A stretch of DNA of 64,000 bases, taken from positions 349,023 through 413,022 of the forward strand of contig NZ_JNLJ01000005.1 in assembly GCF_000703045.1 (NCBI RefSeq). The letters are read 5' to 3'. Both the position numbers and the translations under genes were made by a program. Source of the stretch: Persephonella sp. IF05-L8. Its GTDB lineage: Bacteria > Aquificota > Aquificia > Aquificales > Hydrogenothermaceae. Positions 1-64,000 of this stretch are shown here, piece after piece. The notes under the pieces were generated by a model. The model had not been told where the DNA came from. It did no database searches and saw only the letters and a program-made list of their open reading frames with translations. How positions within the stretch are numbered: position 1 is the stretch's first letter; the number at the start of each line of letters is the position of its first letter.

Positions 1-1005
1 TTTCCTATTAGACTTGCTTATATGTCCACACTTATTACACCTTTGAGAAGTGTATTTTGGATTGATATACACAACCTTTATTCCTTTGCTTTGAGCTTTA
101 TACTCTATAAACTGCTGAAGTTGTGCAAAGTTCCAGCTATGTATCCATCTCCTTTCCTTTTTGGATACCTTAATCCTTTCTCTAATTCCTTTAAGCTCCT
201 CCAATACAATAGTTCCACCAGCAGGAACAAGACTAACAATCTCTTTAGCTATTTTATGGTTAATAGCAGTCCGAAACCGTTTCTCCTTCTGCGACAACTT
301 CTTAAGGTGTCTTTTTGCAGAAGGAGTGCCTTTAGACTGCAACTTCTTTCTTATAGCAAAGTATCTTTCAGATACGGCTCTTATATGTCTTCCATCAAAA
401 AATTTGTTAATTTTTCCATCAGCAGTAGATATAACGGCAAGTTTGGAAAGTCCCAAATCAACTCCTATAACTGTGTCATTTTCGGGGATTTCTTCAATTT
501 CCTTTTCAACAACTATGTTAAAGAAAAACTTTTTGAGCCTTTTATCGTATTTCAAAGAGGCAGAGCGAATTTTCCAGTTAAGATATTGCTTGAAATATTC
601 AGGAATTTTTATTTTGAGTTTAAGCCTTCCTTCGACTGTAGCAATAGATATTTCTTCTCTGTCAAACCATACAGAGTAAGACCTTTTATCATATCTGATA
701 GCTGGATTGTTAGAATATGGACAGGAAACTTTAAGACCCTTCTTTCTTCTATTAAAAGCAGATTTAAGGCTTTCAGAGGCTACCATTCTGGCAGATATAA
801 CCAATTGAGATGGCAAGGAAGTTTTTTCTCTAACAGTGGTATAAGTAAGATTGTGAAGTTTTATAGAATTAGAAACTTTAGACTTCCAGCCTATTTCAGC
901 AACGAAATTATAGGCAAATTTGTACTCTTCAAGGGTTTTAAAAAGGATTTGTTTTTCTTCTTCAGAAGGTTTAACAACAAGTTTTATAGTTCTTTTGAGT
1001 TTCAT
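1..1005 (-). CDS. tnpB: TnpB, IS200/IS605-type RNA-guided endonuclease (partial, C-terminus off window)
   Basis: The minus strand is open from an ATG at 1005 to the window edge, giving 335 codons. RuvC-like motifs are visible: GVDLG with catalytic Asp near residue 183 and LEEL with catalytic Glu near residue 269. A first CNKC zinc-knuckle half follows YTSQRC near the edge. The third RuvC aspartate and the second CxxC would lie outside the window. TnpB proteins are the programmable nucleases of IS200/IS605 and IS607 elements and are guided by an omega RNA from the 3' end of the element, which is not visible here. No tnpA transposase is present on the upstream side. The reading frame is intact, so the gene may be functional. 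Autonomy of the element cannot be judged. Confidence 0.93.
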   Translation of the reverse strand, partial: MKLKRTIKLVVKPSEEEKQILFKTLEEYKFAYNFVAEIGWKSKVSNSIKLHNLTYTTVREKTSLPSQLVISARMVASESLKSAFNRRKKGLKVSCPYSNNPAIRYDKRSYSVWFDREEISIATVEGRLKLKIKIPEYFKQYLNWKIRSASLKYDKRLKKFFFNIVVEKEIEEIPENDTVIGVDLGLSKLAVISTADGKINKFFDGRHIRAVSERYFAIRKKLQSKGTPSAKRHLKKLSQKEKRFRTAINHKIAKEIVSLVPAGGTIVLEELKGIRERIKVSKKERRWIHSWNFAQLQQFIEYKAQSKGIKVVYINPKYTSQRCNKCGHISKSNRK

Positions 1006-1032
1006 AACAAAAATATTTTAACCAAAAATATT

Positions 1033-1109
1033 ATCGGTCTCCTCCCAGTTTTAACAATTCTTTGAATTGGGTGAACCGAAGGTGAACAAAAACTGGGTTT
1101 CTGACCGAT
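1033..1109. repeat. Long interrupted inverted repeat, possible IS left end or leader stem-loop
   Basis: Arm 1033-1052 (atcggtc + cccagtttt) is complementary to arm 1089-1109 (aaaactggg + gaccgat), with a small internal mismatch and a loop of about 36 bases. The loop holds a minor hairpin, aattc/gaatt. It lies between the divergent starts of tnpB (1005) and the NTPase gene (1122), and its right arm ends just before the NTPase ribosome-binding site. Subterminal hairpins are normal at IS200/IS605 ends, so this may be the element's left end. It could equally be a structured 5' leader of the downstream gene. Confidence 0.6.
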
Positions 1110-1121
1110 GGGAGGTAAATT

Positions 1122-1643
1122 ATGAAAATATTAATTACAGGAAAACCGGGAATAGGAAAAACAACAGTGATAAAAAAACTAACAAGTTATTTAAAGGATA
1201 AAGCTGTTGGTTTTTATACAGAGGAAATAAGAGATAAAACCGGCCATAGAAAAGGTTTCGTTATTAAAACTCTGGATGGGAAAGAAGGTATTCTTGCACT
1301 AAAAGGTTTAGTTTCCAGATACAAAGTTGGCAAATACGGGGTCAACATAGAAGAATTTGAAAATATTGCCATACCGGTCTTAGAAAAAGCCCTTAAAGAA
1401 AACAAAATTATACTTATTGACGAGATTGGAAAGATGGAGCTATTTTCTTCAAAATTTGCCCAGCTAATAAAACAACTTTTTGAAGATAAGAATAAAACCA
1501 TAATAGCCACAATTCCCATAAAAAATGTTCATCCTATTATTAAATGGCTTAAATCCCTGCCATATGCCCAGATAATAAAAATTGATTACACAAACAGAAA
1601 TTACATACCTGAAAAAATTCTGGAGAGTATAAATGAAAGGTAA
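1122..1643 (+). CDS. THEP1-type nucleoside-triphosphatase
   Basis: The 173-residue protein is a compact P-loop NTPase with Walker A GKPGIGKTT near residues 7-15 and Walker B IILIDEIGKME near residues 95-105. Length and both motifs fit the THEP1 family (COG1618), first described in Aquifex, which hydrolyses NTPs broadly; its cellular role is unclear. GGGAGGT sits just upstream of the ATG. The 3' end overlaps the RNase Z gene by 11 bases, so the two are translationally coupled. The gene follows a large stem-loop that may be the end of the tnpB element. Confidence 0.88.
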   Translation: MKILITGKPGIGKTTVIKKLTSYLKDKAVGFYTEEIRDKTGHRKGFVIKTLDGKEGILALKGLVSRYKVGKYGVNIEEFENIAIPVLEKALKENKIILIDEIGKMELFSSKFAQLIKQLFEDKNKTIIATIPIKNVHPIIKWLKSLPYAQIIKIDYTNRNYIPEKILESINER

Positions 1644-2535
1644 GATTGTCTTACTTGGAACTTCCTCTGCGATGCCAACGGTGGATAGAAATAACAGCGG
1701 TATTTACATGAAATATAAAGGGGAAGGTTTTCTGTTTGATTGTGGAGAGGGAACCCAGCGTCAAATAATGAAGGCTGGTCTGAGTATCTACCAGGTGGAT
1801 AAAATTTTTATTTCCCATCTGCACACCGACCATACCCTTGGTCTTCCCGGTTTACTGGAAACACTTGATATGCATGATAAACCAAAAGTAGATATTTACT
1901 CCATCCATGGACTTCAGAAGGTTCTGGGTTGCGTATTAAATGGTGTTATATATGCACCTGATATAGATATTAATATCCATGAGTTTGAGCCTCAGGATGA
2001 GATTTTCACAATATTTGAAAATAAAGAATATGCTGTCAAATCAATAGGACTTAATCATGTTGTTGATTGTATAGGGTTTTCCTTTGAGGAAAAACCAAAA
2101 AGAAAATTCATAAAAGAAAAAATTGAAGAACTTAACTTAACAGATAAAGATTTTATCCAGCTTAAAAATGAAGGAAAAATAATCAGAGATGGACAGGTTA
2201 TTACAAAAGAAGAAATAACTTATGAAGAAAAAGGCTTCAAATTTACATATATCCCTGATACATATAAAACAGACAACATTATAAAGCTGGCAAAAGGCAG
2301 TGATATTTTAGTTATTGAGGCAACTTATCTTGATGAGGAAGATAAAGCAAGGGAGTATGGACATCTGTCCCTTGAATATATTTTGGAAATATATCCACAA
2401 CTTGAATGTAAACAGATTATCCTTACCCACTTTAGCAGAAGATACAAGGATATGAAACCTTACATCAAAAAAATACAGGAAAAAGGCTACCAAAATATAC
2501 TGATAGGCAGAGACTTTATGGAAATTAAGTTTTAA
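1633..2535 (+). CDS. rnz: Ribonuclease Z (tRNA 3' endonuclease)
   Basis: The 300-residue metallo-beta-lactamase-fold protein carries the HLHTDH zinc motif near residues 62-67. The N-terminal GTSSAMPT segment and the later THFSRRY near residue 265 are typical of RNase Z. The enzyme removes 3' trailers from tRNA precursors. Length matches the usual 300-310 residues. It is coupled to the upstream NTPase by an 11-base overlap. Its stop overlaps the stop of the convergent amidase gene by 3 bases, leaving no room for a dedicated terminator. Confidence 0.95.
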   Translation: MKGKIVLLGTSSAMPTVDRNNSGIYMKYKGEGFLFDCGEGTQRQIMKAGLSIYQVDKIFISHLHTDHTLGLPGLLETLDMHDKPKVDIYSIHGLQKVLGCVLNGVIYAPDIDINIHEFEPQDEIFTIFENKEYAVKSIGLNHVVDCIGFSFEEKPKRKFIKEKIEELNLTDKDFIQLKNEGKIIRDGQVITKEEITYEEKGFKFTYIPDTYKTDNIIKLAKGSDILVIEATYLDEEDKAREYGHLSLEYILEIYPQLECKQIILTHFSRRYKDMKPYIKKIQEKGYQNILIGRDFMEIKF

Positions 2536-3419
2536 TCCCTAAGCCAGCGTTTTGTAATATCCTGATAGCTATCTATTCTCCTATCTCTGAAAAATGGCCA
2601 TACAGTTCGATGCTCATCAAGAATATCTGTATCAATTTCACAGATTAGTATCTCTTCCTTGTCAACTGAAGCTTTTTTGATTATCTGACCGTAAGGGTCA
2701 GCAATGAAACTCTGTCCCCAGAACTCTATTCCACTATTTCCATCAGGGGATTGTTCAAACCCAACCCTGTTTACAGCTGCTACATAACAGCCATTTGCAA
2801 CTGCATGACCTTTCTGAACAGTCTCCCATGCATTATACTGGCTTTCTCCGTATTCCTCTTTTTCCTCAGGAAGCCAGCCTATAGCAGTTGGATAGACAAT
2901 AATATCTGCTCCCTGCATTGCTGTCAGCCTTGCAGCCTCAGGAAACCACTGATCCCAGCAAATAAGGGTTCCTACCTTACAGTATTTTGTCTGGAAAACC
3001 TTGTATCCTAAATCCCCGGGAGTGAAATAAAACTTTTCATAAAAATGAGGGTCATCTGGAATATGCATTTTCCTGTATTTTCCAAGGAAACTTCCATCTG
3101 CATCTATAACAACAACTGTATTGTGATAAAGGCCTTTATCTCTTTTCTCAAATAGACTTGCAACAATAACAACATCACTATCCTTAGCAACCTGAGAAAG
3201 CCTCTTTATAGTGTCTGATTGGGGATTAATTTCTTCAGCAAGTTTAAAAAAATCCCAGTCCTCAACCTGACAGAAATATTTTGATTTAAACAACTCCTGT
3301 GTAACTACCAGATTTGCACCGCTTTTTGCAGCTTCCTTTATATAGCCGATAGCTTTTTCAAAATTTTCATTGATATCATCTGTGCAGCTCATCTGGATAA
3401 GACCAATATTTACCTTCAG
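2532..3419 (-). CDS. aguB: N-carbamoylputrescine amidase-like carbon-nitrogen hydrolase
   Basis: This nitrilase-superfamily protein has the Glu (VTQELF), Lys (KYRKMHIP) and Cys (LICWDQWFPE) catalytic segments. CWDQWFPE is characteristic of N-carbamoylputrescine amidohydrolase, which releases putrescine, CO2 and ammonia in the agmatine route to polyamines. The start is uncertain. The open frame reaches back to a TTG at 3509, but homology begins at KVNIGLIQMSC. A GGAGGT lies about 8 bases before an in-frame CTG at 3419. I use that codon as the probable, non-canonical start; a longer form from 3509 would carry an unlikely 30-residue extension. Confidence 0.86.
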   Translation of the reverse strand: MKVNIGLIQMSCTDDINENFEKAIGYIKEAAKSGANLVVTQELFKSKYFCQVEDWDFFKLAEEINPQSDTIKRLSQVAKDSDVVIVASLFEKRDKGLYHNTVVVIDADGSFLGKYRKMHIPDDPHFYEKFYFTPGDLGYKVFQTKYCKVGTLICWDQWFPEAARLTAMQGADIIVYPTAIGWLPEEKEEYGESQYNAWETVQKGHAVANGCYVAAVNRVGFEQSPDGNSGIEFWGQSFIADPYGQIIKKASVDKEEILICEIDTDILDEHRTVWPFFRDRRIDSYQDITKRWLRD

Positions 3420-3594
3420 TTTAACTGACCTCCATATTTTTCCCTTAAGAATAATTCTACTTGTTTTTATAAATAATTGGTATATACTAATAGGCACAAA
3501 TAAAAACAAAAGAAAGGGAGATTTCAGGAAAATCTCTTAAAATCAAAGGGTCAAAAGGTAAATCTTTCTTTCTTTTCAAATTTCAGGAGGAAAT

Positions 3595-4782
3595 ATGTCA
3601 GACACAACTTTTAGGGAATTACCAATTTCCCAGACAACACTCAAATCAATTGAGAAAATGGGCTACAAAAAGCCTACAGAAATTCAGGAAAAAGCCATCC
3701 CAGTTGTAATGGAAGGTAAAGACCTTATTGCACAGGCACAGACAGGAACAGGGAAAACAGCAGCTTTTGGTATTCCGATTGTTGAAAAGGTCAACCCAAA
3801 AGCAAGAAAAATTCAGGCACTTGTTCTGGTTCCAACAAGGGAACTGGCAATTCAGGTTGTCAAGGAGATTAAAGATATCGGAAGAAGCAAAAAACTGTTT
3901 GCACTTGCTGTTTACGGTGGAAAATCAATAAAACATCAGATAGATTTTCTTAAAAAAGGAAAAGATGTTGTTATTGTAGGAACACCGGGAAGAATTAGGG
4001 ACCTTATAGAAAGAGGAGTTTTAGACCTTTCTAATGTTGAAATCTTTGTCCTTGACGAAGCAGACAGAATGCTGGATATGGGATTTATTGAGGATATTGA
4101 GTTTATCTTTGAACAAACACCAAAAGATAAGCAAACCCTTATGTTCTCTGCAACAATGCCACCTTCAATAAAAAGACTTGCAGAAAAATTCCTTAGACCT
4201 GATTATGAAATGGTCAGGGTTAAACCTGAAGAGGTTACTGTAGACAGAATTAAGCAGATTGTTTATAGAGTTGATGAAAATAAACAGTTTGAGAAACTAA
4301 CAGAAAGCCTCAAAGAACATCCAGAAACTAAAACAATAATCTTCACAGAAACCAAAAAAGAGGCTGACCAGATAGCGGATAAACTCAGGAAAGAGGGTTT
4401 TAATGCCAGTGCTATTCACGGGGATTACTCACAGGCAAAAAGGGAAAAAGTTCTCAGAGATTTCAGAAGAAATCAACTTCAGATACTTGTTGCAACAGAT
4501 GTTGCTGCAAGGGGACTGGATATAAAAGGTGTTGACCTTGTTATGAATTATTCTCTCCCAAGGAATGTTGAAAGCTACGTTCATAGAATAGGAAGAACCG
4601 GAAGGGCAGGTAAAGAAGGAACAGCGATATCAATAATGAACACTCAGGAAGATAACTTGTTTAGACTTATTAAAAAAATAACTAAAGCTGATATCCAGTT
4701 TGAAAATCTTTCAGATAAAGAGTTCACAAAACCACAGTCAAAAAGAAGATTTACCAGCAGAAGAAGATATACCCGCAGGTAA
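3595..4782 (+). CDS. DEAD-box ATP-dependent RNA helicase
   Basis: The 395-residue protein has every helicase motif in order: a Q motif around residues 5-30, AQTGTGKT, PTRELA, TPGR, DEADRMLDMGF, SAT, and HRIGRTGR near residue 335. It ends in a short Arg-rich tail (RFTSRRRYTRR), as in RhlE/CshA-type helicases that unwind rRNA or mRNA. AGGAGG lies before the ATG. The leader holds a small hairpin with 7-base arms, 3518-3524 and 3530-3536, which could matter for regulation. An intrinsic terminator follows, so the gene is probably monocistronic. The specific subfamily cannot be fixed by eye. Confidence 0.95.
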   Translation: MSDTTFRELPISQTTLKSIEKMGYKKPTEIQEKAIPVVMEGKDLIAQAQTGTGKTAAFGIPIVEKVNPKARKIQALVLVPTRELAIQVVKEIKDIGRSKKLFALAVYGGKSIKHQIDFLKKGKDVVIVGTPGRIRDLIERGVLDLSNVEIFVLDEADRMLDMGFIEDIEFIFEQTPKDKQTLMFSATMPPSIKRLAEKFLRPDYEMVRVKPEEVTVDRIKQIVYRVDENKQFEKLTESLKEHPETKTIIFTETKKEADQIADKLRKEGFNASAIHGDYSQAKREKVLRDFRRNQLQILVATDVAARGLDIKGVDLVMNYSLPRNVESYVHRIGRTGRAGKEGTAISIMNTQEDNLFRLIKKITKADIQFENLSDKEFTKPQSKRRFTSRRRYTRR

Positions 4783-4786
4783 TTAC

Positions 4787-4812
4787 AAGGGGACGTTGTT
4801 CCCCTTTTTCTA
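4787..4812 (+). terminator. Intrinsic terminator after the helicase gene
   Basis: Perfect 7-base arms aagggga (4787-4793) and tcccctt (4800-4806) enclose a 6-base loop and run into a T-rich tail just after the helicase stop. Confidence 0.82.
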
Positions 4813-4848
4813 TTATAATTTTCTTTAAAAACAGGAAAATATAAAGGA

Positions 4849-5727
4849 ATGGACGGAATACTTCTTATTGATAAACCTGCAGGTATCACATCAAACAGCC
4901 TTGTTCAAAAAATCAAAAAACATCTAAAAAATATTTACAACACAGATATAAAAATTGGTCATACCGGAACATTAGACTTTTTTGCCACAGGATTAATGAT
5001 AATAACCCTTGGAAAAGCCACCCGACTAACAGAATATTATCAGGGTTTAGACAAAGAATACCTTGCCACAGGTGAACTGGGAAAAATCACAGATACTTAT
5101 GATATAAACGGAAAAATTATTGAAGAAAAAGAATGTGATATATCAGAAGAAAAGCTTAAAGAAATAATACTTTCTTTTCCAAAAGAATATCTACAATATC
5201 CACCTCCATACTCAGCAAAAAGAATAAAAGGTAAAAGAGCCTATCAACTCGCCAAAAAAGGTATCCAGCCTGAGCTAAAACCTAAAAAGGTGAAAATTTA
5301 CTCCATGGAAATTTTAAATATATCTCTGCCATTTTTCACAATCAAAGTTTACTGTTCATCAGGAACATATATCAGAAGCATAATAAAAGAAATCGGCGAT
5401 TTGACAGGCTGTGGTGCATATACAAAAGAGTTAAGAAGGACAAAAATTGATAGCTTTTCAGTAGAAAATGCACTACCTCTAAATGAATTCTTACAAAAAA
5501 CAGATATTCAGGATATCATTATTCCCCTTGAAAATGCTTTACCATTTATGGAAAAAATCCAGCTAAATGAAGGATTTGATAAAAGATTTCTACACGGTCA
5601 AAGGTTTAGGGTGCCTGCACAGAAAGGTATTTATAGAATTTACGACCATACCGGTAAATTTATAGGCATCGGAAAAGTTGATGAAAATCGTATTTTACAT
5701 CCACAAAAGGTTTTTCCACCAGAATAA
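4849..5727 (+). CDS. truB: tRNA pseudouridine(55) synthase TruB
   Basis: The 292-residue protein starts GILLIDKPAGITS and has GHTGTLD with the catalytic aspartate near residue 42. The usual proline after it is replaced (GTLDFFATG). The YPPPYSAKRIKGKRAY segment and the SSGTYIRS motif near residue 175 are also typical. TruB makes the universal pseudouridine of the T loop of tRNAs. The C-terminal 60 residues resemble a small PUA-like domain. A TATAAT at 4814-4819 could serve as its own -10, since a terminator separates it from the helicase. Confidence 0.95.
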   Translation: MDGILLIDKPAGITSNSLVQKIKKHLKNIYNTDIKIGHTGTLDFFATGLMIITLGKATRLTEYYQGLDKEYLATGELGKITDTYDINGKIIEEKECDISEEKLKEIILSFPKEYLQYPPPYSAKRIKGKRAYQLAKKGIQPELKPKKVKIYSMEILNISLPFFTIKVYCSSGTYIRSIIKEIGDLTGCGAYTKELRRTKIDSFSVENALPLNEFLQKTDIQDIIIPLENALPFMEKIQLNEGFDKRFLHGQRFRVPAQKGIYRIYDHTGKFIGIGKVDENRILHPQKVFPPE

Positions 5728-5733
5728 AAACTA

Positions 5734-5739
5734 TATAAT
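5734..5739 (+). promoter_or_regulatory. Probable -10 element for pyrB
   Basis: A consensus TATAAT sits 38 bases before the pyrB start in an AT-rich gap after truB. No good -35 hexamer is visible, so the call rests on the -10 alone. Confidence 0.45.
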
Positions 5740-5771
5740 AAAATTGAAATAACATAACAAGGGGTGTTGTT

Positions 5772-6680
5772 TTGAAGGATTTAATCTCTGTAAACCAGAT
5801 TGATGAGCAGAAATTTTATCAGATATATGAGCTTTATAAGGATTACAGAGACAGATATAAAAATGGAGAAACAAAATTCACAGATTTAAGAGGATATTCA
5901 ATCCTCCTTCCATTTTTTGAAAATTCCACAAGAACAAGAACATCCTTTGAACTTGCAGGAAAAATCTTAGGGGCAGATACCATTAATATTTCCGGTTCTT
6001 CCAGCTCAGTAAAAAAAGGAGAAACCCTTTACGATACAATCAAAACCCTTGAAGCAATGCAGGCTGATTTTATTGTTATCAGGCATTATATGTCCGGTGC
6101 AGCCCATATAGTAGCCAACAAGGTAAATTCACGGGTTATTAATGCAGGGGACGGAACCCATGAACATCCTTCTCAGGCACTTTTAGATGCCATCACAATT
6201 TTAGAACATAAGGGCGAAATAGAAGGCCTTAAAATAGCCATTATCGGAGATATTCTCCACAGCAGAGTTGCCCGTTCAGATATTAAACTGCTTCATATGC
6301 TTGGAGCAGAGATTACCCTCTGTGGACCTCAAACAATGCTGCCAAGACATCTTGAACAGTTTGAAGTGGATTATATAACAACAGATGTTGAGGATGCTCT
6401 AAAAGACAAAGATGTTGCAATTTTTCTGAGAATTCAGCTTGAAAGACAGAAAAAGGTATTCTTCTCCACTCTTAATGAGTATTCCATAAAATACGGACTT
6501 AATCAGGTAAGGGTCAATCTCCTTAAGGAAGATGCTTTAATTATGCATCCGGGACCTGTTAATCGTGGAGTGGAAATTCAGAGTGAACTTATTTACGGGG
6601 ATAGGAGCGTAATTCTTGACCAGGTAGAAAATGGACTTTTCACCCGTATGGCTATATACAAATTCCTGCTAAATCAATAA
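5772..6680 (+). CDS. pyrB: Aspartate carbamoyltransferase, catalytic subunit
   Basis: The 302-residue protein has the carbamoyl-phosphate loop STRTRTSFE near residue 53, HPSQALLDA near residue 133 and the C-terminal HPGPVNRG, all standard for PyrB. It condenses carbamoyl phosphate and aspartate in pyrimidine synthesis. The start is a TTG preceded by AAGGGG. No pyrI regulatory gene is adjacent. The paralogous argF follows after a gap with its own promoter, so both main users of carbamoyl phosphate sit side by side. Confidence 0.96.
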   Translation: MKDLISVNQIDEQKFYQIYELYKDYRDRYKNGETKFTDLRGYSILLPFFENSTRTRTSFELAGKILGADTINISGSSSSVKKGETLYDTIKTLEAMQADFIVIRHYMSGAAHIVANKVNSRVINAGDGTHEHPSQALLDAITILEHKGEIEGLKIAIIGDILHSRVARSDIKLLHMLGAEITLCGPQTMLPRHLEQFEVDYITTDVEDALKDKDVAIFLRIQLERQKKVFFSTLNEYSIKYGLNQVRVNLLKEDALIMHPGPVNRGVEIQSELIYGDRSVILDQVENGLFTRMAIYKFLLNQ

Positions 6681-6780
6681 TTTTTCTTCAAATATGGCTT
6701 ATTCAAGTTGGTAAGTCTTAAATAAATGGATGTTATTCAACAATTTATCAAAGTGACTGATTAATATTAAAATTTCTTGC

Positions 6781-6809
6781 TTGAAGATAAAATCAAACAG
6801 TGTTATATT
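6781..6809 (+). promoter_or_regulatory. Sigma-70-type promoter for argF
   Basis: TTGAAG (6781-6786) and TATATT (6804-6809) are separated by exactly 17 bases. The -10 lies 29 bases before the proposed TTG start of argF. Upstream the gap holds a TTAATATTAA palindrome (6761-6770) and two TTATTCAA copies (6699-6706 and 6733-6740), possible but unproven operator parts. Confidence 0.65.
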
Positions 6810-6838
6810 TTTACTTTCAAATAAGGAGGGAATATAAA

Positions 6839-7747
6839 TTGAAAAGGGATTTTTTGAATGTTTCAGACCTTACAAAAGATGAAATTTTAGAGATTATTGA
6901 GTATGCAATAAAACTGAAAAAAAAGCCTTTTTCCGACCAGACTTTAAAAAATAAATCTATAGGTCTGATTTTTATGAAACCTTCTACAAGGACAAGACTG
7001 TCCTTTGAGGTGGGCGTTTACCAGATGGGAGGTCAGCCTATCTATATAACAGGCTCATCAACACAGATGAGCAGAGGAGAGGATATAAAAGATACAGGCA
7101 GGGTTATGGCCAGATATTTAGATGGAATAGTAATCAGGACTTATTCACATAAAGAGGTGGAAGAGCTTGCCCAGTATTTTGATAAACCTGTTATAAATGC
7201 ACTTACAGATTATCTGCACCCCTGTCAGATACTTGCTGACCTCCAGACTATTTATGAAAGATTTGGAAAAATAGAAGATATAAAAGTGGCATTTGTAGGG
7301 GATGGTAATAATCTTGCAAATACATGGCTCATAGCAGGAGGTCTAATTGGTTTTAATGTATCTGTTGCAACTCCGGAAGGATATGAGCCATCGGGAAAAG
7401 CCGTTTATGAGGCATTAAATCTTGCAAAAAAAACAGGAGCAGAGATACAGCTAACCCACGACCCTATAGAAGCAGTTAAGGATGCAGATGTTATATACAC
7501 AGATGTATGGGTAAGCATGGGGCAGGAAGGAGAAAAGGAGAAAAAGGAAGCCTTCACGGGATTTACCATTGATAAACAACTCCTTAAGCATGCCTCAAAA
7601 AATGCAATTGTTATGCATTGTCTTCCTGCACATAAAGGAGAGGAAATATCAGAAGAAGTTTTTGAGCAGTTTGCAGATGTTATTTTTGATGAAGCAGAAA
7701 ATAGACTTCACGCTCAAAAAGCATTAATGAGTTTACTATTCAAATAA
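6839..7747 (+). CDS. argF: Ornithine carbamoyltransferase
   Basis: Motifs are STRTRLSFE near residue 46, HPCQILADLQT near residue 125 and HCLPAHKGEEIS near residue 261, which identify an anabolic ornithine carbamoyltransferase of 302 residues. It makes citrulline for arginine synthesis. I choose the TTG at 6839 because AAGGAGGG lies about 8 bases before it. The longer frame from ATG 6800 would overlap the -10 element and adds 13 non-conserved residues. The GltD-like gene follows after 14 bases, suggesting co-transcription with nitrogen assimilation. Confidence 0.95.
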   Translation: MKRDFLNVSDLTKDEILEIIEYAIKLKKKPFSDQTLKNKSIGLIFMKPSTRTRLSFEVGVYQMGGQPIYITGSSTQMSRGEDIKDTGRVMARYLDGIVIRTYSHKEVEELAQYFDKPVINALTDYLHPCQILADLQTIYERFGKIEDIKVAFVGDGNNLANTWLIAGGLIGFNVSVATPEGYEPSGKAVYEALNLAKKTGAEIQLTHDPIEAVKDADVIYTDVWVSMGQEGEKEKKEAFTGFTIDKQLLKHASKNAIVMHCLPAHKGEEISEEVFEQFADVIFDEAENRLHAQKALMSLLFK

Positions 7748-7761
7748 ACAGGAGGTATAAA

Positions 7762-9216
7762 ATGGAAAAAAAGAAAGTGGTTTACAGAAGGCATGACAGG
7801 AATGACATACCTTTACTTCCACCAGAAGTGAGAAAAAACACTTTCAAAGAGTATTCCTTAGGTCTCGGGCATACTGCAGCTAAGGATGAATCATTTAGAT
7901 GTATTTTATGTAAAAAGCCTCCATGTCAGGAATACAAAGGAGGATATGGTTGTCCTGTTTTAGGAGATATTAATTTATGGATTGAGCAAATTCAGAATAA
8001 TAACGTTTTTGAAGCTTTAAGAATACTCAGAGAGAAAAATCCATTCCCTTCAATATGTGGAAGAGTATGTCCACAGGATAGATTATGTGAAAGCACCTGT
8101 GTTTTAACTTTTAAAGATAACGGACAGCCTGTTAATATTGGGGGTCTGGAAAGATTTGTAGGCGATTCAGTAAGAATGAGCGGTGTAGATTGGAAAGACC
8201 CTCAAGACCCACCAACAGGGAAAAAGGTTGCTGTAATTGGGGCAGGCCCTGCAGGATTATCGGCAGCTTACTTCCTTGCCAGAAAAGGACACTCAGTAAC
8301 AGTTTTTGAGGCTCTGCCATTTACAGGTGGAGTTATGAGATATGGAATTCCATCCCCACGACTTGATAGAGAAGTTCTTGACTGGGAAATCTCACTTATA
8401 GAAAAACTTGGAGTTGAGATTAAGACAGGTGTAAAAGTAGGAAAAGATATTTCCCTGGAAGAGCTAAGAAAACAGTTTGATGCTGTGTTTATTGGTGCTG
8501 GTTCAGGTAGAGGAAAGAAAATGGGAATTCCCGGAGAAGATTTAAAAGGTGTTTATACAGCTATATCATTCCTTATGAAAGTAAATGTTGATTATGTTGA
8601 TGAAATGCTTGCACCTGAAACTGATGTAGAATTACCAAGAAATAAAAAGGTTGCAGTAATAGGTGGTGGATTTACAGCAGCTGACTGTGTATACACATCC
8701 ATAAGACTTGGAAATGAGACACACCTTGTTTACAGAAGAACCAGAGAAACTTCTTCTGCAAGACAGGAAGAATGGGACCACCTGGCTGATGAAGGAGCAA
8801 TTCTGCACTGGCTTACACAACCAATTGAAGTTGTTGGAAATGATAAAGGAGAGGTTGTAGGTCTTAAGTGCATTAAAATGGAGCTTGTTCCAGATGAGAA
8901 AGGAGGAAGACCAAGACCTAAGCCAATAGAAGGTTCAGAGCACATTATAGAATGTGATGCAGTTATAATGGCTGTTGGTCAGGGAGATAACCCTCTTGCT
9001 TACAAAGATGTTCCAGGATTAAAGATAGATAAATGGAACAACCTGTCCACAGTTGATAGCAAATTTAGAACAAATATTGAAGGTGTATTTGCAGGTGGAG
9101 ATGTTGTAAATGGTGGAGATACTGTTGTTGTTGCGGTAAGACATGGTAGAGACGCTGCAGAAGCTATCCATGAATACCTTATGACTGGAAAATGGGAGTA
9201 TGAAGGAGAAGGATAA
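7762..9216 (+). CDS. GltD-like NAD(P)H-dependent flavoprotein (glutamate synthase small-subunit family)
   Basis: The 484-residue protein has an N-terminal cysteine-rich region that would bind Fe-S clusters (CILCKKPPC, CGRVCPQDRLCESTC). Next come an FAD site, VIGAGPAGLSAAY, near residue 157, and an NAD(P)H site, VIGGGFTAADC, near residue 300. A final FAGGDVVNGGDTVV segment contacts FAD. It matches the stand-alone 'homotetrameric' GltA/GltD family, whose members include glutamate synthase beta chains and NfnB-like electron transfer subunits. No large glutamate synthase subunit is adjacent, so the acceptor is uncertain. AGGAGG precedes the ATG. A strong terminator follows. Confidence 0.9.
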   Translation: MEKKKVVYRRHDRNDIPLLPPEVRKNTFKEYSLGLGHTAAKDESFRCILCKKPPCQEYKGGYGCPVLGDINLWIEQIQNNNVFEALRILREKNPFPSICGRVCPQDRLCESTCVLTFKDNGQPVNIGGLERFVGDSVRMSGVDWKDPQDPPTGKKVAVIGAGPAGLSAAYFLARKGHSVTVFEALPFTGGVMRYGIPSPRLDREVLDWEISLIEKLGVEIKTGVKVGKDISLEELRKQFDAVFIGAGSGRGKKMGIPGEDLKGVYTAISFLMKVNVDYVDEMLAPETDVELPRNKKVAVIGGGFTAADCVYTSIRLGNETHLVYRRTRETSSARQEEWDHLADEGAILHWLTQPIEVVGNDKGEVVGLKCIKMELVPDEKGGRPRPKPIEGSEHIIECDAVIMAVGQGDNPLAYKDVPGLKIDKWNNLSTVDSKFRTNIEGVFAGGDVVNGGDTVVVAVRHGRDAAEAIHEYLMTGKWEYEGEG

Positions 9217-9224
9217 AATTTTTT

Positions 9225-9250
9225 AAGGGGGCTTTAAAGCCCCCTTTTTT
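9225..9250 (+). terminator. Intrinsic terminator after the GltD-like gene
   Basis: A near-perfect palindrome, gggggc ttt aaa gccccc, is followed by six T residues. It sits between two convergent genes. The T-run favours the plus strand, though the stem could also act on the carboxylase transcript. Confidence 0.88.
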
Positions 9251-9254
9251 ATTT

Positions 9255-11090
9255 TTAAGGAACTATTTTCATCAGACATTCATCTGGATTAACCTGGTCA
9301 CCTTCCCTGACATAAACCTCTTCAACTGTTCCATCTATCGGAGAATGTATCTCATTTTCCATCTTCATAGCTTCAACAATCAGAAGAACATCACCTTTTT
9401 TAACCTTATCCCCAGGTGAAACTTTTACAGAAACTACCTTTCCAGGCATTGGAGAGCTTATATCTCCAACATCAACAGCTTTTGGTCTTTTTGCTGGAAT
9501 ACCTTCAGGAAGAGTTTCCAATTTTTCACCAACTTCAATTTCTCTAATCGGTTGGACTATTGTTTCTTCAAGTCTTCCATCAACACGGACAAAATAAGGG
9601 GTTCCACCTTCAACTGGGCTTCCTACACCTGCAATCTGGATATGGTATGTTTCACCATGAAGGGTTATATTAAACTCAATTGGTGCCTTTGTTGTGCAGG
9701 CTTCCTCTTCAGTAATCTCTTCAATCTCAGGAGGTAATGCTTCTCCTTTCTCAAATTTTTCTCTCCATTCGAAGAACTCTTTTGCAACCTGTGGGAACAG
9801 GCAGTAAGAAATTATATCTTCCTCACTTCTTGCACCGACTTTTTGAGCTTCTTCTGTGCATTTATCCAGTTCTGGCTCCAGAAGGTCAGCAGGTCTAACT
9901 TCTATTGGTTTTTCATCTCCTATAATTTTTTCAATTATTTCTGGTTTAATCGGTGCTGGGGGTCTTCCATAAAGTCCTTTAACATAATCCTTTGTTTCTT
10001 TTGTAACTACCTTGTATCTTTCACCCTGGAGAACATTCAGTAAAGCCTGTGTTCCAACAATCTGTGATGTTGGAGTAACAAGGGGAGGATATCCAAGGTC
10101 TTCTCTAACCCTTGCAACCTCCTTTTTAACTTCATCAAGCTTATCAAGGGCATCATTTTCCTTAAGCTGTGCAACAAAGTTAGACATCATACCACCTGGT
10201 ATTTGATGTATAAGAACCTGAGAATCAGGCCATTTCTCAGCTGTGTCGTATTTTTTGTATTTTTTCCTTACTTCTTTTAGATACTCTGCAACCTCTTCAA
10301 TAATATCAAGATTTATTTTTGTTTCATAGCCAAACTCTTTAAGAACATAAACCATTGTTTCATTTGGAGGATGGGCTGTCAGCCATGACCATGTTGATAC
10401 ATCGGTGTCTATTATGTCTGCCCCTGCTTCAACAGATTTGAGTAATGTCATCTCTGCCATTGCAGCTGTTGACTGGGCATGAATATGAACTGGTAATTTC
10501 ACTTCTTCCTTTAGTCTTCCTACAAGTTCATAAGCAACCTTAGGAGATAGTATTCCAGCCTGGTCTTTTATGGAGATAATATCTACTCCAAGGTCTCTAA
10601 GCTGCTTTGCTATTCCCACATAGTAATCAACAGTATGAACAGGGCTTATAGTGTAAGAGAGAACTCCCTTTACAATCTTACCTTCTTCCTTTGCCACTGA
10701 AATGGCAACTTCCATATTTCTTACATCATTGAGGGCATCAAATATCCTGAAAACATCTATTCCATTCTCAGCAGCTTTTCTAACGAAGGCTTCAACAACA
10801 TCATCAGGATAATGTCTGTAACCAACAATATTTTGACCCCTTAAAAGCATCTCAAGTTTTGTATTTGGGGCTACTTCTTTAAACTTTCTTAATCTTTCCC
10901 ATGGGTCTTCTTTCAGGTATCTAAGGCATACATCAAAGGTTGCACCACCCCATACTTCAAGAGACCAGAAACCTGCTTTGTCTAACTTTTCTGCTGCAGG
11001 GAGTAAATCCTCTGTTCTCACCCTTGTGGCTAATAAACTTTGTTGCCCATCTCTTAAGGTTACATCTGTAAACTCAATGGTTCTTCCCAT
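9255..11090 (-). CDS. pycB: Biotin-dependent carboxyltransferase subunit (PycB / CfiA / oxaloacetate decarboxylase alpha family)
   Basis: The 611-residue protein has an HMGL-like carboxyltransferase barrel starting FTDVTLRDGQQSL, with metal-site HIHAQST near residue 210. A conserved carboxylase domain follows. The biotinyl domain ends with VEAMKMENE, placing the biotinylated Lys near residue 576. Relatives are the B subunit of two-subunit pyruvate carboxylase and CfiA of Hydrogenobacter 2-oxoglutarate carboxylase. The window carries a monomeric isocitrate dehydrogenase, and Hydrogenothermaceae are thought to carboxylate 2-oxoglutarate directly with it. A pyruvate-carboxylase role therefore seems more likely. 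The biotin carboxylase partner is not here. A palindrome overlaps its -10. Confidence 0.88.
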   Translation of the reverse strand: MGRTIEFTDVTLRDGQQSLLATRVRTEDLLPAAEKLDKAGFWSLEVWGGATFDVCLRYLKEDPWERLRKFKEVAPNTKLEMLLRGQNIVGYRHYPDDVVEAFVRKAAENGIDVFRIFDALNDVRNMEVAISVAKEEGKIVKGVLSYTISPVHTVDYYVGIAKQLRDLGVDIISIKDQAGILSPKVAYELVGRLKEEVKLPVHIHAQSTAAMAEMTLLKSVEAGADIIDTDVSTWSWLTAHPPNETMVYVLKEFGYETKINLDIIEEVAEYLKEVRKKYKKYDTAEKWPDSQVLIHQIPGGMMSNFVAQLKENDALDKLDEVKKEVARVREDLGYPPLVTPTSQIVGTQALLNVLQGERYKVVTKETKDYVKGLYGRPPAPIKPEIIEKIIGDEKPIEVRPADLLEPELDKCTEEAQKVGARSEEDIISYCLFPQVAKEFFEWREKFEKGEALPPEIEEITEEEACTTKAPIEFNITLHGETYHIQIAGVGSPVEGGTPYFVRVDGRLEETIVQPIREIEVGEKLETLPEGIPAKRPKAVDVGDISSPMPGKVVSVKVSPGDKVKKGDVLLIVEAMKMENEIHSPIDGTVEEVYVREGDQVNPDECLMKIVP

Positions 11091-11134
11091 CTTAAACTCC
11101 CGTATTAATTAGTATCCTGATTAAAATCTCATAT

Positions 11135-11153
11135 ATTATACAATAAATTGTAT
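11135..11153. promoter_or_regulatory. Palindromic operator candidate overlapping the carboxylase -10
   Basis: ATACAAT-AA-ATTGTAT at 11138-11153 is a perfect 7-base inverted repeat. On the minus strand TATAAT (11140-11135) overlaps its edge and lies about 45 bases before the carboxylase start. The site sits between divergent starts (11090 and 11176), so a dimeric repressor there could also affect murD. Confidence 0.45.
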
Positions 11154-11175
11154 TAGTCATATTCAGGGGTGTCAG

Positions 11176-12420
11176 GTGGTACTAATTTACGGCAAAGGTA
11201 AAACAGGGCAGGCAGTTTTTGAGTTTTTAAATGAAAAAAGAGAAAAAATATTAATAAGGGATGATTTTGACTTTGTAGAAGAGGATTTAAAAGATACAAG
11301 TCAAATAATTGTTTCTCCGGGAGTTCCATTTTTTCATCAGATATACAAACTTGCCAGAAAAAATAATATAGAAATAATCGGGGAGATAGAATTTGCATAC
11401 AGATATTTTGATGGCTTTATCACAGCAATAACAGGAACAGATGGTAAATCAACCACAACTTATCTTCTGGGACAACTTCTTCAAGAAAAAAAAACCTTCA
11501 TCGGTGGAAATTATGGGGAGCCTTTTGTAAATGCCATAAAGGAAAACAAAAAAAATGCTGTTTTGGAACTTTCTTCTTTCCAGATATACTCCACAAAAAA
11601 TTTTAAGCCTGATATAGCCATATTTCTTAACTTTTCCACAGACCATTTAAACTGGCATAAAACGGAAAAACATTATTTACTGTCTAAATACAGATTATTT
11701 AAAAATCAGACCGAAAAAGATATAGCCATACTGAACTTTGACGACGAAAAAGTAAAAAACAGCCCTACCAGAGCAAAGAGATACTATTTTTCTTTGGAAA
11801 AACTGCCTGATAATGTAGAAGGTATTTATCCTGATGGAAGTAGTCTATACCTGAAAATTAACGGCAAACAAGAAAAGATAAATATCTCAGGTTTCAAACT
11901 AATAGGGGAACATAATCTTCAAAATTTAATGGCAGCTGTCCTTGCAGCATATCTGCAGGGAATTTCAATTGATAAAATAAACAAAAAAATCCCTGAATTA
12001 AAATCCCTTCCTTACAGAATAGAATTCAAAAAAGAGATTAACGGGATTAAATTTTACAACGATGCAAAATCAACCACTGTCCAATCTGTGTTAAAGGCTG
12101 TTGAGAGTTTTAATGAAAAAGTAGTTCTTATCTTAGGAGGAATTTACAAAGGTGGGGATTTTTCTGTTTTAAGGGATATTCCAAATATATCCAAATTTGT
12201 AATCATCGGACAGGATAAAGAAAGTTTGCAAAGGATGATAAATAGACCTGAAAAAACATATCTGGCTGATACACTAAAAGAAGCTGTAAAGACTGCTTAT
12301 TCTCTGGCCGAAAAAGGAAATATAGTTTTATTTTCCCCTGGATGTGCCAGCTTTGATATGTTCAAAAATTACATAGATAGGGGAGAACAATTCAATAAAA
12401 TAGTAGAAGAACTGGAATAA
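11176..12420 (+). CDS. murD: UDP-N-acetylmuramoyl-L-alanine--D-glutamate ligase
   Basis: The 414-residue Mur ligase has the ATP loop TGTDGKSTT near residue 94, FLNFSTDHLNWH near residue 155, and the C-terminal YNDAKSTT near residue 295. MurD adds D-glutamate to UDP-MurNAc-L-Ala in the cytoplasm. The start is a GTG with AGGGGTG shortly upstream. The N-terminal nucleotide-binding domain is compact. It opens a ten-gene plus-strand run of cell-wall and division genes. The next gene's ATG follows the stop codon without a gap. Confidence 0.95.
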   Translation: MVLIYGKGKTGQAVFEFLNEKREKILIRDDFDFVEEDLKDTSQIIVSPGVPFFHQIYKLARKNNIEIIGEIEFAYRYFDGFITAITGTDGKSTTTYLLGQLLQEKKTFIGGNYGEPFVNAIKENKKNAVLELSSFQIYSTKNFKPDIAIFLNFSTDHLNWHKTEKHYLLSKYRLFKNQTEKDIAILNFDDEKVKNSPTRAKRYYFSLEKLPDNVEGIYPDGSSLYLKINGKQEKINISGFKLIGEHNLQNLMAAVLAAYLQGISIDKINKKIPELKSLPYRIEFKKEINGIKFYNDAKSTTVQSVLKAVESFNEKVVLILGGIYKGGDFSVLRDIPNISKFVIIGQDKESLQRMINRPEKTYLADTLKEAVKTAYSLAEKGNIVLFSPGCASFDMFKNYIDRGEQFNKIVEELE

Positions 12421-13551
12421 ATGATAAGAAACTTTTATTTTGATAGAGTTTTATTTATAGCTTTTTTTGTTTTGATGATTTTGGGACTTATTTTTGTCTA
12501 TAGTGCCACATCAATCCCTTCTCTTATAAACCACGAAGACCCGTTTTTATATCTGAAACGTGAGGTTATATGGCTGTTTATTGGTTTTGTGGCAATGATA
12601 GGAGCATACCTTACCCCTGTGGAAACCCTGAAAAAGATTGCTTATCCTCTTGCCCTACTTACAATAGCACTACTTGTAATTGTTCTTATAATGCCAGCAA
12701 ATATAAATGGATTATCAGTCAAAAGATGGATAGACCTTGGTTTTGCCAGATTTCAACCTTCTGAGCTTGCAAAGTTATCCGTAATCCTATTTTTAGCATA
12801 CTTTATTTCCCGAAAGGAAAATGATGAGAAATTCTTAAAAAGCTGGACTGCTATCTTTGTTGCATTATCATTCCCGACAGTTGTAATAGCTCTTATTCTG
12901 ATTGAGCCACACAAAGGTGCGGCTATATTTATAGCAGTATTAACCTTTCTTATTATGTTCAGTTCAAGATTATCAACTTTAAAAGTCATGGTTTTCCCTG
13001 TTTTAGCCACTCCTGTTTTTATCTATGTGATAATGTTTTCCCATTATGCCCACAAAAGAATAGAGGCGATGCTTGACCCTATAGCAAATCGTTCAGGTGT
13101 AAGTTATCAGGTGTTTCAATCAATTCTTGCCTTCGTAAAAGGTGGGCTTACAGGTGAAGGAATAGGTGGCGGAACACAGAAACTAAAATATCTACCTGAG
13201 ATACATACAGACTATATTTTTGCCCTTATAGGAGAGGAGGCAGGTTTTATCGGGGCTGTTTTAATCATTGGAATATTCCTTATAATCTTATACAGAGGAA
13301 TAAAGATTAGCCTTGACCTTGATGATACTTTTTCCCAGATTTTAGGGGTAGGATTAACATACCTGATTGTCCTCCAGGCAGTTATGCATATGGCAGTAAA
13401 TTCCAGCATATTCCCACCTACAGGTTTTACACTTCCGTTTATTAGCTATGGAGGTTCATCCCTGCTTATAATGGCAATATCTGCTGGAATACTCCTGAGA
13501 CTTTCAAAAGAGCCTAAAAAAAGTATATACAAGAGGTCAGTTATCAGTTGA
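12421..13551 (+). CDS. ftsW: SEDS glycosyltransferase FtsW
   Basis: The 376-residue protein has about ten hydrophobic segments. SEDS signatures include YSATS, KRWIDLG with FQPSELAK near residue 118, a large periplasmic loop after residue 215, and GFTLPFISYGGSS near residue 335. FtsW polymerises lipid II at the septum together with PBP3/FtsI, whose gene lies near 54 kb. Location inside the dcw cluster favours FtsW over RodA. The stop overlaps the TTG start of murG within TTGA. Confidence 0.93.
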   Translation: MIRNFYFDRVLFIAFFVLMILGLIFVYSATSIPSLINHEDPFLYLKREVIWLFIGFVAMIGAYLTPVETLKKIAYPLALLTIALLVIVLIMPANINGLSVKRWIDLGFARFQPSELAKLSVILFLAYFISRKENDEKFLKSWTAIFVALSFPTVVIALILIEPHKGAAIFIAVLTFLIMFSSRLSTLKVMVFPVLATPVFIYVIMFSHYAHKRIEAMLDPIANRSGVSYQVFQSILAFVKGGLTGEGIGGGTQKLKYLPEIHTDYIFALIGEEAGFIGAVLIIGIFLIILYRGIKISLDLDDTFSQILGVGLTYLIVLQAVMHMAVNSSIFPPTGFTLPFISYGGSSLLIMAISAGILLRLSKEPKKSIYKRSVIS

Positions 13552-14600
13552 AAAAGGTTTTTATAGCAGGTGGTGGAACAGGAGGACATTTTTATCCTGC
13601 TGTTTCAGTAGCCACAGAGCTTATAAATAATGGCTATCAGGTGATTTATTTTGGCACTAAAAAAGGCATAGAAAGCAAAAAGGATTTTCCAGCCTCACAG
13701 AAGCATCTATTTGATATAGAAGGTGTCAGAGGAAGAAATCCCAGAAATGCAGTTAAATCTGCACTAAAATTGCTAAAAACATCCCTTTTTATCAGGTCAT
13801 TAATCAAAAAGGAAAAACCTGATTTTGTTTTATGTTTTGGAGGATATTCCTCTCTACCCCTTGGGCTTGCTGCAGCAGGTAAAGTCCCTTTATTTCTACA
13901 CGAACAAAACTCAATTCCATCTTATACAAACAAATTATTGTCTTTATTTGCAAAAAAAATATTTATAACATTTGAAGTATCAAAAAAATATTTCCCAGAG
14001 AAGAAAACAGTCTTAACAGGTTTGCCACTGAGACAGGAGCTTTTAGAAGACCTAAAAATTCCACAAAACAGAGCCAGAGATATTATAAATATTCCCGACA
14101 AAAAAACAGTTCTTGTTTTTGGTGGAAGTCAGGGTTCCAGAGCGATTTCTGAAAATGCCATAAAACTGGCACAAAACAGGAAAGACCTGCAATTTATTCT
14201 GATAGGAGGTAAAAATTTCAAAAAACCTGAAAATCTTCCTGACAACATAAAATATTTTGATTTTTATGACAGAATGGGGATTTTATATTCTGCATCAGAT
14301 ATTATTATTGCCCGTTCAGGTGCCGCCTCTACTTACGAAATCCTGGCAGCTGGGAAACCTGCAGTTTTTATACCTTATCCTTATGCTGCCTCAGACCATC
14401 AGTATTACAATGTAAAATGGCTTGAAGAAAAAGGACTGTGCCATATAATAAGAGAAAACCAGTTAACACTGGAAACTCTGCAAGAAAAGATAAATGATTT
14501 ACTATCAAAAAATATACAAAAAGAGATAAAATCTTTATATATATCTAATTCAGCAAAAAAAATACTGAAAGAGATATTTAATGAACTGGATAGAGTTTGA
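13548..14600 (+). CDS. murG: Undecaprenyldiphospho-muramoylpentapeptide beta-N-acetylglucosaminyltransferase
   Basis: The 350-residue GT28-family protein begins with the GGGTGGHFYPA loop. It has FGGYSSLPLGLAA near residue 100, FGGSQGSRAISE near residue 187, and RSGAASTYEILAAGKPA near residue 257. MurG attaches GlcNAc to lipid I to make lipid II at the inner membrane face. The TTG start overlaps the ftsW TGA and the 3' end overlaps murB by 20 bases, so expression is tightly coupled. The usual downstream murC is absent. Confidence 0.96.
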   Translation: MKKVFIAGGGTGGHFYPAVSVATELINNGYQVIYFGTKKGIESKKDFPASQKHLFDIEGVRGRNPRNAVKSALKLLKTSLFIRSLIKKEKPDFVLCFGGYSSLPLGLAAAGKVPLFLHEQNSIPSYTNKLLSLFAKKIFITFEVSKKYFPEKKTVLTGLPLRQELLEDLKIPQNRARDIINIPDKKTVLVFGGSQGSRAISENAIKLAQNRKDLQFILIGGKNFKKPENLPDNIKYFDFYDRMGILYSASDIIIARSGAASTYEILAAGKPAVFIPYPYAASDHQYYNVKWLEEKGLCHIIRENQLTLETLQEKINDLLSKNIQKEIKSLYISNSAKKILKEIFNELDRV

Positions 14601-15453
14601 AGAAAATGTTGATTTATCAAAATTTTGCACCATAAAAATAGGTGGCAGTGCCAAAAAAATTTATTTTCCTAAAAACAAACAGGAAATCATAGACCTTATT
14701 AAACTATCTACAGATACAGGTAAACCATTTTTCCCAATAGGTATTGGCAGTAATACCGTTTTTTCCGATGGGATTTTAGAGCATATATTTGTTTCAACAA
14801 AAAACTTAAAAAAATATGAAATCATCGAAAAAGAAGGCCTTTTTTACATAAAAGCACAGGCAGGGGTTAGTTTTAAAACAATAAACTCAATAATCAAAAA
14901 ATATAATCTTGAGGGCTTTGAGAACCTTTCAGGTATTCCTGCAACCATTGGCGGTGCAGTTGTTATGAATGCAGGAGCTTTCGGCAGCGAGATTGCAGAC
15001 ATAATTCATGAGGTAATCTGGATAGATAAAGGAGGAAATATCCACAAACTAAAAAGAGAGGAAATAGACTTTAAATACAGACATTCTCCATTCCAGAAAA
15101 ATGGTTTTGTTTTTGAAGCTACAATAAAACTAAAACCTTCAGACAAAAATATAGCCCAAATAATTAAAAAACATCTTGAAGAAAGAAATAAAAAACAGCC
15201 ACTTAATCTGCCAACATCTGGCTCAACCTTCAAAAATCCCCCAAACTATGCAGCAGGCTATCTACTTGAAAAGGCAGGTCTAAAAGGATACAGAATAGGA
15301 AATGTTGCTTTCTCAGACAAGCATGCCAACTTTCTGGTTAATTTCGGTGGAGGAAAGTTCAAAGAATTAAAGGAATTAATACAGACTGCCGAAAGAAGAA
15401 TTGGGGAATTATACAAAATTAAACTTGAAAGGGAAATAGAAATTGTTGAATAA
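14581..15453 (+). CDS. murB: UDP-N-acetylmuramate dehydrogenase
   Basis: The 290-residue FAD-linked reductase has IGIGSNTVFSDG near residue 57, GIPATIGGAVVMNAGAFG near residue 118 and TSGSTFKNP near residue 216. The SGSTFKNP serine is the catalytic acid of MurB. It is the shorter, type II form seen in thermophiles and Gram-positives. It reduces UDP-GlcNAc-enolpyruvate with NADPH. It overlaps both neighbours (20 bases with murG, 11 with ddl). Confidence 0.95.
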   Translation: MNWIEFEENVDLSKFCTIKIGGSAKKIYFPKNKQEIIDLIKLSTDTGKPFFPIGIGSNTVFSDGILEHIFVSTKNLKKYEIIEKEGLFYIKAQAGVSFKTINSIIKKYNLEGFENLSGIPATIGGAVVMNAGAFGSEIADIIHEVIWIDKGGNIHKLKREEIDFKYRHSPFQKNGFVFEATIKLKPSDKNIAQIIKKHLEERNKKQPLNLPTSGSTFKNPPNYAAGYLLEKAGLKGYRIGNVAFSDKHANFLVNFGGGKFKELKELIQTAERRIGELYKIKLEREIEIVE

Positions 15454-16354
15454 GCTGAAAATAGCACTATTATACGGAGGGTCTTCATCAGAAAGAGAAA
15501 TATCAATAAAAAGTGGTCAGGCAGTTGAAGAAGCACTAAAAAGATTATCTCTAAATTACAAAGTTTTTGACCCTATCAATCCACCAGAATTTACAAAGTC
15601 TTTGCTTGAATATAATCCAGACCTTGTTTTTAATATGCTCCACGGTAAAGGTGGAGAAGATGGAGCAATACAGGGTTTCCTTGAAACCCTTGGTTTTAGA
15701 TACACAGGTTCACCTATAAAAGCCAGTGCTATAGCCATTGACAAAAACCTGACCAAAGAAATTGCCCGAGCTAACGGAATAAACACACCAGACTGGGTTT
15801 TGATAGAGGATATTTCCCAGCTAAAACAGATTAATCTTCAGTTTCCAGTTGTGGTAAAACCGGACACAGAAGGCTCATCAATAGGAGTTTTTATAGTTAA
15901 TAATAACGAAGAACTCACAGAAGCAGTTAAAAAAGCACTAAAACTTGACCCAAAGGTATTGATTGAACAATATATAAAAGGCAGAGAAATCACTGTCGGA
16001 ATTCTTAATGGACAGGTTTTAGAGCCTATCGAAATCAAAGTTGAAGAAGGATTTTATGATTTTGAAAACAAATATTTATCAGAAAAAACCCAGTATATAA
16101 TCTCACCTTATATGAAAGAGGAAACACGAAACAAACTGGAAAAGAATTCTCTACAGCTTTATAAACTGCTTGAATGTAGAGGAGTAGTAAGAATAGATTA
16201 TATGCTTGATGAAAAAGAAATCCCTTATTTACTGGAAATAAATACAATCCCTGGTATGACAGACCATAGTCTTGTTCCTAAAGCAGCAGCTGCCAAAGGA
16301 ATAGATTTTGACAGGCTTGTTCTTGAAATAATAAAAGGAGCTTTAGATGAGTAA
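15443..16354 (+). CDS. ddl: D-alanine--D-alanine ligase
   Basis: The 303-residue ATP-grasp enzyme carries LLYGGSSSEREISI near residue 10, LHGKGGEDGAIQG near residue 69, VVKPDTEGSSIGV near residue 137 and LEINTIPGMTDHS near residue 265. All are diagnostic of Ddl. The proposed start is a TTG inside the end of murB. A second TTG directly follows it and could serve instead. The 3' end overlaps ftsQ by 8 bases. Confidence 0.95.
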   Translation: MLNKLKIALLYGGSSSEREISIKSGQAVEEALKRLSLNYKVFDPINPPEFTKSLLEYNPDLVFNMLHGKGGEDGAIQGFLETLGFRYTGSPIKASAIAIDKNLTKEIARANGINTPDWVLIEDISQLKQINLQFPVVVKPDTEGSSIGVFIVNNNEELTEAVKKALKLDPKVLIEQYIKGREITVGILNGQVLEPIEIKVEEGFYDFENKYLSEKTQYIISPYMKEETRNKLEKNSLQLYKLLECRGVVRIDYMLDEKEIPYLLEINTIPGMTDHSLVPKAAAAKGIDFDRLVLEIIKGALDE

Positions 16355-17027
16355 GAAAGCAAAGATAACACTTGCAGCATTCTGGATAATTTTATGTGCG
16401 GCATTTGGCATATTTTCTCCAACACTACCGTATGTAAAAGAATTTTTTGAGATAAAACAGGTAAACGTAAAAGGAACAGACAAATTCACAAAAGAAGATA
16501 TTAAAAAAATATTTGAGAAAGAAAACTGGTTTTTCATAGACAAAGAAAAAATAGAAAAAGAACTTAAAAAATATAATTTTGTAAAAGAAGTAGCTATTAA
16601 TAGATTATTTGTTGGTAATATAGACCTTATAGTCCTTGAAAGAAAACCTTTTGCAATTCTTTCTTATAAGAAAAAGCAGTATCTAATTGATGAGGATGGT
16701 GTCAGATTAGACCCAAAATATTATGGTAAAAAATATACAAAAAATCTTCCTATCATAGTATATAATGATAAAACTATAAAAAAAGAAAAATTGCAAAAAG
16801 TGGATTTGATAAAGGAAGAATTTCAGGATTTGCTTAATATAAAAAGATTTTATGTGTATAAAAGCCAGATAGCTTGCAAAACCTCAGACAATAAAATTGT
16901 GGTTTTCAGCACAAAAGACCTTGAAAAAAGTATAGAAAGAGCCAAAACATTTATTAAAAAGGTAGGAATTTCTGAATTTTCTTATCTTAATTTTAGTTTT
17001 GAATCAATGGTAGTAGTGAGGAGATAA
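16347..17027 (+). CDS. ftsQ: Cell division protein FtsQ/DivIB-like
   Basis: The 226-residue protein has one N-terminal membrane helix (about residues 8-27). A POTRA-like domain starts at IKQVNVKGTDKFTKEDI. A beta domain with LIVLERKPFAILSYKKKQYLIDEDGV follows, the usual FtsQ layout. FtsQ is a periplasmic scaffold that recruits FtsL and FtsB to the septum. Sequence conservation is weak in this family, so the identification also rests on its place directly before ftsA-ftsZ. It is separated from ftsA by one base. Confidence 0.88.
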   Translation: MSKKAKITLAAFWIILCAAFGIFSPTLPYVKEFFEIKQVNVKGTDKFTKEDIKKIFEKENWFFIDKEKIEKELKKYNFVKEVAINRLFVGNIDLIVLERKPFAILSYKKKQYLIDEDGVRLDPKYYGKKYTKNLPIIVYNDKTIKKEKLQKVDLIKEEFQDLLNIKRFYVYKSQIACKTSDNKIVVFSTKDLEKSIERAKTFIKKVGISEFSYLNFSFESMVVVRR

Positions 17028-17028
17028 A

Positions 17029-18276
17029 ATGGGGAAACAAAATATTGTGGTAGCCCTTGATATCGGAACATCAAAAATAACAGCCCTTGTAGGGGATATA
17101 GACGAATCAGGGGATTTGCACATTGTAGGTCATGGGGAGGTTCCTTCAAAAGGAATTGAAAAGGGAATTATTACAAAACCCAATGATGTTATTAACTCAA
17201 TAAGAAAAGCCATAGATATGGCAGAAAGTATTTCAGGAATTAAAATCAGCGGTGTGGTTGCAAATGTAAGTGGATATCATCTTGAGTGTAGAAACGACAG
17301 TGAAAAGGTAGAGTTTAATACTCCACAAAAGATGATAACCCAGATGGACATTAACCAGTTAATAGAAAAAGTTTCTTCCAAGCTCCAGCCACAAAAGGAA
17401 AATTTAGAAGTAATCCATATAATACCTCAAAAATATATACTTGATGATGAAGACGAAGTTATAGACCCTGTTGGACTGGTTGCATCCAGAATAGAAGCGA
17501 AATTCCATATAGTTCTTGACAAGATTAATGCATTCACTAATTTAAAGAAAGTTATTGAAGCTGCAGGCCTTAGGGTTATAGATTTCGTTGCCAATCCAAT
17601 AGCATCTTCAACGGCGGTCCTTTATCCTGAAGAAAAAGAGATGGGAATTGTGGTGCTGGACATCGGAGCTGGAACTACAGATATGGCTGTTTACAAAGAA
17701 GGAAGCATAGAATATATAAAATCTCTTCCTGTAGGTGGAAATCAAATCACAATGGATATTGCCCACAGATTTAAAGTTTCCAAAGAAGAAGCAGAAAGCC
17801 TTAAAATAGAGTATGGTGCTGCAATAACAGATGTTGCACAGGAAGATATGATAGAAGTTTATCCAAGAGGTAGCGAAGAACCTGTTCATGTAGACCACTA
17901 CGAGCTTATTGATACTATAGAAGCCAGACTTTCTGAGATATTTGACCTTGTGAAAACACATCTTGAAGAACAAGGCATTGAAAACAGACTAAACGGAGGA
18001 ATAGTTTTAACTGGAGGAGTAGCAAACACACTCTATATAAAAGAACTGGCAGAAAGTATATTCAATACAGATGTTAGAATTGGTAAACCTAAAGATTATA
18101 CAGGTTTTAGTGATAAAGTTGCCTACCCAGAATACTCAACTTCCATTGGTATGCTCCAGTTCGTAAAAAATAAGGCATTATCCTCAATGCACGCTCCGGT
18201 GGTCTCCAATAACTCAGGATTTGATATCTTTGCCCTTGGAAGGTCATTTATAGAAAAAATAAAAAGTATCTTTTAG
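17029..18276 (+). CDS. ftsA: Cell division protein FtsA
   Basis: The 415-residue actin-like ATPase has phosphate-1 ALDIGTSKITALVG, phosphate-2 VVLDIGAGTTDMAVY near residue 207 and the adenosine loop LTGGVANT near residue 327. An SHS2-type 1C domain fills roughly residues 85-165. The last 12 residues, FIEKIKSIF-like, form the membrane-targeting amphipathic helix. FtsA tethers FtsZ filaments to the membrane. The ftsZ gene starts 18 bases later behind an AGGAGG. Confidence 0.96.
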   Translation: MGKQNIVVALDIGTSKITALVGDIDESGDLHIVGHGEVPSKGIEKGIITKPNDVINSIRKAIDMAESISGIKISGVVANVSGYHLECRNDSEKVEFNTPQKMITQMDINQLIEKVSSKLQPQKENLEVIHIIPQKYILDDEDEVIDPVGLVASRIEAKFHIVLDKINAFTNLKKVIEAAGLRVIDFVANPIASSTAVLYPEEKEMGIVVLDIGAGTTDMAVYKEGSIEYIKSLPVGGNQITMDIAHRFKVSKEEAESLKIEYGAAITDVAQEDMIEVYPRGSEEPVHVDHYELIDTIEARLSEIFDLVKTHLEEQGIENRLNGGIVLTGGVANTLYIKELAESIFNTDVRIGKPKDYTGFSDKVAYPEYSTSIGMLQFVKNKALSSMHAPVVSNNSGFDIFALGRSFIEKIKSIF

Positions 18277-18294
18277 CCACAGGAGGTTTTAGTT

Positions 18295-19446
18295 ATGGAA
18301 AATTTTAATTACGACTCAAAAAACCCATCAAAAATTAAGGTATTTGGTGTAGGTGGTGGTGGCAGTAATGCTGTTGCCAGAATGTATCAAGAAGGTTTGC
18401 AGGATGTTGAGTTATATATAGTAAATACTGATAAACAGCATCTTGATTCCCTTGATGTTCCCAACAAAATTCATATAGGTGAGAACATAACAAAAGGACT
18501 TGGTGCAGGCTCAAAACCTGAAAGAGGAGAAGAGGCTGCCAAAGAAAATCTGGATAAGATAAAGGAAGCCATAGACGGTGCTGATATGATTTTTATTGCA
18601 GCTGGTCTTGGAGGTGGAACAGGAACAGGAGCTTCGCCAGTTATTGCTCAGGCTGCAAAAGAAATGGGAATTTTAACTGTGGCTGTGGTAACAAGACCAT
18701 TTGATTTTGAAGGTCCCAGAAGAGCCCAGATTGCAGAGGAAGGCCTTCAAAAACTAAAGGATGTGGTTGATACCTATATTGTTATTCATAACCAAAAGCT
18801 GACAACAATAGCCGGAAAAAGATTTACATTCCAGGAAGCTTTTAAACTGGTTGATAGTATCTTATATAAAGCAGTTAGAGGTATTACAGACCTTATTCTT
18901 GTTCCTGGGCTTATTAATGTTGACTTTGCTGATGTTCAGACAATTATGGAAAATGGTGGAAAAGCTCTAATTGGTGTAGGCTCAGGAAGAGGAGAAAACA
19001 AGATAGAAGAAGCTGTTATGTCTGCAACCACATCACCACTTCTTGAGGGTGTCTCTATTGATGGAGCAAGAAGACTGCTTGTTAATGTTGAGGTAAGTAT
19101 GGACATCTCCTACGCAGATGTTGAGGACGCAATAGCACAGATTAAAGAGCAGGCTCATGATAGTGCACATATTATCTTTGGTGCATCCCTTAATCAGAAC
19201 CTTGAAGATGAGATGAGAATAACCGTAGTTGCGACAGATTTTGAAAGTGAAAGACCTTCCGAAGTATCAAAACCAAAAACAAAAAGAATAATAGAAAGAA
19301 AGCTTAGGAAACCACAACCATCTCAAATAGAAAAAGAAGAAATTATTGAAGAAACTCTTCCAGGGAACCTGATAAATGAGGTAGAATATGAAGACTTAGA
19401 TATTCCTGCTTACATCAGGAAAAGGAAAGGTGGTGGTATTAATTGA
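18295..19446 (+). CDS. ftsZ: Cell division GTPase FtsZ
   Basis: The 383-residue tubulin homologue has the G-box [12 protein letters not shown] near residue 104 and the T7 loop [11 protein letters not shown] near residue 204. The charged, variable linker (about residues 320-365) leads to a C-terminal peptide, [11 protein letters not shown], that fits the consensus that binds FtsA and ZipA-type partners. FtsZ forms the division ring. The stop codon overlaps the TTG start of pgsA. Confidence 0.97.
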
Positions 19447-20009
19447 GTGTTGACGCCCACAGAGGTAAGTCATCAAATCTAATAAAAAATATAAGGCCGA
19501 TAAGTATAGCTAATCTTCTAACAATCTCAAGGCTGGCTATAACGCCAGTCTTGATTTATACAATTCTTAAAGATATGTATTTCTTCTCTGGAATTCTTGT
19601 TATTATCGCAGTTATATCAGACTGGCTGGATGGAATTATCGCAAGAAAAACTCAAGACGTAACAAAACATGGAGAACTCCTTGACCCTGCCGTTGATAAG
19701 ATATTTACTCTGTCTGTCCTTGTTGCTTTTGTGGAAAAACAAATAATCTCAACTTATATAGTTTTCCTGATTGTTCTCAGGGAAATGATGGTTACATGGT
19801 TCAGAAGTGTGATGGTAAATAAAGGAATAGTAGTACCTGCCTCATACTATGGAAAACTTAAAACAACTTTCCAGCTTTTAGCAATATTTTTCCTTAGCAT
19901 AAACCTGCAACAGTTAGGAATAATAATTTTATGGATTTCCATAATCCTTGCTTACTACTCAGGATTTGATTATCTTAAAATGTTCATTAAAGAAAAAGCA
20001 TGGCAGTAA
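19443..20009 (+). CDS. pgsA: CDP-diacylglycerol--glycerol-3-phosphate 3-phosphatidyltransferase
   Basis: The 188-residue membrane protein has the CDP-alcohol phosphotransferase signature near residues 60-85 (SDWLDGIIARKT, then GELLDPAVDKI). This gives the DG(x)2AR(x)8G(x)3D(x)3D pattern. Several hydrophobic helices follow. It makes phosphatidylglycerol phosphate. The only good start is a TTG overlapping the ftsZ stop, so its translation probably depends on ftsZ. Linking it to the division operon ties phospholipid supply to envelope growth. Confidence 0.92.
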   Translation: MSVDAHRGKSSNLIKNIRPISIANLLTISRLAITPVLIYTILKDMYFFSGILVIIAVISDWLDGIIARKTQDVTKHGELLDPAVDKIFTLSVLVAFVEKQIISTYIVFLIVLREMMVTWFRSVMVNKGIVVPASYYGKLKTTFQLLAIFFLSINLQQLGIIILWISIILAYYSGFDYLKMFIKEKAWQ

Positions 20010-20596
20010 GCATGAAAATAGCATATCTGATTTTTACATATCTTATTGGCTCAATACCTTTCGGCTATATTGTAGGAAAACTTTTTGGTAAAGATATAAC
20101 AAAAGAAGGTAGTGGAAATATTGGAGCTACCAATGTTACAAGAACCATAGGAAAAAAGGCAGGAATTCTTGTCCTTATTCTTGACCTGTTAAAAGGGTTT
20201 ATCCCTGTATTTTTTGCTAAAAATTATTTCCATTTTGAGCCTAAATTTATAGGCCTTGTTGCTGTTATGGCAGTCATAGGTCATTGTTTTTCTGTTTTTA
20301 TGAAATTTAAAGGTGGAAAAGGTGTTGCAACCGGTTTTGGAGTTTTGATTGCCCTTTCTGCCAAAGTTGCTTTAATAACTTTTATTTTATGGCTGGGTGT
20401 ATTCTTGGCTACAGGTTATGTATCATTGGCATCTATAATAGCAACTTCTTTCTCATGGGTAATGCTTGGAATTATTGAACAAAATCTATACTATACATGG
20501 GCAGCCCTTATTATATCTTTAATTATTGTGATGAAACATTCATCAAATATAGAAAGATTAATGAAAGGAACAGAAAACAGATTTATTTATAAATAA
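20000..20596 (+). CDS. plsY: Glycerol-3-phosphate acyltransferase PlsY
   Basis: The 198-residue polytopic protein has the three PlsY motifs: LIGSIPFGYIVGK, GSGNIGATNVTR near residue 38, and GHCFSVFMKFKGGKGVATGFG near residue 94. PlsY acylates glycerol-3-phosphate from acyl-phosphate in the first step of phospholipid synthesis. The 5' end overlaps pgsA by 10 bases. An ATG at 20012 would give the more usual MKIAYL start. Its stop abuts the stop of the convergent rel gene with no gap. Confidence 0.95.
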   Translation: MAVSMKIAYLIFTYLIGSIPFGYIVGKLFGKDITKEGSGNIGATNVTRTIGKKAGILVLILDLLKGFIPVFFAKNYFHFEPKFIGLVAVMAVIGHCFSVFMKFKGGKGVATGFGVLIALSAKVALITFILWLGVFLATGYVSLASIIATSFSWVMLGIIEQNLYYTWAALIISLIIVMKHSSNIERLMKGTENRFIYK

Positions 20597-22753
20597 TTAT
20601 CTTTTTTTGCATATTCTTGATACAGTATCTACTCCTTTTACTGAAGAAACGGATTTTAAAACCTTATTTAGATGGTCTAAATTCCTAACAGAAACTTTCA
20701 TATCAATAATAGCCTTCCCATCTCTGCGTGTCCTTATATTTGCACCAGATATGTTTGTTTTTGTTGATGCTATTGCGCTGGAAACATCAGCAAGTATTCC
20801 TGGTTTGTCTTCAGTTATAATTCTCAGATATGCAGGGAATAGATGATTACTTTTTTCTACATCCCAGATGGCATTTATGGTTCTTTCTGGTTCCTCTTTT
20901 AAAATATTTTGAACATTAGGGCAGTTTCTCTGATGTATGGAAATACCTTTACCTTTAACTATTACTCCGATAATATCATCACCTGGAATTGGACAGCAGC
21001 ATTTTGCTATAGAAGAAAGAATATTTGATATTCCATCAACCTCAATGGTTACATCTCTATCAACTTTTGTTTTTTGTTGCTGGCCTGATTTTGTTTTTTC
21101 TTTGTCTCCCCTAAGAATTCTTACAATTTTGTTAGGGGAAATCTTGCCCTCACCGACAGCAATTATAAAATCATCAAAAGATTTGAAATTAAACCTCTGG
21201 AGCAGTTTATTTTTTTCTTCTTCTGTCAGTTCTGAGGTTTTCTTACCTAATTTTTTCAAAAATTTATCTAAAAGCTTTTCCCCAAACTTTCTTAATCTGT
21301 TTCTTTCAAGTTTTGAAAGATATTGTTTTATATTGGTTTTTGCTTTTGATGTAACAACAAAATCCAGCCAGTCTCTACTTGGTTTATGGTATTTTGCTGT
21401 TATTATTTCAACCACATCACCACTTTTTAGTTTTGTATCTAACGGCACCATTCGGCCGTTTACTTTGGCTCCAGCAGTTTTGTGTCCAACCTGTGTATGA
21501 ATAGCATAGGCAAAATCAACAGGGGTTGCCCCTGCTGGTAGTTTAATCAGGTCTCCTTTTGGAGTAAATACAAAAATTTCCTCATTTGAGAGGTCTTCTT
21601 TTACGGAAGAGATAATCTCCGTTGAATTTCTATTTTCTTTTATTGATTCAAGTATATTCCTCAACCATGTAAATGATTGGAGGTCTTTCTCTGATATATG
21701 TTTTCCACCTTTATATCTCCAGTGGGCTGCGATACCTTCTTCTGCTATTTTGTGCATCTGCTTTGTTTTGATTTGTATCTCAACAAATTTACCACCGGGA
21801 CCAATTACTGTTGTATGTAATGCCTGATACATATTTGATTTTGGTAAGGATATATAATCCTTAAATCTTCCTGGAACTGGCGACCATATAGAATGGATTA
21901 AGCCCAGTGTTAGATAACACTCTTTCACAGAATTTACTATTATCCTTATCCCGTATATATCGTATATATCACTTAGAGTAACTCCTTTTCTGATGGTTTT
22001 TTCGTATATGCTGTATATATGCTTTGTTCTATACTGGATTTCAGCTTTTATCCCATGTTTCTCAAGCTCTTCCTGAATTTGAGGGACTATTTCCTCTCTT
22101 AGATATCTTTCCTGCTTATCCTTTGATTCTGCTATATACGTGGTGATTTTTTTATACTCTTCCGGATTTATATACATAAATGATTTATCTTCAAGTTCAC
22201 TTTTAATCTTCCATAATCCAAGTCTTGCAGCAAGGGGAGCGTATATATCAAGGGTTTCCTTTGCTATTCTAACTCTTTTGTGTTCAGGAAGTGCATCAAG
22301 AGTTCTTATATTATGCAGTCTGTCTGCCAGTTTTACCAGAATTACCCTGATATCTTTAGCCATAGAAACAATCATCTTTCTGAAATTTTCTGCTTCTGCT
22401 TCTTCTTTACTCTGGAACTTGTATTTTCCGATTTTTGTAACACCATCAACTATCAGGGCAACATCTTTACCAAATTTTTCTTCTATTTCTTCAAGTGTTG
22501 TATCTGTATCTTCAACAACATCATGTAGAAGAGCTGCAACTATTGAGGTTTTATCAAGTTTAAGTTCTGCGAGGGTTTTTGCTGCTTCTATAGGATGGAT
22601 ATAATAGGGTTCTCCTGATTTTCTGAACTGTCCTTTATGCTTTTCAACAATAAAATCAACAGTATCCTTTATCTGCTGGATATCTTCTTCTTTGAGATAG
22701 TCTAACTTATCTATAAGCTCATCTGCAGGATGCTTTTGAACTGTTCTTGCCAT
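20597..22753 (-). CDS. spoT: Bifunctional (p)ppGpp synthetase/hydrolase (Rel/SpoT)
   Basis: The 718-residue protein has an intact HD hydrolase domain (AALLHDVVEDTD near residue 72). A synthetase domain follows with the RFKD variant of the RXKD motif, typical of bifunctional enzymes, then SNMYQALHTTV near residue 310. Next come a TGS domain (FTPKGDLIKLPAGATPVDFAY near residue 393), a zinc-finger-like CCCPIPGDDI near residue 588 and a C-terminal ACT domain. It sets stringent-response alarmone levels. It is last in a three-gene minus-strand operon. The intact HD box indicates both activities are kept. Confidence 0.96.
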   Translation of the reverse strand: MARTVQKHPADELIDKLDYLKEEDIQQIKDTVDFIVEKHKGQFRKSGEPYYIHPIEAAKTLAELKLDKTSIVAALLHDVVEDTDTTLEEIEEKFGKDVALIVDGVTKIGKYKFQSKEEAEAENFRKMIVSMAKDIRVILVKLADRLHNIRTLDALPEHKRVRIAKETLDIYAPLAARLGLWKIKSELEDKSFMYINPEEYKKITTYIAESKDKQERYLREEIVPQIQEELEKHGIKAEIQYRTKHIYSIYEKTIRKGVTLSDIYDIYGIRIIVNSVKECYLTLGLIHSIWSPVPGRFKDYISLPKSNMYQALHTTVIGPGGKFVEIQIKTKQMHKIAEEGIAAHWRYKGGKHISEKDLQSFTWLRNILESIKENRNSTEIISSVKEDLSNEEIFVFTPKGDLIKLPAGATPVDFAYAIHTQVGHKTAGAKVNGRMVPLDTKLKSGDVVEIITAKYHKPSRDWLDFVVTSKAKTNIKQYLSKLERNRLRKFGEKLLDKFLKKLGKKTSELTEEEKNKLLQRFNFKSFDDFIIAVGEGKISPNKIVRILRGDKEKTKSGQQQKTKVDRDVTIEVDGISNILSSIAKCCCPIPGDDIIGVIVKGKGISIHQRNCPNVQNILKEEPERTINAIWDVEKSNHLFPAYLRIITEDKPGILADVSSAIASTKTNISGANIRTRRDGKAIIDMKVSVRNLDHLNKVLKSVSSVKGVDTVSRICKKR

Positions 22754-22817
22754 TTTAAAACTCTAAAAATTTAAATCTCATAACTCTAAAAATAAATGAC
22801 CTTACTTTTTTTGCAAG

Positions 22818-23111
22818 TTAGATAACAGCTTCCAGCCAGTTATCTCCGAGGTCTCCTATAATCTCAAGTGTAGGGTCATAATTTTTTTTAATATCATCAA
22901 GTATTTGATAGAGTTCATCTACATAGTCTGGAGAGGTTAGAAAATCAAGGATACCCTTTTTGCCACTTCTTGTTCTAGGTAGAGCTATTCTTCCATGTCC
23001 GTCAACGACCATGGATATAAAATTGAGTTTTTCAGGATTTACTCTAACAACCAGATTTATGCTTTTGCGAGGAGGATTTTCAAGCTTTTCTAAAATGTCT
23101 TCAGGTAACAT
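22818..23111 (-). CDS. Small conserved protein, DUF4911-like
   Basis: The 97-residue soluble protein has no signal peptide or membrane segment. The region RVNPEKLNFISMVVDGHGRIALPRTR and the following acidic helix recall the DUF4911 family, but I assign this only tentatively. It lies 64 bases upstream of rel and 9 bases downstream of the secreted-protein gene, so all three are probably one transcript. Function is unknown. Confidence 0.65.
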   Translation of the reverse strand: MLPEDILEKLENPPRKSINLVVRVNPEKLNFISMVVDGHGRIALPRTRSGKKGILDFLTSPDYVDELYQILDDIKKNYDPTLEIIGDLGDNWLEAVI

Positions 23112-23120
23112 CTTTAACCC

Positions 23121-24005
23121 TTAAAGAGATTTGATTAAATTAATAATATCTTCAAAGTCTTCTTCTGTTACAGAATAATTATCATATTTTTTATATAACT
23201 CGTTAAGTTTTTTTCTAATCTGGTTTATCTGCTCTCTACTTTCTTCGGATGAAACCCAGTAGGCTTTATTTATTGAATAAACTGCAGATTGTATATAACT
23301 TTTAGAGAGGGAGTAATCAACTGTATAGGAATATTTGGCTTTTACAAGATATGTTCTTGTCAGTGCTATATATAAATTTTCTCTGGTAGAAATTGCTATA
23401 AGTGGTGTCAAAGCAAGCTCAATAGCCTGTCTTGATTTATGATATTGACCTGCTCTTAGATGTTCCTGTGCAGTAACTATAAGATTTTTAGCTTCATCTA
23501 AAGGTTGGTCAATATTTGCTATGGATATCATATTTTGAACTTCCTGTAGTTTGTCTTTTGCTTTATTGTTTTTACCATTTTTAATTTTTTCATAAATATC
23601 CTGTAATTTTTCATTTATCTGTTGGTAATTATCAAGAATTCCACTTATTTCCTCTATATTTACCATCAAAACTCTAATATCGGTAGTGTAGTCCTCATTT
23701 GGATAAAGAGTTATCCTTTTTATTAGGCTTTCTATCTGTCTTCTAATAAAATAACCTGGCGAGTACTGGGACGCTTCGTTGAGAAAAAATAAAGTTCCAT
23801 TAAGATAATCTCTAATCTTAGAACGATTTATTATCTGTTGATTAAGAGCTGTATATGCATCTAATGAAAGATTTAAAGCTCTAAGTGTATAAAGCTTTAT
23901 ATTGTAAACCTGACTTTCTGTGAGACCCTCATTAACTATAGTTTTATCTGGCTTGGCAAAGGTAATATTAACAAAAACTAATAAAATTAATAAAATTTTT
24001 TTCAT
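23121..24005 (-). CDS. Exported helical protein of unknown function
   Basis: The 294-residue protein begins MKKILLILLVFVNITFAKP, a clear Sec signal with likely cleavage after Ala17. The mature part is almost entirely helix-forming, rich in Asn, Gln, Tyr and Lys. It carries repeated AxxxL-type segments around residues 150-250 (for example EHLRAGQYHKSRQAIELAL), vaguely reminiscent of YfdX-type or TPR-like bundles. I do not recognise a defined family. It heads the operon that ends in rel. Confidence 0.7.
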   Translation of the reverse strand: MKKILLILLVFVNITFAKPDKTIVNEGLTESQVYNIKLYTLRALNLSLDAYTALNQQIINRSKIRDYLNGTLFFLNEASQYSPGYFIRRQIESLIKRITLYPNEDYTTDIRVLMVNIEEISGILDNYQQINEKLQDIYEKIKNGKNNKAKDKLQEVQNMISIANIDQPLDEAKNLIVTAQEHLRAGQYHKSRQAIELALTPLIAISTRENLYIALTRTYLVKAKYSYTVDYSLSKSYIQSAVYSINKAYWVSSEESREQINQIRKKLNELYKKYDNYSVTEEDFEDIINLIKSL

Positions 24006-24082
24006 ATTTTTACCTTCTTTATTGCTTTTAAATCATTATATCATCCTACCCTGATAAAATTCAGATAAAAAATAAAACAGTG

Positions 24083-24111
24083 TTTGATTTTTCATTTTCC
24101 TTTGTTTATAA
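24083..24111 (+). promoter_or_regulatory. Strong sigma-70-type promoter for icd
   Basis: TTGATT (24083-24088) and consensus TATAAT (24106-24111) are spaced by exactly 17 bases, 50 bases before the icd ATG. This is the best promoter match I found in the window and fits high expression of a central carbon enzyme. Confidence 0.78.
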
Positions 24112-24161
24112 TTTTTTAGCCTTTATATAAATCTAAAAAAATAAGGTTAAGGAGGAAGCCT

Positions 24162-26408
24162 ATGGCTAAATTTAACATTGTATGGACAAAAGTTGACGAA
24201 GCTCCGCAGCTTGCAAGTTATTCGCTCTTACCAATTATGAGAGCTTTCACAAAAGATGCGAACATTGGTATTGAAGTAAGAGATATTTCCCTTGCAGGAA
24301 GAATTCTTGCACAATTCCCAGACCTTCTTCCTGAAGATAAAAGAGTTCCAGACGACCTTGCATACCTTGGCGAGCTTGTTTGGAAACCAGAAGCAAATAT
24401 AATGAAACTCCCTAACATCTCTGCATCTGTTCCACAGCTTAAAGAAGCTATTGCAGAGCTTCAAAACCAAGGATATCCATTACCAGATTATCCAGAAAAT
24501 CCTCAAACTGAAGAAGAAAAACAGATTAAAGAAAGATACGACAGATGTGTTGGTTCTGTAGTTAACCCAGTTCTCAGACAGGGTAACTCAGACAGAAGAC
24601 TTGCAAAATCTGTTAAAGAGTATGCTAAAAAACACCCTCACAAACTAAGAGATGTTTCTCCTCACTCAAAATCACACGTTGCCCACATGAAAACAGGTGA
24701 TTTCTATGAGCATGAGCAGTCAGTAATCATCGAAAAAGATACAAAAATCAAATACATCTTTGAAGACAAAAACGGAAACCAGACTGTTTTAAAAGAAGTA
24801 GAAGTTGGAAAAGGTGATGTTGTTGACGGAACATATATGAACAGAAAGGAGCTTAGAAAGTATTTTGAGGATGTTATAAATGTAGCTAAAGAAGAAGACA
24901 TTCTTTTCTCTCTCCACGTAAAAGCTACAATGATGAGGGTTTCTGACCCTGTTATCTTTGGAGATGCTATCAGAGTTTACTATGCAAAGCTGTTTGAAAG
25001 ACATGCTGACACATTAGAGAAACTTGGATGGAAACCAGAATTTGGTATGCAGGAGCTTGAAAACAGACTTGAGCAGCTTCCAGAAGAAGAAAGAGAAGCA
25101 ATCAAGAAAACAATAGAAGAAATCTATCAAGAAAGACCAAGAATGTATATGGTTGATTCTGATAAAGGAATAACAAACCTCCACATGCCAAACGACGTTA
25201 TCATTGACGCATCAGTTCCAGCTGTAATTAAAAATGGTCTTAAAGGATGGGGACCATCTGGAGAAGTTGATGATGTTGTTCTCTCTATCCCAGACAGGTC
25301 TTATGCAACTATGTATAAAGAAATCGTTGAAGATATAAAAGCAAGAGGACAGTTTGACCCAACAAAAATAGGAACTGTTCAGAACGTTGGTCTTATGGCT
25401 ATGAAAGCTGAAGAATACGGCTCCCACGATAAAACATTCTTCCCACCAGCAGACGGAAAAATGAAAGTTGTTGATGAGGATGGAAATGTTTTAATTGAGC
25501 ACTGTGTAAATGAAGGGGATATCTGGAGAAGCTGCATTACTAAAGACCTTGCTATAAGAGACTGGATTAAACTTGCTGTTAACAGAGCAAAAGACAGTGG
25601 ATATCCAATTGTATTCTGGCTTGATGAATACAGAGCTCATGACAAAAACCTCATTGAGATTGTAAAAGAAGAACTTCCAAAATATGACCTTGAAGGAATT
25701 GATTACTATATCAAAGCTCCTCAAGATGCTATGAAATTTACCCTTGCAAGATTTAGAAACGGCGAAAACACAATTGCAGTTACAGGAAACGTTTTAAGGG
25801 ATTACCTTACAGACCTGTTCCCAATCATTGAGGTTGGAACATCTGCAAGGTCACTTTCCATCGTTCCTCTTATTGCAGGTGGTGGAGTATTTGAAACAGG
25901 TGCAGGTGGTTCTGCTCCAAAGCATGTTGAGCAGTTCCAGAAAGAAGGACACTTAAGATGGGACTCCCTTGGAGAATTCCTTGCATTTGTTGAGGCATTA
26001 AGACATGCGTATAAGCAGATAAAAGCTATCTACCAGGAGGAAAATCCAAGATTACTTGTTCTTGCTGAAACACTTGACCAGGCTATTGGAAAATACCTTG
26101 AAAATGACAAGACACCAAAGAGAAAAGTTGGTGAATTAGATACAAGAGGCTCTCACTTCTACCTTGCACTCTACTGGGCAGAAGCTCTTGCAGCACAAAA
26201 CGAGGACAAAGAGCTTGCTGAGAAGTTTGCAAAAGTATACGCAGACCTGAAAGAAAATGAAGAAAAAATCCTTGAAGAGATTAAAGCTGCAGAAGGTAAG
26301 CCTACAGATGTAGGTGGATGGTATAATCCAGATGATGAAAAAGCTTCTAAAGCTATGAGACCTTCTGAAACATTAAACAGAATAATTGATGCACTTTTAG
26401 AAGGCTAA
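24162..26408 (+). CDS. icd: Isocitrate dehydrogenase (NADP), monomeric type
   Basis: At 748 residues the length fits the monomeric IDH class (about 740), not the 400-residue dimeric enzymes. Typical segments are WTKVDEAPQLASYSLLPI at the N-terminus, VNPVLRQGNSDRR near residue 132, SPHSKSHVAHMKTGDFY near residue 165, and VGTSARSLSIVPL and GAGGSAPKHVEQF near residues 560-590. In an autotroph with ATP-citrate lyase it would run reductively, carboxylating 2-oxoglutarate to isocitrate. AGGAGG lies before the ATG. A strong terminator separates it from aclB. Confidence 0.95.
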   Translation: MAKFNIVWTKVDEAPQLASYSLLPIMRAFTKDANIGIEVRDISLAGRILAQFPDLLPEDKRVPDDLAYLGELVWKPEANIMKLPNISASVPQLKEAIAELQNQGYPLPDYPENPQTEEEKQIKERYDRCVGSVVNPVLRQGNSDRRLAKSVKEYAKKHPHKLRDVSPHSKSHVAHMKTGDFYEHEQSVIIEKDTKIKYIFEDKNGNQTVLKEVEVGKGDVVDGTYMNRKELRKYFEDVINVAKEEDILFSLHVKATMMRVSDPVIFGDAIRVYYAKLFERHADTLEKLGWKPEFGMQELENRLEQLPEEEREAIKKTIEEIYQERPRMYMVDSDKGITNLHMPNDVIIDASVPAVIKNGLKGWGPSGEVDDVVLSIPDRSYATMYKEIVEDIKARGQFDPTKIGTVQNVGLMAMKAEEYGSHDKTFFPPADGKMKVVDEDGNVLIEHCVNEGDIWRSCITKDLAIRDWIKLAVNRAKDSGYPIVFWLDEYRAHDKNLIEIVKEELPKYDLEGIDYYIKAPQDAMKFTLARFRNGENTIAVTGNVLRDYLTDLFPIIEVGTSARSLSIVPLIAGGGVFETGAGGSAPKHVEQFQKEGHLRWDSLGEFLAFVEALRHAYKQIKAIYQEENPRLLVLAETLDQAIGKYLENDKTPKRKVGELDTRGSHFYLALYWAEALAAQNEDKELAEKFAKVYADLKENEEKILEEIKAAEGKPTDVGGWYNPDDEKASKAMRPSETLNRIIDALLEG

Positions 26409-26443
26409 TTGAAAAACAGAGAATTTTCTAAAAGCTTTTTGAT

Positions 26444-26483
26444 AGGGGCGTTTCTCAAAAATGGGAAGCGTCCCTTATTTTTT
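26444..26483 (+). terminator. Intrinsic terminator after icd
   Basis: A 13-base-pair stem with three G-U pairs is formed by aggggcgtttctc (26444-26456) and gggaagcgtccct (26463-26475), with a 6-base loop. A T-rich run follows. Confidence 0.88.
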
Positions 26484-26499
26484 GTTTATGTAAATTTAC

Positions 26500-26508
26500 T
26501 GATATAAT
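26500..26508 (+). promoter_or_regulatory. Extended -10 promoter for aclB
   Basis: TGATATAAT is an extended -10 (TGN plus consensus TATAAT at 26503-26508), 36 bases before the aclB ATG. Only poor T-rich matches to a -35 lie upstream, overlapping the icd terminator tail. Confidence 0.6.
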
Positions 26509-26544
26509 TTTCTTTTGAAATTCAAACATTTAAGGAGGACATAA

Positions 26545-27855
26545 ATGGCTCAACGAGGTATTAGAGAGTATGACGGAAAAAGAATTTTAGCCCAGAACTG
26601 GGAAGAGTATTTTGATGGTGCCTTTGAGTACGATTTTAAATCAATCTTAATCACTCCTGAAACTGACCTTGACAAAATTCCTGAGGAGTATCCATGGGTA
26701 AAGGAAACTCCACTTGTTGCAAAACCAGATATGCTCTTTGGTAAAAGAGGAAAATTGGGTCTTATTTTCTTCAAAAAAGAAAAACCAGGTGATGTTACAT
26801 GGGAAGATGCTAAAGAATGGATAAAACAAAAAATGTCTGAAGAAGTTGAGATTAACGGAATAAAAGGGCATTTAACACATTTCTTAGTAGAACCTTTCGT
26901 TCCACACAAACCAGAAGAAGAATACTATGTAGCTATTACAACTGATGAGGATGAAGATATCATCTATATGTCTGCTTTTGGTGGAATTGATGTTGAAGAA
27001 AACTGGGACAAAGTTGTTGAGGTTAGAATACCTATCACAGCTTCAGATGAAGAAATTAAAAAGCTTATAGAAGAAAATGTTCCTGCCGACATAAAAGACA
27101 AGGAAAAATATGCAGATTTTGTATACAGACTTTATAAACTCTTTAGAGACCTTCACTTTGCATATCTTGAGATTAACCCACTTGTGATGGTTGGAAACAA
27201 AGTTTATCCTCTTGACTTTGTTGGAAGAGTTGATGATACTGCACAGTTTGTTGCAGGAAGAAAATGGGGAGAACTTGAATTTCCTGCAGGATTTGGAAGA
27301 GACCTTTCCCCAGAAGAAAAATATATCAAAGAAATGGATGAAAAATCTGGTGCATCATTAAAGCTTACAATCCTCAACCCTGAAGGAAGAATATGGACAC
27401 TTGTTGCAGGTGGTGGTGCTTCTGTTGTTTATGCTGACACAGTTGCAGACCTTGGATATGTAAAAGAACTTGCAAACTATGGTGAGTATTCAGGAAACCC
27501 ATCAAGAGCAGAAACAAGGGAGTATGTAAAAACTGTTTTTGACCTGATGACAAGAAGCAAGCATCCAAAAGGACCAAAAATCTTAATCATTGGTGGTGCT
27601 ATCGCTAACTTTACAGATGTTGCTAAAACATTTGAAGGTATCATAGATGCTATGAAAGAATACGCCGATAAACTTAGAGAAGTTGGCGTGAGAATATATG
27701 TAAGAAGAGGTGGTCCAAACTACGAAGTTGGATTAAAAAGAATTAAAGAAGCAGCAGAGGAACTTGGTCTTCCAATAGAAGTATATGGACCAGAAACACA
27801 CATGACTGAAATAGTTAAAAAAGCTATTCAGGAAGCTGAAAAAGAAGCAGCTTAA
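26545..27855 (+). CDS. aclB: ATP-citrate lyase, small (ATP-grasp) subunit AclB
   Basis: The 436-residue protein resembles the N-terminal part of eukaryotic ACL and the beta subunit of succinyl-CoA synthetase. It has an ATP-grasp-type region with LLVAKPD-like strands near residue 55 and HFAYLEINPLVM near residue 207. The C-terminal flavodoxin-like part has ILIIGGAIANFTDVAKTFEGI near residue 350. With AclA it cleaves citrate to acetyl-CoA and oxaloacetate, the key step of the reductive TCA cycle. aclA follows after 55 bases with a small hairpin between. Confidence 0.95.
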   Translation: MAQRGIREYDGKRILAQNWEEYFDGAFEYDFKSILITPETDLDKIPEEYPWVKETPLVAKPDMLFGKRGKLGLIFFKKEKPGDVTWEDAKEWIKQKMSEEVEINGIKGHLTHFLVEPFVPHKPEEEYYVAITTDEDEDIIYMSAFGGIDVEENWDKVVEVRIPITASDEEIKKLIEENVPADIKDKEKYADFVYRLYKLFRDLHFAYLEINPLVMVGNKVYPLDFVGRVDDTAQFVAGRKWGELEFPAGFGRDLSPEEKYIKEMDEKSGASLKLTILNPEGRIWTLVAGGGASVVYADTVADLGYVKELANYGEYSGNPSRAETREYVKTVFDLMTRSKHPKGPKILIIGGAIANFTDVAKTFEGIIDAMKEYADKLREVGVRIYVRRGGPNYEVGLKRIKEAAEELGLPIEVYGPETHMTEIVKKAIQEAEKEAA

Positions 27856-27860
27856 ACAGG

Positions 27861-27879
27861 AGGGCTTCCTGCCCTTTTT
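27861..27879 (+). terminator. Weak hairpin between aclB and aclA
   Basis: agggc (27861-27865) and gccct (27871-27875) form a 5-base stem followed by a T-run. It may be a leaky terminator or RNA-processing site that adjusts the AclB:AclA ratio. It is too short to expect full termination. Confidence 0.5.
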
Positions 27880-27910
27880 AAAACTTAAAACAAGAAAAGG
27901 AGGTTTTTAA

Positions 27911-29758
27911 ATGAGCAAACCTGATTACTTACTTTTTGATAGGAACACAAAGGCAATTTTCTGGAACTTAAACAGAAACGCTATCCAGAGAATGCTTGAC
28001 TACGACTATGTAGTTGGAAGAGAACCATCTATTGCTGCAATTGTTGCACCAACCCAATCAAGAAAATTTGATAAGTTTTTCTACGGAACACAAGAAATAA
28101 TGATACCTATCTATAAATCAACAACTGAAGCTGCAAAGGACTTTCCAGAAGCAGATGTTCTTCTGAACTTTGCTTCCTTCAGAACAGCTTATGATGTAAC
28201 AATGGAAGCCCTTGATATACCAACAATCAGAACAATTGCCATCACAGCTGAAGGTATTCCAGAAAGATTTGCAAGAATAATGAGAATTAAAGCTAAAGAG
28301 CTTGGAAAATGGATTATCGGTCCTGCTACAGTTGGTGGTATTGCACCTGGGGCTTTCAGAATAGCAAACACAGGTGGAACAATTGAAAATATTGTTAACT
28401 CAAAACTCCACAGACCTGGTTCTGTAGGGCTTGTTACAAGGTCTGGTGGTCTTTTCAACGAGCTTTCAAACGTTATAGCAAGAAATGCAAATGGTCTTGC
28501 TGAAGGTATTGCAATCGGTGGTGACAGATACCCAGGAACAGACTTCCTTGACCATATGCTCAGATATGAGAAAAACCCACAGGTTAAATTTATGGTTCTC
28601 CTTGGCGAAGTAGGAGGAACCCTTGAGTATAGAGTTGCAGAAGCTATAAAAGACGGAAGAATAACAAAACCCGTTATAGCATGGTGTATCGGAACTATTT
28701 CTAAGCATTTTGGTGGAGAAGTTCAGTTTGGACACGCAGGAGCTAAAGCTGGAGCTGAAGCAGAAACAGCAGATGCCAAAAACGCAGCTTTAGCTGAAGC
28801 TGGAGCTTACGTTCCTCAATCATTTAACGACCTTCCAGAGCTTATAAGAGGAGTTTATGAAGAACTCCATGCAAAAGGGGAAATCCCAGAGATACAGGAA
28901 CCAGAAGTTCCACCAATCCCAGAAGATTATGCAAAAGCAGTAAAAGCTGGAAAAGTAAGAAGACCTACAAACTTCATCTGCACAATCTCTGATGACAGAG
29001 GAGAAGAGGCTACATACTGTGGAGTTCCAATATCTGAAGTTGTAGAAAAAGGATATTCAATTGCTGATGTTATAGGACTTCTCTGGTTCAAGAAAAAATT
29101 CCCAGAGTGGGCATCAAACTTCATTGATATGGTTATAAAAGTTGTTGCAGACCACGGTCCAGCTGTTTCAGGTGCTCACAATACTAAAGTTACTGCAAGA
29201 GCAGGAAAAGACCTTATGTCTTCTATTGTTACAGGTATCCTCACAATTGGACCAAGATTTGGTGGTGCTATTGACGGTGCTGCTAAATACTTCAAAATGG
29301 CAAAAGAAAAAGGAATGGACCCTGTTGAATTCGTTGACTACATGAAAAAAGTTGAAAAAATACCTATCCCAGGTATCGGACACAGAATTAAATCTACTAA
29401 AAACCCAGATAAAAGGGTTGAGCTCCTTAAGAACTATGCTAAAGCAAACTTCCCAAGCACAGAACTTTTAGAGTATGCCCTTGAAGTAGAAAAAGTAACA
29501 ACATCTAAGAAAGAAAACCTTATCCTCAACGTTGACGGAACAATTGGTGTTCTCCTTGTTGATATGTTCAGAGCTCTTGGATACTCTGATGCAGAAATAG
29601 ATGAGCTGATTAATGCAGGGGCATTTAACGCATTCTTCGTTCTTGGTAGAACAATCGGATTTATCGGACACTACCTTGATGAGAAAAGACTTGATATGCC
29701 ATTATACAGACACCCAACAGATGACATCCTCTACAACGTCAAATGCGACGTTGAATAA
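27911..29758 (+). CDS. aclA: ATP-citrate lyase, large subunit AclA
   Basis: The 615-residue protein joins a succinyl-CoA-synthetase alpha-like half to a citrate-synthase-like half. The first half has GPATVGGIAPGAFRIANTGG near residue 138 and the phospho-histidine in QFGHAGAKAGAE near residue 275. The second half has DHGPAVSGAHNTKVTARAG near residue 415 and IPGIGHRIKS near residue 480. The fused lyase half marks a true one-step ATP-citrate lyase rather than the separate citryl-CoA synthetase and lyase of Aquificaceae. AGGAGG precedes the ATG and a strong terminator follows. Confidence 0.97.
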   Translation: MSKPDYLLFDRNTKAIFWNLNRNAIQRMLDYDYVVGREPSIAAIVAPTQSRKFDKFFYGTQEIMIPIYKSTTEAAKDFPEADVLLNFASFRTAYDVTMEALDIPTIRTIAITAEGIPERFARIMRIKAKELGKWIIGPATVGGIAPGAFRIANTGGTIENIVNSKLHRPGSVGLVTRSGGLFNELSNVIARNANGLAEGIAIGGDRYPGTDFLDHMLRYEKNPQVKFMVLLGEVGGTLEYRVAEAIKDGRITKPVIAWCIGTISKHFGGEVQFGHAGAKAGAEAETADAKNAALAEAGAYVPQSFNDLPELIRGVYEELHAKGEIPEIQEPEVPPIPEDYAKAVKAGKVRRPTNFICTISDDRGEEATYCGVPISEVVEKGYSIADVIGLLWFKKKFPEWASNFIDMVIKVVADHGPAVSGAHNTKVTARAGKDLMSSIVTGILTIGPRFGGAIDGAAKYFKMAKEKGMDPVEFVDYMKKVEKIPIPGIGHRIKSTKNPDKRVELLKNYAKANFPSTELLEYALEVEKVTTSKKENLILNVDGTIGVLLVDMFRALGYSDAEIDELINAGAFNAFFVLGRTIGFIGHYLDEKRLDMPLYRHPTDDILYNVKCDVE

Positions 29759-29767
29759 ATCTCTCTC

Positions 29768-29792
29768 AGGGGCTGAAAAGCCCCTTTTTTTT
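29768..29792 (+). terminator. Intrinsic terminator after aclA
   Basis: aggggct (29768-29774), loop gaaa, agcccc (29779-29784) and eight T residues make a textbook rho-independent terminator 10 bases after the aclA stop. Confidence 0.92.
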
Positions 29793-29822
29793 ATTGAAAA
29801 TATTTGACCAAAATTAAATAAA

Positions 29823-30887
29823 CTATCTTATTTTTAATGTAGAAAGGGCTATTATCGCAAGAAGAATAGATATTATCCATACCCTTGTTACTATTTTAGG
29901 CTCTTTTATACCTTTTTTCTCAAAATGATGATGTATTGGTGCCATCAGAAATAGCCTTTTTCCTGTGGCTTTATAATAGGCTACCTGAATAATAACAGAT
30001 AGAGTTTCCACAACGAATATACCACCTACTATCGCAAGGACTATTTCCTGCTTTGTAATAATAGCTACAGTTCCCAGAACAGCACCTATGGATAACGCTC
30101 CAGCATCTCCCATAAAAATTTCTGCTGGGAAGGAGTTGTACCATAAAAAGCCAAGACCGGCTCCTAAGAAAGCCATAAGAAAAACTGTTAACTCTCCACT
30201 ACCTGCAATATGGGGAAGGTGTAGATATGCTGCCAGTTTTGAGTGTCCTGCCACATAGGCAAAAAATGCAAAAGATGCCATAGCAATCAGAGAGGGTCCA
30301 ATGGCAAGTCCATCAAGACCATCTGTAAGATTAACAGCATTGGAAGTGCCAACAATAATAAAAATCATAAATGGTATATATAAAAGCCCCATGTTGATAT
30401 GGATATTTTTGAAAAACGGCAGATAAAGATTTGTATCAAAACCGGGATAAAAATAAAGGGCAACAGCTATTATTGTGGCAAAAATCAGCTGAGCTGTAAA
30501 TTTTGCCTTAGAAGATATACCTTTTTTCTTTGTGATTTTTAAATAATCATCCCACCCTCCTATCAGAGCAAATGATAAAAGGGCAAAAATAACAATCCAG
30601 ACATAAAAATTATCCAGTCTACACCACAAAAGGGAAGAAAACAGCACAGTGATTATAATAAGAATTCCACCCATTGTTGGAGTGTATTTTTTTAATTCAT
30701 GCCATTCAGGTGTATAGTCCCGAACATAACCACCTTCTTTTTTCTGGAATACTTTTAGTTTTTGAATGATATAAGGACCTATAACAAGAGATATCAAAAA
30801 AGAAGTAATAAGAGCATAAAAACCTCTAAATGTAATATACTTAAATAAATTGATATCAAATAACTGGTAAAATATGTGATACAGCAT
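29823..30887 (-). CDS. mraY: Phospho-N-acetylmuramoyl-pentapeptide transferase
   Basis: The 354-residue protein has about ten membrane helices. MraY signatures include KKYTPTMGGI near residue 67, NAVNLTDGLDGLAIG near residue 185, GDAGALSIGA near residue 260 and the HHHFEKKG box near residue 320. It makes lipid I at the inner membrane face. The gene is the last of a nine-gene minus-strand operon and lies far from the main dcw cluster at 11-20 kb. Confidence 0.96.
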   Translation of the reverse strand: MLYHIFYQLFDINLFKYITFRGFYALITSFLISLVIGPYIIQKLKVFQKKEGGYVRDYTPEWHELKKYTPTMGGILIIITVLFSSLLWCRLDNFYVWIVIFALLSFALIGGWDDYLKITKKKGISSKAKFTAQLIFATIIAVALYFYPGFDTNLYLPFFKNIHINMGLLYIPFMIFIIVGTSNAVNLTDGLDGLAIGPSLIAMASFAFFAYVAGHSKLAAYLHLPHIAGSGELTVFLMAFLGAGLGFLWYNSFPAEIFMGDAGALSIGAVLGTVAIITKQEIVLAIVGGIFVVETLSVIIQVAYYKATGKRLFLMAPIHHHFEKKGIKEPKIVTRVWIISILLAIIALSTLKIR

Positions 30888-30890
30888 TTA

Positions 30891-31463
30891 TTAGCACCTG
30901 TTTGGAGAAAAAAGTCTGTCCAATACTATTGCAGATGCATTTCTAACAGATAAGTGGTTATACTCCCCTGCACCTAATATAGGCTCAAGAACATAATCAC
31001 AACTGCTTACCAGTTCTTCAGGCATTCCCCAACCTGTTCCCATCAGTATTAAAAATACATCTTCTTTCTTACTTATTATTTCGGCCATTTCTTTGTAAGA
31101 AATAGTTTGTGGATATTTCTTTGCAGATGTGGCTATAAGCTTTGGAGTTTTTCCTGTTTCTTCCTTTATTTTTTCCATTGCTTCTGTTATTGAAGAAACA
31201 AGTCTGACCAGTTTTGCTGCTTCTGCTCTTCTTGGATTAAATGTTGAGCCAAATCCTTCAGTCCAGTATTTTATTTGCTCAGAAATAACAAATTGCTGGG
31301 CTTCAAGTGGCTGAACTATATAATAACCACCAAGCTCATAAGTTCTTGCTGGCCTTGCTATATCATGAAAATCAAGGGTCGTAAAAGATGTGACAACCCA
31401 TTTTTTATCCTTATTGACAGCAGGGTAATGGACTACCGAGATAAATACGTGGCTGTTCTTCAT
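30891..31463 (-). CDS. SPOUT-type SAM-dependent RNA methyltransferase (Methyltrn_RNA_4-like)
   Basis: The 190-residue protein has HVFISVVHYPAVNKDKK at the N-terminus. A C-terminal SAM-binding trefoil-knot signature begins LILMGTGWGMPEELV near residue 138 and ends LGAGEYNHLSVRNASAI. This fits the PF09936-type family, found alone in Aquificales and fused to TrmD in some other bacteria. The RNA target is not known from sequence. It lies 3 bases upstream of mraY in the same operon. Confidence 0.85.
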   Translation of the reverse strand: MKNSHVFISVVHYPAVNKDKKWVVTSFTTLDFHDIARPARTYELGGYYIVQPLEAQQFVISEQIKYWTEGFGSTFNPRRAEAAKLVRLVSSITEAMEKIKEETGKTPKLIATSAKKYPQTISYKEMAEIISKKEDVFLILMGTGWGMPEELVSSCDYVLEPILGAGEYNHLSVRNASAIVLDRLFSPNRC

Positions 31464-31466
31464 CCA

Positions 31467-32072
31467 TTACCTCTTATATTTGATGTATTTTGTTGTTCCG
31501 TCTGCAAATTCAATTTTAAGGGGATAAAACTTAACAACAAGTTCATCAAGACTTGCTTCTTTGACCTTTCTATCTTCAGGTTTGTTTTTATCATAAACAA
31601 ACTCAACATTCATTTTTACCGTTTCCCCAGGTTTTATTGTTGTTCCGGAGAAAAAATTTAAGGCTTTGTTTACATTAACTTTTGTGGACATAAGTTCCTT
31701 ACCATCTTTATCGTAAATTACCACTTTGCCGTTTATATTATTTATCTCTTTATTAAAATTATTTTTAAATTCCATTTTAAGAATTATTTTGTCATTTCTG
31801 TCCCAGAGACTTTCTTTTAAGGCTTTAGGCTTAAACTTTTTGGAGAGGACTTTATACGGTATTATTTTTTGTTCTGGGGAAGCAACTATAACATCTGTGA
31901 TTTCTGAGGTTGATATAACACCTGTTTTCTTTTGTTTATTTTCAAGTTTGTTTAGTCTCTCTTCCAGTTGTTGAACTTTTTTTTCCAATTGCTGAACCCT
32001 TTCTTCAAGGGTCTGGGCAAATGAAAAAGAGAATATAGAGATAGAGGACAAAATAATTAATGTTTTTTTCAT
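31467..32072 (-). CDS. Exported coiled-coil protein of unknown function
   Basis: The 201-residue protein has a signal peptide ending FSFAQ (cleavage near residue 19). A heptad coiled coil follows at about residues 20-48 (LEERVQQLEKKVQQLEERL). The beta-rich C-terminal region has FKNNFNKEINNINGKVVIYDKDGKEL, resembling a small Ig-like or FxLYD-type fold. I do not recognise the family. It probably forms oligomers in the periplasm. It overlaps the secG stop by 4 bases and precedes the SPOUT methyltransferase. Confidence 0.72.
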   Translation of the reverse strand: MKKTLIILSSISIFSFSFAQTLEERVQQLEKKVQQLEERLNKLENKQKKTGVISTSEITDVIVASPEQKIIPYKVLSKKFKPKALKESLWDRNDKIILKMEFKNNFNKEINNINGKVVIYDKDGKELMSTKVNVNKALNFFSGTTIKPGETVKMNVEFVYDKNKPEDRKVKEASLDELVVKFYPLKIEFADGTTKYIKYKR

Positions 32073-32383
32073 TTTGTTTGCTCCTGCTGCTTTTCTACAG
32101 GTGCTTGCTGAACAGGAATATCAGTTACTACAGAACCTGACGTTACACTTTTGTGATGTATATAAGATAATGCAAACACAAGAAATAAAAATATTCCACC
32201 GAGCCAGTATGTTATTTTTGTAAGAATATTTGAAGCACCTGCTCCCAGGACAGCTGCAGCAGCACCTGAACCGAAAATAGCTCCAATCTCAGCACCTTTT
32301 GTTTTTTGCATCAGAACTATGATAATAAGTAAGACAGCATCTATAACAAGAAGAATAGAGAGTATAGTAAAAAGTATTTCCAT
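32069..32383 (-). CDS. secG: Preprotein translocase subunit SecG
   Basis: Starting at ATG 32383, which has GGAGGT directly upstream, the protein is 104 residues. It has two hydrophobic helices (about 4-24 and 52-72) flanking VLMQKTKGAEIGAIFGSGA, the SecG cytoplasmic loop. The C-terminal tail is Gln/Val-rich. SecG assists SecYEA-driven export. The longer open frame back to 32449 overlaps tpiA and lacks a ribosome-binding site, so I reject that start. Confidence 0.92.
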   Translation of the reverse strand: MEILFTILSILLVIDAVLLIIIVLMQKTKGAEIGAIFGSGAAAAVLGAGASNILTKITYWLGGIFLFLVFALSYIHHKSVTSGSVVTDIPVQQAPVEKQQEQTK

Positions 32384-32384
32384 C

Positions 32385-33155
32385 TTAAACCTCCAGAACT
32401 TCGGTAATAATTTTGTAAAATCTTTCAGGGTCAAGACTGGCTGTGCCAACTAAAAACCCATTTATATTTGGCTCTTTTATCAGGTCTCTGGCGTTTTTCT
32501 CGTTAACGCTACCACCATATAAAATTCGTGTTTTATGGTCATTTCCTTTAGAAATTTCATTTATAAGAGACCTGATAAATCTATGAACTTCCTCTGCCTG
32601 CTCGGGAGTTGCATTAACTCCTGTTCCTATTGCCCATACAGGCTCATAAGCAATATCTATATAAACCATGTCCATTTCAACACCGGCAAGACCGTTTCTG
32701 ATTTGTCTTTCAACAACCGATAAGGTTTTTCCCTGTTCCCTCTCTTCTATTGTTTCTCCGACACATAAAATAGGTCTTAGACCGTGTTCAAGGGCTGCTA
32801 TTACTTTTTTGTTAATCAGGTCATCTTTTTCACCAAAGATATGTCTTCTTTCTGAGTGCCCAAGTATCACATACTCAACATCCAATTCTGTAAGCATTAA
32901 GGGGGATATTTCCCCTGTAAATGCCCCTTTATCCACATAATACATATTTTGGGCACCAAGTTTTACGTTATATTCTCCTTCCTTTCTGGCAGCATCAAGC
33001 TTAATTGAAGCAGAGGATAATGCCGTAAAAGGTGGAGCAATCATTATATCAATGTGTATAAGGTCTTTTACAGAAGGTAGAAAAACCTCTAAATACTCAA
33101 GGGTTTCCCCCACGGTTTTGTTCATTTTCCAGTTGGCAGCCACAAGATAATTCAT
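32385..33155 (-). CDS. tpiA: Triosephosphate isomerase
   Basis: The 256-residue TIM barrel has AANWKMNKT with the catalytic Lys near residue 11, ILGHSERR with catalytic His near residue 98, and YEPVWAIGTG with catalytic Glu near residue 170. The phosphate-loop ILYGGSV lies near residue 215. It serves gluconeogenesis in an autotroph. It sits 1 base from the secG start and 1 base after gpmA, giving a compact gpmA-tpiA-secG arrangement. Confidence 0.97.
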   Translation of the reverse strand: MNYLVAANWKMNKTVGETLEYLEVFLPSVKDLIHIDIMIAPPFTALSSASIKLDAARKEGEYNVKLGAQNMYYVDKGAFTGEISPLMLTELDVEYVILGHSERRHIFGEKDDLINKKVIAALEHGLRPILCVGETIEEREQGKTLSVVERQIRNGLAGVEMDMVYIDIAYEPVWAIGTGVNATPEQAEEVHRFIRSLINEISKGNDHKTRILYGGSVNEKNARDLIKEPNINGFLVGTASLDPERFYKIITEVLEV

Positions 33156-33156
33156 T

Positions 33157-33771
33157 TTAGCCCTCTAAATGTCTGATTTCTTTATTTATTATGTTTTCAT
33201 TTTCATCAAGTTCATAAACGATAGGTGTTCCTGTTGGTATTTCTACTTTTATTATTTCTTCAGGAGAAAGTTTTTCCAGATACATAACTATTGACCTAAG
33301 GGAATTTCCATGGGCAACAACAAGGACATCTCTACCATCTTTTATATCTCCCATTATTGCCCTTTCTAAAAATGGGATGGTTCTTTCTGCTGTGTCTTTA
33401 AGACTTTCCCCTTCCGGTGGAGGAATATCATAACTTCTTCTCCACAGGTGAACTATCTCTTTCCCCCATTTTTCTCTTGCTCTATCTTTATTAAGTCCTT
33501 GAAGTGCCCCATAGTGTCTTTCATTAAGAGCCTGGTCTTTTATAACTGGTATAGCAAGTCCTATGGTTTCCAGAATTATTCTCAGAGTGTCCTGTGCCCT
33601 TGTAAGCATTGAAGTATAGGCAACATCAAATCTGATATCTTTCAGCAGTTCTCCTGCTTTGTAAGCTTCTTCTTTTCCTTTTTCTGTAAGTGGAACATCT
33701 ATCCATCCTGTAAATCTATTCTGGAGGTTCCATATTGATTGTCCATGCCTAACAAGAACCAGTTTTGACAT
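33157..33771 (-). CDS. gpmA: 2,3-bisphosphoglycerate-dependent phosphoglycerate mutase
   Basis: The 204-residue histidine-phosphatase-fold protein has VRHGQSIWN with the phosphorylated His near residue 8. It also has FTGWIDVPLTEKG, LNERHYGALQGLNK with catalytic Glu near residue 83, and VVAHGNSLR near residue 152. The ERHYGALQGL segment separates it from generic phosphatases of the superfamily. It is somewhat shorter than the 230-250 residue GpmA of enteric bacteria. It interconverts 2- and 3-phosphoglycerate. Confidence 0.92.
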   Translation of the reverse strand: MSKLVLVRHGQSIWNLQNRFTGWIDVPLTEKGKEEAYKAGELLKDIRFDVAYTSMLTRAQDTLRIILETIGLAIPVIKDQALNERHYGALQGLNKDRAREKWGKEIVHLWRRSYDIPPPEGESLKDTAERTIPFLERAIMGDIKDGRDVLVVAHGNSLRSIVMYLEKLSPEEIIKVEIPTGTPIVYELDENENIINKEIRHLEG

Positions 33772-33816
33772 TAGCCCTTTACTCCTTTTTATGTTTTTTG
33801 ACTAATTTATTTTACA

Positions 33817-34134
33817 TTAATTTTGTGCTGTTTGACTAAAGGGTTCTAACCTTTCTTTTATCATTTTTTCCATAGGGATAAATCCGAAAGGAAGAACAGA
33901 GAATATCAGCATTTTTATTACAAATTGATTATCAAGATTATTTTTCTGTCTTGCCTGATATAAAAAGTAAAGGAATGCAAGCCATAAAATTCCATGTATT
34001 GAACCAAATATCAGTGTTGCTATTTTATATCCCCAGATATATTTAAGGGGCATTGCTATAAAAAATAGTATCAGTAAGGATATTCCTTCTATAAGTGATA
34101 TTTTTGCAAGAGCTTGCAAAGAATTTCTATCCAT
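33817..34134 (-). CDS. DUF3817-type integral membrane protein
   Basis: The 105-residue protein has three hydrophobic segments (about 11-31, 38-60 and 70-88). The pattern EGISLLILFFIAMPLKYIWG followed by GSIHGILWLAFLYFL is characteristic of DUF3817 proteins. No function is established. It lies in the atpC-mraY operon, 3 bases after the methyltransferase gene. Confidence 0.8.
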   Translation of the reverse strand: MDRNSLQALAKISLIEGISLLILFFIAMPLKYIWGYKIATLIFGSIHGILWLAFLYFLYQARQKNNLDNQFVIKMLIFSVLPFGFIPMEKMIKERLEPFSQTAQN

Positions 34135-34137
34135 TTA

Positions 34138-34887
34138 TTATTCCTCCGTGAATTTTTCCAGAATAAATTCCACTTCTGGTGTGTATATCTTGTTTTTTGG
34201 GTCTTTATACATGATTAAGGGTTTTTCTATAATTTCTCCTTCAGGGTTTGCTCCTTTCACAGCTTCTAATAGAAAATGGGTAGCTTTTTCTTCAAGTGTT
34301 GGATGGATAAATCTGTATCTTTTTGGATAAATCTGTTTATCAAGTAGAAGTGAAATTACCGTAGATAATCTACCTGCAGGAAAAACCATAAAGAGTTTGC
34401 CTTTATTTTTAAGCAGATATGAAGCTGCCTTTATAAAATCCTTTATATTTCCTTCTAATTCATATCTGGCTATATTTTTCTCTGTATATTCAACACTCTC
34501 AGGCGATTTATGATAAGGTGGATTAAAAACAACATAATCAAAGCTTTCTGGTCTGAAAATTCTTCTTATTTCTCTAATATCTCCTTTAAAAACCTGCCCC
34601 TTAATCTTGTTTAGCTGAAAATTCTTCCATGCCTGTGCAAATAGACTTTCCTGAAGCTCCACCCCATATAGCTCAACATTTTTGTATTTTAGAGATAGTA
34701 AAACAGGGATTATTCCTGAGCCTGTCCCAAGGTCTATAAGTCTTGATGGTTTATCAGGAATATTTATAAAAGCTGCCAGTAAAACGCTGTCAACATTAAA
34801 TCTATAACCTGATTTGCTTTGAATGACTTGAACCTTACCCCTGATAAAAGGGGTAAGGACTTCTTCCTGTGATGGTTTTATTTCCAT
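34138..34887 (-). CDS. TrmN6-type class I methyltransferase (tRNA1(Val) A37-N6 family)
   Basis: The 249-residue protein has the SAM-binding LIDLGTGSGIIPVLLS near residue 47 and the amino-methylase motif VVFNPPYHKSP near residue 120. NPPY indicates N6-adenine methylation. Overall length and the N-terminal FIRGKVQVIQSKSGYRFNVDSVLLAAF match COG4123, which includes E. coli TrmN6. The tRNA target is inferred from the family. It directly follows atpC in the operon. Confidence 0.85.
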   Translation of the reverse strand: MEIKPSQEEVLTPFIRGKVQVIQSKSGYRFNVDSVLLAAFINIPDKPSRLIDLGTGSGIIPVLLSLKYKNVELYGVELQESLFAQAWKNFQLNKIKGQVFKGDIREIRRIFRPESFDYVVFNPPYHKSPESVEYTEKNIARYELEGNIKDFIKAASYLLKNKGKLFMVFPAGRLSTVISLLLDKQIYPKRYRFIHPTLEEKATHFLLEAVKGANPEGEIIEKPLIMYKDPKNKIYTPEVEFILEKFTEE

Positions 34888-35298
34888 TTATCTGACTTTT
34901 ACACCTGCAAGCTCAAGTAATACTTCTGCTCTTTCTCTAAGTTTTTCGTAATGCTCTATTTCTTCAAGGGAAAGTGTTTCTTTTTGTTCTAATTTTGCTT
35001 TTGCTTCCTCAAGAATTTGTTTTTCCTGTTCAACATTTATTTCTTCAAGTCCAAATGCTTCTTCTACCAAAACGATAACCCTATCGCCTCTAACATCAAT
35101 ATTTCCATAAGTAACTGCAAATTCTATTGGCTCTTCATTTTCCCTTTCTATTCTTAATTTTCCTGGAACAACATTTGTTAAAAGAAGCATATGATTTTCT
35201 AAAACACCAATCTCTCCATCTGATGTGTTTATAACTGTCTGTTCAACCTCTCCTTGAAAAACTATTCCTTTTGGAGTTACAACTTCCAGTTGATACAT
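34888..35298 (-). CDS. atpC: F-type ATP synthase epsilon subunit
   Basis: The 136-residue protein starts YQLEVVTPKGIVFQGEVE with the beta-sandwich segment TSDGEIGVLENHMLLLTNV. A helical hairpin follows (roughly residues 88-135), as usual for the epsilon subunit, which couples and regulates F1. No other atp genes lie nearby, so the ATP synthase genes are dispersed in this genome. It heads the nine-gene minus-strand operon that ends in mraY. AGGAGGC precedes the ATG. Confidence 0.94.
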   Translation of the reverse strand: MYQLEVVTPKGIVFQGEVEQTVINTSDGEIGVLENHMLLLTNVVPGKLRIERENEEPIEFAVTYGNIDVRGDRVIVLVEEAFGLEEINVEQEKQILEEAKAKLEQKETLSLEEIEHYEKLRERAEVLLELAGVKVR

Positions 35299-35375
35299 TC
35301 CTTGCCTCCTGTTAATTCTTTCAATAAATTAGTTTACAATAAAATCTGGTAAATTTCATAAAAGGGGGTAATGCC

Positions 35376-36032
35376 ATGAAAGTAGGAGTATTACTTGCAG
35401 GATGTGGTGTGTTTGATGGTGCTGAAATACATGAGGCAACACTCACACTTTATTTCTTAGATAAAGAAGGTGTAGAAATTGTATGTATGGCACCTAATAT
35501 TCCACAAAAAGAGGTTATTAATCACCTTACCGGCGATAAAATGGATGAAACAAGGAATGTTCTTGTTGAAGCTGCCAGAATAGCAAGGGGAAATATTAAG
35601 GATATTAATGAGGTATCTGCTGATGATATTGATGCACTTATAATGCCTGGTGGATATGGAGTTGCCAAAAACTTCTCAAACTTCCTGGAAAAAGGAGCAG
35701 AGGCAGATGTTATTCCAGAAGTAAAAAGACTTCTTGTTGAGATGTTTGAAAAAGGAAAACCAATAGGTGCAGTGTGTATTTCTCCTGTTATTGTTGCGGC
35801 GGCATTAAGGGAAGCTAAAGCAAAACTGACAATTGGTAGCGACGAAGATGTAGCAAAGGCTATTGAAGCAATGGGACAGCAACATCTGGTATGCCCGGTA
35901 TCAGAAGCACTTGTTGATGAGGAGCACAAGATAGTATCTACTCCAGCATACATGGAAGGAAAAACAATAAAAGATGTTGCTGAAGGTATAGAAAAATTAG
36001 TTAAAGAAGTCCTCAGACTTGCCAGAAAATAA
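35376..36032 (+). CDS. elbB: ElbB-like glyoxalase/DJ-1-PfpI superfamily protein
   Basis: The 218-residue protein has VLLAGCGVFDGAEIHEA at the N-terminus, ALIMPGGYGVAKN near residue 88 and the nucleophile elbow GAVCISP near residue 133. It is nearly full length for ElbB, annotated as an isoprenoid-biosynthesis glyoxalase. The true substrate in this organism is unknown. GGGGG precedes the ATG. The dCTP-deaminase-like gene follows after 9 bases. Confidence 0.92.
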   Translation: MKVGVLLAGCGVFDGAEIHEATLTLYFLDKEGVEIVCMAPNIPQKEVINHLTGDKMDETRNVLVEAARIARGNIKDINEVSADDIDALIMPGGYGVAKNFSNFLEKGAEADVIPEVKRLLVEMFEKGKPIGAVCISPVIVAAALREAKAKLTIGSDEDVAKAIEAMGQQHLVCPVSEALVDEEHKIVSTPAYMEGKTIKDVAEGIEKLVKEVLRLARK

Positions 36033-36041
36033 GGAGTAAAA

Positions 36042-36512
36042 ATGATTTTAAAAGCTAAGCAGATTAAAGAATTAATAGATATCGGTTCTATTGATATAGA
36101 CCCCTTTGATGAGGAGCTGCAGTTGCAGCCCTCGTCCATTGATTTAAGAATATCTGACAGATTTTACAGGTTCCCAAAGGAGCTTGAGCCGGAATTACAA
36201 ATCCTTGACCCTAAAAATCCATATCTGAATATTCTGGAAAAAGATTACATATCTGACAAAGGTATAGTAGTTGAGCCTAAAAGATTTTTCCTTGTGGATT
36301 GTATGGAATATATATCTGTGCCTGATAATATTGCAATTTTCATTCAGCCAAAATACAGGCTTACAAGACTTGGACTGCAGCTTTTGAATACAGGCTGGAT
36401 GGAACATGGATTTGAAGGGAATATAACACTGTGTCTTTATAACACAAATGAATTTCCTATAAGGATTTTTGCAGGAATGTCTCTCATTCATATTTTCCTT
36501 GAAAAATCTTAG
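36042..36512 (+). CDS. dCTP deaminase/dUTPase-fold protein with altered catalytic site
   Basis: The 156-residue protein shares the Dcd layout: QPSSIDLRISDRFYRF near residue 30, then RLTRLGL near residue 106, TGWMEHGFEGNITL near residue 117 and a final FAGMSLIHIF. Aligned by eye with E. coli Dcd, Arg115 is kept (Arg109). Ser111 falls on Tyr105. The essential Glu138 (in VLEFYN) is Cys131 (TLCLYN). The usual Asp of IDPGF is Glu. The protein is also shorter than Dcd (about 190). It may have changed chemistry or bind nucleotides without deamination. Confidence 0.8.
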   Translation: MILKAKQIKELIDIGSIDIDPFDEELQLQPSSIDLRISDRFYRFPKELEPELQILDPKNPYLNILEKDYISDKGIVVEPKRFFLVDCMEYISVPDNIAIFIQPKYRLTRLGLQLLNTGWMEHGFEGNITLCLYNTNEFPIRIFAGMSLIHIFLEKS

Positions 36513-36523
36513 GGAGGTATTGA

Positions 36524-37852
36524 TTGAAACAGGTAAATGTAGGAATTGTAGGTTATGGAGTTGTTGGTAATGGCGTTGCTAAAATTCTTGAAGAAAAAAA
36601 GGAATTATTACGTAAAAAGTCCGGCGTTGAGATAAATCTAAAAAAAGTTTTCACAAGAAACTGGAATAAACAGTTTGCATTTCCCTTAAAAGACAATCAA
36701 AAGGCAAACTCCCTTGAAGAGCTGCTTAATGATGAAGATATACAGATTATTGTTGAACTTACAGGGGGAATAGACTTTCCTTATAAGCTTTTTGTGGAAG
36801 CTATAAATAAAAACAAGCATATTGTAACGGCAAATAAGGCACTTCTTGCAGAGAAAGGGAAAGATATATTCCTGAAGGCAGAGGAAAAAGGCATTCGTAT
36901 AGGATTTGAAGCAGCTGTAGCAGGTGGTATTCCTATCATAAGGGCACTAAGGGAAGGTCTTGTCGCCAATAAAATTGAGAAAATCTATGGAATTCTCAAC
37001 GGAACTACAAACTACATCCTCACCGAGATGTTTAAAAAAGGCAGAGATTTCAAATCTGTTTTAAAAGAAGCACAGGAGCTTGGTTATGCAGAAGCAGACC
37101 CTACTCTTGATATAAACGGAACAGATGCAGCCCACAAAATAGCTATTCTTGCCTCTCTTTCTTTTGGAGGATTTGTTGATTTTTCTGGGGTTTACATTGA
37201 AGGAATAGAGGATATAGATACCCTTGATATATCCCTGGGAAGAGAGCTTGGATATACCCTGAAACTCCTTGCTATAGCAAAATCCCATAACGGTGAGGTT
37301 GAAGTTAGAGTTCATCCAACATTTCTGCCGTCTGAACATCCACTTGCAAAAGTTGATGGTGTGTTTAATGCGGTTATGGTTGAAGGGGATAGTGTAGGGG
37401 AAACAATGTTCTACGGTAAAGGGGCAGGTAGCCTGCCAACAGCCAGCTCAGTGGTAAGCGATATTGTTGATATAGCAAAAAGCATTGCCCTTGGAGTTGG
37501 TAGAGAGATAGAAATTACATCTATGAACTGGGAGCACAAAGACCTTTCAATTACCAAGGCAGATGATTTTTATACAAGATACTACCTTAGATTTACTGTT
37601 CCAGATATAACAGGAATTCTTGCGAAAGTAGCTGCAGTTTTTGCCAAATACAACATAAGCATTGCAGCAGTAATCCAAAAAGAAAAAGTTCTATCCTTAA
37701 CAGAAAAAGAAAATGACAAAGTGGTTCCTCTGGTAATTCTTACACATACAGCTTCAGAAAATAATATCCAGAAAGCAATCAAAGAGATAGAAGCCCAAAA
37801 TATAATTAGAAGGAAGACTGTAATAATCAGGGTTGAAGATGAAGAGCAATGA
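36524..37852 (+). CDS. hom: Homoserine dehydrogenase
   Basis: The 442-residue protein has the NAD(P) loop GIVGYGVVGNGVA, VTANKALLAEKG near residue 98, AAVAGGIPIIRALREGL near residue 128 and LNGTTNYILTEM near residue 157. The substrate region GYAEADPTLDINGTDAAHK lies near residue 187. An ACT domain occupies about residues 350-430. The enzyme reduces aspartate semialdehyde toward Thr and Met. The start is TTG with GGGAGGT upstream. The 3' end overlaps the transporter gene by 4 bases. Confidence 0.96.
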   Translation: MKQVNVGIVGYGVVGNGVAKILEEKKELLRKKSGVEINLKKVFTRNWNKQFAFPLKDNQKANSLEELLNDEDIQIIVELTGGIDFPYKLFVEAINKNKHIVTANKALLAEKGKDIFLKAEEKGIRIGFEAAVAGGIPIIRALREGLVANKIEKIYGILNGTTNYILTEMFKKGRDFKSVLKEAQELGYAEADPTLDINGTDAAHKIAILASLSFGGFVDFSGVYIEGIEDIDTLDISLGRELGYTLKLLAIAKSHNGEVEVRVHPTFLPSEHPLAKVDGVFNAVMVEGDSVGETMFYGKGAGSLPTASSVVSDIVDIAKSIALGVGREIEITSMNWEHKDLSITKADDFYTRYYLRFTVPDITGILAKVAAVFAKYNISIAAVIQKEKVLSLTEKENDKVVPLVILTHTASENNIQKAIKEIEAQNIIRRKTVIIRVEDEEQ

Positions 37853-39297
37853 GCCTGTCTAAGCTAAGCTATTATAGAAAAGAAATAGGTCTTATATTAG
37901 CGCCTCTTGTTGCTGCAATTATATACATAACCCCTATGGATTTGTCCCGAGATGCCCATATTGTCTTTGCTATAATGGGTTTTTGTCTTGTGTTCTGGCT
38001 TACAGAGGTTATTCCCCTTTCAATGACAGCCCTTCTTGGTGTTACTGTTGCCGTTATCCTTGGAGTAGTTAACATAAAACAGGCATTTCTCAGCCTTGGA
38101 CATCCTGTTATCCTTCTGTTTATCGGTAGTTTCCTGATTGCCCAAGCAATGACCAAACATGGATTAGACAGGAGATTTGCCCTCAATCTGCTTTCAAAAG
38201 ATTTTTTCATAAAAAGTCCTATCAGGCTAATTGCTGGTTTTTCATTAATTGCCTTTTTACTCTCAATGTGGGTCAGTAATACTGCAACAACAGCAATGCT
38301 ACTGCCTCTTGTTCTGGGAATAATAAATATGTTTAAGTCCAAAAAGATTAAAGATATCAATGGATTTGCTGTTTTCGCCTTACTTTCTGTTGCCTATGCT
38401 GCATCAATAGGTGGAGCAACTACTTTAATTGGGACACCTACTAATCTGATAGGTGCAGGATTTCTAAAAGAAGCTGGTTATGATGTTGATTTTTTAAAAT
38501 GGTTTTTACTGGCTGCTCCAATTACAATTCTCAGTTATTTGGCAATGCTCATTTATATAAAATTCCATATAAGAAATTTCAGTTTTGAACCGGAAAAAAT
38601 AAAACAGCTTATCCATTCTGAGAAAAAAACACTTCCAAGGGTTTCTCTGGGGGAGAAAAATACTATTTTTGTCTTTTTTCTTGCTGCATTTTTATGGATA
38701 TTACCGGGGCTTGCAAACCTACTTGGCAATCAGGAATTATACAAATTTCTGAAAGCACATATACCTGAGGCTGTTGTGGCTTTAATAGCAGGATTTTTAT
38801 TATTCCTCTTGCCTGCAAGAAAAGGGGAAGGAACATTAACAGCAAGAGATTTAAGGGAACTTGACTGGGATACAATACTGCTATTTGGTGGAGGTATTGC
38901 CCTTGGAAAATTAATTATAAAAACAGGACTTGCAGCCTATATTGGAAAACATGTTGCAGCTGTTGTGTCTCCTGAAATGACAGTGCTTTTTATATTTATT
39001 CTTATCATTTCAATGATTTTCCTTACAGAAATAAGTTCAAATACAGCAACAGTGATTACATTTGCCCCCATCCTGATAGGTATCTTAAAAGAAATGAATA
39101 TAGACCTTTTTTACCCAATTTTTGGTATTATAATTGCTGCAAGTTATGCTTTTATGTTGCCAATAGCCACTCCCCCAAACGCAATTATTTATGGAAGCCG
39201 TGTTATTCCCATTAATAAGATGGTAAAAGTAGGGTTCTTTATGAATATAATTGGTTCGGTTATAATAACTATTTTCATATTAATGTATATGAAATAA
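37849..39297 (+). CDS. SLC13/DASS-family sodium:dicarboxylate (anion) symporter
   Basis: The 482-residue protein has about twelve hydrophobic segments. It carries the two substrate/sodium-site signatures of the family: MWVSNTATTAMLLPL near residue 142 and ISSNTATVITFAPIL near residue 400. GGATTLIGTPTNLI lies near residue 190. DASS carriers move C4-dicarboxylates, citrate or sulfate with sodium. In an rTCA autotroph a dicarboxylate or inorganic anion is plausible, but the substrate cannot be read. It is coupled to hom through ATGA. Confidence 0.93.
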   Translation: MSLSKLSYYRKEIGLILAPLVAAIIYITPMDLSRDAHIVFAIMGFCLVFWLTEVIPLSMTALLGVTVAVILGVVNIKQAFLSLGHPVILLFIGSFLIAQAMTKHGLDRRFALNLLSKDFFIKSPIRLIAGFSLIAFLLSMWVSNTATTAMLLPLVLGIINMFKSKKIKDINGFAVFALLSVAYAASIGGATTLIGTPTNLIGAGFLKEAGYDVDFLKWFLLAAPITILSYLAMLIYIKFHIRNFSFEPEKIKQLIHSEKKTLPRVSLGEKNTIFVFFLAAFLWILPGLANLLGNQELYKFLKAHIPEAVVALIAGFLLFLLPARKGEGTLTARDLRELDWDTILLFGGGIALGKLIIKTGLAAYIGKHVAAVVSPEMTVLFIFILIISMIFLTEISSNTATVITFAPILIGILKEMNIDLFYPIFGIIIAASYAFMLPIATPPNAIIYGSRVIPINKMVKVGFFMNIIGSVIITIFILMYMK

Positions 39298-39312
39298 AAG
39301 TGAGGTGGGTGA

Positions 39313-39741
39313 ATGGAAACAAAATGGGAATTTTCTGCAGGCGGAGTAGTTTACAGAAAAAATGAGGAAGGTAAACTTGAAATTCTTCTAATTAGAGTAA
39401 AAAACAGATGGAGTTTTCCAAAAGGAAACATTGAAAGGGGAGAACCAAGAGACCAGGCAGCCCTTAGAGAAGTAAAAGAGGAAACAGGAGTTGATGCAGA
39501 AATAGTTGAATACCTTGGAGAAGTAGATTACTGGTATAGCATGGAGCTATCCAGAATTCATAAATTTGTTTATTACTACCTTATGAAATATGTAGGCGGC
39601 GATATTGTTCCTCAAAAAGAAGAGATAGATGAAGCCAAATTTGTTCCATTTGAGGAAGTTGAAAATATGCTTACATATCCCACGGACAAAAAAATATTTG
39701 AAAGAGCAGTAAAGGTATTGAAAAAATTAGGCGAGATTTAA
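39313..39741 (+). CDS. Nudix hydrolase
   Basis: The 142-residue protein carries a complete Nudix box, GNIERGEPRDQAALREVKEETG, at about residues 38-59. SAGGVVYRKN at the N-terminus is typical of Ap4A/Ap6A-type hydrolases from thermophiles. It probably removes dinucleoside polyphosphates or oxidised nucleotides. GGTGGG precedes the ATG. The acyltransferase gene starts two bases after its stop codon begins to close, so the two are likely co-expressed. Confidence 0.92.
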   Translation: METKWEFSAGGVVYRKNEEGKLEILLIRVKNRWSFPKGNIERGEPRDQAALREVKEETGVDAEIVEYLGEVDYWYSMELSRIHKFVYYYLMKYVGGDIVPQKEEIDEAKFVPFEEVENMLTYPTDKKIFERAVKVLKKLGEI

Positions 39742-39742
39742 G

Positions 39743-40621
39743 ATGTCCTATCTTCTTGCCTCTTCTTTTTTTTCTGTTTTAAAAAAATTAGATAGAGAAA
39801 AAGCATTAAAAACCGGCAAAGCTATAGGAAATTTATTCTGGAATTTAGGATATAGAAAAGACGTCATTCTAAAAAATCTTGATATAGCCTTTCCTGAAAA
39901 AGATAAAAACTGGAAACTACAAACAGGGAAGGCTTCTCTCCAGAACATCGGAAAAGTATTAGCCGAATTCCCCAAAATCCCAGAATACAAAAAATCAGGT
40001 CAGTTATCCCAAATTTATCAGATAGTTGAAGGAAAAGAATATCTACAGGAAAAAGGAGCAAAGATATTAACATCTGCACATATTGGGAATTGGGAATTAG
40101 GTGGAGCCTGTATGGCATTAGAAATTAATAATCTTATTTCCCTCGCATATAGAATGAGAAATGAGAAACTAAATAATCTTATAACCTCAATAAGACAGGA
40201 AGCCGGAATTAAAATAATATTTCATGACCAGCCTTTAAAGGACTTTATAAAGGCTATTAGAGAAGGGAAAACTATTTCCTTTCTTGTTGACCAGAATGCC
40301 TTAAGACATAGAGGCGTATTTGTTGATTTTTTTGGACTTCCAGCATCAACGGTCACATTTCCGGCAAAATTAGCTGTCAAATTCAAACTCCCTATCTATT
40401 TTGCATACGGAGTATATGATAGAAATTCAAATAGATTGAATATATTTATTAAAAAAATAGATTTTTCTCCAACTGGAAATGAAGAAGAAGATATCAGAAA
40501 TCTAACTGCCCTTTATACTAAAGAAGTTGAAAAAGCAGCACGGCAGTATCCAGACCAGTATTTCTGGGTTCACAAAAGATGGAAAACCAGACCAGAAGGA
40601 GAACCTGAAAATATTTATTGA
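39743..40621 (+). CDS. LpxL/HtrB-family lipid A acyltransferase
   Basis: The 292-residue protein has the acyltransferase HX4E motif in TSAHIGNWELGG near residue 112. FLVDQNALRHRGVFVDFFGLPAST lies near residue 180 and FWVHKRWKTRPEGE at the C-terminus. An N-terminal hydrophobic stretch would anchor it in the inner membrane. It adds a secondary acyl chain to lipid A, showing the organism makes a Gram-negative outer membrane. The 3' end overlaps the convergent small gene by 7 bases. Confidence 0.92.
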   Translation: MSYLLASSFFSVLKKLDREKALKTGKAIGNLFWNLGYRKDVILKNLDIAFPEKDKNWKLQTGKASLQNIGKVLAEFPKIPEYKKSGQLSQIYQIVEGKEYLQEKGAKILTSAHIGNWELGGACMALEINNLISLAYRMRNEKLNNLITSIRQEAGIKIIFHDQPLKDFIKAIREGKTISFLVDQNALRHRGVFVDFFGLPASTVTFPAKLAVKFKLPIYFAYGVYDRNSNRLNIFIKKIDFSPTGNEEEDIRNLTALYTKEVEKAARQYPDQYFWVHKRWKTRPEGEPENIY

Positions 40622-40935
40622 TTTAAAAGAACTTTAATTTTCTGTTCTAATTGCTTCTTATTTTTTGTTTCTCCTACAAGAACAGCTAAATAGAAATCAG
40701 AAGTTGGAATAAACAAAATCTTTCCTATAGAAGAGTTGAACTCAATAGTAAGTAACTGTCCTAAGTTTAAGTTCTGGATAAGTTTTTCAGATAAAGAAGA
40801 TATAACCTGTACCTCTGTTATTATCTTTTTCAACAAGTTTTCTTTATGATTTGAAGAAAAAAGCAGATTTCCCTTTTTGTCCAGAATAATGAAATCAAAA
40901 TGGCTAAGTTTATCCAATATATTTTTTATATTCAT
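40615..40935 (-). CDS. Small roadblock/LC7-like protein
   Basis: The 106-residue protein has no membrane segment. Its pattern is FIILDKKGNLLFSS, an amphipathic helix, LTIEFNSSIGKILFIPTSDFYLAVLVGET and a final helix. This matches the alternating strand-helix layout of roadblock/LC7 (MglB-like) domains. No MglA-type GTPase gene is adjacent. GGGGAGGG precedes the ATG. The fold assignment is by pattern only and the function is unknown. Confidence 0.6.
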   Translation of the reverse strand: MNIKNILDKLSHFDFIILDKKGNLLFSSNHKENLLKKIITEVQVISSLSEKLIQNLNLGQLLTIEFNSSIGKILFIPTSDFYLAVLVGETKNKKQLEQKIKVLLNQ

Positions 40936-40971
40936 ATAACCCTCCCCTTATATTTTATTTTAGTATATTAA

Positions 40972-41004
40972 TGACTAAAGTCAACTATTTTATTCTGGTA
41001 TAAT
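40972..41004 (+). promoter_or_regulatory. hemL promoter with extended -10 and palindrome
   Basis: TGGTATAAT (40996-41004) is an extended -10 located 30 bases before the hemL ATG. In the -35 area lies a small inverted repeat, TGACT-AA-AGTCA (40972-40983), that could be an operator. No strong -35 hexamer is seen. Confidence 0.55.
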
Positions 41005-41034
41005 TTTCAATAAAAAATTTTGAAGGTAGAGGGC

Positions 41035-42318
41035 ATGAAAACAGAAAAATCTAAAGAGTTGTTCAAAGAAGCACAAAAATATCTGGTAGGTGGTGTTAAC
41101 TCTCCTGTAAGGGCATTTAAAGCACTTGGTATGGAACCTCTATTTATAGCTAAAGGGAAAGGCAGTAGAGTTTGGGATGTTGATGGAAATGAATTTATAG
41201 ATTATGTGCTTTCATGGGGACCTCTTATTCTGGGACATGCCCATGACCAGATAATAAATGCAATAAAACAGGTCTCAAACTACGGAACAAGTTTCGGAGC
41301 TCCAACAGAGTTAGAGATAGAAATGGCAAAGGCTGTTGTTGAGGCAGTTCCATCTGTTGAAATGGTTAGATTTGTAAACTCTGGAACAGAAGCCACAATG
41401 TCTGCCATCAGATTGGCCAGAGGATATACAGGAAAGAAAAAAATAATAAAATTTGAAGGTTGTTATCACGGACATGGTGATAGTTTGCTGGTTTCTGCCG
41501 GTTCAGGAGTTGCCACTCTGGGTATTCCTGGAACTCCTGGAATTCCTGAAGAACTCGCACAGCTCACAATAGTTCTTCCTTATAACGATATAGATGCTGT
41601 AGAAGAAGCCTTTAGAAAACATGGTGATGATATTGCCTGTGTAATTATTGAGCCAGTTGCAGGGAACATGGGAGTTGTTGCCCCATCTAAAGAATACCAC
41701 CAGAGATTAAGAGAGCTTACAAAAGAATATGGAGCTTTGCTAATATGGGATGAAGTTATGACAGGCTTCAGACTTGCCCTTGGTGGTGCTCAGGAGCTTT
41801 ATGGAATAGAGCCAGACCTAACCACAATGGGTAAAGTAATAGGAGCTGGATTACCTGTGGGAGCTTATGGTGGAAAAGCAGAAATCATGAAATATGTAGC
41901 ACCTGAAGGACCGGTTTATCAGGCAGGAACACTATCAGGAAATCCTCTTGCAATGGCAGCAGGTTTAAGACAACTCCAAATTCTGAAGGAAAAATCCCCT
42001 TATGGAGAATTAGACCAAAAAGGTGCAAAATTAGAAAAAGGAATGAAAGAACTAATTGATAAATACGGAATAAAAGCCACAATAAACAGAGTTGGTTCTA
42101 TGATAACCATGTTCTTTACAGATAAAGAGGTCAAAAACTTTGCCGATGCAAAATCATCAGACCTTGAATTATTTAATAAGTTTTATAAATTAATGCTGGA
42201 AAAAGGTGTATATCTTGCTCCATCACAGTTTGAGGCTTCTTTCTTAAGTACAGCCCATAGTGATGAGGATATAGCAACCACCTTAAATGCAATTGAAGAC
42301 ACATTTAAACAGCTATAG
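41035..42318 (+). CDS. hemL: Glutamate-1-semialdehyde 2,1-aminomutase
   Basis: This PLP enzyme has [13 protein letters not shown] near residue 17, [15 protein letters not shown] near residue 118, [10 protein letters not shown] near residue 144, and the PLP lysine in [18 protein letters not shown] near residue 268. It makes 5-aminolevulinate in the C5 haem pathway. I start at ATG 41035 (427 residues), which has GAGGG upstream and gives the usual N-terminus. An upstream in-frame TTG at 41020 would add five residues. Confidence 0.96.
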
Positions 42319-42326
42319 GAGGAAAA

Positions 42327-42737
42327 ATGGAAAAGAAAGGAAAATCTCCTGTTCAGGAAACAGTTGATAAATGGATAGAAGGATGGAATGAGCACGATAT
42401 ACAAAAGATTATGGAATGTTATGCAGATACAGCTGAACTTTATGACCCAAAAATTAAAGAGATATATCCTGAGACCTTAACACTTGTAGGAAAAGAAAAT
42501 ATAAAAAAATACTATGAGATTATTTTAAAAGTTTTTCCACAGATAAAAATTCAGCCACTTGGATTATGGATAAAAGGTCATGATGCCCTTTTAGAGTATT
42601 ACATTTATACATCAGAAGATGCAAAGGCAGACGTGATATCAAAATTTTATTTAAATAAAGAATACCAAATTCAAGGGCATTTTATTTATTACGGACTATC
42701 CTATAAAGAAGTTAAGGAGGAAAACAAAACCGAATGA
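42327..42737 (+). CDS. NTF2-like (SnoaL-type) fold protein
   Basis: The 136-residue protein starts with a helix containing VDKWIEGWNEHDIQKIMECYADTAELYDP. It continues with LVGKENIKKYYEIILKVFP and three C-terminal beta strands, the cone-like NTF2 fold. Such proteins can be ketosteroid-isomerase-like enzymes or binding partners; no catalytic pair is evident. AGGAGG lies before the ATG. It ends inside the start of nrdR (ATGA), so it is co-translated with that regulator. Confidence 0.75.
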   Translation: MEKKGKSPVQETVDKWIEGWNEHDIQKIMECYADTAELYDPKIKEIYPETLTLVGKENIKKYYEIILKVFPQIKIQPLGLWIKGHDALLEYYIYTSEDAKADVISKFYLNKEYQIQGHFIYYGLSYKEVKEENKTE

Positions 42738-43192
42738 AATGTCCAAACTGTGGTTCTCTTGAAGATAAGGTTGTTGATACAAGACAGTCTAAAGATGGAA
42801 CTGTAATAAGAAGAAGGAGAGAATGCCTTGATTGTGGTTTTAGATTTACAACCTATGAAAGATACGAGGAAGAAAAAATTATAGTTAAAAAGAAAAATGG
42901 AACAACTGAAGCATTTAATAAAGACAAGATTATAAGAGGAATTCGTCTTGCTTCCAAGAATAGACCTGTATCGGAAAAACAGATGATTGAAATAGCTGAT
43001 GAGATAGAGAAATATCTACTTGAAGAAGGAAAGTTAGTTGTAGAAAGCACTGAGATAGGGGATTTAGTCCAGGAAAAGCTCAAAAAAATAGACCCTGTGG
43101 CATATCTAAGATTTAAATCTGTCTATAATGAATTTCAGGATATAAGCGATTTTGAAAGAGCCCTTAAAGAAATTGAAGAAAAAGAAAAGTAG
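42734..43192 (+). CDS. nrdR: Transcriptional repressor NrdR
   Basis: The 152-residue protein has an N-terminal zinc ribbon (CPNC near residue 3, then CLDCGFRFTTYER near residue 31). An ATP-cone follows from VKKKNGTTEAFNKDKIIRGI. Length and layout are those of NrdR, which represses ribonucleotide reductase genes in response to dATP/ATP. No nrd genes or clear NrdR boxes are visible nearby. Confidence 0.96.
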   Translation: MKCPNCGSLEDKVVDTRQSKDGTVIRRRRECLDCGFRFTTYERYEEEKIIVKKKNGTTEAFNKDKIIRGIRLASKNRPVSEKQMIEIADEIEKYLLEEGKLVVESTEIGDLVQEKLKKIDPVAYLRFKSVYNEFQDISDFERALKEIEEKEK

Positions 43193-43365
43193 ATTTATAT
43201 CTCTTCTTATCTAACATTTGTAAAAACTAAAAAGATTTAGCAGTAAATTATAGAGCCTAACATTTTTCAGGCTCTGACAAAATTTTTCTAAAGTTCCCCA
43301 AATACCAATTTACTGATATTTTTAAGTTTCACAGCTATTTCACATTGACAGCTTATAATAAACAA

Positions 43366-43438
43366 TAACAAGGAAGCCCGAGTTTTCTCCTAAACCTCCT
43401 CCCCTCTCCCTCCTTTCCCCCTCGGGGGATTTTTTTTA
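43366..43438 (+). ncRNA. Putative CU-rich small RNA with anti-Shine-Dalgarno-like motifs
   Basis: A consensus TATAAT at 43354-43359 would start a transcript near 43366. The stem cccgag (43377-43382) / ctcggg (43421-43426) closes a 38-base loop that is almost pure C and T apart from three A residues. It includes ACCTCCT (43394-43400) and CCTCCTTT (43409-43416), identical in type to the 16S rRNA anti-Shine-Dalgarno end. A T-run (43430-43437) follows the stem, as in a terminator. A competing 4-base hairpin (43417-43428) could form instead. Expression is unproven and the -35 is poor. Confidence 0.42.
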
Positions 43439-43480
43439 ATTAAAAATTATAATACAAATTATATTTGTTTAATTTTTGAA

Positions 43481-43502
43481 ATAAGACAACCCATTGTCTT
43501 AT
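43481..43502 (-). terminator. Hairpin at the end of aroE
   Basis: ataagacaa (43481-43489) and ttgtcttat (43494-43502) pair perfectly around a 4-base loop directly after the aroE stop. The minus-strand tail is T-rich but interrupted, so termination may be partial. Confidence 0.6.
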
Positions 43503-43504
43503 GA

Positions 43505-44353
43505 CTATTGTAATAAAACTCTTCTCATCTCTTCAACAGGGGCTTTTTGACCTGTCCAGATTTCAAATGCCTTTGCTCCCTGATAAAGAAGCATAGGAAG
43601 TCCATCCTGATAAAGACAACCTTTTTCTTCTGCTGCTTGAAGCAATTTTGTTTTTTTGTAAATAATATCCACAATAATATGTCTTTTTTCTATTTTTGAG
43701 TAATCAAATAATGGTGGGTCATCCTCCTTTAAGCCGATGGAAGTTGTATTTACGATGATATCAACATCTTTTAGATAATTTTCTATATGACTAAGAGAAA
43801 TAATATCTATAATCTCTTCAATAAATCTATTTAACTTTTTAAAATCAGAGACAATTTCTTCTGCTTTTTTAACAGTTCTATTGGCAAGGATTATTTTTTG
43901 AACTCCGGATTTTATAAGTCCATAAATAACAGCTCTTGAAGCTCCACCTGCACCAATAACAAGGAATTTTTTATTCGCAAAGTCTGGAGTAAGTTCTTTA
44001 AGTCCTTCTATAAATCCATAGGCATCTGTATTAAATCCCTGCAGATAACCATCTATATTTTTAACGGTGTTGCAAGCACCTATATACTCAACTTCTTCTG
44101 AGATTTCATCCAGATATTTTATAACTTCTTCTTTGTGGGGAACAGTAACATTTATTCCTTTTATTGATAAGGCCTTTATGCCTTCTATGGCTTTCTGGAG
44201 GTCTTCAGGTCTAACCTGAAAAGGAAGATATATTGCATTTATACCAAGGGTTTGAAAAGCTGCAGTCTGAAACTGGGGGGACTTTGAATGCTTTACAGGA
44301 TATCCTATTATCCCGTAAACCTGTGTTTCCCCATTTACAAAAATATCACTCAT
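43505..44353 (-). CDS. aroE: Shikimate dehydrogenase
   Basis: The 282-residue protein has GYPVKHSKSPQFQ near residue 16, GINVTVPHKEEV with catalytic Lys near residue 73, and NTDAYGF near residue 108. The NADP loop VIGAGGASRAVIYGL lies near residue 133. It reduces 3-dehydroshikimate in aromatic amino acid synthesis. It is the last gene of an operon otherwise devoted to sulfur and Fe-S handling and overlaps the Nfu-like gene by 4 bases. Confidence 0.96.
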   Translation of the reverse strand: MSDIFVNGETQVYGIIGYPVKHSKSPQFQTAAFQTLGINAIYLPFQVRPEDLQKAIEGIKALSIKGINVTVPHKEEVIKYLDEISEEVEYIGACNTVKNIDGYLQGFNTDAYGFIEGLKELTPDFANKKFLVIGAGGASRAVIYGLIKSGVQKIILANRTVKKAEEIVSDFKKLNRFIEEIIDIISLSHIENYLKDVDIIVNTTSIGLKEDDPPLFDYSKIEKRHIIVDIIYKKTKLLQAAEEKGCLYQDGLPMLLYQGAKAFEIWTGQKAPVEEMRRVLLQ

Positions 44354-44607
44354 GTTTGTATTTCAAATTTATGCTGTCCGATATGAACCTTTTTAACCCA
44401 TGGCAGAAAATTCTTAATAGCCACAATAATAACATCTTTCATTGTTATGTCAGGCACAGGACATGTAGAGCAGGCTCCAAGAAGCTCAAGATACACAGTA
44501 TCATCCTCAACTTTTACAAGTTTAATGTCCCCCATATCCAATGCTAAAGCTGGTCTAATCATGTTAAGAACGTTTTCTACTTCCTGTTCCCTTGTTTTAA
44601 CCATCAT
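44350..44607 (-). CDS. Nfu/NifU C-terminal-domain Fe-S carrier
   Basis: The 85-residue protein consists of a single NifU C-terminal domain. It begins with a helix, EVENVLNMIRPALALDMGDIKLV, and has the cluster-binding CSTCP near residue 41 followed by ITMKDVI. Two such proteins normally share one [4Fe-4S] cluster for delivery to apo-enzymes. It overlaps both neighbours by 4 bases. Together with the IscU gene at the head of this operon it provides scaffold plus carrier. Confidence 0.9.
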   Translation of the reverse strand: MMVKTREQEVENVLNMIRPALALDMGDIKLVKVEDDTVYLELLGACSTCPVPDITMKDVIIVAIKNFLPWVKKVHIGQHKFEIQT

Positions 44608-44858
44608 TCTTTCTCCATATTGATTTTAGGAACTTCAACCCCTAATTTTTCTTGAAGTTCCTGGAAAAATTTTTGTCTGTCTTCTTCAGGTATATTTAAA
44701 ACGTTAAAAGCTCCTTTTATGCTTAACCTTTTAAGTGCTATATCTTCTAATTTCTTTTCGTAAAAATAACTGAAATATTTTCTGACTATTTCTTCACTTT
44801 CAGGAAACTCTTCAAGCAGGTGAAAAACTTTTATATCTTCTGTTATTTTCATATTCAT
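44604..44858 (-). CDS. DUF1858-like small protein
   Basis: The 84-residue protein starts ITEDIKVFHLLEEFPESEEIVRKYFSYF, the compact helical pattern of DUF1858 domains, often found with Fe-S or sulfur carriers. The usual CxxC of many DUF1858 proteins is missing. The ATG overlaps the TusA-like stop. A second ATG two codons later could be the real start. Function is unknown; position suggests a role in sulfur relay. Confidence 0.68.
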   Translation of the reverse strand: MNMKITEDIKVFHLLEEFPESEEIVRKYFSYFYEKKLEDIALKRLSIKGAFNVLNIPEEDRQKFFQELQEKLGVEVPKINMEKE

Positions 44859-45106
44859 TAGTCCTGTGTTTTCTTTACGTAAAATATATATACGCCGTCT
44901 TCTTCTTTATATCCTAAAAACTCATTTCCTGTTGTTTCACACCATGCAGGAACGTCTTGAATAGCTCCTTCGTCATCTGCAAGAAGTTCAACAATCTGTC
45001 CTTTTTTAGCCTGTTTCATAACTTTTGCAAGTTCTGTTATAGGAATTGGACAAAAAGTTCCTGTTGCATCATGGGTAATATCAGGTTTTATATTTTCTAA
45101 ATCCAT
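44858..45106 (-). CDS. TusA-like sulfur carrier protein
   Basis: The 82-residue protein has ATGTFCPIPITELAKVMKQ with the sulfur-accepting cysteine in the CPxP motif near residue 19. A final strand pattern, GNEFLGYKEEDGVYIFYV, follows, as in TusA/SirA/YeeD proteins. Such proteins pass persulfide sulfur to tRNA thiolation or dissimilatory enzymes. It overlaps the stop of the PP-loop thiolase gene by one base, a close link that suggests TusA feeds that enzyme. Confidence 0.9.
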   Translation of the reverse strand: MDLENIKPDITHDATGTFCPIPITELAKVMKQAKKGQIVELLADDEGAIQDVPAWCETTGNEFLGYKEEDGVYIFYVKKTQD

Positions 45107-46152
45107 TATATCCTCCAGCTTTCTATTATTTCTTCTTGTAGCCGTTGACCCTTTACAACGCCCTCTACCCCTGTAGGGGATGTATATTTTATATTTATTT
45201 TACCATTTTCATCTGTTTTAGAGTATCTTGCAACCAGATTGGCTATATCTTTAATTTCTTCTGGAGTAAGTTCTCTATTTTCTATTGTTTTTGCTATGGC
45301 AACTGCACCTTTTCCAACTGGCTCAAAAAACCAGTAATTTTTCTTCAATCCTCTTATGAAATTACCTTCTCCTTCATTACGGGAAACCACAACCTTTGTT
45401 CCTGTAGGCAGTCTGAAATGTCTTCCAATGGTAAGCAGATACAGGTCTTCTCTACTTATTTTATTTTCTACAGATAGAGTTTCCATATATTTTCTGGCAA
45501 AGTTTTCATCAGTTAAATAACAGCAACCACCTGCAGGCTGCTCAAACTCATCTATTCCAAGTTCTTTTGCCAGTTGCAGCTGTCTTTTTCTGCTTCTTCC
45601 TACAATGCCTTCTAATTTTTCCCTATCAACCCAGCCCTTTATCTCAGGTATTGTAGGAGGTAATACCTTTGCAGACAAAGGTTTCAGGACAAGCCCCTCA
45701 ACTCCAGCTTCCCTTTCTATGATTTTCATAGCTTTAAGATGCTGGCTCATAGGTCTTTGGTTGAGGACTTCCCCTGAGATTATAAAATCAGCATTAAATT
45801 CATCCATTAATTCTTTTGCTTTTTTATACATAAAAGCTCTACAATCTATACAAGGATTAATATTTGCTCCATAGCCATATTTGGGATTAGTAACAATATC
45901 AAAATATTCTTCTGAAATATCAACAATCTCAAGCTTAAAACCGTATTTTGCAGCATATTTCAAAGCTGGGTTCATATAATGAGAGCCGTCAGGTTTTTTT
46001 TCGCCTCTTCTTCTTTTGGTTTCCGTAATACAAAAGCCTGTGTAGAAATGGACTGCGATAACATCTATTCCTTGATTTTGGATTAGTTTTATAGCTAATG
46101 TGCTGTCAAGACCTCCTGAGTATAAAGCTATAGCTCTTCTTTTTTCTTTCAT
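45106..46152 (-). CDS. PP-loop thiouridylase-like protein (ThiI/MnmA superfamily with NFACT-R_2-like C-terminus)
   Basis: The 348-residue protein has the PP-loop SGGLDS at residues 12-17. Candidate sulfur-relay cysteines are NPCIDCRAF (Cys101/Cys104) and the PAGGCCYLTD motif (Cys210/Cys211). The C-terminal region with GRHFRLPTGTKVVVSRNEGEG resembles the NFACT-R_2 RNA-binding module. The family is annotated as tRNA thiolation related, but its exact product is not established. It lies between iscU and a TusA-like gene, which supports persulfide-dependent tRNA modification. Confidence 0.82.
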   Translation of the reverse strand: MKEKRRAIALYSGGLDSTLAIKLIQNQGIDVIAVHFYTGFCITETKRRRGEKKPDGSHYMNPALKYAAKYGFKLEIVDISEEYFDIVTNPKYGYGANINPCIDCRAFMYKKAKELMDEFNADFIISGEVLNQRPMSQHLKAMKIIEREAGVEGLVLKPLSAKVLPPTIPEIKGWVDREKLEGIVGRSRKRQLQLAKELGIDEFEQPAGGCCYLTDENFARKYMETLSVENKISREDLYLLTIGRHFRLPTGTKVVVSRNEGEGNFIRGLKKNYWFFEPVGKGAVAIAKTIENRELTPEEIKDIANLVARYSKTDENGKINIKYTSPTGVEGVVKGQRLQEEIIESWRI

Positions 46153-46153
46153 T

Positions 46154-46612
46154 TTATCCTATATGTTCTAAGTCAATACCTTCTTCTTCCTCTTCTTCTA
46201 TGCAATCAGGTATTTTATTAGCTTCTTCAATTCTGCCTTGTTTTAGAAGATAGTCTTTAATTGCAACATGAAGTGTTTCAAGTCCAAGGTTTGTGCAATG
46301 TATTTTTTGTGAAGGAAGTCCCCCAAGCTCTTCAAAAATTTCTTTATAAGTCAGGTTAAGTGCATAGTCTATGGGCTTTCCTTTCACCATTTCTGTAAGA
46401 ACAGAAGAAACTGCTATAGCAGAACCACATCCAAATGTTTTGAATTTAACGTCTTCTATAACATCATTTTCTTTATTCACTTTTATTGTAAAAAGCATTG
46501 CGTCTCCACAAGATGGGTTTCCACACTGTCCATATCCATCAGGATTTGGTATTTCTCCTAAGTTCCTTGGGTTCATGAAGTGATCCATCACCTTTTCTGT
46601 ATATTCAAACAT
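46154..46612 (-). CDS. iscU: IscU/NifU-N Fe-S cluster scaffold
   Basis: The 152-residue protein keeps the three cluster cysteines and the conserved Asp: NPSCGDAM (Cys35, Asp37), TFGCGSAIA (Cys62) and KIHCTNLG (Cys106). An unusual Glu-rich tail (EEEEEEGI) follows residue 135. IscU receives sulfur from a cysteine desulfurase and builds [2Fe-2S] clusters. It heads the sulfur operon, and GGAGGT precedes the ATG. The iscS-like gene is not adjacent but lies 2.1 kb away, also on the minus strand. Confidence 0.95.
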   Translation of the reverse strand: MFEYTEKVMDHFMNPRNLGEIPNPDGYGQCGNPSCGDAMLFTIKVNKENDVIEDVKFKTFGCGSAIAVSSVLTEMVKGKPIDYALNLTYKEIFEELGGLPSQKIHCTNLGLETLHVAIKDYLLKQGRIEEANKIPDCIEEEEEEGIDLEHIG

Positions 46613-46735
46613 CTTTAAACCTCCGGTTTTTATTCTGCTTTCAATTTATTACTTATAATATAAGCCCTCAATGAGTTAAATCATATATATTTCCTTACGA
46701 AAATTAATTATAAAGCTTTTTTGAGGAGGTTTGAA

Positions 46736-46915
46736 ATGTCTGTAGAGGAAAAAGTTTTGGAAGCTCTTGAAAAAGCAGGAAAACCACTAAAAAGTGGAGA
46801 AATAGCCGAAATTACGGGACTGGACAAAAAGGAGGTTGACAAAATTATTAAGAAACTGAAAAAAGAGGGCAAAATTCAATCTCCAAAAAGATGTTATTAT
46901 GCCACTGCTGGATAA
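46736..46915 (+). CDS. Small winged-helix DNA-binding protein
   Basis: The 59-residue protein has a winged helix-turn-helix covering nearly its full length: VLEALEKAGKPLKSGEIAEITG, LDKKEVDKIIKKLKKEG and a basic wing, KIQSPKRCYYATAG. GAGGAGGT lies before ATG 46736, so I reject the longer form from 46721. It is transcribed divergently from the iscU operon and may regulate it, or the ClC gene that follows. No cluster-binding cysteines are present (one Cys only). Confidence 0.82.
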   Translation: MSVEEKVLEALEKAGKPLKSGEIAEITGLDKKEVDKIIKKLKKEGKIQSPKRCYYATAG

Positions 46916-46982
46916 AGCTGTTTGTAAATAAACACTTGGCACTTTATAATTATTCTGTATCAATGTCAACGGGGCAAAGCTT

Positions 46983-48737
46983 TTGTTAAAAAGTATTCTC
47001 GGATATAGATTTAACTATCTTAATTTACTTATACCTGTAATTATAGGTTTTGCAGCTGGTATTTTTGCTATTGTATTTTTAGAAGCTATCCATTTTTTTA
47101 CAGATTTGTTTCTTGTTAAGTTTGTAGGATATGTACCACCTTTTCCACGAGGTGAGAGTGAACAGGAAAACTACATTTTCGTAATGGAACATCCTTATTT
47201 ATTGCCAATTTCTACTGCAATTGGTGGCTTTATTGTTGGTGCTTTAATTTACTTCTTTTCTCCTGAATCTGCTGGTGTTGGAACCGACGCTGCTATAAAA
47301 GCCTTTCATAAAAGAATACCTTTAGGGTTAAAGACATCTATATGGAAACTTATTACATCTGCAATAACAATTGGTAGTGGGCAGGTATCCGGAAAGGAGG
47401 GACCAATTGCTCTTATTGGTGCTGGTATCGGTTCTTTTGTAGGCAAATTGTTTAAATTATCTGATAGGGAAAGAAACATAGCCCTTGCTGTTGGTCTTGG
47501 TGCTGGTATTGCAGGCGTTTTTAAAGCACCTTTTGCCGGAGCAATTATTAGTTCAGAGGTATTTTATAAAAAAGATTTTGAAGTTGATGCTTTAATTCCC
47601 AGTTTTATTGCTTCATTTGTTGCTTTTATTGTGGTTGGTTCTGTTTTAGGGTTTTCCCCTTTGTTTCTGGTAGAACTTCCAGAGTTTAAAGGTTTTGGAA
47701 TATTTGATTTTATTTCTTATCTAATCTTAGGGATTTCTACAGCTATTATTGCTAAATTAATGATATTTGCACTGGATGAGGTGAAAGATTTTTTTGATAG
47801 ACTTGAAGTACATCCTATTCTTAAACCTGGAATTGGGGGTTTTTTTGTTGGAATTATTGGTATGACTGTTCCTGTTGCTATTGGGACAGGATATGGATGG
47901 CTACAGCTTATAATGTTAGACCAACTGGAGTATTTACCTGAGTGGAAAATTTTTATCAGTATATTTCTTGTTATTATAGCTTTCGCCTTTACATTGGGGT
48001 CTGGTGGTTCGGGGGGTGTATTTGGACCTTCTCTCGTTATAGGGGGGTTAACTGGAGCTTCGGTTTATAATGTTCTACATCTTATGGGAGTTCCTGACAG
48101 TTCATCTTTTAATATAACAGCTATGACTGTTGTTGGTATGGTTTCCACATTTGCTGCAGCGGCTAAAGCTCCTTTGTCTACTATTATTTTGGTTGCAGAG
48201 ATTACAGGAGGATATCAACTCCTCGTTCCTGCTACCGTCGCAGTAGCTATTGCTCATTTTTTGTCTGGAGAGAAAAGTATTTTCAAAAGTCAGGTGGATA
48301 CAAAATTGGATTCGGCAGCACACCAGGATGAGATTAAATATTTAATCTTAAAAAGATATATTGTCAAAGATATAATGAAAAAAGAAGTAATTACTATAAG
48401 TCCTGAAAGCACCGTATTGTATGCTACTAAATTTATGCAGGAATATAGGATTTCTGCTTTACCTGTTATAGATAAAGAAGGAAGAGTTATTGGTCTGGTT
48501 ACAAGTAATGACTTAATTAAAGCCTGTAATATGAAACAGGAAAATACCCTTATTTATGAAATAATGAATAAGAACCCTATCTGTATAACTGAAGACCTTA
48601 CTCTGTTTGAAACTTTAAGCATATTTGTGGAAAACAATATTAGCGTAGCACCTGTGGTAAATAATCTGGAAGAAAAAATATTAAAAGGGATTGTTTCGGA
48701 TTATGATATAGGGAAAATCCTTACAGGTAAAAAATAA
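46983..48737 (+). CDS. ClC-family chloride channel/transporter with CBS domains
   Basis: The 584-residue protein has a ClC core with SGKEGPIALIGAGIG near residue 137; its Glu corresponds to the external gating glutamate. GVFKAPFAGAIISSE lies near residue 178 and GSGGSGGVFGPSLVIGG near residue 340. Two CBS domains occupy about residues 460-580 (VKDIMKKEVITISPES, IMNKNPICITEDL) and probably bind adenine nucleotides. The retained gating Glu suits a Cl-/H+ exchanger. The start is a TTG with a weak ribosome site. Confidence 0.93.
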   Translation: MLKSILGYRFNYLNLLIPVIIGFAAGIFAIVFLEAIHFFTDLFLVKFVGYVPPFPRGESEQENYIFVMEHPYLLPISTAIGGFIVGALIYFFSPESAGVGTDAAIKAFHKRIPLGLKTSIWKLITSAITIGSGQVSGKEGPIALIGAGIGSFVGKLFKLSDRERNIALAVGLGAGIAGVFKAPFAGAIISSEVFYKKDFEVDALIPSFIASFVAFIVVGSVLGFSPLFLVELPEFKGFGIFDFISYLILGISTAIIAKLMIFALDEVKDFFDRLEVHPILKPGIGGFFVGIIGMTVPVAIGTGYGWLQLIMLDQLEYLPEWKIFISIFLVIIAFAFTLGSGGSGGVFGPSLVIGGLTGASVYNVLHLMGVPDSSSFNITAMTVVGMVSTFAAAAKAPLSTIILVAEITGGYQLLVPATVAVAIAHFLSGEKSIFKSQVDTKLDSAAHQDEIKYLILKRYIVKDIMKKEVITISPESTVLYATKFMQEYRISALPVIDKEGRVIGLVTSNDLIKACNMKQENTLIYEIMNKNPICITEDLTLFETLSIFVENNISVAPVVNNLEEKILKGIVSDYDIGKILTGKK

Positions 48738-48755
48738 AAGCCCCCAAAGGGGCTT
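48738..48755 (-). terminator. Bidirectional terminator between clc and iscS
   Basis: aagcccc (48738-48744) and ggggctt (48749-48755) pair around a 4-base loop. The minus-strand tail is a long T-run, so it mainly ends the mrp-iscS transcript; the plus-strand tail is weaker. Confidence 0.82.
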
Positions 48756-48759
48756 CTGT

Positions 48760-49995
48760 TTATCTTACGTTTTTATATTTGTCTGCTTTTTTGGCAAACT
48801 CATCCCAGTTTTCAGGTCCAAATGGTGATATTTCTCTAAGTCTTTGAACTGCAGCAGGATATTTATCAAGTATGTAATCAATATCTTCTTCTGTATTTTC
48901 TCTACCAAGGGAGAAAACAATAGAACCGTTAGACATCTCTTTATCAACACCTATTGCAGCAAGAACGTGAGATTGTTTTAGAGCATAGGAAACACAGGCC
49001 GAACCTGATGCTGTGTAAATCTTATGATAATCAAGCATAAGAAGCATAGCTTCACCTTCAATATACATAACAATCAGTGAAAGATGGTTAGGAAGTCTTT
49101 TTTCTGGATGTCCTGTGAACTGGATATAAGGTATTTTTTCCTCAATTCCTTTTTTAAGTTTATCTCTTAATGCTTTAAGTCTATTTACTCTGTCGTCCAT
49201 TTCTTTGATGGCAAGCTCTGCTGCTGCTCCCATACCTACAATCAATGGCACAGGCTCAGTTCCTGCTCTTCTTCCACCTTCTTGAATACCACCTTCAATT
49301 AAAGGCTTGAGACGAACACCTTTTTTAACATATAGACCACCTACACCTTTTGGTGCGTAGAAATAGTGTCCTGTAAATGAGGCCATATCAAGTCCCCATT
49401 CTTCTACATTAACAGGTGTATGTCCAACAGCTGCAGCAATATCAGAATGGAAAACAACTCTTGGGTTTTTCTCTTTGGCTGCTGCAACAAGTGCTGGCAT
49501 ATCTTGAAGAGTTCCTATTTCTCTGTTTGCATACCCAATGGAAACAAGAATTGTGTCTTCTCTAACTGCTTCAGCAACTTTTTCAGGTGAGATAATACCG
49601 TATTCGTCTGGCATTATGTATGTAACTTCGTATCCTTCTTTTTCCAGAGTTTTGCAAGAGTGAAGGATAGAGTGGTGTTCTATAGCAGAAACAACAATAT
49701 GTTTTCCCCTTCTTGTGATACCTGGAGCTTTGGCAAATCCTTTTATAGCAAGGTTATTTGCTTCTATTGCTCCTGAAGTATAAACAATCTCTTCTGGATT
49801 TCCTACATTTAAAAGCTCTGCAATCTGTTCTCTGGCTCTGTTTATAGCCTTTTTCGCCTGAACCCCTAATTTATGCAAAGATGTAGGGTTTCCAAAATGC
49901 TCTGTAAAGTAAGGTTTCATAGCTTCTACAATCTCTTCAGGCACAGGTGTTGTTGCCAGATGGTCAGCGTAAACAATGCCTCTTTTTTCTATCAT
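48760..49995 (-). CDS. iscS: IscS/NifS-like protein lacking the PLP Schiff-base lysine
   Basis: From ATG 49995 (AAGGAGGA upstream) the protein has 411 residues. It has the class V fold with VYTSGAIEANN near residue 70, SAIEHHSIL near residue 103, HSDIAAAVG near residue 183 and the cysteine loop ASGSACVSY near residue 330. The expected SxHK lysine is absent: the sequence reads FTGHYFYAPKG, with Tyr at about residue 211. The usual Gln of DATQS is also Ala. The DNA codon is TAT and the frame is intact. Desulfurase activity is thus uncertain. It follows mrp in a two-gene operon. Confidence 0.9.
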   Translation of the reverse strand: MIEKRGIVYADHLATTPVPEEIVEAMKPYFTEHFGNPTSLHKLGVQAKKAINRAREQIAELLNVGNPEEIVYTSGAIEANNLAIKGFAKAPGITRRGKHIVVSAIEHHSILHSCKTLEKEGYEVTYIMPDEYGIISPEKVAEAVREDTILVSIGYANREIGTLQDMPALVAAAKEKNPRVVFHSDIAAAVGHTPVNVEEWGLDMASFTGHYFYAPKGVGGLYVKKGVRLKPLIEGGIQEGGRRAGTEPVPLIVGMGAAAELAIKEMDDRVNRLKALRDKLKKGIEEKIPYIQFTGHPEKRLPNHLSLIVMYIEGEAMLLMLDYHKIYTASGSACVSYALKQSHVLAAIGVDKEMSNGSIVFSLGRENTEEDIDYILDKYPAAVQRLREISPFGPENWDEFAKKADKYKNVR

Positions 49996-50014
49996 ATTCA
50001 AATCCTCCTTTTGA

Positions 50015-51079
50015 TTACTCACTTAATTTTCTTATCACATTTTGGGCTATTTCCATAAATGCTTTTGCTGAGTTGCTATCTTCTTTTGCCAAAACAATTG
50101 GTATTCCAAGGTCTGCAAATTCAGCCACCTTTGGTTCTATAGGAATTTTTCCAAGTAGCTCCGTATTATATTGTTTTGCTATCTCTTCTGTTTTTGATTT
50201 TCCAAATATTTCATAGGCTTTTCCGTTATCTGGACACACAAAATAACTCATATTTTCAACTATACCCAGAACAGGTATCTGAACTTCATTGAACATCTGT
50301 ATTCCTTTTTTAACGTCTATAAGGGCAACATCTTGAGGAGTTGTTACTATAACTGCTCCGTCTATTTCTGCTGTTTGCCCTAATGTAATCTGAACATCAC
50401 CTGTTCCTGGAGGAAGGTCTATGATTAGGAAATCAAGTCCTTCTCCCCAGTTTATATCAAACAGGAATTGGGATAATGCTTTAAAGAGGACGGGACCTCT
50501 CCATATTACAGGTGTGTCTTCTGAAGGTAAAAGAAGACCTATTGACATCATTTTTATTCCGTGGGCTTCTGGAGGAATAAGTTTGTTATCAGGTGTTGCT
50601 GTTACCTGTTTGTCCTTAGCTCCCAGCATTGTGGGTCCTGAAGGACCATACATATCAGCATCAAGATATCCTACTTCATATCCCATTTTTTTGAGGGCTG
50701 CTGCAAGGTTAACTGCCACAGTTGATTTTCCTACTCCACCTTTACCTGAGGCAACAGCTATGACTTTTTTAACTCCAGGAATTCTTCTTCTGTTTTCAAA
50801 AGGATTTTGTTGTGGAGGTGGTTGTGGTGGTGGTTGTTGTTGTTTCGGTGGTTCTGAAGTAAATTCAACTTCTACTTGCTCTGCTCCAATAGATTTTAAT
50901 ACTTTTTCTGCTTTTTCTTTGAGATAATCATGGTATTTTTCACTTGGGGAAAATAGTTTTATGTAAACGTTATTCCCATCTATTCTAAGGTCTCTTAAAA
51001 GGTCTGCAAGTGAAAAGCTAACGCCAATTTCCTCAAGATTTGCATTTTTTAGGGTGTCCATTACTCCCTGAAGTGCCAT
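50015..51079 (-). CDS. mrp: Mrp/ApbC-type Fe-S carrier ATPase with incomplete CxxC
   Basis: The 354-residue protein has an N-terminal MIP18/DUF59 domain (about residues 1-75), then a Gln/Pro linker. The deviant P-loop is SGKGGVGKST at 111-120, and DADMYGPS and DLPPGTGDVQ are also typical. Family members carry a C-terminal CxxC (usually CPxCG) that bridges a cluster between two subunits. Here it reads VCPDNGKAYE (Cys282, Asn285), so the second cysteine is missing. Cluster transfer may therefore differ or need a partner. It precedes the atypical iscS. Confidence 0.92.
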   Translation of the reverse strand: MALQGVMDTLKNANLEEIGVSFSLADLLRDLRIDGNNVYIKLFSPSEKYHDYLKEKAEKVLKSIGAEQVEVEFTSEPPKQQQPPPQPPPQQNPFENRRRIPGVKKVIAVASGKGGVGKSTVAVNLAAALKKMGYEVGYLDADMYGPSGPTMLGAKDKQVTATPDNKLIPPEAHGIKMMSIGLLLPSEDTPVIWRGPVLFKALSQFLFDINWGEGLDFLIIDLPPGTGDVQITLGQTAEIDGAVIVTTPQDVALIDVKKGIQMFNEVQIPVLGIVENMSYFVCPDNGKAYEIFGKSKTEEIAKQYNTELLGKIPIEPKVAEFADLGIPIVLAKEDSNSAKAFMEIAQNVIRKLSE

Positions 51080-51271
51080 TTAATCCTCCTGATTAACAAA
51101 ATTTTATTCAAGTATAGAATAAAATCCTTATTATTTTAAGCCATGATAACCATCATAAGGACTTCTTAAGATAAATTGGGATTTTGGGGATAATTTGCAA
51201 GTTTGGTGAAGGATTTCTGGAATTAATGAGGAGATTTTAGTTCAAACACTTTAATTTGTTGTATCGTAAAT

Positions 51272-51378
51272 GTCGCAATACCCTTAAATCAGCGGGTCAG
51301 TTCCAGTCAAACTAACATAAAGGAGGTATGCTATGAAGGTCGGGTCGCAATACCCTCAAAACAGCGGGTCAGTTCCAG
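51272..51378 (-). CRISPR. Two-repeat CRISPR array, type III-like repeat
   Basis: Two 35-base copies (51272-51306 and 51344-51378) differ at only two positions and flank one 37-base spacer (51307-51343). Read on the minus strand each repeat ends ATTGCGAC, the 8-base 5' crRNA tag of Thermus-type III repeats. It also has ACCC/GGGT arms able to form a short stem. A cas6 gene lies 318 bases away on the leader side. By position the right copy is leader-proximal. No cas1, cas2, cas10 or cascade genes are in the window. Confidence 0.8.
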
Positions 51379-51510
51379 AGCTTAGATTTTTGCGGTTTAG
51401 CGGATAATTTTGTGTTTTTAAATGGGTCTAAAATTTTCCTTAAAATTTGCTTGTAAGCCTTTATTTTCAATATTCTGCTCCAAATTGTGAAATTTCTATA
51501 AATTTTTATC

Positions 51511-51527
51511 TGCATAAAATTTATGCA
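51511..51527. repeat. 17-base palindrome in the array leader
   Basis: TGCATAAA-A-TTTATGCA is a perfect 8-base inverted repeat around one base. It lies between cas6 and the CRISPR repeats and could be a regulator binding site. Confidence 0.4.
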
Positions 51528-51695
51528 ATCCGCCAAAGCTTTATTTTCAATAATCAGCCAAAATTTTAGTCTCTCTTGCTAAAATTTACACCCTAATTTT
51601 GTAGAGATTTTTATATGAGCTAAATCATATTCTCTTGTCAGGTAGCCATTTTCCTTATTTATAACTTATCACGATTATAAATCTGTATGCAACCT

Positions 51696-52565
51696 TTACA
51701 AATCTGTTCTAACTACACCCAAACCAAAGCTGGTAGATTTTCCAAGGTTTATATTTTCCAGTATTAGCAAGTATGGGTATATTTCATTAATATCACCTTT
51801 TAGCTTAAAACTTCCTTCAAAGGCTGGAACAATCATCTTTTTCTTTTTTCTATTTGACCATCTTTTTAAAGGAGCAGGTTTCATATTTTGGTCTGTGATT
51901 TCAAGTTTTGATTTATTTATGAATATTTTGTCTGTTTTATTACCATAATTTTGAGCCACATTTGAAACTCGGCTAACAATAGCTTTTATTAGATAATCTT
52001 TGTTAAACTCATTGGCTTTTATATATTTACCACCAAATTTTAGAGAAGTAGGAGAAAGCCTTATATTTATTTCTTCTTTTCCTGTTCTTATATCAAAAAA
52101 ATCTTTTGCATTAAATCTGGGAACAACAGATTTTAAGGGTTCATATCTGCTTGCAAATGGATGGTAATAATAAACGGCAGATTGTTTAATAAACCTTTCT
52201 TTTCCTAAATTTATTACCGTATTCAAAGATTGAATAATAAACTCCCAGTAATTAGAAGCAAATCCCAGAAGTGTTATATCAATATTTAGCTTATCTCCTT
52301 CCTTTAATTGTTTTAAATCATATTCAGGTTGAAGAACATATTTTGATGGCATGTTCAGATAAAGCTCTGTTTCAAAAATTACGGTGTAAGGACAGGTTTT
52401 GTTAAACTCGCATACTTTACAATCTTCTCGGGGTTTTATACAAACTATTTTTTTCAGTCTTTTCCCCAAAACTCCTCTGAATGAAGAACCTAAAAAATAG
52501 GGCTGTTTAAAATCTGTAAGGGCGGTATATTCAAGTCTTATCCGTGAAAACTCAAACTCTACCAT
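51696..52565 (-). CDS. cas6: Cas6-type CRISPR RNA endoribonuclease
   Basis: The 289-residue RAMP protein begins with a strand leading to FLGSSFRGVLGKRLKKIVC. A four-cysteine zinc-finger-like segment follows (Cys42, 49, 52, 58; CKVC...TCPY). It ends in the glycine-rich RAMP signature GKSTSFGLGVV near residue 280. This combination matches the PF10040 Cas6 family associated with type III and I systems. Cas6 cuts precursor crRNA inside repeats. It is the only cas gene seen, next to a two-repeat array; effector genes must be elsewhere or lost. Confidence 0.88.
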   Translation of the reverse strand: MVEFEFSRIRLEYTALTDFKQPYFLGSSFRGVLGKRLKKIVCIKPREDCKVCEFNKTCPYTVIFETELYLNMPSKYVLQPEYDLKQLKEGDKLNIDITLLGFASNYWEFIIQSLNTVINLGKERFIKQSAVYYYHPFASRYEPLKSVVPRFNAKDFFDIRTGKEEINIRLSPTSLKFGGKYIKANEFNKDYLIKAIVSRVSNVAQNYGNKTDKIFINKSKLEITDQNMKPAPLKRWSNRKKKKMIVPAFEGSFKLKGDINEIYPYLLILENINLGKSTSFGLGVVRTDL

Positions 52566-52631
52566 TAAAATTTCCTAAAAAATAAAATTTTAATAGAATT
52601 TAGTTTATTACATTGCCCAAGGGAATGGAAA

Positions 52632-52997
52632 TTGGAGAAAAAATTTTATGTTTTTGTTTACGGCACTTTAAGGAAAGGCTATTGGAACCATAGATTATTA
52701 GAAAATAGCGAATTCTTAGGAGATGCCATTACAAAAGAAAAATATAGCCTGTATGCAGACGGGATACCTTATGTGGTTAAAATTCCGAAAACACACATAA
52801 AAGGGGAAATTTATGAAGTAGATAAAGAAACTTTAAAACGTTTAGACCAGCTTGAAGAACATCCTGATGTTTATTATCGGGAAGAGATAGAAGTGCTATT
52901 AAATGGTAAACCTATAAAAGCATGGATTTATTTTTATCCTTATCCTGAAGGGGAATTTATACCATCTGGAGATTATAAGGATTACAGAAAAATATAA
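52632..52997 (+). CDS. Gamma-glutamylcyclotransferase (AIG2/GGCT)-like protein
   Basis: The 121-residue protein has the signature VFVYGTLRKGYWNHRLL near residue 8 and the acidic residue in LDQLEEHPDVYYRE near residue 75, matching small GGCT/AIG2 proteins. These release 5-oxoproline from gamma-glutamyl peptides, although the bacterial substrate is uncertain. The start is a TTG after a weak GGGAATGG. The HIT gene follows after 15 bases. Confidence 0.9.
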   Translation: MEKKFYVFVYGTLRKGYWNHRLLENSEFLGDAITKEKYSLYADGIPYVVKIPKTHIKGEIYEVDKETLKRLDQLEEHPDVYYREEIEVLLNGKPIKAWIYFYPYPEGEFIPSGDYKDYRKI

Positions 52998-53012
52998 AAA
53001 AGAGGTGAAGAA

Positions 53013-53393
53013 ATGAATAAAGAATGTCCCTTTTGCAATATGCCTGAGGAAAATATAATTCTAAAAAATGGGTTGTGCTACGCAATATACGACAAATATC
53101 CTGTAACAGAAGGACATATATTAATCATTCCTTATAGGCATTTTGATAATTATTTTGATGCAACAAAAGAAGAGAAGATTGCTTTTATTGAGCTAATAGA
53201 CAGGGCAAAAGAGTTTTTAGACCAGAAGTTTAAGCCTGATGGATATAATATTGGGGTAAATATTGGGAAAACAGCAGGTCAAACTATTTTTCATGTTCAT
53301 ATTCATCTAATTCCCAGATACAAAGGGGATACCCAAAACCCTGTAGGTGGTGTTAGGGGAGTAATTCCAGATAAGCAAAAGTATTTGTTTTAA
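53013..53393 (+). CDS. HIT-family nucleotide hydrolase/transferase
   Basis: The 126-residue protein has CPFCN at the N-terminus and the histidine triad HVHIHLIP near residue 100. ALCYAIYDKYPVTEGHILIIPYRHF is also typical of HIT proteins. It most likely hydrolyses AMP-linked or dinucleoside polyphosphate substrates. It ends 4 bases before the tRNA-Cys 3' end on the opposite strand. Confidence 0.93.
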   Translation: MNKECPFCNMPEENIILKNGLCYAIYDKYPVTEGHILIIPYRHFDNYFDATKEEKIAFIELIDRAKEFLDQKFKPDGYNIGVNIGKTAGQTIFHVHIHLIPRYKGDTQNPVGGVRGVIPDKQKYLF

Positions 53394-53396
53394 GCA

Positions 53397-53471
53397 TGGA
53401 GGCGGAGCCGGGAATCGAACCCGGGTATAAGGGATTTGCAGTCCCCTGCCTTACCACTTGGCTACTCCGCC
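53397..53471 (-). tRNA. tRNA-Cys (anticodon GCA)
   Basis: The minus strand folds into a full cloverleaf. The acceptor arm GGCGGAG/CTCCGCC pairs 53471-53465 with 53407-53401. The anticodon loop is ACTGCAAAT and the T loop GGTTCGATTCC. Discriminator U and the CCA end are encoded (53400-53397). Total length is 75 bases. The GCA anticodon reads Cys codons. Confidence 0.97.
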
Positions 53472-53518
53472 ATGTAGGAAGATATATTATAGCACAGTTT
53501 GTTTTTTCTGCCAGAGGT

Positions 53519-53908
53519 CTAATCAAGCACATGTTTTGGGGTTATTACGCAATAAAACTTACCTGTAAAAATGATTTCATTTTGTTCGTTCTTCCCCTGA
53601 ACTTCTACTGTTCTTTTGTTTTCATTTTTCTCAATAACTATTCCTTCAAATACAATATGCTCTCCTACAACTGCAGGTTTTAAAAATTTCACTTCTGCTT
53701 TGGCAAGAACAACATTTGGATGATTTACAGCAAGCATTGAGCAGTAATCGGCAGCAGAAAAAATAAAACCTCCATGAACAAGCCCTTTTTCATCGGCTTT
53801 CATCTCTTCGGTAAGTTCTAAAATAACAGAGGCAAACTTGTCAGTTTCAACGGCTAATGGCACTCCTGAATATTTAGGATTAATTTCCCTGTGGGTTTTT
53901 ATTTCCAT
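53519..53908 (-). CDS. Hotdog-fold thioesterase-like protein
   Basis: The 129-residue protein contains KGLVHGGFIFSAADYCSMLAV near residue 41, the PaaI/YbgC-like hotdog helix. The strands VVLAKAEVKFLKPAVVGEHIVFEGIV follow. It probably hydrolyses an acyl-CoA or acyl-ACP; the substrate is not evident. Its 5' end overlaps the ftsI stop by 29 bases, so it is the last gene of the rsmH-ftsL-ftsI transcript. Confidence 0.85.
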   Translation of the reverse strand: MEIKTHREINPKYSGVPLAVETDKFASVILELTEEMKADEKGLVHGGFIFSAADYCSMLAVNHPNVVLAKAEVKFLKPAVVGEHIVFEGIVIEKNENKRTVEVQGKNEQNEIIFTGKFYCVITPKHVLD

Positions 53909-55598
53909 GCTCCACCTCTTTGTCAGGTTTTTGCTTGTAATAGAACATTATTCTATCAACTAAAAATTTTAAAACAGGAGCTGAAACTGTTCCACCACCG
54001 ATAAACTCCCATTTTTTTATTTTTTTAGGTTCATTTGCAAATATAACCACTGTAAATTTTGGTTTTTCTGCAGGGAAATAACCTGCAAACCATGTGTAAA
54101 ATTTCTCATTGGAAAGGGCTTTTATGGCAGGGTCATATTTCTGGGCTGTTCCTGTTTTTCCTGCAATTGTGAAATACTCAGATTTTCCTTTTTTGGCTGT
54201 TCCTCTTTCTACTACTTGAGTAAGTATTTTTTGAAGTTTCTGAACTGCTTCATCAGACAAGACTTTTTCCATTTTTCCTATCTCTATTTTTTGAGTTTCT
54301 CCAGTGGAAGAACTGATTATCTCCTTAAGAAAATGTGGTTTTACAAGATAACCTCCGTTTGCAATCGCTGAGTAAGCTACTGCAACTTGAACAAGTGTGG
54401 CTGTCCAGTTTTGGCCTATTGATGCGTAGGCTACGTCTACTTTTCTTTTAAAGGGTCTGATTAATCCTGAAGCTTCGCCGGGAAATGTTTTGGTTGACTT
54501 ACCAAAACCAAGTAATTTAAAACGTTCATATAGCTTATCGGGGTCAAGCTGGAGGGCTATATTTATAATTCCTCCATTTGATGAGTAAACTATAATATCT
54601 TCTGGTGTGAGATTTTTGTAAGATTTATGGTCTCTAATTCTGATACCATCAACAATGACTTTTCCTTCTCCACAGTAATATTCTTTTGAAAAGTTTATTC
54701 TATTTTCATCTATTGCTTCTACAAGAACAAAAGGCTTTGCCAGTGAGCCTATCTCATAGGCGTTATGAAAGGATATATTTCTGTGATTTTTATATTTCCA
54801 GTATTTGTTTGGATTATAGTTAGGGTATGTTGCATTTGCTATAATCTCACCAGTATTGGAGTTCATAATTAAAATTGCTGCTTCTTTTGGTTTTCTTTCT
54901 TCTACAAGTTTTTTCAGAGCTTCTTCTGTTATAAATTGAATATTACTATCTATAGTAAGTTTTACATCTTTAACATGGGTTTCATTTTTTTCTTTTTCTA
55001 TTGTTATAGGATTTCCAAGGGCATCTTTCATAAGAACAATACTTGCAAAACCTCCTCCCAGTAAATCATCATATTTAAGCTCCAGTCCTGCTGCTCCTTC
55101 TCCTGTATATTTATTTACAAAACCTATATTTGAACCTGCTATACTACCAAGGGGATAGTATCTCTTAGAGCTTTCTACAACTCCAAGGTTCCATTCTTGC
55201 AGAGATTTTCTTAAAGCGAGAATTCTATCTTTGTAAGAAGTATCTATATTTCTGGCTAAAACGACATAATTCTTTTTGCCGTTTAGTTTTCTCAAGATTT
55301 GTTGATAAGGGATTTTAAGAATTTTAGAAAGTTCTTTTGCAACTTTTTCCTTGTTTTTAATATATTTCTTTATTGCAAAAACATCTATAGTAGGAACACT
55401 TATTCCAAGAATTCTACCATTCTGGTCGTAAATAGTACCTCTTGGTAGGATAATTTTTTCTTCTGCATAATATTGTTTTTGTATATAATTTAGAAATTCA
55501 TCTCTCTTGAGTACCTGAAAATAAAATAACCTACCAATAATAGCAAAAAATCCAAGTGTTATAAGGAACGAAACTATGTAAACCTTATTTTTATTCAT
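53880..55598 (-). CDS. ftsI: Septal peptidoglycan transpeptidase FtsI/PBP
   Basis: The 572-residue class B PBP has a membrane anchor at about residues 6-27 and a dimerisation domain with RGTIYDQNG near residue 53. The transpeptidase motifs are SLAK (serine near residue 285), YSSNGG near residue 335 and AGKTGTAQ near residue 475. It cross-links septal wall together with FtsW (gene at 12.4 kb). The gene order rsmH-ftsL-ftsI is the classic dcw start and points to FtsI rather than PBP2. Confidence 0.95.
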   Translation of the reverse strand: MNKNKVYIVSFLITLGFFAIIGRLFYFQVLKRDEFLNYIQKQYYAEEKIILPRGTIYDQNGRILGISVPTIDVFAIKKYIKNKEKVAKELSKILKIPYQQILRKLNGKKNYVVLARNIDTSYKDRILALRKSLQEWNLGVVESSKRYYPLGSIAGSNIGFVNKYTGEGAAGLELKYDDLLGGGFASIVLMKDALGNPITIEKEKNETHVKDVKLTIDSNIQFITEEALKKLVEERKPKEAAILIMNSNTGEIIANATYPNYNPNKYWKYKNHRNISFHNAYEIGSLAKPFVLVEAIDENRINFSKEYYCGEGKVIVDGIRIRDHKSYKNLTPEDIIVYSSNGGIINIALQLDPDKLYERFKLLGFGKSTKTFPGEASGLIRPFKRKVDVAYASIGQNWTATLVQVAVAYSAIANGGYLVKPHFLKEIISSSTGETQKIEIGKMEKVLSDEAVQKLQKILTQVVERGTAKKGKSEYFTIAGKTGTAQKYDPAIKALSNEKFYTWFAGYFPAEKPKFTVVIFANEPKKIKKWEFIGGGTVSAPVLKFLVDRIMFYYKQKPDKEVEHGNKNPQGN

Positions 55599-55606
55599 TC
55601 ATGTCT

Positions 55607-55909
55607 CTATTTTGTGTCTATAAAGTGCACTCGTGAGTAATCTACCGTATCCATTTTTAGCTTTTGTTTAGCAATTCTACCAATTCTTTCAGGGGAAGAA
55701 AGTCTGCTTATTGTTTTCTGAAGTATAAGTTTTTCTGCTGTTAGCTGGTTTTTTATCTTTGTAAGCTCTACAATCTGTTTATCAACGTGGAAATAGTACT
55801 GATTATAAAGAACCATGGCAGCAGCCATAAATAGTATGAACCCCCAAAAGTATGTATATTTTTTTACATAGCTTAAATCTTTTTTTAATTCTATTACCAA
55901 CTCCCTCAT
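55607..55909 (-). CDS. ftsL: Cell division protein FtsL
   Basis: The 100-residue bitopic protein has one helix at about residues 20-38. A periplasmic coiled coil follows (VDKQIVELTKIKNQLTAEKLILQKTI), ending in SSPERIGRIAKQKLKMDT, a standard FtsL tail. It forms a complex with FtsB and FtsQ. Identification relies on layout and its position between rsmH and ftsI. Confidence 0.88.
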   Translation of the reverse strand: MRELVIELKKDLSYVKKYTYFWGFILFMAAAMVLYNQYYFHVDKQIVELTKIKNQLTAEKLILQKTISRLSSPERIGRIAKQKLKMDTVDYSRVHFIDTK

Positions 55910-55911
55910 GA

Positions 55912-56793
55912 TTAGACCCTTTTCGCAACTCTTAGTTTTGCACTGCGTGAGGGAGGATTTTCTTTGAGTTCCTCCTCTCCCGGTGTAATAGGTTTTTTCG
56001 TCAGTATTTCTACTTTCTTTAATTTTTTAGCTTCTCTAAAGATGTTTTTTATAATTCTATCTTCAAGGGAATGAAATGATATAACTGCTATAATTCCATC
56101 TTTTTGTGTCCTGTCTATTGCTTTTGTAACTCCTTCCTTAATTTCATTTAGTTCATTATTTACTTCTATCCTTATTGCCTGAAATGTTTTTGTGGCAGGA
56201 TGTATTCTTTTTCGACGTAAAGGAGGGGGATATGTTTTGTATATTATATCTGCCAGTTCTTTTGTGGTTTCTATGGGTTTTTTCTTTCTGTATTCAACTA
56301 TATTTTTTGTAATTTTTCTGGCAAATTTTTCCTCTCCATACTCAAAAATTATTTTTTCAAGTAAATCCTTTGGATATTGATTGACAACCTGATAGGCCGT
56401 CAGATGTTGAGAGGTGTCCATTCGCATATCAAGTGGTTCTTCCCGCTGGAAAGAAAAACCTCTTTCGTTTTTCAGCTGAAACATTGAAACCCCAAGGTCA
56501 AATAAAAAGCCGCTGACTTCAGGAATACCAAGCTGGGCAAGAACTTTGTCTAAATCTTTGAAGGAACTTTTAACAAGTGTATATCTGCCTTTGAATTGGG
56601 ATAATTTTTCATCTGCTTTTTTTAGAGCATATTCATCTTTATCCAGACCAATTATATGAATATCTGGTAAAGATTTTAGGAGTAAAAAGGAATGACCCCC
56701 TCCTCCTACTGTGGCATCCACTATATATTTTCCTTTTATATTTTTAAAAAAATTTAATATCTCTCTATGTAAAACCGGATAATGTTCAACCAA
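55912..56793 (-). CDS. rsmH: 16S rRNA (cytosine1402-N4)-methyltransferase RsmH
   Basis: The 293-residue methyltransferase has HYPVLHREIL at the N-terminus and the SAM loop VDATVGGGGHS near residue 20. Further motifs are GLDKDEYAL near residue 50, GFLFDLGVSMFQLKNERGFSF near residue 95, and KTFQAIRIEVNNEL near residue 205. RsmH methylates C1402 in the ribosomal P site. It begins the second dcw fragment, with two bases to ftsL. Confidence 0.96.
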   Translation of the reverse strand: MVEHYPVLHREILNFFKNIKGKYIVDATVGGGGHSFLLLKSLPDIHIIGLDKDEYALKKADEKLSQFKGRYTLVKSSFKDLDKVLAQLGIPEVSGFLFDLGVSMFQLKNERGFSFQREEPLDMRMDTSQHLTAYQVVNQYPKDLLEKIIFEYGEEKFARKITKNIVEYRKKKPIETTKELADIIYKTYPPPLRRKRIHPATKTFQAIRIEVNNELNEIKEGVTKAIDRTQKDGIIAVISFHSLEDRIIKNIFREAKKLKKVEILTKKPITPGEEELKENPPSRSAKLRVAKRV

Positions 56794-56795
56794 TT

Positions 56796-57572
56796 TTATC
56801 CTTCAAAATGTTCCTGCGGAATTTGATAAACATCTTCCATAATATCTATACCGCATTCTAAATTTTCAAGCCAGTCAAAAAATTTGTTAACCATATCTTT
56901 ACCTTTCATTATTGCTCCGTGCTGTGGAGCTATCATTTCAATATCAAGCTGCCTTACCATTTTCACCCAGGCTTTTAAAACTTTTGATGTGGGTATATAC
57001 CTTCTGTGGAAGCCTTCCATATATTTGATATGCTCTTCAAAACTTGGAGCATATAGATAATCCTGTCCCAGTGAGGCTCCAAGGTCGCCAGAATATAAAA
57101 TTTTGGAAACAGGGTCATATATCTGGAGATTTCCAGGTGCATGCATAAAATGGGCTGGAAGTATATAAAGTTCTGAATTGCCTAATTTTATAATTGTTCC
57201 TCTGTCTCCTATACCTTTTATACGGTTAACAACCAACCGGTCAACTCCAAAGTGGGGTATAAATCTTATCCATAGGTCAGAACATAGTGCTGTAGCCTTG
57301 GTTGTCATAAGCCAGCCGTTTATGGCTGCAACTATATCAGGGTCTTGATGGGATAAGAAAATATACTTGAGATTGTCAACTCCTATTAAACCTCCTAATT
57401 CAGAAAGAAGATGTTTAAATACTTTATGTCCCCCCGGGTCAAGAATGATACCTTGATTATTATCTACTATAAAGTGAACATTGGCTTGAACCATTTCGCC
57501 ATGGCCGTAATCTTCAAGAAGAATGTTTTGATGGGTACCGTTATCAAACAACTTCCTTTCTTCTGGAACCAT
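56796..57572 (-). CDS. Metallo-beta-lactamase-fold diiron protein (ODP/flavodiiron-like)
   Basis: The 258-residue protein has a metal-site motif, LSHQDPDIVAAING, near residue 73. HFMHAPGNLQIYDPVSKILYSGDLGAS (His and Asp ligands) lies near residue 142 and IAPQHGAIM near residue 219. HQDPD instead of HxHxDH, without a flavodoxin domain, resembles stand-alone oxygen-binding diiron proteins. O2 sensing or reduction is a family-based guess. ATG 57572 has GAGGTG upstream and is preferred to the GTG at 57581. Confidence 0.85.
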   Translation of the reverse strand: MVPEERKLFDNGTHQNILLEDYGHGEMVQANVHFIVDNNQGIILDPGGHKVFKHLLSELGGLIGVDNLKYIFLSHQDPDIVAAINGWLMTTKATALCSDLWIRFIPHFGVDRLVVNRIKGIGDRGTIIKLGNSELYILPAHFMHAPGNLQIYDPVSKILYSGDLGASLGQDYLYAPSFEEHIKYMEGFHRRYIPTSKVLKAWVKMVRQLDIEMIAPQHGAIMKGKDMVNKFFDWLENLECGIDIMEDVYQIPQEHFEG

Positions 57573-57587
57573 AAATATCACCTCACT

Positions 57588-58061
57588 TTATTTTTTCCCA
57601 CCCCATCGCTCCCGCTGCGCCATCAATTTTAGGATTATCCTGTTATCAAGCCTCTGGATACTGTCAAATATAGTGAGTTCCAGAGATGGTTTTTTCCTAT
57701 TCTTTTTAAAAATAAAAGGCATGATATCGGGATATGATTTTAATCTGTAAGAACATTCCTTTTTAGAAAATGCCTTACACAACAATGATAATATTATACC
57801 AGTTAATATCAGGTCTATGTCGATTTCTGGATAATTATCATACATACACAAAGCTAAAGATAAGACGGAGGCTGTTTTTTCAAGTAGTCCTCCTTCATAT
57901 TTCCTTCCTGTCTTATCAGGAAGTTTTTCAACCTTTTTTCGTATCTCAGGGTCAAATAAAAATTGTTCTACAAGCTTACGATAAGCAGGCTTCCTTATTT
58001 CTTGGAAGCCTAATTCTATCTGGTTCCATAAAAAATCATAAGCGTATGGAGTTTGCTGCAT
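57588..58061 (-). CDS. Degenerate HD-domain protein
   Basis: The 157-residue protein contains KYEGGLLEKTASVLSLALCMYDNYPEIDIDLILTGIILSLLCKAF (about residues 54-98). This reads like the HD domain of YhaM-type exoribonucleases (YRGGLLEHT...DLLLAGALLHDIGK). The metal-binding His is Lys62, and the HD pair is replaced near residues 92-94 (LSLLC). The fold is likely kept without catalysis. It lies between the ppiD-like and diiron-protein genes in a tight run. Function is unknown. Confidence 0.72.
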   Translation of the reverse strand: MQQTPYAYDFLWNQIELGFQEIRKPAYRKLVEQFLFDPEIRKKVEKLPDKTGRKYEGGLLEKTASVLSLALCMYDNYPEIDIDLILTGIILSLLCKAFSKKECSYRLKSYPDIMPFIFKKNRKKPSLELTIFDSIQRLDNRIILKLMAQRERWGGKK

Positions 58062-59441
58062 TTATTGGATAATCCTTTTATTAATTTTTATTTCTGCCTC
58101 TTCTTGAAGTTTATCTATGAACATTCTAATTATCGTCTGATATTTTGTATTTGTTAGGATTGGTTTCATAAGATTAAGCATATCTTCTTTTGCTTTATTT
58201 TCAGGCTGTGAAATTTTCTCAATTTGAATTACAACAATCCCTGTAGATGTTTTAAATGGTTCTATAATCTGGCCGGGTTTTGCTTTTGTTAAAAGTGAAA
58301 TTTTATCTAATGGGATACCATATTCCATAGCTATACTTTGAGCAGGCTGATTTTTTATTTCTTTTATTTCTGCATGATATTTTTCTGATAATGATTTCAG
58401 GTCTTTTATAGTTTTAATCTCTTTTGATACGGTTTTGTATAATTCCTCTGTTTTTTCTGCAAGCTTTTTATTTTTTATGCTTGCAATAACTTTTTCTTTG
58501 ACTTTTTCAAGGGGAATTGGTTCCGAAACTTCTTTTTCGAATTTTATTAGATAATAGGCTTTGTCTGTAGATACAAGTAATATTGGTTTTTGTTTAGAAA
58601 GTTTGTCAAGCTCTTCTTTTACCTTTTCAGGAAGGTTCACATTTTTGTCGTAAATTTCTCCTGAAAATATTTTTTGAATTCCTTCTTCCTGGGATGGTTG
58701 CTGGTTGTTTTTCAGGCTCAGGAATAATTTTTGGGCTTTTTTATCTGCGTCTTTCAGGGTTTTGTCAATTTTGTAAACTGTTATTAATTTTCCCTTTTTA
58801 CCGGCAAATTCTTTCAGGTTTTGTTTGTAGTATTCTTCTATTTCCTGCTGGGTTGGATTTTCTACTGCTGGAGTTATTATGGCTACTTTTCCTGAAATTC
58901 TGGACAGCTGTTTCTTTACAAATGTGTTTAACTCATCTTCTGATATATAAAAACTAACTCTATGGATAGCAAGGAGATGTCTGATAGAAAGCTCCTTTTT
59001 CAAAATCTGTTCAAACATCTGGGGAGATAAATTTATGTTTGACAAAAATGTAAAATATTTTTCTTTGGAGAATTTGCCTTCTTCCTGAAAAGCAGGAATA
59101 TCAAGTAAATACTGCTTTACCTCTTCATCTGTGGCTTCAACACCTTCCTTTTGAGCTTCTTGATAAAGTAATTCCTGGTCTATAGCATTTTTTAACGCTT
59201 CTATTCTAAGGGCTTTTTTGTCTGGTTCTATTCCTTGCGCTTCTGCCTCTCGAGTAAGAAGGTTGAGATAATAATAATATTCTGCAACAGGTATTGTTCT
59301 ACCATTTATCTCAGCTACTCCTTGAATATTTCCTGAAAGTTTGTAAACAAGCAAAGCTACAAAGGCAGTTCCAACAAATGCAAATGTTGTTATGAAAAGA
59401 ACTATTTTCATAAATTTTGATTTTCCTATATTTGTAAACAT
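58062..59441 (-). CDS. PpiD/SurA-like periplasmic foldase
   Basis: The 459-residue protein has an N-terminal anchor at about residues 12-34. A SurA_N-type chaperone domain follows (VAEINGRTIPVAEYYYYLN, then LKNAIDQELLYQEAQKEGVEATDEEV). Central and C-terminal parvulin-like regions show EYGIPLDKISLLTKAKPGQIIEPFKTSTGIVVIQIEKI. It resembles PpiD, which helps outer-membrane and secreted proteins fold at the Sec exit. The rotamase active site is not clear by eye. Confidence 0.88.
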   Translation of the reverse strand: MFTNIGKSKFMKIVLFITTFAFVGTAFVALLVYKLSGNIQGVAEINGRTIPVAEYYYYLNLLTREAEAQGIEPDKKALRIEALKNAIDQELLYQEAQKEGVEATDEEVKQYLLDIPAFQEEGKFSKEKYFTFLSNINLSPQMFEQILKKELSIRHLLAIHRVSFYISEDELNTFVKKQLSRISGKVAIITPAVENPTQQEIEEYYKQNLKEFAGKKGKLITVYKIDKTLKDADKKAQKLFLSLKNNQQPSQEEGIQKIFSGEIYDKNVNLPEKVKEELDKLSKQKPILLVSTDKAYYLIKFEKEVSEPIPLEKVKEKVIASIKNKKLAEKTEELYKTVSKEIKTIKDLKSLSEKYHAEIKEIKNQPAQSIAMEYGIPLDKISLLTKAKPGQIIEPFKTSTGIVVIQIEKISQPENKAKEDMLNLMKPILTNTKYQTIIRMFIDKLQEEAEIKINKRIIQ

Positions 59442-59463
59442 TCAACTCCCCTTTAAAAATTTT

Positions 59464-60135
59464 TCAGCTAATTATTTTACCATCAGAAATTCTGACTATT
59501 CTTGTGGCATAAGAGGCTATATTAGGGTCGTGGGTTATTAAAACTATTGTTTTCCCTGATTTGTTCAGGTCAACAAAAATTTTCATGATTTCCTGTGCAG
59601 TTTTGCTATCAAGTGCTCCTGTTGGTTCATCTGCCAGAATTAGCTCCGGATTATTTATTAATGCTCTACCTATGGCCACTCTTTGCTGTTGTCCCCCTGA
59701 TAGCTGGTTTGGTTTGTGAGCTTTTTTGTCCTTTAGACCTATTTTTTCCAGTATTTCTTCAGCTTCCTTTTCTTTTTCTTTGAAGTTGTATTTTGAGTAT
59801 ATTACTGGAACAAGTATATTCTCATAAGCGGTAAGATAGGGTATCAGGAAAAACTGCTGAAAAACAAATCCGATATACTGATTTCTAATTTCAGAAAGAT
59901 GGTCATCATCAAGGGTAGATACATCTTTGCCCATTAAGTAATATTTACCAGAGGTGGGAGTATCAAGGCATCCAATTATATTCATAAGGGTTGTTTTACC
60001 TGAACCTGAAGCACCCATAATGGCAACAAATTCACCTTCGTATATGGTTAGATTTATATCCTTTAAAGCATGGGTTTTTATACCTGCTGTTTCGTATATT
60101 TTATTTAGATTTTCCAGTCTAATTATTTCTTTCAT
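59464..60135 (-). CDS. ABC transporter ATP-binding protein (MacB/LolD type)
   Basis: The 223-residue ATPase has Walker A GASGSGKTT near residue 37, signature LSGGQQQR near residue 143 and Walker B LILADEPTGALDSKTA near residue 164. EPTGALD is typical of MacB/LolD/FtsE-like transporters that act with FtsX-fold permeases. It overlaps the adaptor gene by 4 bases. No permease gene lies in this operon, which is odd: in most genomes the FtsX-type permease follows directly. Confidence 0.93.
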   Translation of the reverse strand: MKEIIRLENLNKIYETAGIKTHALKDINLTIYEGEFVAIMGASGSGKTTLMNIIGCLDTPTSGKYYLMGKDVSTLDDDHLSEIRNQYIGFVFQQFFLIPYLTAYENILVPVIYSKYNFKEKEKEAEEILEKIGLKDKKAHKPNQLSGGQQQRVAIGRALINNPELILADEPTGALDSKTAQEIMKIFVDLNKSGKTIVLITHDPNIASYATRIVRISDGKIIS

Positions 60136-61364
60136 TTGAAGACCTTTGTTTTAACAGGTGCTGAGAATTTAACTGCTATTTCTTCACCCTCTTTTAATCC
60201 CTCTATTACTTCGGTATATCTTTCTCCTATCCAGCCTGTTTTTATGTACCTTTTTACAGGTTTGCCGTTTTGTATTACATAGACATACTGTTTTCCTTTT
60301 TCATATCTGATTGCTGAGTTTGGGATAATTAAGGCGTTATCTTTCTCTCCGGCTATTATTTTTGTATAAACTGTCATCTCAGGTCTTAGATATATTGCAT
60401 ATTCTCTTTTTACTGGGACTATTGCAAGGTAATAAACTATATTCTGTTTTACGATTGGCTCAGGGTAAATCTGTGTTATTTTTCCGTGGAAAAATTTGTC
60501 TGGATAGGCATCAACATAATAGATAACTTTTTGTCCGGGTTTTACCTTTCCTATGTCTGTTTCATCTACAAAAATCTGTATTTCCAGTTTGTCTGGTTTG
60601 AGTATCGTAACCAGTTCCCCTGCCTGCAGGCCTGCAACAAGGGTTTCTCCTTCACGGGCAACCACTTTTGAGACTATTCCATCTATTGGAGAGTATATTT
60701 CTGTATAGGATAATCTGATTTTTGCTTTTTCTAACTGCTTTTCTATAACTTTTATGTTTTCTTCTGCTATGGCTTTTTCATTTTGGTATTCTACTTTTAA
60801 TTTTTCTACAGTTGCTTTTGCCAGCTCAAGCTGGGCTTTTTTGGCTTTTAGCTCTTTTTGGGCTCTTTCATAACTTTCTTGGGTGGTAAATCCCTCTTTT
60901 AACAACTGTTTTTCCCGTGAATAGTTCCACTTTGCATATTCGTATTCTGCCTGGGCAACAGATAGATTTTTCTCGGCTTCTTTTATTCTTACAGGGTATA
61001 TTTGTAAAACTTTTTGTAATTTTTTTTGAGCCTCCTTAAGTTGATATTTAAGGGCTTCCACATCTTTTTTATATTCCCTCTGGTCTATTACAGCAATTAA
61101 TTGACCTTTTTTGACATAATCTCCTATCTCAACAAACATCTTCTCTACTTTACCTGTGGCACGGGTTCCTATTTTCAGGTATGCGTTAACTCTGGTTTTT
61201 ACAATGGCTGTGGCATTTATTATATTCTGGATTTTGCCTCTCTTTACTTTTGCAGTTTTATAGACTTTTATCTGCTGTTGTTGTTCTTTTTGCTTATTGT
61301 AATAGTAAATACCAGCTACAATAGGAATAAGAACTATAAGGCTGATAATCAAAAATTTTTTCAT
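60132..61364 (-). CDS. MacA-like periplasmic adaptor (HlyD/RND family)
   Basis: The 410-residue protein has one N-terminal membrane helix (residues 4-21). A lipoyl half-motif, GKVEKMFVEIGDYVKKGQLIAVID, lies near residue 72. A long coiled-coil hairpin follows (about residues 98-205), then the second lipoyl half YSPIDGIVSKVVAREGE. Beta-barrel and membrane-proximal domains come last. Such adaptors join an inner-membrane ABC transporter to TolC. It overlaps the ATPase and the TolC-like gene by 4 bases each. Confidence 0.93.
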   Translation of the reverse strand: MKKFLIISLIVLIPIVAGIYYYNKQKEQQQQIKVYKTAKVKRGKIQNIINATAIVKTRVNAYLKIGTRATGKVEKMFVEIGDYVKKGQLIAVIDQREYKKDVEALKYQLKEAQKKLQKVLQIYPVRIKEAEKNLSVAQAEYEYAKWNYSREKQLLKEGFTTQESYERAQKELKAKKAQLELAKATVEKLKVEYQNEKAIAEENIKVIEKQLEKAKIRLSYTEIYSPIDGIVSKVVAREGETLVAGLQAGELVTILKPDKLEIQIFVDETDIGKVKPGQKVIYYVDAYPDKFFHGKITQIYPEPIVKQNIVYYLAIVPVKREYAIYLRPEMTVYTKIIAGEKDNALIIPNSAIRYEKGKQYVYVIQNGKPVKRYIKTGWIGERYTEVIEGLKEGEEIAVKFSAPVKTKVFK

Positions 61365-62623
61365 TGGAATTGTTCCTCCTTAGATAAATCAAGAACCCCT
61401 ATCTCCCGCTCTAACATTGCTTTGGTAAGTGCCATGGTAAGAAGTGAACCTATAAGTTTTTCACGGGCATTAGCCAGTGAACTTTCTGCTGTCAGCAAAG
61501 ATATAATATCTCCTTTTCCTGCTTTGTATTCACCTATTGCTTGCCTGTAATTATATTCAGCTTCTTTGAGTAAACTTTTTGCAACATTTATGTTTTTATA
61601 TGCAGCCTTTAAGTCCATATAGTACTTAAAAAGGTTTAATGTTATATTTCTTCTTAAATCTCGTAATTTTTCCTTCTGGGCTATTTCATTTTCTTTTGCC
61701 GAAAGATAGGCATGATATCTTTTGAGGCCTTCAAATATAGTCCAACTAAGTCCTAAACTAAAGGCATTATAGTAATCCGTTCCGGAATATGAGTAATAAT
61801 CTTTATTTAAAGAATATGATACTGAGATGACAGGTGTAAAACTAAAAAGTTTTTCCTTCGTTATATACTGTGCCTTTTTTATTTCATGGTAGTATTGCTG
61901 AAATATAGGTCTTTTCTTAAAAGCAAGCTCTTTAATAAATCTAAAATCAGGAATACCATAAACCTCAAATTTTTGCAAAATTGAATAGGTGAGTTCTAAT
62001 TGTGTATCAAGAGGATAGCCTATCAAGCTATTAAGATTAGCAAGGGATTTTCTATATTCAACCTCAGCACTAATAAGGGAATATTTCACATTTTCAACCC
62101 TTACTTTTGCCTGAAGATAATCTGCCCGGGTTGATAATCCCAGCTCAAGTTTTTTTTGTGCCAGTTCAAGATTTTTCTGGGCTGCTTTTAGCTGGATTTG
62201 CCGAACTTTGTATATCTGTTTCTTGGCAATGGTCTCATAATAAGATTTTTTCACATTATAGATAATATCTAATACTTTTTCGTTATAGTTTTGCTTTACT
62301 GAGTATAAAGTCTCTTTACTTTTTAAAAGTCCCAGTATATTAGTTCCTGAGTTATACAAAATCCAGGAAAATTTAACTGAACGACTTCTGCTAAAACTAT
62401 CTACACCAGATAACCCTCTAAATTTCGTATAGTCAAAATTGAAACTTACAGTTGGAGAAAAATTTCCCCAGCTGTATTTGTAATCAAATTCTGAGGCTTT
62501 TAGATAGTGATACTGCTCTTTTAGATAGGGATGATTGTTTAACGCCAATCTGATTGCTTCATCAAGGGTCAGACCAAAACCTGTTGAGTATAAAAATAAA
62601 ATCAATAGATACAGATATCTCAT
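61361..62623 (-). CDS. TolC-family outer membrane efflux protein
   Basis: The 420-residue protein has a signal peptide ending near residue 18. The pattern LTLDEAIRLALNNHP begins a repeated structure of long helices and strands (LELAQKKLELGLSTRADYLQAKVRVENV in the first half, YRQAIGEYKAGKGDIISLLTAESSLANAR in the second). This two-fold repeat is diagnostic of TolC/OEP exit ducts. It forms a tripartite exporter with the adaptor and ATPase that follow. Confidence 0.94.
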   Translation of the reverse strand: MRYLYLLILFLYSTGFGLTLDEAIRLALNNHPYLKEQYHYLKASEFDYKYSWGNFSPTVSFNFDYTKFRGLSGVDSFSRSRSVKFSWILYNSGTNILGLLKSKETLYSVKQNYNEKVLDIIYNVKKSYYETIAKKQIYKVRQIQLKAAQKNLELAQKKLELGLSTRADYLQAKVRVENVKYSLISAEVEYRKSLANLNSLIGYPLDTQLELTYSILQKFEVYGIPDFRFIKELAFKKRPIFQQYYHEIKKAQYITKEKLFSFTPVISVSYSLNKDYYSYSGTDYYNAFSLGLSWTIFEGLKRYHAYLSAKENEIAQKEKLRDLRRNITLNLFKYYMDLKAAYKNINVAKSLLKEAEYNYRQAIGEYKAGKGDIISLLTAESSLANAREKLIGSLLTMALTKAMLEREIGVLDLSKEEQFQ

Positions 62624-62625
62624 GG

Positions 62626-63099
62626 TTAAATCATATCCTGACCTGATAAATCAAGTAGTTTTTTAAACTGCTCTTTGGTCATTGCACTTTGCAATGTTCT
62701 GACTTCTTTAATATTATAAACTGTGAGTTCTGCTTTTAGTTTTGCAATATCAACCACAAGCTTTTTAATTTTTTCTGGGCTTCCTCCATTTAGCACTAAA
62801 CTTTCAAGTTTTTTTTCTTTCTCTTGAATTTTTTTGGCTATATCTACCATTTTTTTGTAATACTTTTTATAGAACTGATTTATGATTTTTAGCTGTTCAT
62901 CTGTAAGACCCAGCTCATCTCTGTAATCACGGATTACAGGCAGGAAATTAAATCTCTTAACGAGGAAATATTTATCCATCCAGCTATCATCGTTAATCTC
63001 ATCAATTATGGAAAAGTTTTCTGTGGAATTAAGCTGGGGTTGTGAGTGAGCTACCGAAAAGAAGAAAACCATAGAAAAAAATAAAAATATCTTTTTCAA
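62626..63099 (-). CDS. Spy/CpxP-like periplasmic protein
   Basis: The 157-residue protein has a signal peptide (MKKIFLFFSMVFFFSVAHSQ). The helical mature part carries LTDEQLKIINQFYKKYYKKM near residue 63 and a second TKEQFKKLLDL near residue 142. The LTxEQ pairs recall Spy/CpxP stress chaperones or metal-binding relatives. It heads the export operon, suggesting that the system answers envelope stress or toxic metals. It lacks the His/Cys-rich clusters expected of a strong metal binder. Confidence 0.75.
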   Translation of the reverse strand: MKKIFLFFSMVFFFSVAHSQPQLNSTENFSIIDEINDDSWMDKYFLVKRFNFLPVIRDYRDELGLTDEQLKIINQFYKKYYKKMVDIAKKIQEKEKKLESLVLNGGSPEKIKKLVVDIAKLKAELTVYNIKEVRTLQSAMTKEQFKKLLDLSGQDMI

Positions 63100-63221
63100 T
63101 TTCTCACCTCTTCTACGAAAGATTTCATTATTAAATTATACTTCATTAATTTGCCTTATTCGTAATTCCTCTGACATGATAAAATATTTATTCTTGAATA
63201 CTTTTGCTGGAGGTTTAAATC

Positions 63222-64000
63222 TTGGACTGGAAAGACACCCTTAACCTGCCTAAAACGTCATTTCCAATGAAAGGGAATTTACCAAATAGAGAACCTGAAT
63301 TTATAAAAAAATGGGATGAGATTAATTTATATAAAAGATTAAGGGAGGAAAGAAAAGGAAGGGACAAGTATATACTCCATGATGGACCCCCTTATGCCAA
63401 TGGTAATATTCATCTGGGACATGCACTTAACAAGGTTTTAAAGGACATTCTTGTTAAATACCAATCTATGCTGGGTAAAGACGCTCCTTTTGTTCCTGGT
63501 TGGGACTGCCATGGTCTTCCTATTGAGCAGCAGGTTGAAAAACAGCTAAAAAAAGAGAAAAAAAGAAAGGAAGACCTTTCCAAAGCAGAGTTTAGAAGAT
63601 TATGCAGAGAATACGCAGCAAAATATGTTGAGATACAGAAAGAAGAGTTTAAAAGACTTGGGATAATCGGGAACTGGGAAAAGCCTTATCTTACAATGAG
63701 ACCTTCTTATCAGGCTCAGGAGATTAGAGAGCTTGGAAAGATATTCAAAAGAGGAATAGCTTACAGAGGTAAAAAGCCTGTTTACTGGTGTATATACGAC
63801 AAAACAGCTGAGGCTGAGGCTGAGGTTGAATATGCAGATAAAAAAGACCCATCTGTTTATGTTGCTTTTGAGCTTGTTGAACCGCCGTTTGATATACAGA
63901 AAAAAACCTATGCTGTGATATGGACAACAACCCCATGGACACTTCCTGCAAACCTTGGGGTTATGGTTAATCCTGAGTTTGATTATGTTTTCCTTGATGA
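63222..64000 (+). CDS. ileS: Isoleucyl-tRNA synthetase (5' part, cut by window end)
   Basis: The visible 259 codons start [20 protein letters not shown] and contain the class I HIGH motif as [17 protein letters not shown] near residue 60. [20 protein letters not shown] lies near residue 91 and [11 protein letters not shown], in the editing-domain entrance, near residue 232. These are all IleS hallmarks. The start is a TTG at 63222 with GGAGGT seven bases upstream. The KMSKS motif lies beyond the window. Confidence 0.96.

Follow-up and report, generated by a model that had tools for sequence, protein, structure and literature searches.

The window, that is, the whole stretch of 64,000 nucleotides of Persephonella sp. 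IF05-L8 that was analysed, contains a gene for an IscS homologue without the PLP Schiff-base lysine (termed here IscSx), together with genes for iron-sulfur carriers, the IscU scaffold and a sulfur carrier. The features of this locus are as follows:

50015-51079, minus strand: Mrp/ApbC-type Fe-S carrier ATPase (PF10609; GTG start; 8-nt overlap with the IscSx open reading frame)
48760-49995, minus strand: lysine-less IscS homologue, IscSx (ATG start with ribosome binding site; PF00266, 248.8 bits)
46721-48737, plus strand: genes for a small winged-helix protein and for a ClC channel with CBS domains, between IscSx and IscU
46154-46612, minus strand: IscU scaffold with all ligands present (CGD, GCGSA, IHC)
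45106-46152, minus strand: ThiI/MnmA-like PP-loop protein with an NFACT-R_2 domain
44858-45106, minus strand: TusA sulfur carrier, CPIP cysteine present
44604-44858, minus strand: 84-aa protein, with at best a sub-threshold DUF1858 match
44350-44607, minus strand: NifU C-terminal-type Fe-S carrier (PF01106)

The open reading frame of IscSx spans 48760-50022 on the minus strand and has an alternative GTG start at 50022, which gives a protein of 420 aa. The ATG at 49995, preceded 5' by AAAGGAGG at good spacing, gives 411 aa, agrees with the coordinates of the original prediction and is the likelier start. Residue numbers of IscSx are nevertheless counted from the GTG at 50022.

In the window, the genes for IscU and TusA share a cluster with IscSx. 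The insertion of the ClC and winged-helix genes on the opposite strand is restricted to the genus of the window, and in other genera IscSx adjoins IscU, the order in Hydrogenothermaceae being Mrp, IscSx, IscU, ThiI-like/NFACT-R_2, TusA, the 84-aa protein, NifU-C and AroE. In Aquificaceae, Mrp-IscSx and IscU-ThiI-TusA form two separate clusters (8 of 8 IscU loci). In almost every Aquificota locus read, the gene immediately before IscSx is Mrp, and the 84-aa gene is kept beside TusA in both Hydrogenothermaceae and Aquificaceae. The ThiI/MnmA-like gene was always found between IscU and TusA in the loci read from these two families; its product is a probable tRNA thiolation enzyme and, carrying the RNA-binding NFACT-R_2 domain, is possibly a tRNA thiolase supplied by TusA. 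Upstream of the locus, two 35-nt direct repeats (94% alike, 72 nt apart, at 51272-51378) lie near a Cas6-family gene (PF10040; 51696-52565, minus strand), an arrangement that looks like a CRISPR remnant.

Active site, fold and conservation of IscSx

IscSx was aligned to E. coli IscS, the numbering of which is used for the lost positions. The reference sequence was checked by its length (404 residues) and by the presence of His104, Asp180, Gln183, Lys206, Cys328 and Arg354 at the places named in PMC9978102. The alignment identifies the following positions, all encoded on the minus strand:

49765-49767: Ile86, replacing Thr76
49522-49524: Arg167, replacing Asn155
49432-49434: Ala197, replacing Gln183 (which contacts O3' of PLP)
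49363-49365: Tyr220 (codon TAT), replacing the PLP Schiff-base Lys206
48994-48996: Cys343, equivalent to Cys328, the persulfide/ligand cysteine of the mobile loop, kept in every lysine-less member
48916-48918: Val369, replacing Arg354 (substrate side of the site)

The original prediction, which had proposed a tyrosine (TAT) in place of the Schiff-base lysine within an otherwise kept substrate cysteine loop, His and Asp, and a changed Gln beside the PLP Asp, holds in all these respects. The SxHK motif reads SFTGHYFYAPKG, with Tyr220 aligned on Lys206; His116 (His104), Asp194 (Asp180), Cys343 (Cys328) and the counterpart of E. coli His205 are retained; and Ala197 occupies the position of Gln183. 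Three further losses (Thr76 to Ile86, Asn155 to Arg167 and Arg354 to Val369) were identified, so that Thr76, Asn155, Gln183, Lys206 and Arg354 are replaced together by I, R, A, Y and V; the first three of these are PLP contacts. Lysine-bearing relatives retain S/T, N, Q, K and R at the five positions. No other lysine was found in register. The lysine of the APKG stretch, Lys225, can be ruled out as a substitute, because it aligns with E. coli Lys211, which active, lysine-bearing enzymes carry as well. In E. coli IscS, the H104Q, D180G, Q183E, K206A and C328S substitutions each yield an inactive enzyme, and the K206A protein still binds some PLP but has no desulfurase activity (PMC9978102); the loss of the lysine and the glutamine alone should therefore abolish the activity of IscSx. 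Lacking Lys206, Gln183, Asn155, Thr76 and Arg354, IscSx would not qualify by its residues as an L-cysteine desulfurase (EC 2.8.1.7).

Full-length similarity and fold nonetheless place IscSx in the IscS/NifS branch of the class-V aminotransferase fold. Its scores against TIGR03402 (463.7) and TIGR02006 (385.3) lie below the respective curated cut-offs of 530.75 and 643.2. An AlphaFold model built from 43 sequences (pLDDT 93) aligns with a TM score of about 0.9 to IscS/Nfs1, its best structure matches being Nfs1-ISCU, A. fulgidus IscS and IscS-IscU, and E. coli IscS.

The replacement of the lysine is uniform across Aquificota. All 88 distinct Aquificota rows carry Tyr or Leu at position 206 (Tyr in 38, from Hydrogenothermaceae; Leu in 50, from Aquificaceae and allies), and dN/dS values for IscSx versus six relatives range from 0.013 to 0.086, which rules out chance or a sequencing slip as the source of the lysine loss. 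To judge from these ratios, which show strong purifying selection, IscSx is a working protein. Across the 61 genomes of the order that were searched, a single genus yielded no IscS relative, and none of the searched Hydrogenothermaceae and Aquificaceae genomes that are at least 90% complete is without the lysine-less protein. Two Aquificaceae genomes carry a second IscS relative that is more degenerate (L049:624-1712 in G039 and L051:830-1960 in G045, both on the minus strand); these present SFDGPSLMAPQG and an STPC/SSPC loop, and their C-terminal part is missing.

A cross-phylum lysine-less clade and its gene neighbours

Lysine-less hits outside Aquificota were obtained in two Nitrospirae-like MAGs (L173 and L175, with Arg at the lysine position) and in an Actinomycetota MAG (L163, with Gln). 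Those phyla were then searched with a profile of lysine-less sequences, which yielded many more members, carrying His, Leu, Gln, Met or Gly, so that the residues found at the lost position across the family comprise Y, L, Q, H, R, M and G. Arg354 has invariably given way to Leu or Val, and Cys328 is present throughout. In a maximum-likelihood tree computed with the five trait columns removed, the 33 lysine-less rows fall on one side of a single branch (UFBoot 100, SH-aLRT 99; 100% of 200 bootstrap trees). The resulting clade spans Aquificota, the Nitrospirae-like phylum and Actinomycetota and includes the IscSx of the window. Such variety at position 206 after a single split is what one would predict for a position relieved of its catalytic role. 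Lysine-bearing IscS also occurs in the Actinomycetota genomes G319, G131, G423, G284, G251 and G197, where the lysine-less set forms a second system, whereas most Aquificaceae have it alone.

Approximately 5 kb were read on either side of 60 IscS genes, selected by their sequence scores, and of the scan loci. All 31 lysine-less loci have TusA downstream in the same orientation, versus 0 of 46 lysine-bearing loci, many of which instead hold IscU and an MnmA-like gene. Among 30 loci of a Desulfotomaculum-type phylum, the single lysine-less locus presents IscU-DsrE2-TusA, and none of the 29 lysine-bearing loci has TusA within about 1.5 kb. Combined, TusA lies just downstream in 32 of 32 lysine-less loci outside Aquificota versus 0 of 75 loci with lysine-bearing IscS. 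Since the lysine-less proteins form one clade, this linkage represents one long-kept pairing rather than 32 independent events. The common order in lysine-less loci is IscSx-IscU-DsrE2-TusA, at times following an Rrf2 regulator, and the clusters include genomes in which the MnmA-like gene sits with the lysine-bearing IscS instead. An ATP sulfurylase gene was also observed near one of the Nitrospirae-like loci (L175).

Scaffolds and sulfur donors in Hydrogenothermaceae and Aquificaceae

SufB (PF01458) was not found in any of 15 Hydrogenothermaceae/Aquificaceae genomes and was detected in all 14 control genomes, which rules out SUF as a backup system; IscU was found in all genomes tested of the two families, and a DsrE2-type protein in 17 of 17 genomes. 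Elsewhere in the order, genomes of one further family (f3; G038, G040, G042 and G044, loci L180-L183) encode a short SufB-like protein of about 314 aa and have neither IscS nor IscU. A scan for class-V enzymes in three genomes (G038, G042 and G050) found no cysteine desulfurase, and family f3 may use an SMS-like system supplied with sulfide.

The search for a second, lysine-containing desulfurase suggested in the original prediction yielded a lysine-bearing IscS paralogue in the genome of the window (L001, with motifs SGHKINAPKG and SGSACSS) and in most Hydrogenothermaceae, but this paralogue does not extend to both families at large. Among 22 near-complete Hydrogenothermaceae genomes, it was not found in five (G005, G019, G020, G021 and G036), of which two are 99% complete and one 100%. 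Among 14 Hydrogenothermaceae paralogues checked, a motif scan resolved the lysine state of all but L354-L357. In the close relative G006, the paralogue is split in two frames (G006:C1:1692825-1693963, plus strand) and may be dispensable. Among Aquificaceae, no lysine-bearing desulfurase was found in 14 of 15 genomes, with G059 as the sole exception. Other class-V hits in Aquificaceae (about 100 bits) were considered as hidden desulfurases and rejected: those sampled resemble aspartate or serine-glyoxylate aminotransferases (PGPVEIP...GGSQK), and further hits are GcvPB-like by size and matched stretch. With gaps of this extent (5 of 22 genomes in Hydrogenothermaceae, 14 of 15 in Aquificaceae), the L001-type paralogue cannot be the general sulfur source, and TusA, the constant neighbour, is the better candidate for sulfur supply to IscU. 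MnmA is present in Aquificaceae without any lysine-bearing desulfurase, which implies that sulfane sulfur must there come from a donor that is not a cysteine desulfurase.

Known systems and the possible function of IscSx

IscS proteins without the lysine are, as such, already known from A. fulgidus and from the Aquifex structure PDB 9wfy. The A. fulgidus precedent invoked in the original prediction is borne out by PMC7585200 and by PDB titles: this IscS (PDB 4eb5, 4eb7 and 4hvk; D199K mutant, 4r5f) has Asp for Lys, shows no desulfurase activity and contributes a cysteine as ligand of the cluster on IscU (PMC7585200). Like IscSx, it has lost the lysine and kept the cysteine loop, it forms an IscU complex, and it has also lost Arg354 (Leu, in GTLLLTLGR); IscSx presents the same combination of lost Lys and Arg354, kept Cys loop and IscU partner gene. 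A 123-column C-terminal piece of 4eb5 falls, weakly, near lysine-bearing rows and outside the lysine-less clade, which suggests that the A. fulgidus loss is probably separate. IscS1 of Methanosarcina acetivorans, archaeal unlike the bacterial IscSx, is likewise reported to lack the catalytic lysine and to lie beside an IscU (PMC7585200).

Among the closest known systems is Aquifex aeolicus IscS, which is 68% identical to the window protein and in the wild type presents I, R, P, L and V at positions 76, 155, 183, 206 and 354, with Leu where the window protein has Tyr. PDB 9wfy is its complex with IscU, a partner common to both proteins, although iscU is unlinked to iscS in Aquificaceae. The IscS of this series is 97% and 96% identical to the products of two Aquifex MAG loci (L124 and L127), and the sibling entries (9wep, 9wer, 9wew, 9wf8, 9wfb and 9wfe) are engineered variants in which Asn, Gln, Lys, Arg and Thr have been reinstated in several combinations. 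The existence of these structures indicates that lysine-less Aquificota IscS is under study elsewhere; no paper naming the 9w entries was found in the literature searched, which left most subscription journals and bioRxiv out of scope. The same applies, with many journals out of scope, to papers on the cross-phylum lysine-less clade, the TusA/DsrE2 linkage or desulfurase-free Aquificaceae. E. coli IscS (3lvj, 3lvl) shares with IscSx the fold, the Cys328 loop and IscU and TusA as partners but, unlike the function considered here for IscSx, is an active PLP desulfurase from which sulfur goes to TusA. In the E. coli IscS-TusA crystal, TusA Cys19 lies within 4.5 Å of IscS Cys328, and IscU reaches this mobile loop from a different side (PMC2854127).

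The predicted role of a relay or IscU scaffold rather than a desulfurase gains support from the five losses, the kept cysteine loop, the selection on the gene and its cluster with IscU. The explanation that we favour, with a probability of roughly 0.55, is that IscSx is a desulfurase-dead IscS that would dock IscU and whose loop cysteine would serve as cluster ligand or persulfide relay, with sulfane sulfur arriving via TusA/DsrE. The protein would be a dimer without a PLP site but with the loop kept, either passing persulfide from TusA to IscU or holding the cluster on IscU as in A. fulgidus. Cys343 would be the fourth ligand, or would carry the persulfide, during [2Fe-2S] assembly. Inorganic sulfane sulfur, and not L-cysteine, would be the source, loaded onto TusA by DsrE2 or rhodanese-type proteins and carried as persulfide; the TusA-IscS contact may resemble that of E. 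coli but run in the reverse direction, from TusA to IscS/IscU, and the same TusA may also supply tRNA thiolation. Counting against this relay, IscSx is not adjacent to TusA in Aquificaceae, TusA next to the ThiI-like gene might be devoted to tRNA thiolation alone, and the A. fulgidus cysteine is reported as a cluster ligand and not as a sulfur source (PMC7585200). The alternative is an arrangement as in A. fulgidus, in which IscSx is a docking platform and Cys ligand only, sulfur is free sulfide and TusA serves tRNA thiolation alone. Such a mode is in keeping with the inactive, ligand-donating A. fulgidus IscS (PMC7585200), also devoid of Arg354 (GTLLLTLGR), with a methanogen that uses sulfide in the absence of SufS (PMC12442378) and with the plentiful sulfide of these habitats. 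It leaves unexplained, however, why TusA, usually with DsrE2, accompanies every lysine-less cluster outside Aquificota, even where the MnmA-like gene is found with the lysine-bearing IscS instead, and we regard it as a tentative second choice, less probable than the TusA-fed relay.

The remaining explanations appear considerably weaker. The intact motifs of L001 (SGHKINAPKG, SGSACSS) would allow the paralogue to make persulfide for IscU or IscSx, with IscSx as an accessory, but the gene is not linked to IscU, is split in G006 and has the patchy distribution described above, making this scenario unlikely. It is more doubtful still that IscSx retains PLP in the absence of a Schiff base, or with another residue in place of the lysine, and works as a slow desulfurase or as some other PLP enzyme. 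The residual PLP of E. coli K206A (PMC9978102) and the kept His104 and Asp180 point in that direction; K206A is nonetheless desulfurase-inactive, Gln183, Asn155, Thr76 and Arg354 are gone as well, and the residue at 206 varies freely (Y, L, Q, H, R, M, G), as though it had no part in catalysis. The missing catalytic residues might also mark a relic decaying towards loss, an idea that we consider hardly credible given the dN/dS of 0.013-0.086, the universal presence in searched Hydrogenothermaceae and Aquificaceae genomes at least 90% complete, and the fact that most Aquificaceae have no ISC-type partner for IscU other than IscSx.

Textbook Fe-S assembly begins with a PLP cysteine desulfurase. 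Whole bacterial families appear to run an ISC pathway from which the desulfurase active site is gone and in which the cysteine loop is kept. We put at even odds the broader proposal of a desulfurase-free ISC system, in which an ancient, cross-phylum IscS derivative would operate on TusA/DsrE2 sulfur and, with IscU, would be the sole recognisable Fe-S platform in Hydrogenothermaceae and Aquificaceae, most Aquificaceae having no cysteine desulfurase for either clusters or thiouridines. If TusA is the point of sulfur entry, the well-studied IscS-TusA exchange would run backwards, and inorganic sulfur metabolism would feed Fe-S assembly directly, a plausible early mode in sulfidic settings. The "cysteine desulfurase" annotations in Aquificota and in some Actinomycetota are probably wrong in mechanism.
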